From an uncultured Clostridia bacterium (GTDB lineage: Bacteria > Bacillota > Clostridia > Peptostreptococcales > Anaerovoracaceae), in the NCBI GenBank assembly GCA_934277495.1, contig CAKQUI010000016.1, positions 1 through 28,035 on the forward strand: a DNA stretch of 28,035 nt, given 5' to 3'. Below are positions 1 through 28,035 of this stretch, piece by piece. Under the pieces are notes generated by a model that saw only the letters and a program-made list of their open reading frames with translations, had not been told where the DNA came from and did not search any database. Each line of letters starts with the position of its first letter. Within the stretch, counting starts at the first letter, position 1. The position numbers and the translations under genes were made by a program.

Positions 1-1134
1 CTGGAAAGAATCAGGAAGGGACACTATACACCTTCCCCAGTAAAGCGGGTAGAAATCCCAAAGCCGGATGGTGGAATACGTAAGCTTGGCATTCCAACCA
101 TTGTAGACCGTATCATTCAGCAAGCCATTGCACAGAAGATGGCTCCGATCTATGAACCGAAATTTTGGGAAGGAAGCTATGGCTACCGACCGGGAAGAAG
201 TGCAAAAGACGCAGTCCTAAGGATAAAGGAGTATGCAGAGAAAGGCTACACAAGAGCAGTGATTCTTGACCTGTCAAAATACTTCGACACGCTGAATCAT
301 GTAATACTGCTGAACATTTTGCGAAGAGACGTAAAAGACGAAAGAGTGATACAAATGATAAAGCGGTATCTTAAGAGTGGAGTCTTGGAAAATGGAATGG
401 TAGTCAGAACAGAGGAAGGTTCACCACAAGGCGGAAATCTTTCGCCATTACTGGCAAATATCTACCTGAATGAGTTTGACCAGGAATTCAAAAGACGAGG
501 AGTGCCCTGCGTTCGCTATGCCGATGACATCGTACTGCTTGCAAAGAGCGAAAGAGCCTCGAAACGATTGCTGGAAACCAGTACAAAATATCTGGAAGAA
601 ATACTGAAATTGAAAGTGAACCGAAAGAAAAGTCGTACGGTAAGTGTATTTGCGATCCGAAATTTTAAGTATCCTGGCTTTTGTTATGGGAAGAACGGAA
701 AAGGGATCTATATCCGTATCCATGCAGATGCATGTAAGAAAGCCAAGGATAGACTGAGGAAGCTCACTTCCCGGAGCAGATGCGGAAACATTCGAAAAGC
801 AATAGAACGAATCAAGGTATTCATGCGGGGATGGCTGAACTACTTCGGTATTGCGGATATGAAGAACAACATAGAAGCACTGAATGGATGGCTGTATCGG
901 AGGATACGAATGTGTATCTGGAAGCAGTGGAAACTACCGAAGACAAGGAAGCGGAAGCTGTTAAGATTAGGCCTGCCGGAATGGGCGGCCTGTGAAGGAG
1001 CATACAGCCGAAAAGGCTACTGGAGAATGGCTGGAAGTGGAGTGGTACATCGAGCGTTGACAAAAGAAAGACTGATACGCTGGGGATGTTATGATTTATC
1101 CGTGGCGTATCAGTCTCTGCACGTCAACTGTTGA
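1..1134 (+). CDS. ltrA: Group II intron reverse transcriptase/maturase (5'-partial)
   Basis: This multifunctional protein splices its own intron RNA and copies it into DNA. The frame is open from base 1, so the true start is upstream; 377 residues are visible. The first 46 residues carry the RT0/RT1-type stretch (TPSPVKRVEIPKPDG, then RKLGIPTIVDRIIQQAI). Later come YRPGRSA, the catalytic stretch DLSKYFDTLNH, SPQGGNLSPLLANIYL, and the YADD active site at 517-528. The C-terminal part (RGWLNYFGIADMK) is the X/maturase domain, followed by a short basic tail. No HNH nuclease motif is present, as in endonuclease-minus introns. The stop lies only 2 nt before domain V. Family assignment is very secure; the exact intron class is not. 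Confidence 0.95.
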   Translation: MERIRKGHYTPSPVKRVEIPKPDGGIRKLGIPTIVDRIIQQAIAQKMAPIYEPKFWEGSYGYRPGRSAKDAVLRIKEYAEKGYTRAVILDLSKYFDTLNHVILLNILRRDVKDERVIQMIKRYLKSGVLENGMVVRTEEGSPQGGNLSPLLANIYLNEFDQEFKRRGVPCVRYADDIVLLAKSERASKRLLETSTKYLEEILKLKVNRKKSRTVSVFAIRNFKYPGFCYGKNGKGIYIRIHADACKKAKDRLRKLTSRSRCGNIRKAIERIKVFMRGWLNYFGIADMKNNIEALNGWLYRRIRMCIWKQWKLPKTRKRKLLRLGLPEWAACEGAYSRKGYWRMAGSGVVHRALTKERLIRWGCYDLSVAYQSLHVNC

Positions 1135-1136
1135 AA

Positions 1137-1205
1137 CCGCCGTGTACCGAACGGTACGCACGGTGGTGTGAGAGGACGGCGGTTAGTCACCGCCTCCTAC
1201 TCGAT
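1137..1205 (+). ncRNA. Group II intron domains V and VI
   Basis: Domain V is 1137-1166: CCGCCGUG and CACGGUGG arms with an inner GUACC/GGUAC stem closed by a GAAC loop. The catalytic triad position reads CGC (1138-1140) instead of the commoner AGC, and pairs with GUG on the other strand, keeping a G-U wobble. Domain VI is 1170-1200, with the GGCGGT/ACCGCC stem. CTACTCGAT then leads to the 3' splice site. Read directly from the sequence; the intron class is inference. Confidence 0.8.
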
Positions 1206-1270
1206 TAGGAAATTTCTCGTAGAGAAATTGACGGAGCTTCAATACTCGCTGCGTTTATTCATATGGCTTT

Positions 1271-1500
1271 GCCTGCGCTTGGAGATCCTATCCCAATGAG
1301 CTTGCGAATTGCGGAAGGTCCCATGCGAAAGTTCCCCGGCCTCAGCCGGAGAGGAACTCACCGCTCTGTTTTTCCAAGCGGATCGCCAATGGCTCTTCGG
1401 GAAAAAAGGCAACACTCACTGCGTTCGCTCCTACGGCTTCGCCTGCGCTGTCCTTTCTGCCGTACAAATCGCCTGCAGTTCTTTGGGCAGAAAGGCAAGA
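1271..1500 (+). ncRNA. Candidate structured RNA or intergenic repeat, copy A
   Basis: This gene-free stretch matches a second one at 9210-9370. Both share GCCTGNNCTTGGAGA, CCTRTYCCAA and, 15-17 nt later, GGAAGGTCCCATG. Both then carry GGATCGCC, ATGGCT and a similar tail. Here a nested hairpin at 1331-1357 (GTTCC CCGGC ctca GCCGG aga GGAAC) is an insertion relative to copy B. The CCCAA at 1292-1296 can pair with TTGGG at 1483-1487, which would close the element. Strand and transcription are inferred. No known RNA family was recognised. Confidence 0.45.
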
Positions 1501-1714
1501 AAGTACATTAAATGCGATGCTGCACCGGTTTGAAGTACTGGTGATCGTGGTCTATATGCATCTGGCAGTGTATGTTCAATGCAGGGGCCGACACCAATGT
1601 GGCCGTTCAGTGTGCACCTTCCCGGTTACGCTGCATAGAGTGGAGCACAGGCAGGGACCTTGGGTTTATGTGTACACGACGGCGTATGATTCCGGTGAGA
1701 GCACGGGGGCAGAT

Positions 1715-1860
1715 GTATCGAAAACAGCAATATTATCGTCAAAAACGACCCATCAGAGAAAGGCAGACACCGATAGTAGGCCATGAAACCGCTGCCGGGC
1801 CTGTGAAAGTATCGAAAAGAGCAGTATTATCGCCAAAAACGACCCATCGGAGAAGAGCAG
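1715..1860. repeat. Two 52-nt direct repeats, 94 nt apart
   Basis: Bases 1715-1766 and 1809-1860 are the same 52-nt sequence with six mismatches. The shared core is GTATCGAAAA..AGCA.TATTATCG.CAAAAACGACCCATC. Each unit contains a small TCG-CAAAAA-CGA stem-loop. No credible gene covers them: the overlapping open frames lack ribosome sites and recognisable domains. The rest of 1501-1895 shows nothing recognisable. Function unknown. Confidence 0.7.
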
Positions 1861-1895
1861 GCACTACCGGCAGCTAGCGGATCCAGAAATAATTA

Positions 1896-1940
1896 CAAAA
1901 AAGGGACGAAACCGGCATTTGAACCATTGGTTTCGTCCCT
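1896..1940 (-). terminator. Rho-independent terminator of the acyl-CoA ligase gene
   Basis: A perfect 12-bp stem (AGGGACGAAACC 1902-1913, GGTTTCGTCCCT 1929-1940) is followed on the minus strand by six T (1896-1901). It lies 20 nt past the stop codon of the minus-strand ligase gene. Confidence 0.92.
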
Positions 1941-1960
1941 CTGATGTCGTTATTCAGTTA

Positions 1961-3595
1961 TCAGCCTTTGTTCTGCTGTTCTACGAGTCTCAGTGTGCTG
2001 TAGCGTTCTCTAAGTACAGGTTTTTCGATCTTGCCTGTCGGGTTGCGTGGAACGTCTGCGAATATTATCCTGTGCGGACGTTTGTAGCGTGGCAGTTCGT
2101 GGCAGAAATCGTTTATCTCTGCTTCTGTGCACTCGTGGCCTTCCTTCAGCTCGATTATCGCAGCTGATATCTCGCCAAGTCTCTGGTCTGGTACTCCGAT
2201 CACTGCAACGTCCTTGATAGCATCGTGTTTTCTGAGGAAGTTTTCTACCTGTACAGGATAGATGTTTTCACCTCCTGAGATTATAACGTCTTTCTTTCTG
2301 TCTACCAGGAAGTAGAAGCCGTCTTCGTCTTCATAAGCCATGTCGCCTGTCATGAGCCAGCCGTCGTAAAGTGTTTCGTTTGTAGCTTTCTCATCACGGT
2401 AATAGCATTTCATGACTCCGGGACCTTTGACAGCCAGTTCACCGACTTCGCCTCTCCTGACGATGCCTCTGCTTTCGTCTACTATCTTGGCTTCCCAGCC
2501 GAAGCCAGCTTTGCCGATGGCGCCGACCTTATGTATGTTTTCTACGCCCAGGTGTACGCATCCCGGACCCGTTGATTCACTGAGTCCGTAGTTCGTATCG
2601 TACTGGTGGTGCGGGAAGTATGATTTCCAGCGTTTGATGAGACTTGGCGGTACAGGCTGGGCGCCTATGTGCATCAGTCTCAGCTGATCCAGTTCGTAGT
2701 CTTCAAGTTTGATATCGCCTCTGTCCAGTGCGTCCAGTATATCCTGGCACCATGGCACCAGCAGCCAGAGGAGAGTACATTTTTCTTCGGAAATCGCCTT
2801 GAGTATCCATTCAGGTTTCGTTCCTTTCAGCAGTACAGCCCTGCCGCCTACAAATAGGCTGCCGAACCAGTGCATCTTGGCTCCTGTGTGATAAAGCGGA
2901 GGGATGCAGAGGAACACGTCGTCTCTTGATGTGGAATGGTGATTCTGTTCTACTTTGCATGCGTGCATCAGGCTTCTGTGAGGATGCAGTATCGCTTTCG
3001 GGAAACCCGTGGTGCCTGACGAAAAATATATTGCGGCATCATCGGAATCCTTGATGTCGATCATCGGAGTCCTTGATGAACAGTATTCGATGAGTTCGTC
3101 ATAGCTCTCTGCGAATGAAGGACACTCTTCGCCGGCATACAGCATGAGATCTACTCCCGGCATCCTGTCGCATATTTCCTCCATACGACCTGTGAATTCA
3201 GGGCCGAAGACGATGCCGTCCACTTCTGCCAGTTCACAGCAGTAGCGGATCTCATCCGGAGTATAGCGGAAATTCAGCGGCACTGCCAGGGCTCCGGTCT
3301 TGAGGATACCGAAGTATATAGGCAGCCATTCGATGCAGTTCATCAGCAGTATGGCTATTTTGTCACCCTTTTTGATACCTCTGGAAAGCAGCAGGTTGGC
3401 GAATCTGTTTGCCTGTGTGTTGAACTCGCCCCAGGTGATTTCTTTCCTGAAACGTGCTCTGCCCTTAGGCTCCATCAGGGAATATTCTTTCCATGTCATC
3501 CTCGGTTTGGCATCGTCTCCGGGGTTCAGCTCAACGAGACTGATATCGTTTTTAAAAAGTGTAGCGTTGTGCTCAAGTATCTGTGTTATTGGCAT
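1961..3595 (-). CDS. AMP-dependent acyl-CoA synthetase/ligase, T-box controlled
   Basis: This 544-residue member of the ANL (adenylate-forming) family activates a carboxylic acid with ATP and usually passes it to CoA. All core motifs are visible: the P-loop YFSSGTTGFPKA, YGLSEST, the TGDMAYEDEDGFYFLVDRKKD hinge region, ISGGENIYPVQVE, and the C-terminal catalytic lysine in PTGKIEK. Length is normal for the family. The start MPITQI is chosen because AAAGGAA lies 9 nt upstream; a longer reading would run into the T-box leader. The substrate cannot be read from the sequence. Control by a leader read as tyrosine-specific (3645-4016) suggests an aromatic acid from Tyr metabolism, but that is inference. 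A LuxR gene lies upstream on the same strand, with the leader's own promoter between them. Confidence 0.9.
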   Translation of the reverse strand: MPITQILEHNATLFKNDISLVELNPGDDAKPRMTWKEYSLMEPKGRARFRKEITWGEFNTQANRFANLLLSRGIKKGDKIAILLMNCIEWLPIYFGILKTGALAVPLNFRYTPDEIRYCCELAEVDGIVFGPEFTGRMEEICDRMPGVDLMLYAGEECPSFAESYDELIEYCSSRTPMIDIKDSDDAAIYFSSGTTGFPKAILHPHRSLMHACKVEQNHHSTSRDDVFLCIPPLYHTGAKMHWFGSLFVGGRAVLLKGTKPEWILKAISEEKCTLLWLLVPWCQDILDALDRGDIKLEDYELDQLRLMHIGAQPVPPSLIKRWKSYFPHHQYDTNYGLSESTGPGCVHLGVENIHKVGAIGKAGFGWEAKIVDESRGIVRRGEVGELAVKGPGVMKCYYRDEKATNETLYDGWLMTGDMAYEDEDGFYFLVDRKKDVIISGGENIYPVQVENFLRKHDAIKDVAVIGVPDQRLGEISAAIIELKEGHECTEAEINDFCHELPRYKRPHRIIFADVPRNPTGKIEKPVLRERYSTLRLVEQQNKG

Positions 3596-3644
3596 TGGTA
3601 TATGTTCCTTTCGTATGGTTTCGCATCGATGCTGCGAGGGTATC

Positions 3645-4016
3645 AAAAACGCCCTCTGCATCGCAGAGGGCGGAGTGTTCACTTCGCGGTACCACCTCAT
3701 TTTATCGCTGTCTTGCGGCAGCGACCTTTACGGGTACGTCGTCCGTGTAATGGCGGGTATACCCTTGTGCTGTATCGGGCACTCCCGTCGCAGCCTACCG
3801 GCTGTTATGATCGCAGATAAATGATATGCATTCCGCAAACCGGATAGTGTGCTTCCGACACAGGGCATTTATCAGTGTTTATGATCGTGCAGTTTTCGGT
3901 GCGCAGCTCCAGGATGTATTCGCAGACAGTAACTGTGCGCCTCTCACCGGCCGGCAGCTCTCTTGACAGTATCCTGAATGTTACTTGTTCCCTTCAAAGC
4001 CTTGATTATTCAACTA
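3645..4016 (-). promoter_or_regulatory. T-box leader, specifier read as UAC (Tyr)
   Basis: On the minus strand the leader shows a stem I with an AGAGAG motif and a GCCGGUGAGAGGC distal loop. The canonical T-box AAUGAGGUGGUACCGCG is at 3685-3701, and a terminator hairpin at 3650-3672 (GCCCTCTGC/GCAGAGGGC) precedes five T (3645-3649). Lower stem I pairs CAGGAT (3971-3976) with ATCCTG (3910-3915). In the specifier loop, GAA-UAC-AUCCUGGAGC aligns with the known glycine leader layout (codon, then ten bases ending GAGC), giving UAC at 3916-3918. The T-box UGGU would pair with an ACCA tRNA end, which fits tRNA-Tyr (discriminator A). Uncharged tRNA should allow read-through into the ligase gene, about 50 nt downstream. 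Confidence 0.93.
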
Positions 4017-4022
4017 TATTCA

Positions 4023-4050
4023 ATTTTACCCTCTCCACAGGATTTGTCAA
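4023..4050 (-). promoter_or_regulatory. Sigma-A promoter of the T-box/ligase unit
   Basis: On the minus strand TTGACA (4045-4050), a 16-nt spacer and TAAAAT (4023-4028) form a near-consensus promoter. Transcription would start at about 4016, just before T-box stem I. The ligase is therefore transcribed separately from the upstream luxR gene. Confidence 0.82.
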
Positions 4051-4145
4051 CTGTTTTTATGTAATTTGCATAACGGATAATCACGATGTAATGTGTTTGC
4101 AGCAGAGTAGTTTGATAAAAATAGACTCTCGGCAGCAGTGAGATA

Positions 4146-4910
4146 TCAGAGATAGTGCAGCTGCCATCGTTCATGTATATCGAGTTTGCCAAATATGTTG
4201 TAGATGTGTCGGCGCAGAGTGTTTTCGGCAATAAAAAGCTTACCGGCGATCTCTTCACTGGTGAGTCCTTGAAGCAGCATATCCAGGATTTCCAGTTCCC
4301 GGGGCGTAAGATCGTACTGACTGAACTTGTCTGTGTCAGGTATATCATATTGCTGTTTGCTGCATATGCGTGTGTTGTACATCCGGATGGAGAGGTGTTC
4401 GTTGATGCAGTCCAGGAAAAGCATCTCCTTGTCCGTGAAGTTGGTATTGTCCCTGACGCGGAACAGCGCCAGCATCCCCAGGCATATGTTGTCGTGGGCG
4501 ACCAGAGCGTGGGCCCCGTAATACAGGTCGAAGGGCAGGAACATCTCCTTGTAGTAATCGCTGGATTCCAGCGCATCCTCCGACAGCAGGTCGCTGAGTC
4601 TGTATGTGGCGGGTTTGTTGGTGGTGCAGAGCCAGTGGGTGTTGTCGATCTCGAAACAGTCCCTCATATACCTGTCCAGAACGTCGCTGACATCGTGGTA
4701 GCGGAGATTGTTCTCGTTGATGAGGCCTGTCAGGGTCTGGTTGTTGTCCGCATCCGTATCCACCAGGAAAAAATTCGCAGTGTCAAATGGAATGGCGAAT
4801 TTCAGCAGCCTGAGGAATTCCGATCGCATCCGGTCGAGGTCATCGGTATTGTAGATCGTGTAAATGATGTGGCTCAGAAGTGTTACGTCGTTTTTTTCGA
4901 TTCCGTTCAT
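4146..4910 (-). CDS. LuxR-family transcriptional regulator (soluble)
   Basis: This 254-residue protein has a C-terminal GerE/LuxR helix-turn-helix at about 199-254 (LTPRELEILDMLLQGLTSEEIA, then LFIAENTLRRHIYNIFGKL). It ends directly after the HTH. The first ~190 residues form a predicted soluble sensor region, possibly GAF-like (inference), with no receiver-type phospho-acceptor pattern and no membrane segment. The start has a strong AAGGAGGT 7 nt upstream. It is divergent from the amidohydrolase-MFS pair and lies upstream of the acyl-CoA ligase, so one of these is its likely target. A 17-bp palindrome lies in the divergent gap (5047-5063). The ligand is unknown. Confidence 0.85.
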   Translation of the reverse strand: MNGIEKNDVTLLSHIIYTIYNTDDLDRMRSEFLRLLKFAIPFDTANFFLVDTDADNNQTLTGLINENNLRYHDVSDVLDRYMRDCFEIDNTHWLCTTNKPATYRLSDLLSEDALESSDYYKEMFLPFDLYYGAHALVAHDNICLGMLALFRVRDNTNFTDKEMLFLDCINEHLSIRMYNTRICSKQQYDIPDTDKFSQYDLTPRELEILDMLLQGLTSEEIAGKLFIAENTLRRHIYNIFGKLDIHERWQLHYL

Positions 4911-5046
4911 AGCAGCGACCTCCTTATCACGGGCAGTATGATCATACTTCGATCATGGTGCAGTGTGTATCCCCCCCCATTTTTGATATGTAAGTATATA
5001 ATAACACACGGGATCTGATCAGCACAATACTCAGAATATTACATCA

Positions 5047-5063
5047 CTACTCAGATTGAGTAG
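5047..5063. promoter_or_regulatory. 17-bp palindrome, candidate LuxR operator
   Basis: CTACTCA-GAT-TGAGTAG is a perfect 7-bp dyad in the gap between the divergent luxR and amidohydrolase genes. A half-site-like ATACTCAGAAT lies about 20 nt upstream. Two near repeats, AGAAAACGACCGGCG and AGAAAACGGCCGGTG, follow towards the amidohydrolase gene. Palindrome seen directly; its role is inferred. Confidence 0.45.
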
Positions 5064-5207
5064 ACGCTGCGGCAATTGCGAAAGTAAATAAAAATTCTGA
5101 CTATTGAGAAAACGACCGGCGGCTCATAAAATAAAGCTAAGAAAACGGCCGGTGCAGCAGATCACCTGCAGGGATACAGAGCTGCAGCCGGAGAAGGAGG
5201 CGTGACG

Positions 5208-6743
5208 ATGGCTTATGACAAGGTATTATACAACGGAAACATTATAACCATGGACAGTGAACTGTCGCGAAAGACATGGCTGGCGGTAAAGGACGGCAGG
5301 ATAGCCGCGCTGGGCAGCGGCCCGGATCATCCGCTGGATGCGGAGGAACTGACAGACCTCAAAGGGATGACAGTACTTCCCGGACTCTTCGATGCCCACG
5401 CGCATGTGATGCCTACGGGATTTTTCCTGAACAGTGCTGATCTGACCGGCGTGAGTTCCATCAGCGAAGTGCTGGACATAATCGGTAAGGAATGTCTCGA
5501 CGGCGGAGACGGATGGGTGTTCGGCGGCGGGTTCATGCTGCAGAACGTGAAGGAGGAAAGGTTCCCGGACAAAGATGAGCTGGACAGCATATCCCATGGC
5601 CGACCGGTGATGGTGGTGGCTCAGACCCTCCACGGAGTGGCGCTCAATACCAGGGCTATGGAGCTGGTGGACATCCCCGAGGTGGCGGGGCTGCAGCGGA
5701 ACGACAGCGGTGAACTGAACGGGGTGCTGCTGGCAGACGACGCGGCTTTCCCTGTGATGGGACAGGTCTTCGCGCAGCTGCCGGAGGACAGGCTCTTCGG
5801 ATTCGTCAGGGACTGCGGAGAATTCGCAGCCAGCAAAGGCGTAACCACCATAGTAGGACTGCTGGGGCAGTTCGTGGACGGTGACATAGACGTGGATCTG
5901 GTGCTGAGACGGGGAGACGAGTTGCCCGTCAACATAGAGGTGTTCTATCAGACCTGGGATCTGGAAAAGGCAAAATCCTACGGTCTGCCGAGGATAGGAG
6001 GCTGCCTGACGCTGGACGGCGCGGGATTCGAGTACACAATGGCGCTGAACGAACCTTATCCCCAGAGACCGGAGCGGAGAGGATTCCTGCTCCACACCGA
6101 TGAGGAGATATACGAACTCGTTTCGGCAGCACATAAGGAAGGCATACAGTGCGCTTTCCATGCGCTTGGCACCAGGGCCATAGACCAGCTGCTGTACATA
6201 TATAAACAGGTTATCGGTGAACAGGGTCCTAAAGACCTGAGACATCGTGTGGAACATTTCTCACTGCCGGAGGACAAACACATGGATATACTGGCAGATC
6301 TGGGACTGATAGCTTCCATGCAGCCGGCTTTCACCGGGATGTGGGGCCAGCCGGAAGGCGGATATTACGAGCTGCTGTTCGGCAGAGAACGCGCAGACAG
6401 GATGGAGGTGTTCCCTGAGATACTGAAGCGGGGCGGGATCATATGCGGAGGATCGGACTCACCGGTATCGCTGATAGATCCGCTCTACGGCATTGCGTGC
6501 TGCATCAGGAACCCGGATCCGAGGAGGAACGTATCGGTGACGGACGCCATAAAGATATTCACCACGAATGCGGCCTATTCTGTGAAGCTTGAGGACCGCA
6601 AGGGCAGCATAGCTGTCGGCATGGACGCAGATCTCACTGTCATAGACAGGGATCCGTATGAATATGCAGATTCAGATGATATATACAAAATGAAGGCGGT
6701 CATGACCGTGAACGGCGGGAAGACCGTGTACGATATCTCGTGA
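5208..6743 (+). CDS. Amidohydrolase family protein (YtcJ-like, amidohydrolase 3)
   Basis: This metal-dependent hydrolase of the YtcJ/N-substituted formamide deformylase type (511 residues) would cleave amide or related C-N bonds. The metal-site motifs are in order: HAH at 64-66 (FDAHAHV), His318 in FHALGTRAID, His350 in RVEHFS, and the late Asp in GGSDSPVSLIDP. The C-terminal DRKGSIAVGMDADLTVID closes the beta-sandwich typical of the superfamily. The usual middle segment KxFxDGSLGSRTA is replaced by RIGGCLTLDGA. ATG at 5208 is chosen over the upstream GTG at 5202 because GAAGGAGG (5193-5200) is then 7 nt away rather than 1. There is no signal peptide, so it is cytoplasmic. The MFS gene downstream suggests uptake of its substrate, which cannot be named. 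Confidence 0.9.
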   Translation: MAYDKVLYNGNIITMDSELSRKTWLAVKDGRIAALGSGPDHPLDAEELTDLKGMTVLPGLFDAHAHVMPTGFFLNSADLTGVSSISEVLDIIGKECLDGGDGWVFGGGFMLQNVKEERFPDKDELDSISHGRPVMVVAQTLHGVALNTRAMELVDIPEVAGLQRNDSGELNGVLLADDAAFPVMGQVFAQLPEDRLFGFVRDCGEFAASKGVTTIVGLLGQFVDGDIDVDLVLRRGDELPVNIEVFYQTWDLEKAKSYGLPRIGGCLTLDGAGFEYTMALNEPYPQRPERRGFLLHTDEEIYELVSAAHKEGIQCAFHALGTRAIDQLLYIYKQVIGEQGPKDLRHRVEHFSLPEDKHMDILADLGLIASMQPAFTGMWGQPEGGYYELLFGRERADRMEVFPEILKRGGIICGGSDSPVSLIDPLYGIACCIRNPDPRRNVSVTDAIKIFTTNAAYSVKLEDRKGSIAVGMDADLTVIDRDPYEYADSDDIYKMKAVMTVNGGKTVYDIS

Positions 6744-6849
6744 TCATCCAGGCGGCCGGCGCAGATGGCGCATATCAAACAGACAGCAGCTGGATAGCTG
6801 CCCGGCGGCCGGGCTGACAGAGGACGGGGATACGGGATGAAGTGGTCGC

Positions 6850-6879
6850 TTGACGCAGGATGTGATCATGTACTGATAC
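6850..6879 (+). promoter_or_regulatory. Possible promoter of the MFS gene
   Basis: TTGACG (6850-6855), an 18-nt spacer and TGATAC (6874-6879) lie 31 nt before the MFS start. The match is fair. The gene could also be read from the amidohydrolase transcript, since no terminator with a T-run was seen in 6744-6849. Confidence 0.4.
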
Positions 6880-6909
6880 ATCGTGGACAGGAAAGGTAGG
6901 TAGAAAGAT

Positions 6910-8205
6910 ATGAAGGATAAAGAAAGCAAATTATTCGATACCGGCGGTAAGGTCTATTTCGGATGGTGGGTGACTCTGGCAGGGTTCATCCTGGTAGTGT
7001 TCGGCTACTCGTGTATAGTTTCCATAACAGGTGTGTTCTTCCTTCCGGTGACGGAGGATCTGGGGTTCAGTATAGGGCAGTTCTCTCTGTACATAACGAT
7101 ACAATGTCTGGCAAGTGTGCTGGCGCTGTTCATTTTCCAGAGTAAAATGACTAAGAAGTACATAAGGAAGATAATGGTCTTTGCGGCCATATGCGGTGCG
7201 GCGTCGTTCCTAGGATTCGCATCGGCACAGCAGCTGTGGCACTTTTACATACTGGCCATTCCTCAGGGATTCTGTTTCTCACTGCTGACCAGCACGCCGT
7301 GTACGGTCATCATAAGCAACTGGTTCGGCATGAAGCTGAGGGGGCTGGCGCTGGGACTGCTGTTCTCGCCGCTGGGGGCCATGATAATGTCCTGGGTGAT
7401 GAACATCATCGTGCAGCACCTGGGCTGGAGAGCAGGCTATCTGATGATCGGAGTATGTCTCGTGGTGATCTGCATCCCGTGCGTACTGGTCTTCATGAAG
7501 TGGTCGCCGGAGGATATGGGTCTGGCAAGAAAAGGTGAGCTGGACGAGACACCTGTCGTGGACAAAGGCGAGGTGGAAGGCGCTACCTTCAGACGTGCGC
7601 TGAAAAGGCCGTCCACATGGATCGTTCTGCTGTCTGCAATGGCTATAACCATCGCTTCGGGAACACTGCTGAGCCACACCATGCCTTTCCTTGAACTGGG
7701 CGGGCTCTCCAATACGATGGCGTCGTCGGTATTCTCGCTGATGTTCGGTGCTCTCATCATAGGCCAGATCGTTGTGGGCGCATACTGTGACAGATTCAAG
7801 CTCAGCACAGGCGCTGTGGCTGTGTCGGTCATATTCGGGATAGCTTTCCTGGCCACCGTTGCAATACCGAGCTGTCCGTGGCTGGTGATCGTGCTGATAC
7901 TGGGGTACGGTTTCGGATGTCCTGCAGTCAATGTCATCTCCCCGCTGGTCATGAATCATATGTTCGGGGAAAAGGAAATAGGCAGATTCATAGCGTACCT
8001 GAACATCTTCATCGCATTCGGCGTGGCTTTCGGCTCATCCATCGTGGGCGTGATCTACGATCTGACTGGTTCCTATACTCCGGCGTTCCTGCTGATGGCG
8101 GCGCTGCTGTTCATATCGGCGATCCTCAGAGGGATATTCTGCTCGAAGAAATTCTATTACAAGAACAGGATAAGTCAGAAAGAGCTTCATGAAAAGGTAA
8201 GCTGA
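6910..8205 (+). CDS. MFS transporter, oxalate/formate-antiporter-like
   Basis: This 431-residue major facilitator has about 12 membrane segments in two halves, split by a hydrophilic loop near residues 195-225 (WSPEDMGLARKGELDETP). The YFGWWVTLAGF opening and the SNWFGMKLRGLALGLLFS stretch after helix 4 resemble the oxalate/formate antiporter and monocarboxylate group, which moves small organic anions. The start has only a weak ribosome site (GGTAGGTAGAAAG). It lies 166 nt after the amidohydrolase on the same strand, so the pair probably handle one compound: the carrier imports it or exports the product. Substrate unknown. A good terminator follows at 8269-8302. Confidence 0.87.
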   Translation: MKDKESKLFDTGGKVYFGWWVTLAGFILVVFGYSCIVSITGVFFLPVTEDLGFSIGQFSLYITIQCLASVLALFIFQSKMTKKYIRKIMVFAAICGAASFLGFASAQQLWHFYILAIPQGFCFSLLTSTPCTVIISNWFGMKLRGLALGLLFSPLGAMIMSWVMNIIVQHLGWRAGYLMIGVCLVVICIPCVLVFMKWSPEDMGLARKGELDETPVVDKGEVEGATFRRALKRPSTWIVLLSAMAITIASGTLLSHTMPFLELGGLSNTMASSVFSLMFGALIIGQIVVGAYCDRFKLSTGAVAVSVIFGIAFLATVAIPSCPWLVIVLILGYGFGCPAVNVISPLVMNHMFGEKEIGRFIAYLNIFIAFGVAFGSSIVGVIYDLTGSYTPAFLLMAALLFISAILRGIFCSKKFYYKNRISQKELHEKVS

Positions 8206-8268
8206 GTCCACATGCAAAGTGGCGGTGCGGCCTCAGACATGATGCTGACGAAAATATGTGAAACTCAA

Positions 8269-8302
8269 AGCGCAGCGGCCGGGAGGGCGGCTGCGCTGTT
8301 TT
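8269..8302 (+). terminator. Terminator after the MFS gene
   Basis: AGCGCAGC (8269-8276) pairs perfectly with GCTGCGCT (8290-8297), followed by TGTTTT. It lies 64 nt past the MFS stop codon. The rest of 8303-8459 holds nothing recognisable. Confidence 0.8.
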
Positions 8303-8459
8303 GATGGCGACGATGCCGGCGGACAGCAGACCCGGTCAGATCCGTGTGCCCCGGCGCGTCGTGTATCTCACGGGCGAAAACTGACAGCCTCTCTGGGGCG
8401 TCATGGAGCCGTGTATCCAGCAGGCAGGCCCGTACATCCCGGCGGCGGGCTGCTGCCGC

Positions 8460-8900
8460 CTATTCCTCGTGGGCGTGGTCGTAAAGTCGCTGGATGTCTT
8501 CCGGCAGTCCGTCGGGGAGCATCTGGCAGATGCGGTCTTCGCTGCCGTCTTTCATGGCCTGTTCGTAGTACCAGCACTTGAACCGGATCATATCCAGAGT
8601 ACGCTGCATCTTTTCAAGTTCTTCTTCGGCGGCTTTCCTGTGCTGCAGGAAAAATTCATGGCGCTTGCTGTATGTGCTGCTGCCTTCTGCGCACCATTTC
8701 ATGAACTGGCGTATGTCTTTTATCTCGGCTCCGGACTTCTTGAGACATTCCACAACACGGAGCGATTCGAGCTCTCTGTCGCTGAACTGGCGTATGCCTG
8801 ATGACCGCTCAAGATTCGGGAAAAGCCCTTCCTTGTCGTAGTATCTCAGTGTGGATACCGGCATATCGAACATTTCTGAAACCTGACCTATAGTGTACAT
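8460..8900 (-). CDS. MerR-family transcriptional regulator
   Basis: This 146-residue regulator has the N-terminal MerR winged HTH (MYTIGQVSEMFDMPVSTLRYYDKEGL; second wing helix near SSGIRQFSDRELESL). A long coiled-coil dimer helix follows (about residues 80-115: HRKAAEEELEKMQRTLDMIRFK). The short C-terminal region lacks the cysteine pattern of metal-sensing MerR proteins, so a small organic or redox effector is more likely; that is inference. The start has AAAGGAGG 8 nt upstream. A typical MerR promoter-operator (9037-9067) lies 137 nt upstream and reads towards this gene, so it probably controls itself. No other target gene is adjacent on that side. Confidence 0.9.
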   Translation of the reverse strand: MYTIGQVSEMFDMPVSTLRYYDKEGLFPNLERSSGIRQFSDRELESLRVVECLKKSGAEIKDIRQFMKWCAEGSSTYSKRHEFFLQHRKAAEEELEKMQRTLDMIRFKCWYYEQAMKDGSEDRICQMLPDGLPEDIQRLYDHAHEE

Positions 8901-9036
8901 TTTATCTGCCTCCTTTGCTGGATCCTGATACTATACTCCGGCATATAAAGAGATGCTGGCTGAGCAGCAGGGTGCAGAGCCGTTCGATGCATTAAAACCG
9001 CTGTCCTGCCGGATATATCGTTGCATTGTAAAAAAT

Positions 9037-9067
9037 ATCATAACCTGAAGTCAGCTTCAGGTATCAG
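9037..9067 (-). promoter_or_regulatory. MerR-type promoter: dyad inside a 19-bp spacer
   Basis: On the minus strand CTGATA (9062-9067) and TATGAT (9037-9042) are 19 bp apart. Within the spacer lies the 20-bp dyad ACCTGAAGTCAGCTTCAGGT (9043-9062). A long 19-bp spacer holding a symmetric GAAGT-type dyad is the hallmark of MerR-activated promoters. It faces the merR gene at 8460-8900. Confidence 0.7.
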
Positions 9068-9209
9068 TGTAAAGATATCACAGATGATAAAAGCTGTCAA
9101 ATTGTAAAAGCAGGGGAGGGAGAGTGCCACGTTCAGGTTAGCAGGTGCATGCTGTGGCTTTCGACAGGATAAAACAGATTTCAACGAGTATCTGAAATAG
9201 GCGATCTTC

Positions 9210-9370
9210 GCCTGAACTTGGAGAGCCTGTTCCCAAATCTACGATTCGGTGGAAGGTCCCATGAGGATCGCCGATGGCTTCATGGGCAGAAAGTCATCGC
9301 TCGCTGAAGCTTCCTGTTGTGGCTGTGCTTTCGTTGTCCTGATTTCTGAGCAGGCTGAAACTTGGGAACC
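9210..9370 (+). ncRNA. Candidate structured RNA or intergenic repeat, copy B
   Basis: This gene-free element is closely related to 1271-1500. Shared blocks are GCCTGNNCTTGGAGA, CCTRTYCCAA, GGAAGGTCCCATG (9251-9263), GGATCGCC and ATGGCT. Its ends form a perfect 8-bp long-range helix: GTTCCCAA (9229-9236) with TTGGGAAC (9362-9369), closing about 125 nt. A stem-loop at 9387-9426 follows 17 nt later and could end the transcript. No promoter was assigned and no RNA family recognised. Confidence 0.5.
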
Positions 9371-9386
9371 CTTCGCTGTTATACAT

Positions 9387-9426
9387 AAAAGACCGGCTCC
9401 GATGGTGATCACCGGTGCCGGTCTTT
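9387..9426. terminator. Bidirectional terminator-like stem-loop
   Basis: AAAGACCGGC (9388-9397) pairs perfectly with GCCGGTCTTT (9417-9426); a GGTGATCACC palindrome sits in the loop. T-runs are short on both strands (TCTTT, TCTTTT). It separates the element at 9210-9370 from the end of the minus-strand permease gene. Confidence 0.6.
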
Positions 9427-9535
9427 GTGGTCCGGAGGTTTCAGCCGGGCCGTTCAGAGGCGGTCATATATACCGTTTCTGAAAATATGTCATTTGTCAG
9501 AAGAAGTTATAGCTTTGCTGTAACGATATGAACTT

Positions 9536-11005
9536 TTAATGCTGTGTCAGTACGTCTGATTCAGGGGTATCTGACACGGGTGTGTTTTCTGAAGGATCCT
9601 CAGCGAAATTTTCCTCGGATCCGATCCTGAAAGCTTCTCTTGCTGTTTCCTCATCCTCGGCAGCGGCTTCCAGATGGATGCGTTTATGACATTCCTCCCA
9701 GTAACGTCCGCCTCTGTAGATCTTCTTGAAGAAGATGTACGCTGGTATGGATGTTGCTGCCAGTCCCAGCCCTACGATCCAGTTGTCTGCAAATACGCTG
9801 GCTCCGTAGATGACTATCGGGAAACACAGATATACGATATATGCCTTGTTCGGCAGAGGGACCTTGAAGTCCAGCTTCATATCAGGCTGTTTGATCCTCA
9901 GCTTGATATTGGCGATGAACATCATGATGACCGGTACTGCGTAAAGTATGGACGCTATACCTACGAAAGCGATGAAGCTTCCTGACGAGCAGAGTCCGAT
10001 GCTGACTACCGACAGTATGATGATAGCCATATAAGGCGTCTTGAACTTCTTGTGCTCCTTGGAGAAGATCTTGAAAAACTGACCTTTTTCACTGAAGGAT
10101 TTCATCAGGTATGCGTATGCCAGTATGTATTCACAGAGGATCATCATGCTGGCAAGGCTGCCTGCTGCTACGAAGGCCCATCTCAGCGGAGCACCGCCTA
10201 CGATATTACCGACTTCCACGAAGGAAAGAGGACCTTCAGATGACCAGTCCTGCCAGTGTCCTACAGCTGACAGTGCAGGCATTACCCAGAGGATGTACAT
10301 TACCGATATGATAGGTATAGCCAGTACTATAGCTTTCGGTACTTTGCGTGAACCATCTTCTATATCTCCCGACATAGTGGAGATTGTCTCGAAACCTGTG
10401 TTGAACCAGATACCTACAAGAAGACCCTGTCCTGCTGCCTGCAGGAATGACATGTTTTCAGGTACCATAGGTTCCACCGGGCTGTACTTGACGTCTGTAA
10501 GGGACAGAACTACAAGTATTATGAACGGTATTACGCAAAGTATAGTGATAACAGAAGCCAGATTGCTTACCAGCTTGATGCCGATGATATTTATTATAGC
10601 GAATATGGCTATAAGTGCGGCACACAGACACCAGTAAACAAAAGCATCCACTTTTATCGGGAGGAGCATTTTCATGTAATTGGCACTGAGCACTGCGAAT
10701 GTGGCAGGTTCGACGAATCCGGCGATGGTGTAGCACCAGCCGCTGACGAATCCTGCTTTTTCACCCAGTCCGTTCTTGGCCCAGGTGTACATGCCCCCGT
10801 CTTCAGGATATGCAGATGAAAGTTCTGCAGATGACAGTCCGAATGGCAGTGACCATACGAATGGTATGAGTATGAAGACCAGCATTGTCATTCCCGGACC
10901 TACGGAACCGACCAGGTCTTCGATGCCGAATCCGCCGCCGGCAACGGTGACGCATATCATCATGACCAGCGCGAAGACGGATATCTTCGATTTTTTCTTT
11001 GACAT
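9536..11005 (-). CDS. APC-family amino-acid/polyamine permease
   Basis: This 489-residue permease has about 12 membrane helices and a ~55-residue acidic cytoplasmic tail (AEDEETAREAF to the end). Helix 1 reads VAGGGFGIEDLVGSVGPG and is followed by the FVWSLPFGLSSAELSSAYPEDGGMYTW stretch; this resembles the polyamine-uptake/LAT branch of the APC superfamily (GGPFGVED, AELSTAFP). A cationic amino acid or polyamine is therefore a reasonable guess, not shown. The start MSKKKSK is preferred over a longer N-terminus because GAAAGGAAG lies about 10 nt upstream and the extension has no membrane or family similarity. The upstream enzyme gene at 11272-12558 is on the same strand but separated by a terminator. 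Confidence 0.88.
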   Translation of the reverse strand: MSKKKSKISVFALVMMICVTVAGGGFGIEDLVGSVGPGMTMLVFILIPFVWSLPFGLSSAELSSAYPEDGGMYTWAKNGLGEKAGFVSGWCYTIAGFVEPATFAVLSANYMKMLLPIKVDAFVYWCLCAALIAIFAIINIIGIKLVSNLASVITILCVIPFIILVVLSLTDVKYSPVEPMVPENMSFLQAAGQGLLVGIWFNTGFETISTMSGDIEDGSRKVPKAIVLAIPIISVMYILWVMPALSAVGHWQDWSSEGPLSFVEVGNIVGGAPLRWAFVAAGSLASMMILCEYILAYAYLMKSFSEKGQFFKIFSKEHKKFKTPYMAIIILSVVSIGLCSSGSFIAFVGIASILYAVPVIMMFIANIKLRIKQPDMKLDFKVPLPNKAYIVYLCFPIVIYGASVFADNWIVGLGLAATSIPAYIFFKKIYRGGRYWEECHKRIHLEAAAEDEETAREAFRIGSEENFAEDPSENTPVSDTPESDVLTQH

Positions 11006-11124
11006 AACAGTCAGCTTCCTTTCTTGATTACCTTTGTTTTCTGACCGGGGAGTTCCAGTGTGTGTCCGCTGCTCTGAGATGATGTCTCTCCCGGAGCGGG
11101 CAGATGAAACCCGAAACCCCGGTG

Positions 11125-11161
11125 AAAAAACTGCGGAGCCTGCATGATATGCGGCTCCGCA
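11125..11161 (-). terminator. Terminator of the saccharopine dehydrogenase-like gene
   Basis: TGCGGAGCC (11132-11140) pairs perfectly with GGCTCCGCA (11153-11161). On the minus strand it is followed by GTTTTTT (11125-11131). It lies between the dehydrogenase and permease genes, so the two are at most partly co-transcribed. Confidence 0.85.
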
Positions 11162-11271
11162 TTGACTATGCAAGTGTTTGCGTTATAGATTATGCAGGGA
11201 GATGGTCATAGAAGAAGGAATCAGTAACTATTGTGCTTCGCTCTCCCTGCTGAGATCATGACCTGTGCCGT

Positions 11272-12558
11272 TTATTTTCCAACTGCGTCGATGAATGCCT
11301 TTTCATTGAGTTCGTCTGCGTATTCGGAATCCATTTCCTTGATACCTGCAGGGAATTCATATTTAGCAAGTCTTTCTACGAACGGATCCGGATCGAAGTG
11401 TTCAGGTCCCCATGCGCCGGCTTCGTTCCAGATGCCTCTTGCAATGAGTTCCATCATGATAACAGGTCCTACAGCTGTCTGTGCTACTACGGAGTTTGTA
11501 GTGTATTTGGCAACGCACTCCTGGTTGTCTGCTATCTGATAGAGATATACTGACCTGTACTTGCCGTCTTTCCATCCTGTTACCCATGTGCCTGCACAGC
11601 CCTTGCCTGTCATCGTCAGTGTCGATTCTACAGGTGAAGGGATGACTTTGCATACGAAGTCTCTTGGAGTGATCTCTGCATCGCCTACTTTTATCTTTGT
11701 AGTCTTGTCTGCCAGACCATACTCGTAAAGAGTGAGGAGTTTCTTTCTGAATTCTGCAGGTACGCCGTATTTGAATGTAACTCTGTTGCAGTCGATCTCT
11801 CTTGGAACCAGACTTACTTCTTCGTGTTCTACATTCACTACTTCAACATCGCCGATGCCGCCAGGGAAGTTGAATACTTCAGGTTCTGAGAACTGCTCTG
11901 TGCATTTCCAGTGACCATCAGGGAATTCTTCTGTCTTTTCCCATACTACAGGAGGTGCCAGGCACTCGTCTATAGTGGTCCATACAGAGAATCCGAAGTC
12001 TGATGATGTATTGCCGTAGTTGTCTCCATCTCTTACGTTCACTTCGTCGATCTTGTCGAAGAGGTGTTTTGCAGCGTATTTTGCAAATACGTCAGCCATG
12101 CCCGGCTCTACGCCTGATCCGCATACTGCGATCTTTCCGTTCTTTTTCCATTCTTCACATTTAGCGAACTGGTAGTCGCCCATCTTGATGTTGACTTTGC
12201 CGAACGGATCGTCAGCATCAGGTGTGCTCAGTGTCATAGCGCAGTCGAGGTAACCTATGCCAAGCTCCAGAGCTGTGTCGAATATAGTTTCGTTCATTCG
12301 AGGGTCGCATGCGTTCATAGTGAAATCTATGTCGTGCTCTTTTACTACTGCCTTGATGCTCTCAGGGTCTCTTGCATTTATATGTGCAGGAACGAATTTG
12401 CCGCCGCCGCATATCTCGTTTGCTACTTTTTCAGCTCTTGCTGCATCATAGTCTGCAACTACTATTTTTTCCGCCCAGTCAGCTTCTCTGCCCTGTCTTG
12501 CGATGATCTTTGCTGCTGATGTACCGACTCCGCCTGCTCCGATAATAAGTAATTTCAT
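11272..12558 (-). CDS. Saccharopine dehydrogenase family protein
   Basis: This 428-residue NAD(P)-dependent oxidoreductase has an N-terminal Rossmann fold (LLIIGAGGVGTSAAK at 3-17) and the family's large C-terminal domain. The family includes saccharopine reductase/dehydrogenase (lysine metabolism) and carboxy(nor)spermidine dehydrogenase (polyamine synthesis); the sequence alone does not decide between them. NACDPRMNETIFDTALELGIGYLDCAM is the usual end of the nucleotide domain. The start is well supported by GGAGG 7 nt upstream. The permease downstream (9536-11005) resembles polyamine/cationic amino-acid carriers, which fits either pathway. Its promoter region shares a 15-bp motif with the membrane LuxR gene at 13447-14487 and holds a 20-bp dyad, so that regulator may control it. 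Confidence 0.85.
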   Translation of the reverse strand: MKLLIIGAGGVGTSAAKIIARQGREADWAEKIVVADYDAARAEKVANEICGGGKFVPAHINARDPESIKAVVKEHDIDFTMNACDPRMNETIFDTALELGIGYLDCAMTLSTPDADDPFGKVNIKMGDYQFAKCEEWKKNGKIAVCGSGVEPGMADVFAKYAAKHLFDKIDEVNVRDGDNYGNTSSDFGFSVWTTIDECLAPPVVWEKTEEFPDGHWKCTEQFSEPEVFNFPGGIGDVEVVNVEHEEVSLVPREIDCNRVTFKYGVPAEFRKKLLTLYEYGLADKTTKIKVGDAEITPRDFVCKVIPSPVESTLTMTGKGCAGTWVTGWKDGKYRSVYLYQIADNQECVAKYTTNSVVAQTAVGPVIMMELIARGIWNEAGAWGPEHFDPDPFVERLAKYEFPAGIKEMDSEYADELNEKAFIDAVGK

Positions 12559-12591
12559 AATTTGCCTCCGTTTCCGATCCTATCTTTCGAT

Positions 12592-12635
12592 AGATACAAT
12601 AAAGTACAGGTTTTTATACTGCCTGTGTGCAGTAT
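12592..12635 (-). promoter_or_regulatory. Promoter region with shared 15-bp motif and a 20-bp dyad
   Basis: On the minus strand a TATAAA -10 (12613-12618) has no good -35. Overlapping its upstream edge is a perfect dyad, ATACTGC-N6-GCAGTAT (12616-12635), of the size LuxR-type regulators bind. Six bases past the -10 is TACTTTATTGTATCT (12592-12606), identical to 14516-14530 before the membrane luxR gene. The weak -35 suggests activator dependence. Confidence 0.5.
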
Positions 12636-13393
12636 ATGATGACTGCTGCTGTGTGAGACCTTTATATAAGAAAAGTCTTGTATGAAGATCTCCGTACCGC
12701 CCTTCAGTGTTTCAGGTCATTTATATAAAGACTGATGCCTCTGAAAGGTGCCTTTGTATATGCTGATGTTTTCACCGGACTGTCTTTTCTGATATGTATG
12801 TCCCGGTTTGCTGTTTGGGACCGTTTCTTTTGTCGCCGGTGCTCCTTCAGTATACACCTTGCTGTGAGCTGCCACCATGTTTATGTATGCGCTCCTGATA
12901 TAAAATGATGTTTTATGAGTGCGCTGGAATCTGAGTCTGCATCGTGTGCGTTTTCGTTTTCCATGTCTGAATCATACGACAAAATGAAAATTCAGACAAC
13001 TACCCGAAAGGGTCAAAAGGCGTATCAGCAGGGTATCAGATGCGGTATCACGGGTATGGACCGATAGGGCCACAGCATTGAAATTCCAACGACCAGAGGT
13101 GATACATCGCTGTATATGACTGTGAAAATACATAGAAAAAATATATTTTCGTGATAGAAATAAAATGGTGTCAGAGGGAGCAGATGCACAGAGATCCGGC
13201 TATCTGTCCAGGCGTAAAAGAATGATAATACCATAACAAATATCGGAAACATGTCATCCTGCAGGAGCTGATACCAAAGCACCATACATCTCCACAGCAA
13301 ACCCGTATACTGGCAGCGAAATCTGTGATGAGAAAAGAGCTGTATCGGCAATAAAAGGCGACGCCGCATCAGAAACAATTGAGATCAAGAATC
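12636..13393. other. Long intergenic region, no gene recognised
   Basis: About 750 bp between the saccharopine-dehydrogenase promoter and the terminator of the membrane luxR gene. One frame on the minus strand (13025-13378) is open from a TTG but has no ribosome site and no recognisable domain. The only clear structure is the inverted repeat at 12964-12998. Otherwise I see nothing in it. Confidence 0.6.
12964..12998. repeat. Perfect 9-bp inverted repeat
   Basis: TGTCTGAAT (12964-12972) and ATTCAGACA (12990-12998) form perfect arms around a 17-nt spacer. No T-run follows on either strand, so it is not a standard terminator. It could be an operator or an RNA hairpin; there is no adjacent gene start. 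Confidence 0.5.
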
Positions 13394-13427
13394 AAAAAAC
13401 GGGCAGGAGCCTATGCCCTCTGCCCGT
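13394..13427 (-). terminator. Terminator of the membrane luxR gene
   Basis: ACGGGCAG (13399-13406) pairs with CTGCCCGT (13420-13427). On the minus strand it is followed by six T. It lies 19 nt past the stop codon. Confidence 0.92.
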
Positions 13428-13446
13428 GATATACGATGTCCTGTAT

Positions 13447-14487
13447 TCAGTGAGCCGCTGCTGCAGCTTTTTCTTTGGCGCTGCTGTCGCCGTTTTTTCC
13501 TGAGATCTGCGACTGCACCAGATGTGCCAGCTCCATCCTTGAGGAAACGTCGAGCTTTTCGAAGATGTTGTGCATATGACGTTTGACGGTATGGGGCGAT
13601 ATGTAAAGCTTTTCTGCGATCACGGGATTTGTAAGTCCCTGATATGCCAGTATCATGACGTCACGCTCTCGCTCAGTAAGTCTGTAGTTCTGTGCGACCA
13701 GGTCGAGGGCCTCCTCCTCGGTGAGCTGACGGGGCTGCGGCTGACTGTCACTGAAGAAAAACGGCGTGAAGTCCTTTTTATATATGTACATTATAGTGAG
13801 TGCATTGGTGATGATAAGCATCAGCGATGTGACAGCATACAGTTTCGAACACTGCAGCGAAAGATGTATAGCGTGGATGAACACCAGGACTACCACAGTA
13901 TTGTTCCACAGCGTATTGAAGCACACGAAAATGCTTACGATGATTATGTAGCTGCGGCTGAATGTGTCTGGGATCTCCCTGTAACCGATACGGATATATG
14001 CAGCTGTAAAGAAGGTCACAGCAGCACCCAGCACGCCTTCGCCGATGATGACCGTGACTTCCTGCCACGGGATGTCAGTTGAGTAGTATTCATCCAGCAG
14101 GAAAATATAAATCACTGCCGACAGTACCATAAGGCATGGGAAGATCCGGTCGGTGAGTTTGCGGAGCTTTTCCATACGGTGGTCCTTTGAGTCGATGATA
14201 GCGTCTATCAGTTTCACCCAGGTGTAGCCCATGGCATAGAAAACTATCGAGTCTATGCCACGCATGAGCGGTCCTGCTGCAAATTCACTGAGCACAAGTT
14301 CCCGGTAATACGAGACATAGTATTCCAGCCCAAGCAGCAGGGACACTATCGCAAAATTCCGGGCAGCTCTGACCAGTTTCGTACTGCCGGTGACATTGTG
14401 CTTCCTTATCATCAGCACCAGCGTTATAGCCTGCAGACTCAGGAAACACATTATCATATAAATAATGAACAGTGTGTTTGAAATCAT
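13447..14487 (-). CDS. Membrane-anchored LuxR-family regulator
   Basis: This 346-residue protein has about seven predicted membrane segments (roughly residues 5-250), then a LuxR/GerE HTH ([42 protein letters not shown]..., about 268-325). It ends in a low-complexity KEKAAAAAH tail. It is a one-component design: the membrane part presumably senses a ligand or membrane state and the HTH binds DNA. The start MISNTLF is chosen because AGAAGGT lies 7 nt upstream; the 20-residue-longer version starts in the leader. A near-consensus promoter (TTGAAA-17-TATACT) lies upstream, and the 15-bp motif just past it also occurs before the saccharopine-dehydrogenase gene. Likely targets are that gene, the permease and itself; this is inference. 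Confidence 0.87.
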
Positions 14488-14515
14488 ATCGTTACCTTCT
14501 TCTGACCATTGAAAC

Positions 14516-14566
14516 AGATACAATAAAGTATATTCCAAGTATATCATTGAGATGGCATATTTTCAA
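14516..14566 (-). promoter_or_regulatory. Promoter of the membrane luxR gene, with shared motif
   Basis: On the minus strand TTGAAA (14561-14566), a 17-nt spacer and TATACT (14538-14543) make a strong promoter. TACTTTATTGTATCT (14516-14530) begins seven bases past the -10, at the expected transcription start. The same 15-mer sits at nearly the same distance from the start codon at 12592-12606. Confidence 0.72.
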
Positions 14567-14601
14567 AGTCTGAGCCGGAGTCGGATATCCGGCAGTTAAG
14601 G

Positions 14602-14639
14602 AAAAATCAGTGTGATAAAAGTCTGAAAACACTGATTTT
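14602..14639. repeat. Perfect 11-bp inverted repeat between divergent genes
   Basis: AAAATCAGTGT (14603-14613) and ACACTGATTTT (14629-14639) flank a 15-nt spacer, 36-73 nt upstream of the luxR -35. It lies between two divergent genes, so an operator is more likely than a terminator, but the TTTT end leaves both open. Confidence 0.55.
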
Positions 14640-14792
14640 CAAAGCATTTGACGGCAGCTGTGATGTATCCGGGAGTCTGTATTATCTGCAGAAATTTAAA
14701 AACAAGGCAAAAAAGTAGCAGTTATAAAGCAAATAGATGCACGGAATCGTGATATGATTATAACGTACGATCATACATACAGGAGAATCATC

Positions 14793-16109
14793 ATGACAAA
14801 AAAAGAAACAGCAAGACGTTATTGTATTTTTTTCGCAGGGCTTATGTTCGTTTCCTTCGGTATAGCTTTCGTCACGAAAGCCTCGCTGGGAACTTCGCCA
14901 ATATCGGCACTGCCCTATACACTGTCGCTGATAATACCGGCGCTGACGCTGGGAAACTGGACAATAATCTTCAGTTTTATTTTTATGCTGCTGCAGATCA
15001 TCCTGCTGGGCAGAGAAACGAAAAAGATCGAGATCGTCATACAGATAGCGATAACCTTTGTATTCGGATATTTCATAGATTTTTCGCTTTTTCTCATAAA
15101 GGCCTTTTCGCCCCAGATGTATGCTGTGAAGGTGGTGTCGTTGATCATAGGGTGTTTCATCATAGCTTTCGGAGCTTATCTTGAAACAGTGGCAGACGTT
15201 GCCATGATACCGGCAGACGCCTTTATACGGGCTCTCGTAAAAGTGACAAGGAAAGAATACGGTATGGTCCGAATGATATCGGATGTGACCATGACTCTTT
15301 CGGCGGCGGCGCTCTGCCTGATATTCCTCAGAGAGCTGACCGGAGTAAGAGAGGGAAGCATCATCGCTGCCATCCTGATAGGGAATATAATGAGGTTTTA
15401 TTCAAGGAAACTTGAGCGTTTCGCCGCTTTTATAGTGCCTTCACGGAAAGCTTCCGAAACTTCGGAACCATCAGCAGAGCCGGGCTTCAGCCAGGGCAGA
15501 GTTCCGGTCGTTGTGACGATAGCAAGGGAGTACGGCAGCGGCGGCAGAGTTATCGGCAGACTTGTTGCAAAGTCTCTGGGAATGAAATTCTACGATTCAG
15601 AGCTGATACAGATGGCGGCTGCAGAGAGCGGATACAGTGAAGAGCGTGTTTCGGAAAAGGAGCAGAAGATAAGCAATGCGCTGCTTTATGATCTGTATTC
15701 ACAGTATACGGCAGCCCTGACTGAAGCGGATCTGCCGCAGATAGAGAGACTTTTCAATGCTGAGAAAAAAGTGATACGCCGTCTGGCTTCCGAGGGTTCC
15801 TGCGTCATAGTCGGAAGGCTCGCAAACCGTATACTGCGGGATCATCCCAATGCGCTGCACCTTTTCATCAGCGCAGGACATGATGCAAAGGTAAGACGTG
15901 TTATGAGCCGTGACGGACTGGAAGAAAAACAGGCCACCGAAAAAATAAAGAAAGTGGAACGTGAAAGAGCGAACTACTGCAAATATTTTTCCCATACGAA
16001 ATGGCGGGATATAGAGAATTACGATATGACATTCAGATCCGACAGATACGGTATCGAAGAGACAGCAGACATGATAACCGAGATAGTGCGCAGCTACAGT
16101 TTCGGATGA
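14793..16109 (+). CDS. Fusion: YczE/YitT-type membrane domain plus cytidylate-kinase-like domain
   Basis: This 438-residue two-domain protein has an N-terminal half (about 1-215) with five or six membrane segments of the YczE/DUF6198 type (FVSFGIAFVTKASLGTSPISALPYTLS). Its function is unknown. The C-terminal half (about 232-436) is a cytidylate-kinase-like P-loop domain: VTIAREYGSGGRVIGRLVAKSL, then GSCVIVGRLANRIL and the lid-like RDGLEEKQATEKIKKVERERANYCKYF. Its nucleotide-binding loop is the atypical form common in this subfamily, so true CMP kinase activity is unproven. A polar linker (SRKASETSEPSAEPG, about 220-232) joins the halves. ATG at 14793 is chosen because AGGAG lies 7 nt upstream. 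It is monocistronic, with a bidirectional terminator downstream. Confidence 0.85.
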   Translation: MTKKETARRYCIFFAGLMFVSFGIAFVTKASLGTSPISALPYTLSLIIPALTLGNWTIIFSFIFMLLQIILLGRETKKIEIVIQIAITFVFGYFIDFSLFLIKAFSPQMYAVKVVSLIIGCFIIAFGAYLETVADVAMIPADAFIRALVKVTRKEYGMVRMISDVTMTLSAAALCLIFLRELTGVREGSIIAAILIGNIMRFYSRKLERFAAFIVPSRKASETSEPSAEPGFSQGRVPVVVTIAREYGSGGRVIGRLVAKSLGMKFYDSELIQMAAAESGYSEERVSEKEQKISNALLYDLYSQYTAALTEADLPQIERLFNAEKKVIRRLASEGSCVIVGRLANRILRDHPNALHLFISAGHDAKVRRVMSRDGLEEKQATEKIKKVERERANYCKYFSHTKWRDIENYDMTFRSDRYGIEETADMITEIVRSYSFG

Positions 16110-16171
16110 GTGTTTCGGGACTTTGTCGAACCTGCATGAGCTGATGTGTAAATATACATAAGCGAAATTAT

Positions 16172-16234
16172 AAAGAGTCCGGCACATGTACAAAACAGAC
16201 ATTTAACTGTCAATTGTACATGCCGGACTCTTTT
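16172..16234. terminator. Bidirectional terminator
   Basis: AAAGAGTCCGGCA-CATGTACAA pairs with TTGTACATG-CCGGACTCTTTT over more than 20 bp with one bulge. A-run and T-run are at the ends. It serves both the fusion gene (plus) and ilvA (minus). Confidence 0.9.
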
Positions 16235-16292
16235 AGCTCTCTGTGTAAGATATCGAAACTCTGCCAGATCCGGCAGGTCATGCTTCGAAAGA

Positions 16293-17513
16293 TCAGTACA
16301 GCTTCGTATCCACCAGTTCGGGTTCGTATCCGCTTTCTTTCAGTGCCCTGAGTATCGCCATCTTGTGTTCTGTGCCGTAGGCTTCCATTGTGACACGCAG
16401 CTCAACAGCGTTGATCCTGTTGATGCTGACGAACTGGTTGTGTTCCAGCTTGATGACATTGCCTTTTTCTTTTGCGATGATGCTTGCGACCTTCACAAGC
16501 TCTCCGGCTTTATCCGGAAGCAGGACGGATACCGAGAAGATCCTGTCTTTCTGTATCAGTCCGTGCTGTACCACAGAGGACATCGTGATGACGTCCATGT
16601 TGCCGCCGCTGAGGATGACAACTGCCTTCTTTCCTTTGAGGTCAAGCTGTCTCAGTGCTGCTACAGCCAGAAGTCCGGAATTCTCGACTATCATCTTGTG
16701 ATTCTCCACCATATCAAGGAATGCTCCGATGAGCTCGTTGTCTTCGACAGTGAGCACCTGATGGATGTTTTCCTGACAGTATGGGAAAATCGTCTCTCCA
16801 ACTCTCTTTACGGCTGTTCCGTCAGCTATCGTGTTGGCGCTCGGCAGTGTCACAGGCTCGCCTTTTTCAAGAGCGGCTGTCATGCTGGCAGCTGCCGCAG
16901 GCTCCACGCCGATGACCTTTATCTTCGGGTTCAGCATCTTTGATAGTGTGGAAATACCTGTGATCAGACCGCCGCCGCCGATAGGGACGATGATATAGTC
17001 CACCGTAGGCAGCTCCTGCACGATCTCCATTGCGATGGAGCCCTGTCCGGTAGCCACAGCCAGATCATCGAAAGGGTGGATGAATGTGTAGCCGTGTTCT
17101 TCTGCCAGCTCCAGTGCCTTTTCGCAGGCATCGTCGTACACATCGCCGTGAAGGACGATCTCAGCTCCATAGCTTTTGGTGCGGTTCACCTTGATGAGAG
17201 GCGTTACTGTCGGCATTACTATAGTAGCCTTGCAGCCGAATTTCTTTGCAGCATAGGCCACGCCCTGGGCGTGGTTGCCTGCAGATGCGGTGATGAGACC
17301 CTTCGCACGCTGCTCATCGGTCAGTGTTGCGATCTTGTAATATGCGCCACGGACTTTGTATGCGCCTGTGTACTGCATATTTTCCGGCTTGAGATAGATC
17401 TTGCCGCCGGTCCTGCTGCTGAGGCTCTCGCTGTATTCCAGATTGGTAGGCAGTGTGACGTTCTTGACCAGCTCTGCAGCTTCTTCGAATTTTTCAAGTG
17501 TAAGTTCTTTCAT
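16293..17513 (-). CDS. ilvA: Threonine ammonia-lyase (threonine dehydratase)
   Basis: This PLP enzyme turns L-threonine into 2-oxobutyrate and ammonia. It has 406 residues, normal for the single-ACT form. The PLP lysine is Lys53 in TGAYKVRGAYYK; SAGNHAQGVA holds the substrate-binding Asn, and PIGGGGLITG is the phosphate loop. The last ~80 residues (FSVSVLLPDKAGELVKVASIIA...) form one ACT-like regulatory domain, as in catabolic and short-form biosynthetic enzymes. The start has GGAGA 8 nt upstream. It is second in an operon, 27 nt after ridA, whose product hydrolyses the enamine this enzyme releases. Whether its role is isoleucine synthesis or threonine fermentation cannot be told; no ilv genes are nearby, which favours the latter. 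Confidence 0.95.
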   Translation of the reverse strand: MKELTLEKFEEAAELVKNVTLPTNLEYSESLSSRTGGKIYLKPENMQYTGAYKVRGAYYKIATLTDEQRAKGLITASAGNHAQGVAYAAKKFGCKATIVMPTVTPLIKVNRTKSYGAEIVLHGDVYDDACEKALELAEEHGYTFIHPFDDLAVATGQGSIAMEIVQELPTVDYIIVPIGGGGLITGISTLSKMLNPKIKVIGVEPAAAASMTAALEKGEPVTLPSANTIADGTAVKRVGETIFPYCQENIHQVLTVEDNELIGAFLDMVENHKMIVENSGLLAVAALRQLDLKGKKAVVILSGGNMDVITMSSVVQHGLIQKDRIFSVSVLLPDKAGELVKVASIIAKEKGNVIKLEHNQFVSINRINAVELRVTMEAYGTEHKMAILRALKESGYEPELVDTKLY

Positions 17514-17540
17514 GCTGTGTTCTCCGAAAAACGCTTCGAG

Positions 17541-17912
17541 CTATACAGTTGCGATGAGCTCTACTTCGCAGAGTACGTTCTTAGGAAGAGTTTTTACTGC
17601 TACGCATGATCTTGCAGGTTTTTCTGTGAAGTACTGTGCATATACTTCATTGAAAGCTGCAAAATCGTCCATGCTGCTGAGGAAGCATGTAGTCTTTACT
17701 GTGTTTTCCTGCTTCGTTCCGGCTGCTGCGAGGACCTCCATGAGGTTCTTCATCACCTGGTGAGCCTGGACTGTGATGTCGGCTCCGACGATCTCGCCTG
17801 TTGCAGGGTCGAGAGGGATCTGTCCCGATGTGTATACCATTCCGTTTATTTCGATTGCCTGTGAATAAGGGCCTACTGCTGCAGGCGCTTTGTCAGTGTG
17901 GATCTTGTTCAT
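17541..17912 (-). CDS. ridA: RidA family enamine/imine deaminase
   Basis: This 123-residue YjgF/YER057c/UK114 protein hydrolyses the reactive 2-aminoacrylate or 2-aminocrotonate that PLP dehydratases release. It forms a trimer in the cytoplasm. Family signs are VGPYSQAIEINGMVYTSGQIPLDP near the start, the conserved arginine in KPARSCVAVKTLP and the closing CEVELIATV. Length is standard. The start MNKIHTDKAP is fixed by GGAGGTTATAAAA directly upstream; a longer frame from 18032 has no support. It is first in the ridA-ilvA operon, with its own promoter about 215 nt upstream, so the transcript has a long leader. Confidence 0.95.
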   Translation of the reverse strand: MNKIHTDKAPAAVGPYSQAIEINGMVYTSGQIPLDPATGEIVGADITVQAHQVMKNLMEVLAAAGTKQENTVKTTCFLSSMDDFAAFNEVYAQYFTEKPARSCVAVKTLPKNVLCEVELIATV

Positions 17913-18125
17913 TTTTATAACCTCCATGAATTTGAAATTGTGTACATCCGTACGGACTGCTGAAATCGTCATGAAGTCCCCGGGATAATATGATACATGA
18001 GACCGGAGACAGAACTTGCAGTATATCAGCAAAGCCTCTGCCGGGAGAGCGCCCTGAGGGCATCAGGCATCCCGGATACGGCAGCTTGCTGCATCAGCAT
18101 CGCTGCGGCTTGTACATCTGTAAAC

Positions 18126-18154
18126 AGTTTAAACTTATTTGCCGGCATATTCAA
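18126..18154 (-). promoter_or_regulatory. Promoter of ridA-ilvA
   Basis: On the minus strand TTGAAT (18149-18154), exactly 17 nt, then TAAACT (18126-18131). The expected start at about 18119 leaves a leader of about 205 nt before ridA. That leader holds a TCCGTACGGA palindrome (17947-17956) but no T-box or clear terminator. Confidence 0.75.
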
Positions 18155-18175
18155 TAAAATCTTTGAGATTTATCA

Positions 18176-18204
18176 TTGAAATCGGTGCTGAAACATGATA
18201 CACT
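18176..18204 (+). promoter_or_regulatory. Promoter of the mntP unit
   Basis: TTGAAA (18176-18181), exactly 17 nt, then TACACT (18199-18204). Transcription would start just before the manganese riboswitch at 18217. Confidence 0.78.
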
Positions 18205-18216
18205 GTACAGGATTTC

Positions 18217-18506
18217 CAGGAGGGAGTAGTCGGCATACCGTGCAGACAGGAACGGCCGCCGGTCCGTTTTCACAGGACAGGAGGCTCAAAGCAGCGCACA
18301 GCGAAGGGTGAGGAACTTTCGCAGGTATGCAGTTCTATCGACATAATGGCAGCAGCTGAAAGACATGCATAGACCGCAAGGTCCTGCATCGAAGAGGTAT
18401 CCGGCAATGTATCAGCAGAACGCAGGTCACCGGCAGCAGGCTGCCCGGTATTACTTTAAATGATGAGACTCATGGACAGCATTTTTGCGCTGTCTGTGAG
18501 TTTTTT
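18217..18506 (+). promoter_or_regulatory. yybP-ykoY manganese riboswitch with terminator
   Basis: The aptamer (18217-18386) begins with CAGGA and the near-signature GGGAGUAG (consensus GGGGAGUAG). It ends with GCAAGGUCCUG, close to the GCAAGACCU of studied Mn aptamers. CAGGA and UCCUG form the closing stem P1. Downstream, ACTCATGGACAGC (18468-18480) pairs with GCTGTCTGTGAGT (18489-18501) before a run of six T: the terminator platform. Mn2+ binding is expected to prevent termination and switch on mntP. Between 18507 and 18682 nothing further was recognised. Confidence 0.85.
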
Positions 18507-18682
18507 GTTTTTTAGAGCTGCTGACGGTCTGCAAAAAACAGGAGGCGAAAGAGGGAACGCATCGAAGAGCACCGGAGGACAGCGGTGTTCGATATGTTTC
18601 AGCAAAGCAGTGATAGAGAATGTCGGCAGCCTGGTGATCATAAAGTGTATGCAGGAAAACTAAGAGGAGACAGGAGAATAAA

Positions 18683-19240
18683 ATGGGAATTCTTGAATTG
18701 TTCGTACTGGCGGTGGGACTTTCCATGGATGCTTTTGCGGTGTCCATATGCAAAGGTCTTTCCCTCGGTAGAATCAGCTGGAAGCATATGTGTATCGCAG
18801 GAGCGTGGTTCGGCGGGTTCCAGGCACTGATGCCGCTGACGGGATATTTTCTCGGAAGCTTTTTCGCAGATCTCATCACAAAGTACGACCACTGGATAGC
18901 ATTCATACTGCTGCTGCTGATAGGCGGCAACATGGTCAAGGAATCTTTCGGAGGCGACGAGAACGTGGACAGTGCGATGGATGTGAAAAGCATGTTCATA
19001 CTGGCTGTAGCTACCAGCATAGACGCACTGGCAGTAGGCGTGACATTCGCATTCCTGAAAGTTTCAATAGTGCCGGCGGTGTCTTTCATCGGCACAGTGA
19101 CTTTCGTATGTTCAGCCATCGGAGTCAAGATCGGCAGTCTCTTCGGAATGAAATATAAATCAAAGGCGGAGCTCTTCGGCGGGATCATACTCATTGCAAT
19201 AGGCGTGAAGATACTGCTGGAAGGCGTGGGTATAATGTGA
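18683..19240 (+). CDS. mntP: Manganese efflux protein MntP
   Basis: This inner-membrane exporter lowers cytoplasmic Mn2+. It has 185 residues, standard for the family, and six predicted helices in two repeats. The paired acidic motifs are present: [14 protein letters not shown] in the first repeat and [15 protein letters not shown] in the second. The start has AGGAGAATAAA before ATG. It sits behind a manganese riboswitch and a 17-nt-spaced promoter, so it should be induced by excess manganese. The CaCA antiporter gene follows after 57 nt without a terminator, so both probably answer to the same signal. Confidence 0.95.
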
Positions 19241-19297
19241 TAAAACAGCTGCAGCGGCTTGCCTGAATGGTCCGCTGACAGTAGAATGGAGCGTATT

Positions 19298-20251
19298 ATG
19301 GAAAATATATTCGTATCGTTTTTTATCCTTGTCGTAGGATTCATACTGCTGATAAAAGGAGCAGATTTTTTTGTTGACGGCAGTTCGTCTGTTGCCAAAA
19401 TGCTGAGAGTGCCGCCGATGATAATCGGACTCACTATAGTAGCGATGGGTACCAGCCTGCCTGAATGTGCAGTCAGTGTGACAGCGTCTCTCGCAGGAAG
19501 CAATACGCTGGCTATAAGTAATGTAGTAGGATCGAACATCTTCAATCTGCTTGTGGTCTGCGGAGTCTGCGCTCTTTTCAACAAGCTGCCGGTGCAGGCG
19601 ACGACCCTGCAGAAAGAATTCCCGCTTTCCATAGTATGTGCAGGACTGCTGCTGGTGTTCGGATACACCGGTATGGTGGTAGGCCGCATGGAAAGCATCA
19701 TCCTGCTGGTAGTCTTTGCAGGATACATACTCTGGATGATAGCGCAGGCACGCAAGGCAAGAAGCAACGCTGTAACGGACTTCGAGGTGGAGGATTATGA
19801 GATAATGCCTGTCTGGAAATGTGTGATTTTCATCGTCGGAGGTATCTCAGCCATCAAATTCGGCGGCGATTTCGTGGTTGACGGAGCCGTTGATGTAGCG
19901 CAGGCTTTCGGACTCAGCGATACGCTGATAGGACTGACGATAGTGGCTTTTGGCACCAGCCTGCCGGAGCTTGCGACTTCCATCGTGGCGGCACGCAAGA
20001 ATGAAGTTGATATAGCTGTCGGTAATGTCATCGGGTCTAATATATTCAACATACTGTTCGTGCTGGGGATCGCAGGAGCCATAAGTCCGGTGGAGTTCAT
20101 TTTCAGCAATGTGGTGGATACTGTGGTGCTGATAGTGATAAGCGCAGTGGTGCTGCTGCTGGCCTGGAGAAAAAAGCAGCTCTGGAGATTCGAAGGCGGC
20201 GTTATGATAGCGATGTACGCTGCATATGTGTATTATATCTGTACAAGATAG
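19298..20251 (+). CDS. CaCA-family sodium/calcium antiporter (YrbG-like)
   Basis: This 317-residue cation antiporter has about ten membrane helices. The two alpha repeats of the family are clear: GTSLPECAVSVTAS with VVGSNIFNLLVV in the first half, and GTSLPELATSIVAA with VIGSNIFNILFVLG in the second. Between them is a short acidic loop (TDFEVEDYEI). ATG at 19298 is chosen over 19286 because TGGAG lies 7 nt before it and nothing lies before the other. It is read from the mntP transcript and so falls under the manganese riboswitch. The family usually moves Ca2+ against Na+ or H+; here Mn2+ export is an attractive inference. A strong terminator ends the unit. Confidence 0.92.
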   Translation: MENIFVSFFILVVGFILLIKGADFFVDGSSSVAKMLRVPPMIIGLTIVAMGTSLPECAVSVTASLAGSNTLAISNVVGSNIFNLLVVCGVCALFNKLPVQATTLQKEFPLSIVCAGLLLVFGYTGMVVGRMESIILLVVFAGYILWMIAQARKARSNAVTDFEVEDYEIMPVWKCVIFIVGGISAIKFGGDFVVDGAVDVAQAFGLSDTLIGLTIVAFGTSLPELATSIVAARKNEVDIAVGNVIGSNIFNILFVLGIAGAISPVEFIFSNVVDTVVLIVISAVVLLLAWRKKQLWRFEGGVMIAMYAAYVYYICTR

Positions 20252-20282
20252 CAGATCGTGGTATATACGAAAAGACTTTGAC

Positions 20283-20329
20283 AGTGCATCAGTGCGTGCT
20301 GGAGACAGCATAGCAGATGCACTTTTTTT
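20283..20329 (+). terminator. Terminator of the mntP-CaCA operon
   Basis: AGTGCATC (20283-20290) pairs with GATGCACT (20316-20323); an inner TGCTG-gaga-CAGCA stem sits in the loop. Seven T follow. Confidence 0.92.
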
Positions 20330-20466
20330 GACCGGTAGTGGCGTGGGCAAGACTGGTCTGGTGCCGGGAAGATGACTTTTGCAGTGCCATACGGGTGGTC
20401 TGCAGGTCGGCATACGGCAGGTGTGCTGATGATCTGAGCTGCAATGGTAGAGCATCAAAATGTATG

Positions 20467-20501
20467 AAAGGCAGCTCATCTGACATCCGTGAGCTGCCTT
20501 T
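20467..20501 (-). terminator. Terminator-like stem after the Spx/ArsC-like gene
   Basis: AAAGGCAGCTCA (20467-20478) and TGAGCTGCCTTT (20490-20501) are perfect 12-bp arms. The T-run is short on both strands. It lies 18 nt beyond the minus-strand gene's stop. Confidence 0.7.
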
Positions 20502-20519
20502 ACATGATGGAGGGCTGCG

Positions 20520-20870
20520 CTAAAGCAGTGTTTCCTCCCATTCTTTCTCTTTGAAACCCGTCAGGACTTTGTCTTCTGTCACTATGATGGGACGCTTCAC
20601 CAGCATGCCGTCTGTTGCCAGCAGAGCATACTGCTCATCTTCGCTCATTTCAGGGAGTTTGTCTTTGAGATGCATTTCCTTGTAAAGGACGCCGCTTGTA
20701 TTGAAAAAGCGTTTCAGGGGCAGTCCGCTCTTTTCATGCCATGTTTTCAGCTCGTCAGCTGCAGGGTTTTCTTCTTTGATGTGGCGGTCAGTATACTGGA
20801 TACCGTGATCGTCCAGCCACTTCTTTGCTTTTTTACATGTAGTGCATTTTGGATATTCTATGAAAAGCAT
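20520..20870 (-). CDS. Arsenate reductase/Spx-MgsR family protein
   Basis: This 116-residue thioredoxin-fold protein begins MLFIEYPKCTTCKKAKKWLDD, with the N-terminal CTTC pair typical of the YusI/Spx/ArsC group. RPIIVTEDKVLTGFKEKEWEE near the end is the second family signature. Members are glutaredoxin-type arsenate reductases or, as Spx and MgsR, RNA-polymerase-binding redox regulators. No ars genes are nearby, so arsenate reduction is not supported by context, and an uncharacterised redox role is as likely. The start has AAGGAGGT 8 nt upstream, and a TTTACA-18-TATACT promoter lies upstream. It is monocistronic. Confidence 0.9.
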   Translation of the reverse strand: MLFIEYPKCTTCKKAKKWLDDHGIQYTDRHIKEENPAADELKTWHEKSGLPLKRFFNTSGVLYKEMHLKDKLPEMSEDEQYALLATDGMLVKRPIIVTEDKVLTGFKEKEWEETLL

Positions 20871-20958
20871 TATGTTTACCTCCTTGTGTCTTTGAAAAAC
20901 GATGTTTCGTTGCTGACCTGTGCGATAACCAGTATCTGCACGGACTTTCAGCGATAAC

Positions 20959-20988
20959 AGTATAACACGCAGGCATCAGCCGTGTAAA
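20959..20988 (-). promoter_or_regulatory. Promoter of the Spx/ArsC-like gene
   Basis: On the minus strand TTTACA (20983-20988), 18 nt, then TATACT (20959-20964). It lies about 90 nt before the start codon. Confidence 0.68.
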
Positions 20989-21094
20989 TTTTTCATATAG
21001 AAAAGAAAGCGATGCATGCCTGCTGTCCATGCGGGAGCTGTGAAATCACAGAGAGACTGCAGGCCGCCGGGAATGCGATTATTTCAATAAGTTC

Positions 21095-21123
21095 TTGACT
21101 TTTGGGCGGTCTGAGTTTAAAAT
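21095..21123 (+). promoter_or_regulatory. Promoter of rplM-rpsI
   Basis: TTGACT (21095-21100), exactly 17 nt, then TAAAAT (21118-21123). The expected start at about 21130 gives a leader of 200 nt. Confidence 0.85.
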
Positions 21124-21129
21124 AATTCT

Positions 21130-21329
21130 GTGCTGTGTTATGCAGCACCGTTTTTCGTGTGAGCAGGATGGGGATCCGTCCGAACGAGCACGGCTAAATA
21201 AAGTTTTAGTTCGCCGAAAAAGTTTATCCCAGGATGAACCCAGTAGGCAGGGCCGAAAACGATCGTGCCGCCGCTGAGATTTTGCATATCAGGCCGGCAG
21301 TGATCCCAGTAGGTAGAAAGGATGAGAAA
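21130..21329 (+). promoter_or_regulatory. Long rplM leader, probably regulatory
   Basis: The leader starts with a GTGCTG-N7-CAGCAC hairpin and five T (21130-21155), a small terminator-like structure right at the transcript start. Further on, CCCAGTAGG occurs twice (21239-21247 and 21305-21313), 66 nt apart; the second copy runs into the ribosome site. Autoregulatory leaders on rplM are known in Bacillota, but I could not match this one to the published L13 leader. Confidence 0.45.
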
Positions 21330-21758
21330 ATGAGTTCATTTATCGCAAAGCCTGCAGAAGTTGAACGTAAATGGTACGTTGTGGACGCTGAAGGCAAGAA
21401 CCTCGGAAGAATGGCTTCACAGATCGCCGCAATTCTCAGAGGAAAGAACAAACCGACTTACACTCCTCACGTTGACTGCGGAGACTACGTTATCGTTATC
21501 AACGCTGAAAAGGTCGAGGTTACAGGCAAGAAGAGAAAAGAAAAGATCTACAAGAGACACACAGGATATCCTGGCGGTCTCAGAGAAGTGACTTTTGAAA
21601 AGATGATGGAAAAGCATCCTACAGAAGCTGTAAGACACGCTGTAAAGGGCATGATGCCTAACGGCAGACTTGGCAGACAGATGTACAAGAAGTTAAAAGT
21701 CTATGCAGGCCCTGAGCACAACCATGCAGCTCAGAAGCCGGAAGTTCTGGATATTTAA
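21330..21758 (+). CDS. rplM: 50S ribosomal protein L13
   Basis: This 142-residue protein (normal length) binds 23S rRNA early in assembly of the large subunit. The universal stretches are clear: [46 protein letters not shown] and [38 protein letters not shown] at 21330 follows an AGAAAGGA site at the usual distance. The open frame continues upstream to 21234, but that part has no L13 similarity. rpsI follows 19 nt later, the conserved bacterial gene order. Confidence 0.98.
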
Positions 21759-21777
21759 GGAAGGGAGGATTTGAACG

Positions 21778-22173
21778 ATGGCAAAAACACAGTATTATGG
21801 AACAGGAAGAAGAAAATCTTCAGTTGCTAGAGTCAGATTAGTCCCTGGTAACGGCAATATCACAGTAAACAAGAAGCCTCTTGACGATTACATGGCAATG
21901 GAGATCGTAAAGAGAGAGGTAAAGAGACCTTTTGAGATCGCTGGATGCGAAGGCAAGTTCGACGTTATCGCTACTGTAAGAGGCGGCGGTTACACAGGTC
22001 AGGCCGGAGCACTGAGACACGGTATCTCAAGAGCACTCTGCGAAGCAGACAGAGAAGCGTACAGACCTGCACTGAAAGCAGCAGGATTCCTTACAAGAGA
22101 CTCAAGAATGAAGGAAAGAAAGAAGTACGGACTCAAGAAAGCAAGAAGAGCAAGCCAGTTCTCAAAGAGATAG
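21778..22173 (+). CDS. rpsI: 30S ribosomal protein S9
   Basis: This 131-residue protein of the 30S head has a C-terminal tail that reaches the P-site tRNA. The family features are present: [22 protein letters not shown] at the start, the [21 protein letters not shown] core, and a basic tail ending in [21 protein letters not shown] site lies 8 nt before ATG. It is second in the rplM operon. Its TAG stop overlaps the first arm of a GATAGG-gaga-CCTATC hairpin that opens the unusual 3' region, and a terminator follows about 250 nt later. Confidence 0.98.
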
Positions 22174-22405
22174 GGAGACCTATCCCAGCGAGAGGAACGA
22201 GCTGCAGGAAGGTCCCCTGTCAGAAGCACAGCGAATCAAACTGCGAAGCAGTGCAGAGGAGCGTGGTGCTTTACGACTCAGGAACTTGTCCTTGCGATTC
22301 GTATGCGCAGCATGCGAGAGCAATGGAAATTGCGCCGTCATATGTCGCAGGAGCTGTGCTCCGTGGCGACCAACGACGCAAGACCTATCCCAGCGAGGAA
22401 CTATG
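22173..22405 (+). repeat. Unusual rpsI 3' region with a 17-bp direct repeat, possible copy C
   Basis: AGACCTATCCCAGCGAG occurs at 22177-22193 and again, identically, at 22381-22397; both are followed shortly by GGAAC. The 204-nt period looks like a duplication or an insertion between rpsI and its terminator. The first copy is followed by GGAAGGTCCC (22207-22216), giving the same CCTATCCCA...GGAAGGTCCC layout as 1271-1500 and 9210-9370. The interior does not align well with those, so membership is tentative. No open frame here looks real. Confidence 0.45.
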
Positions 22406-22426
22406 CTCAACTCACATTCGTGTGGA

Positions 22427-22468
22427 AACCCCCGAATTCCAACCCTTGGAATCGGGGGTTATTTTTTT
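22427..22468 (+). terminator. Terminator of the rplM-rpsI operon
   Basis: AACCCCCGAATTCCAA and TTGGAATCGGGGGTT form a long stem with one bulge and a CCC loop, followed by A and seven T. Confidence 0.95.
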
Positions 22469-22504
22469 CTGAACATAAGGTTTGTAATTTCTGCTCCAGA
22501 CAGA

Positions 22505-22560
22505 TTGACAGGTTTTATTCATTGATATATAATCTGAATTATATATAATTAGAGTTATAC
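22505..22560 (+). promoter_or_regulatory. Consensus promoter with a long AT-rich dyad (TetR operator)
   Basis: TTGACA (22505-22510), 17 nt, TATAAT (22528-22533): a perfect sigma-A promoter. Overlapping the -10 and the start is a 34-bp imperfect dyad (22527-22560) whose centre AATTATATATAATT (22537-22550) is exactly palindromic. Such a site would let the downstream TetR protein shut off its own operon. Confidence 0.78.
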
Positions 22561-22574
22561 ATGGAGGTGCGGAT

Positions 22575-23153
22575 ATGCCTGCGAAAGCAAAAGTCACAAA
22601 AGAAATGATCGTCGATGCAGCCTTTGCAGTTGCCCGTGAGACAGGTGCGGGAAACATCAGCGCAAGGACAGTATCGGAAAGGTTGAATTGCTCTACACAG
22701 CCTGTCATGTATCATTTTGCAACGATCGAAGAATTGAAGCGGACGGTCTATGCGAAGGCAGACCGTTATCATTCGGAATATCTGATGGATATGAAAAAAC
22801 CGCCAAAGGGTGCTGCGCTCGGGATCGGGATGAATTATATCCGCTTTGCCATCGAAGAGCCGCATTTGTTCCGGTTCCTTTTTCAGTCGGATTTCTTCAG
22901 CGGAAGTACTTTGCCTGAACTGATAGATGCTGAAGAACTTACGCCTGTTCTTTCCGCTATGCAGGGAGCACTGGGGACCGATATGGAGCAGACCAAAAGG
23001 GTATTCCTGACTGTTTTCCTGTTTGCTCACGGGTATGCAAGTATCATCGCCAACAATTCGATGGAATACGACGAGGAGCTTATAAATTCCCAGCTGGAGC
23101 AGGCATACAGGGGAGCCGTACTGGCAGCTCAGGAGAAGAGGAACAACATATGA
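22575..23153 (+). CDS. TetR/AcrR-family repressor
   Basis: This 192-residue regulator has an N-terminal TetR HTH (about 8-54: VTKEMIVDAAFAVARETGAGNISARTVSERLNCSTQPVMYHFATIEELKR). A helical ligand/dimer domain follows, with a C-terminal region FLTVFLFAHGYASIIANNSMEY as seen in the WHG/TetR_C group. A GGAGGTG site precedes ATG at 22575. It heads a cluster: its last codons overlap the GNAT-YoaP gene by 4 nt (ATGA), so it is translationally coupled. A long palindrome on its own promoter points to autorepression. The inducer is unknown. Confidence 0.9.
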   Translation: MPAKAKVTKEMIVDAAFAVARETGAGNISARTVSERLNCSTQPVMYHFATIEELKRTVYAKADRYHSEYLMDMKKPPKGAALGIGMNYIRFAIEEPHLFRFLFQSDFFSGSTLPELIDAEELTPVLSAMQGALGTDMEQTKRVFLTVFLFAHGYASIIANNSMEYDEELINSQLEQAYRGAVLAAQEKRNNI

Positions 23154-23896
23154 ACTATATTCGGATCACAAAAGAAAATATTGATAAAGAGCACATCTGC
23201 TGTGGCATGTCCGGCAAACAGAGCGTTGCAAAAAAGGAATGGCTCAGGCAGCGTTTTGATGAGGGTCTTGTTTTCTACCGCAGCGAGGAGCGTGGCAAAT
23301 GTTTTATTGAATACATTCCGGCTGAAAACGCCTGGGTGCCTGTTGAGGCAGATGGTTATCTTTACATCAACTGCCTGTGGGTATCCGGCTCTATGAAAGG
23401 ACACGGATATTCTAATGATCTGCTTAATGAGTGTATCCGGGATGCCAGGGTACAGGGAAAGGTAGGTATTTGTATCCTGTGTGCTGAGGGACGGAAAAGG
23501 GAATTTCTCGCTGACCCGAAATTCCTTGCTTACAAGGGGTTCCGTGTGGCAGACATATCCGACTGCGGGATCAGTCTCATGTACTTTCCGATCGAACCGG
23601 CTGCACAGATGCCAAAGTTCCGGGAATGTGCAAAACATCCGGCGGCCACGGAACCCGGTTTTGTCCTTTATTATACCGATCAGTGCCCGTACACTTATTA
23701 CTGGGTACCAAGGGTGCAGGAGGCGGCGAAGAAACACGGGATTCCATTCAAGACCATCCACATCACCGACAGAGAATCTGCGCAGAACGTACCCGCACCG
23801 GTCACGACCTATGCTCTGTTCCGGGACGGTCAGTTTCTGACCCAGGGTATTCAGTCCGATAAAAAATTTCTGGCGCTGGCGGGAGTTCGGTACTGA
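23150..23896 (+). CDS. GNAT acetyltransferase with C-terminal YoaP-like domain
   Basis: This 248-residue two-part protein has an N-terminal half (1-~150) resembling a GNAT N-acetyltransferase: INCLWVSGSMKGHGYSNDLLNECIRDAR is the acetyl-CoA-binding turn (GxGxxN variant), and LADPKFLAYKGFRVAD is the usual fourth motif. The C-terminal part, from about LYYTDQCPYTYYWVPRVQEAAKKHGIPFKTIHI, is thioredoxin-like (YoaP type) with a single cysteine in QCPY. The acceptor molecule is unknown; this architecture is widespread in Bacillota. It overlaps tetR by 4 nt and is presumably de-repressed with it. The CPBP-like gene follows after 89 nt. Confidence 0.85.
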   Translation: MNYIRITKENIDKEHICCGMSGKQSVAKKEWLRQRFDEGLVFYRSEERGKCFIEYIPAENAWVPVEADGYLYINCLWVSGSMKGHGYSNDLLNECIRDARVQGKVGICILCAEGRKREFLADPKFLAYKGFRVADISDCGISLMYFPIEPAAQMPKFRECAKHPAATEPGFVLYYTDQCPYTYYWVPRVQEAAKKHGIPFKTIHITDRESAQNVPAPVTTYALFRDGQFLTQGIQSDKKFLALAGVRY

Positions 23897-23985
23897 GTCG
23901 CCGTGCTATGAAAAAAGGGCTGATCAGTCATAGGCATTTCTGAGGTATCAACGCCTGAAATATCAACAGTACGGGAGAACATTAA

Positions 23986-24321
23986 ATGAAAAAGCTATAT
24001 GAGAAAAACGAGCTGACTTTTGCGATCGTGTGGATCGTGATCTACAGCGTTCTGCAATCACTGGCCAATCCGCTGAACAAGGCGGCAGGGATCGAATACT
24101 CCGCAAGTGCTGTATTTTGCATCCTGCTGGTCACGATTTTTTATCGCAGCGGAAGTCTGATAACATGTATCATCGTCCATTCCGCCATCAACACACTCGG
24201 CACCTTTGCAGATGACACTGGTCTTACCCTGAAAATGCACCTGCTCCATATAGCAGTTATGATCGCAGTTACAGTTGCCTACACCCTGATTCTGACAAGG
24301 ACACTTCCGAAACAGCCCTGA
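23986..24321 (+). CDS. Internally shortened CPBP-type membrane protein, probable remnant
   Basis: This 111-residue membrane protein begins like small CPBP (CAAX-protease/bacteriocin-processing) proteins (MKKLYEKNELTFAIVWIVIYSVLQSLANPLNKAAGIEYSASAV). It then jumps to the C-terminal end of that family (FYRSGSLITCIIVHSAINTLGTFADD, the last conserved His/Asn motif, and the final helix). The central section with the catalytic EExxxR and first His motifs is absent; full-length relatives are roughly 220-280 residues. It is therefore probably an in-frame deletion product without protease activity. No strong ribosome site was seen (AGGAG absent; CGGGAG lies 13 nt upstream). Last gene of the TetR cluster. 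Confidence 0.65.
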   Translation: MKKLYEKNELTFAIVWIVIYSVLQSLANPLNKAAGIEYSASAVFCILLVTIFYRSGSLITCIIVHSAINTLGTFADDTGLTLKMHLLHIAVMIAVTVAYTLILTRTLPKQP

Positions 24322-24336
24322 ATGAGTTTGTTTTCA

Positions 24337-24386
24337 TTGAACGCTGGTATTTTCAGTGATAGAATATCTATAGGTGACCGATCGGT
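24337..24386 (+). promoter_or_regulatory. Promoter of the ClC gene with a palindrome at the start site
   Basis: TTGAAC (24337-24342), 17 nt, TAGAAT (24360-24365). The 10-bp palindrome ACCGATCGGT (24377-24386) lies just downstream of the predicted start and could be an operator. Confidence 0.7.
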
Positions 24387-24425
24387 AATCTAACAGAACA
24401 ATAAAAGACAGGCAAGGTATCGGCA

Positions 24426-25694
24426 ATGAACAAAACAGGTAAGATAATACTCATATCGCTGCTGTCGGCGGTCCTTGGGGGAGTCTCCGGGGCGGTGCTG
24501 TGGGCAGTGATGAAAATAATGGATCTTGGTATGGAGCTTTTCTGGACTGTGATCCCGGAGCGGACAGGTCTTGAACATTCCCTTGTATATATGCTGGCGG
24601 TGACGCTGACAGGGGGTCTCATCATAGGTCTGTGGCAGCGCAGGTACGGACTGCTGCCGGAAGAGATGCCGCAGGTAATGGCACGGGTGAAAAGTGAAGG
24701 AGGCTATCCTTACGACAGGCTCCATATACTGATAGTATCAGCTCTGCTGCCGCTGATATTCGGCGGCGTCATAGGTCCGGAGGCAGGGCTCACAGGTGTG
24801 ATAGCAGGTCTCTGCTGCTTTGTGGGAGACCGTCTGAAATACAAGGGCGACGAGCTGGCGGCACTGGCGCAGACTGGTATATGCGCTGCACTGGGCGTTA
24901 TATTCAACGCACCGCTGTTCGGGATAGTCAGGAACATGGATGAAGATGCAGAACTCAGCGGAAAGCACGGCAAAGGAAAAGAGCGTGCTCGTCTCGTCAG
25001 CAGACCTGTGCGGATATTCATATACTGCATGGGAGCTGCAGGAGGAATGCTGGACTTTCGTGGTCTGGGTGCGCTGACAGGAGGCGGAGCCATGGGACTG
25101 CCGAGATTTGGCGCAGAACATGATATCGGCCTGATACAGTGGGCGTGGATGCCTGCCATCATAGTATCAGCAGCTGCACTGGGGCTGTACCACCTGCTGG
25201 CGGGCAGGATCATGAAGACTATAGGAAAGAAACTCAGCGACCACAGAGTGATATCCTGCATGACCGCCGGAGTGTTCATCGCAGTGACAGGCTACTTCCT
25301 GCCTTTCACCATGTTCTCCGGAGAGCATCAGATGGGAGAACTCATGACAGACTGGCAGGACATGGCAGCCTCTGTGCTGATCCTGACTGCTCTTGCAAAG
25401 GTGTTCCTTGTGAATATGTGCGTGGAGCTCGGATGGCGGGGCGGCAGCATTTTCCCTGTGATCTTCACAGGCGTGTGCGCAGGATATGCGTTTGCAGCGC
25501 TGACAGGGATCGATCCCACATTCGCAGTGGCAGCCATGGCCGCCGGGATGTACGCATATATCGGCAGGAAAGCCGTGATGACAGTGGCGATACTGCTTCT
25601 CTGTTTCCCGGTGGTCTACATACTTCCGATAGCCGTATCGGCCCTGATCGCATCCCGCATACCGCTGCCCGGAGCATTGAAAGAGCAGGGCTGA
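24426..25694 (+). CDS. ClC-family chloride channel/antiporter
   Basis: This 422-residue membrane protein has the two-fold ClC layout, about 10-12 helices. Selectivity-filter motifs are visible: GGVIGPEAGLTG near residue 115 (the GxxxGPE form common in bacterial ClC proteins, carrying the gating glutamate), MFSGEHQM in the middle, and LGWRGGSIFPVIFTG (GxFxP-type) near 340. No cytoplasmic CBS domain follows. It starts at 24426 after AAGG about 9 nt upstream. It has its own promoter and a strong terminator (25763-25813). Likely roles are anion or fluoride-type export or acid resistance; the CLC-F signature was not recognised, so ordinary Cl-/H+ exchange is preferred. Confidence 0.87.
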   Translation: MNKTGKIILISLLSAVLGGVSGAVLWAVMKIMDLGMELFWTVIPERTGLEHSLVYMLAVTLTGGLIIGLWQRRYGLLPEEMPQVMARVKSEGGYPYDRLHILIVSALLPLIFGGVIGPEAGLTGVIAGLCCFVGDRLKYKGDELAALAQTGICAALGVIFNAPLFGIVRNMDEDAELSGKHGKGKERARLVSRPVRIFIYCMGAAGGMLDFRGLGALTGGGAMGLPRFGAEHDIGLIQWAWMPAIIVSAAALGLYHLLAGRIMKTIGKKLSDHRVISCMTAGVFIAVTGYFLPFTMFSGEHQMGELMTDWQDMAASVLILTALAKVFLVNMCVELGWRGGSIFPVIFTGVCAGYAFAALTGIDPTFAVAAMAAGMYAYIGRKAVMTVAILLLCFPVVYILPIAVSALIASRIPLPGALKEQG

Positions 25695-25762
25695 GCAGGA
25701 AACTTCCGTCGCCACAGGCACAGACAGATGTCCTTTCACGCAGAACCCATTGATACATACGC

Positions 25763-25813
25763 AAAAGCGGCATGACCGGATCAGTATAAAATCTGATGCG
25801 GTATGCCGCTTTT
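25763..25813 (+). terminator. Terminator of the ClC gene
   Basis: AAAAGCGGCAT (25763-25773) and ATGCCGCTTTT (25803-25813) form perfect arms, with an inner ATCAG/CTGAT stem. The G+C-balanced chromosome sequence gives way to A+T-rich sequence shortly after. Confidence 0.88.
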
Positions 25814-25960
25814 ATAGTGTGCAGTGTGCAGTCTGCCCGGTCACAGGAGGCTGATCGTATTATATATGATCCGGGGTCTGCTGATAGTTATTTCACTGTT
25901 ATTGTGATGTATTTGCTTATGCCGTTCAGAACTTGTACATCAAATAGAACAAATACTTAC

Positions 25961-26025
25961 AAAAATAACATACAGCACTGCTAAAAATAACATTTGTCTG
26001 GTTTTGTGTTTTTTGGAGATATAAT
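25961..26025 (+). promoter_or_regulatory. Paired direct repeats before a weak promoter, LytTR-type
   Basis: AAAAATAACAT occurs at 25961-25971 and 25983-25993, a period of exactly 22 bp (two helical turns). A perfect TATAAT (26020-26025) follows with no good -35 at 17 nt (TTGTCT is 20 nt away). Tandem ~21-22-bp repeats before a poor -35 are typical of bacteriocin promoters activated by LytTR response regulators. No such regulator is in the window. A 21-codon frame (26045-26110) downstream has no ribosome site and was not called. Confidence 0.55.
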
Positions 26026-26154
26026 GAAGCACGAGATAATATAGATGATAAGCTGTACAGTGCGTTTCATGACGGTTACAGATATTCTTCCGGATTGTCT
26101 CAGACGGTAATTGTTATCTCAACAGATGTAGGATATTTGGGTATATGTTAACTT

Positions 26155-27963
26155 ATGAAATATGCATTTATTAAACAACATGATATAACAGACTGTGCAG
26201 CAGCGTGTCTTGCAATGGTATGCCTTCATTATAAGAAGGAAACTAGTATAACTACTCTTAGAGACATTATGGGAACAGATATTAAAGGTACTAATCTTGT
26301 TGGGGTTTCGAAATGTGCAGAAAAATTGGGATTTGAAAGTCAGGCTGTAAGAGTAGACAGAGAAGGTTTCCTCAGTGACTACACACTTCCGTGTATTGCA
26401 AATGTAATTACGGAAAAAGGGGTAAGTCATTTTGTTGTTATATATAGAATCGGTAAAAAAAGACTAGTAGCAGGAGATCCGAGTAAAGAAGGGGTAACCA
26501 AAATAGAAATTGAGGAATTTTTTAAAACATTTACTGGGGTAATGTTAATATTAAGTCCTTCGAGTGAGTTTCAAACAGGAAAGAATTATGGAGATAAAAC
26601 ATATGCACGTTTCGTTGAATTGTTATATCCACAAAAGAAATTATTTATTCTTGCAATTTTAGCATCTGCGCTAATTACTGTATTTGGAATAGTATCGTCT
26701 TTGTTTAATAAAATTGTCATGGATGAAGTTATTCCTTTTGGGCTTGATAAATTATTGTTATCAAGTTTGATTATTTTTTCAATTGTTTCATTTACGCAGA
26801 TAGTAGTCGAATTTATAAGAGAATGGGTTATGTTATATTTGTCTCAAAAAATTGACATACCGCTAATGTTGGGATATTTTAAACATATTTATTCATTACC
26901 GATAAAATTTTTTGCAACGAGAAAAACAGGAGATATTATTACAAGATTTTCAGATGCATTTACTATAAAAGACATATTTACTAATATTGCACTAACATTG
27001 ATTATGGATGTTTCAATGGCGGTGATTACAGGCATAATTTTGTTTAAAATGAACAATCAATTATTTATGGGTATTTTAATACTTACGATTATGAGCGTTT
27101 TTTTGGTATTTGCATTCAAACAACCATATAAAAAGATCAATCATCAACAAATGCAACAGACTTCAATATTGAATTCTCAAATTATTGAAGGTCTTGAGGC
27201 ATCTGAAATGATAAAAGGATATGCATTAGAAAATAATGAACTGGACAATATCGAACGTGAGTATATCAAATCATTAAGAATTACATTTCGTGAGGGGTGG
27301 CTTTCAAATATACAGGGTGCTATATCAAATGTAATTATGACAATTGGAAATTTGTTTATAATGTACTTAGGAATATTGCAAGTGATTAAAGGAAATATAT
27401 CATTAGGATCGCTTATGGCATTTATGACATTATCAGGATATTTTATGGAACCTGTAGGAAATCTTGTAGATTTGCAATTAGATATACAAGAGGCACAGAT
27501 ATCAATGAAGAGAATTTCAGAAATTCTAGATTATGAAAAAGAGGAATTTGATGAAGAAAAGAAAGAAAAACATTGTAATATGAAAGGGGATATTGTTTTT
27601 GACAATGTAAATTTTCGGTATGGAAATAGAGACTTGGCATTGGAAAATGTGAATTTTACTATAGAGCATGGAAAAAAAACAGCAATTATAGGTGCAAGCG
27701 GAAGTGGGAAATCAACAATTGTAAAATTATTATTAAAATATTATGAGATAGAAAAAGGGAATATATTCATTGGAGGAGCAAATCTATCGGATATATCGTC
27801 AAATTATATAAGAAAGAATATATCTTTGGTTCCACAGAATATACATTTATTTTCTAAAAGTATTTATGAAAATGTGGCAATGGTAAAACCAGAAGCAACA
27901 GAATCAAATGTAGCGAGAGCTCTTGCGATGGCAGATGCACAAGAATTTATAAGAAATATATAA
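26155..27963 (+). CDS. Bacteriocin ABC exporter with C39 peptidase, truncated at its C-terminus
   Basis: Full-length members cleave double-glycine leaders from small peptides and export them. Here 602 residues are left of the usual ~700-730. The N-terminal C39 peptidase is intact: catalytic Cys in KQHDITDCAAACLAMV, His in GVSHFVVIY, Asp in GDPS. The six-helix ABC membrane domain spans about 160-440. The ATPase has Walker A (GASGSGKST) and a Q-loop (LVPQN) but ends at ADAQEFIRNI, before the LSGGQ signature, Walker B and H-loop, so it cannot hydrolyse ATP normally. The stop is made by a junction with foreign sequence at about 27961. Codons are much more A+T-rich than elsewhere here, suggesting transfer. 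The ribosome site is weak. Confidence 0.9.
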   Translation: MKYAFIKQHDITDCAAACLAMVCLHYKKETSITTLRDIMGTDIKGTNLVGVSKCAEKLGFESQAVRVDREGFLSDYTLPCIANVITEKGVSHFVVIYRIGKKRLVAGDPSKEGVTKIEIEEFFKTFTGVMLILSPSSEFQTGKNYGDKTYARFVELLYPQKKLFILAILASALITVFGIVSSLFNKIVMDEVIPFGLDKLLLSSLIIFSIVSFTQIVVEFIREWVMLYLSQKIDIPLMLGYFKHIYSLPIKFFATRKTGDIITRFSDAFTIKDIFTNIALTLIMDVSMAVITGIILFKMNNQLFMGILILTIMSVFLVFAFKQPYKKINHQQMQQTSILNSQIIEGLEASEMIKGYALENNELDNIEREYIKSLRITFREGWLSNIQGAISNVIMTIGNLFIMYLGILQVIKGNISLGSLMAFMTLSGYFMEPVGNLVDLQLDIQEAQISMKRISEILDYEKEEFDEEKKEKHCNMKGDIVFDNVNFRYGNRDLALENVNFTIEHGKKTAIIGASGSGKSTIVKLLLKYYEIEKGNIFIGGANLSDISSNYIRKNISLVPQNIHLFSKSIYENVAMVKPEATESNVARALAMADAQEFIRNI

Positions 27964-28035
27964 TGGTCCCATAAATTAAGACAGATTTTCACCTTGATTT
28001 TAATGAATCTGATATAATCTTAATAAGAAGAAAGA
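27961..28035 (+). mobile_element. Probable left end of an inserted element
   Basis: From about 27961 the sequence (TGGTCCCATAAATTAAGACA...) no longer continues the ABC exporter frame. It carries a promoter-like TATAAT near 28013-28018 and ends in AAGAAGAAAGA, like a ribosome site before a gene. This fits an insertion sequence whose transposase lies beyond the window. The family was not identified and the boundary is approximate. Confidence 0.45.

Follow-up and report, generated by a model that had tools for sequence, protein, structure and literature searches.

In T-box regulation, uncharged tRNA stabilises the antiterminator of a leader RNA, so that a shortage of the amino acid turns on the downstream gene. 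It is long established that rumen bacteria can use arylacetates and branched acids as precursors of amino acids, and the assignment of a ligase to one amino acid from its sequence is hard because such enzymes look alike. Tyrosine T-boxes on tyrS and on an NhaC transporter, as well as T-boxes on genes of tyrosine biosynthesis and phenylalanine hydroxylase, are reported in passages of PMC2494555, and the words "CoA" and "oxidoreductase" are absent from the text of that paper. According to passages of PMC13285125, the substrates of indolepyruvate:ferredoxin oxidoreductases (IORs) include phenyl-, hydroxyphenyl- and indolepyruvate, and operation in reverse is proposed for the Methanobacterium enzymes. 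A Bacteroides IOR is described there as the neighbour of an AMP-forming arylacetate-CoA ligase whose role, the authors suggested, is biosynthetic. The same passages describe an involvement of the Bacteroides thetaiotaomicron IOR in the conversion of phenylalanine to phenylacetate, and oxidative use of IOR in gut acetogens is described in part of PMC13290082. The formation of phenylalanine from phenylacetate in rumen bacteria is cited in a passage of PMC7356843.

The locus presented here shares with the tyrosine leaders of tyrS the RNA class, the UAC specifier and the UGGU bulge, but its target is a CoA ligase or, in relatives, a symporter. With the Bacteroides IOR system, as described in passages of PMC13285125, those of its relatives that carry iorA beside the ligase have in common the gene pairing and the suggested biosynthetic role; the term "T-box" is absent from the text of that paper. 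The likeness to methanogens (PMC6737245) and to phenylalanine formation in the rumen (PMC7356843) would lie in the predicted sequence from arylacetate via aryl-CoA and arylpyruvate to the amino acid; in the relevant passages of both sources neither a regulator nor a path leading from 4-hydroxyphenylacetate to tyrosine is mentioned, whereas here a tRNA-sensing leader ties the ligase to one amino acid. In the literature searched, no report connects T-boxes in this sense to CoA ligases, to indolepyruvate oxidoreductase or to phenylacetate-CoA ligase, and an earlier mention in T-box reviews is possible. The leader is an ordinary T-box by design; its target appears to be new, as does the division of specifiers between two ligases of aryl acids.

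The window, i.e. the whole stretch of 28,035 nucleotides analysed from the uncultured Clostridia contig CAKQUI010000016.1, harbors the following features, given in the order of transcription:

4023-4050, minus strand: candidate sigma-70-type promoter (TTGACA at 4045-4050, 16 nt, TAAAAT at 4023-4028), a consensus match only
3890-4006, minus strand: T-box Stem I with AGUA (within 3977-3986), AGAGAG (3958-3963) and distal-loop GGUGAGAG (within 3938-3948), from the RF00230 alignment and covariance model R1
3916-3918, minus strand: specifier codon UAC (tyrosine) inside GAA-UAC-A, from the RF00230 and R1 alignments
3685-3701, minus strand: T-box sequence AAUGAGGUGGUACCGCG with a UGGU bulge that fits a tRNA with discriminator A, from the RF00230 alignment and the sequence
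3662-3702, minus strand: predicted antiterminator, GAGG/CCUC around the 7-nt bulge UGGUACC, from folding
3645-3672, minus strand: predicted intrinsic terminator of 10 bp that competes with the antiterminator (-20.1 kcal/mol, z -5.6)
3604-3612, minus strand: ribosome binding site GAAAGGAAC, from the sequence
1961-3595, minus strand: AMP-forming acyl-CoA ligase of the ANL family, 544 amino acids, proposed 4-hydroxyphenylacetate-CoA ligase, from Pfam, motifs and orthologues
1897-1940, minus strand: inverted repeat and T run 3' of the ligase, with both repeat arms located but absent from the terminator-scan list

The leader of the window is a real T-box. An initial annotation had claimed a complete leader in front of an ANL-family ligase and had proposed a check with the covariance model RF00230, which recovers it at 3663-4006 on the minus strand (86.6 bits, E 2.3e-19, model positions 1-219 of 219) with UAC at the specifier and the usual A directly 3' of it. 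A default Rfam scan of the window lists no T-box because the score lies below the RF00230 gathering cut-off of 93 bits. Stem I alone reaches 83.0 bits (E 3.1e-17) with our covariance model R1, whose training set comprises the leaders of 27 relatives together with the window leader itself. The UGGU bulge, which lies within AAUGAGGUGGUACCGCG as annotated, the antiterminator and the 10-bp terminator stand in the expected order, and the observation of a complete leader is confirmed. By folding, the antiterminator stretch (-8.0 kcal/mol) is not better than shuffles, and the leader as a whole is barely above them (z -0.99). From the promoter-like site to the ligase start at 3595 the leader measures about 420 nt. 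For the promoter of the leader, 11 of 12 consensus positions are matched at 4023-4050, yet such sites (n=3 in the region) are no commoner than in shuffles (mean 2.5).

The ligase was annotated as having intact ANL motifs, in agreement with its Pfam matches (PF00501, 250.9 bits; PF13193, 53.3 bits) and with the location of YFSSGTTGFPKA at residue 190, NYGLSES at 335, TGDMA at 416 and NPTGKIEKP at 518, which we take to be the core motifs of ANL AMP-forming ligases. A longer open reading frame from 3700, which reads through the leader, was set aside because 18 aligned relatives share the start MPIT, which fits the 544-residue gene from 3595. Among the 25 NCBIfam models listed out of 107 matched, none exceeds its cut-off, the best being NF004837 (417.2 versus 476 bits). 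The best sequence matches in the PDB are FadD13 and FadD5 (fatty acyl), feruloyl-CoA and 4-coumarate ligases, and judged by this similarity no single substrate is indicated. The inverted repeat and T run downstream suggest that the window ligase is probably transcribed alone, and a tblastn search of the 28 kb window with six proteins of the operon type described below retrieved the ligase only and no relative of iorA, iorB, paaK or the symporter.

The distribution of the leader was investigated among ligase relatives. In a protein search, at least 7995 candidates were scored, and the best 120 are all at least 89% identical to the window ligase. Two peptide patterns run against genome contigs provided 308 relatives, and the best 80 of them (67-74% identical) were kept; judged by their titles, these are nearly all from Clostridia or other Bacillota metagenome-assembled genomes, many from ruminants, and one is labelled Lentisphaerae. 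No relative was found in a search of viral contigs. Alignment A2, the basis of R1, contains 28 of 39 located Stem I stretches, and UAC is invariant across these 28 leaders, which were picked with a UAC-containing pattern. An R1 search of the window and the 80 loci resulted in 45 matches (alignment A3), of which 42 carry UAC at the specifier columns, namely the window leader, 40 that precede the ligase or a symporter together with the ligase, and a single one that lies downstream (L057). The remaining three lead other genes, with AAC in L041 and L051 and AUC on the minus strand of L001 (read by eye). R1 also finds leaders with many other codons, and the preponderance of UAC is therefore not imposed by the way in which R1 was built.

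A UAC T-box is thus located upstream of the ligase in 40 of the best 80 of 308 relatives. An earlier T-box pattern limited to 700 nt had recovered 32 of 80, compared to 40 of 80 with the covariance model and a limit of 2,200 nt. Three loci were not counted: L057, where the sole UAC leader follows the ligase, L070 with a remnant motif only, and L026, whose motif has one mismatch and no Stem I match. In L017 the contig starts too close to the symporter to show a leader. As grounds against its reading the initial annotation had named another codon in the specifier loop and orthologues mostly devoid of T-boxes. No other codon is placed at the specifier and the relatives are not mostly without a T-box, yet R1 found no upstream T-box within 2,200 nt in half of the 80, and Rfam (E up to 0.01) detected none in five of the loci without leader. 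In the ligase tree of 85 rows, the window and four metagenome proteins form a separate branch with a support of 100 inside the family. The T-box label requires 11 changes on this tree compared to a shuffled mean of 28.5, a comparison that covers 40 labelled loci and leaves the window and the four metagenome proteins unlabelled.

Our reading of the specifier was compared with the T-boxes of ten genomes from the ligase loci, eight picked for having the leader and two for lacking it. RF00230 (E up to 0.001) identified 80 T-boxes, 79 of which were extracted and 70 aligned by R1. UAC is present in 11 of these 70, located before the ligase (7), before symporter and ligase (1) and before a symporter copy without ligase on the stretch (3). 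A TyrS relative was sought on all 79 stretches and none was found, and the two genomes picked as leaderless (G006, G007) have no UAC among the leaders read. The other codons fit their genes, i.e. UUC for PheS, UGC for cysteine genes, ACC for ThrS, GCC for AlaS, GUC or GUG for ValS, UGG for TrpB and TrpE, AUC for IleS, CUC for a LeuA-like gene and AAC for AsnS, with these control codons lying at, or one base from, the R1 specifier columns and codons and gene names assigned by eye from N-termini. The nine leaders that R1 did not align resemble those of PheS, ThrS, AlaS, ValS and TrpE.

The exact register of the codon deserves attention. In most controls the codon precedes the conserved Stem I GAG by 6 nt, and so does the UAC of the window. 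In the 11 tyrosine leaders of the ten genomes UAC is located at 7, as are some controls (PheS L125 and L131, ThrS L156), and position 6 reads ACA or ACC, i.e. threonine. A specifier shifted by one base to ACN in the relatives was nevertheless rejected, as was the corresponding shift to UCN (serine) in the leaders of PaaK-like ligases, and the discriminating character is the bulge of the antiterminator. UGGU is present in all 11 tyrosine leaders of the ten genomes, in 10 of 10 tyrS-like leaders and, in the class sample described below, in every leader of the ligase (12/12) and of PaaK-like ligases (11/11). Among the 42 UAC leaders of A3 it occurs in 41, and in the last one the motif is absent from the stretch searched. 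The threonine leaders carry UGGA (6/6, with ThrS named by eye and L132 doubtful), and the one SerS leader carries UGGC. Threonine and serine readings are therefore unlikely. The bulge is common to Phe, Val, Ala and Ile leaders, so that it counts against Thr and Ser and is by itself no proof of Tyr. The annotated tyrosine specifier is accordingly corroborated, since the specifier columns read UAC in the window leader and in 41 others of A3, and the threonine shift is disfavoured by UGGU.

The gene neighbourhoods of the 80 loci were mapped by tblastn with the proteins of locus L008 as queries. The iorA gene is located directly 3' of the ligase in 39 of 80 loci, and an SSS symporter directly 5' of it in 17. 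Of the 39 iorA cases a script recognised 38, and L053, whose match to iorA falls into two parts, was added. Counting L053 as adjacent, 26 loci harbor both T-box and iorA, 14 the T-box only, 13 iorA only and 27 neither of them. One operon form has the order T-box, symporter, ligase, iorA, iorB, paaK-like and ACT. In L008, IorA scores 754.2 bits (cut-off 650.9) and is followed downstream by IorB; also encoded downstream of the ligase are a PaaK-like phenylacetate-CoA ligase, which at 544.8 bits stays under the model cut-off (646.3), and a protein carrying a pair of ACT domains.

Co-occurrence was also examined across genomes. The ligase (E 1e-180) is present in 109 of 292 genomes of one class, and 100 of these 109 also contain iorA at E 1e-150, compared to 94 of the 183 genomes without the ligase. 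With kinship ignored, the odds ratio is 10.5 and the Fisher P value 1.4e-13; nine ligase genomes have no iorA at this threshold. In a set of 50 ligase genomes iorA was detected in 48 at E 1e-40 (45 over the cut-off), compared to 3 of 14 control genomes. The standard tyrosine route is mostly kept in these 50 genomes (TyrA 43/50, chorismate synthase AroC 45/50). The idea that ligase genomes are devoid of normal tyrosine synthesis was thus rejected, and the route proposed below would therefore be a second, additional one.

The class sample revealed a partition of specifiers. R1 (E 1e-12) matched in 113 of the 292 genomes; six of the 292 (G008, G014, G021, G040, G047, G048) were already among the ligase genomes. 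The best 70 leaders (30 as loci and the next 40) were read and sorted by their best-matching first gene; four of the leaders read are also in the training set of R1. Leaders of the ligase have UAC in 12 of 12 cases and those of the SSS symporter in 24 of 24, including three symporters that are only 44-45% identical to that of L008, whereas all 11 leaders of PaaK-like ligases have UUC (phenylalanine). Both types, i.e. UAC on the ligase and UUC on PaaK, occur within the same genome in G171, G103 and G064. R1 was built from ligase leaders, so that its ranking favours similar leaders, but this does not explain the UAC/UUC split. The first gene had no match in 17 UAC and 6 UUC leaders, and a family search of five of this set identified TyrS (L222), a protein of the tryptophanase/tyrosine phenol-lyase family (L230), a DAHP synthase (L246, UUC) and two TrpX-like binding proteins, both under the model cut-off (L217, UAC; L237, UUC). 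L215 has its best match with the PaaK model (529.1 bits, under the cut-off), and the stretches of L243 and L253 are too short for a gene. By eye, a tyrS-like gene follows 10 of the 70 leaders, with TyrS confirmed by the family search for L222.

A gene that is switched on by tyrosine shortage should make or import tyrosine, and an AMP-forming ligase adjoining IorAB fits a path from arylacetate via aryl-CoA and arylpyruvate to the amino acid. With PaaK-like ligases under phenylalanine leaders and the present ligase under tyrosine leaders, 4-hydroxyphenylacetate would be the most economical substrate. We therefore regard it as probable that the tyrosine T-box controls an aryl-acid CoA ligase making 4-hydroxyphenylacetyl-CoA, which IorAB would carboxylate reductively toward tyrosine. 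When tyrosine is short, uncharged tRNA-Tyr would base-pair both to the UAC of Stem I and to the UGGU of the antiterminator bulge; terminator formation would be prevented and the ligase expressed. The enzyme would convert scavenged 4-hydroxyphenylacetate, ATP and CoA to 4-hydroxyphenylacetyl-CoA; IorAB, working reductively with CO2 and reduced ferredoxin, would form 4-hydroxyphenylpyruvate, and an aminotransferase would complete the route to tyrosine. In relatives, the SSS symporter under the same leader type may import 4-hydroxyphenylacetate, and PaaK under the phenylalanine T-box would represent the matching step for phenylalanine. The substrate class originally guessed, an aromatic acid from tyrosine metabolism, is thereby sharpened to the prediction of 4-hydroxyphenylacetate.

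The same genes could be read in the opposite direction, with ligase and IorAB serving the breakdown of tyrosine to 4-hydroxyphenylacetate and the T-box merely tuning it. IOR enzymes are indeed known from aromatic amino acid fermentation (passages of PMC5817080 and PMC13290082), and B. thetaiotaomicron, whose IOR has a part in the formation of phenylacetate from phenylalanine, belongs to a genus with IOR beside an AMP-forming ligase (passages of PMC13285125). However, a T-box opens on amino acid shortage, whereas a breakdown pathway would call for the opposite response, the ligase is a member of the AMP-forming family that favours CoA-ester synthesis according to a passage of PMC13285125, and PaaK-like ligases are found under a phenylalanine leader; we consider catabolism decidedly unlikely. 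The ligase might also act on another acid, such as a fatty acid, a phenylpropanoid or indoleacetate, with tyrosine as a mere growth signal. Its linkage to iorA (39 of 80 loci) and the fact that it has UAC leaders where its PaaK-like counterpart has UUC make this unlikely, even though the closest solved relatives are FadD13, FadD5, feruloyl-CoA and 4-coumarate ligases and no NCBIfam model among the 25 of 107 listed is over its cut-off. That the pairing is accidental on the window contig, the T-box having been captured by a nearby gene, would agree with the solitary window ligase, which has no pathway neighbour, but is highly improbable given the UAC T-box upstream of 40 of 80 relatives and its 11 instead of 28.5 changes on the ligase tree.

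Salvage of 4-hydroxyphenylacetate for tyrosine may exemplify a broader principle, which we favour with more reserve: in gut and rumen Clostridia, T-boxes would mark acid-salvage ligases, each tied to the amino acid formed by ferredoxin-dependent reductive carboxylation, i.e. tyrosine for the present ligase (4-hydroxyphenylacetate), phenylalanine for PaaK (phenylacetate), and isoleucine or valine for HTH-cupin-MbcS-like fusions (2-methylbutyrate, isobutyrate). If this is true, the specifier codon reveals which acid is used by a ligase that has no other assignment. Since the amino acid can be read from the leader RNA, a large family of ligases of unassigned function, and the symporter as well, receive an assignment that can be tested directly, and T-box control would extend to acid salvage. 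For the symporter a second cargo has to be considered: 7 of the 30 best-scoring leader genomes harbor a UAC symporter leader but no ligase (E 1e-180), and the SSS symporter might therefore carry tyrosine itself.

The T-boxes retrieved from ten genomes that carry loci with relatives of the ligase include ten with Ile or Val specifiers:

L122, L123, L124, L137, L138, L139, L142 and L153: Ile-type T-boxes, specifier AUC
L135 and L158: Val-type T-boxes, specifier GUA

The proteins encoded behind them share similar N-termini that appear HTH-like by eye, and nine of the ten show a weak likeness to the ligase (48-65 bits, 21-29% identity); the sole one without a similarity match stems from the short stretch L142. 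Three members of this set (L175, L177 and L179) were scanned with Pfam and represent HTH-cupin-acyl-CoA ligase fusions. The acyl-CoA synthetase MbcS was the best NCBIfam model for the two that were run (L175, L179), with a score under its cut-off. Proteins of this set may be 2-methylbutyrate or isobutyrate ligases serving Ile/Val.

Tyr and Trp specifiers were located in other settings as well:

L220, L221 and L230 (among the 70 best-scoring leaders in 292 genomes of one class): UAC T-box, then a tryptophanase/tyrosine phenol-lyase family gene
L057, 7485-7605: UAC T-box Stem I matched by the Stem I covariance model R1, located 3' of the ligase where the contig ends
L154 and L155 (longer stretches L183 and L184): Trp T-box, specifier UGG

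The tryptophanase/tyrosine phenol-lyase assignment is based on a family search for L230 and on inspection by eye for L220 and L221; the synthetic direction of this enzyme would fit control by shortage. The position of the Stem I in L057 indicates that an additional Tyr-controlled gene probably follows. The first gene behind the Trp T-box is L-lactate/malate dehydrogenase-like, its product scoring under the family cut-offs in the stretch scanned (L183), and apparent Trp ABC transporter genes, named by eye, come next. The substrate of the dehydrogenase-like protein might be indolelactate or indolepyruvate.

Two further regions of the window were annotated:

1-1134, plus strand: open-ended ORF about 0.8 kb past the end of the ligase gene
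9536-12558, minus strand: amino acid permease (PF13520) adjoining a saccharopine dehydrogenase-like protein

The ORF presumably resembles a group II intron reverse transcriptase/maturase, and the saccharopine dehydrogenase-like protein weakly matches carboxynorspermidine synthase (159.5 bits versus a cut-off of 800).
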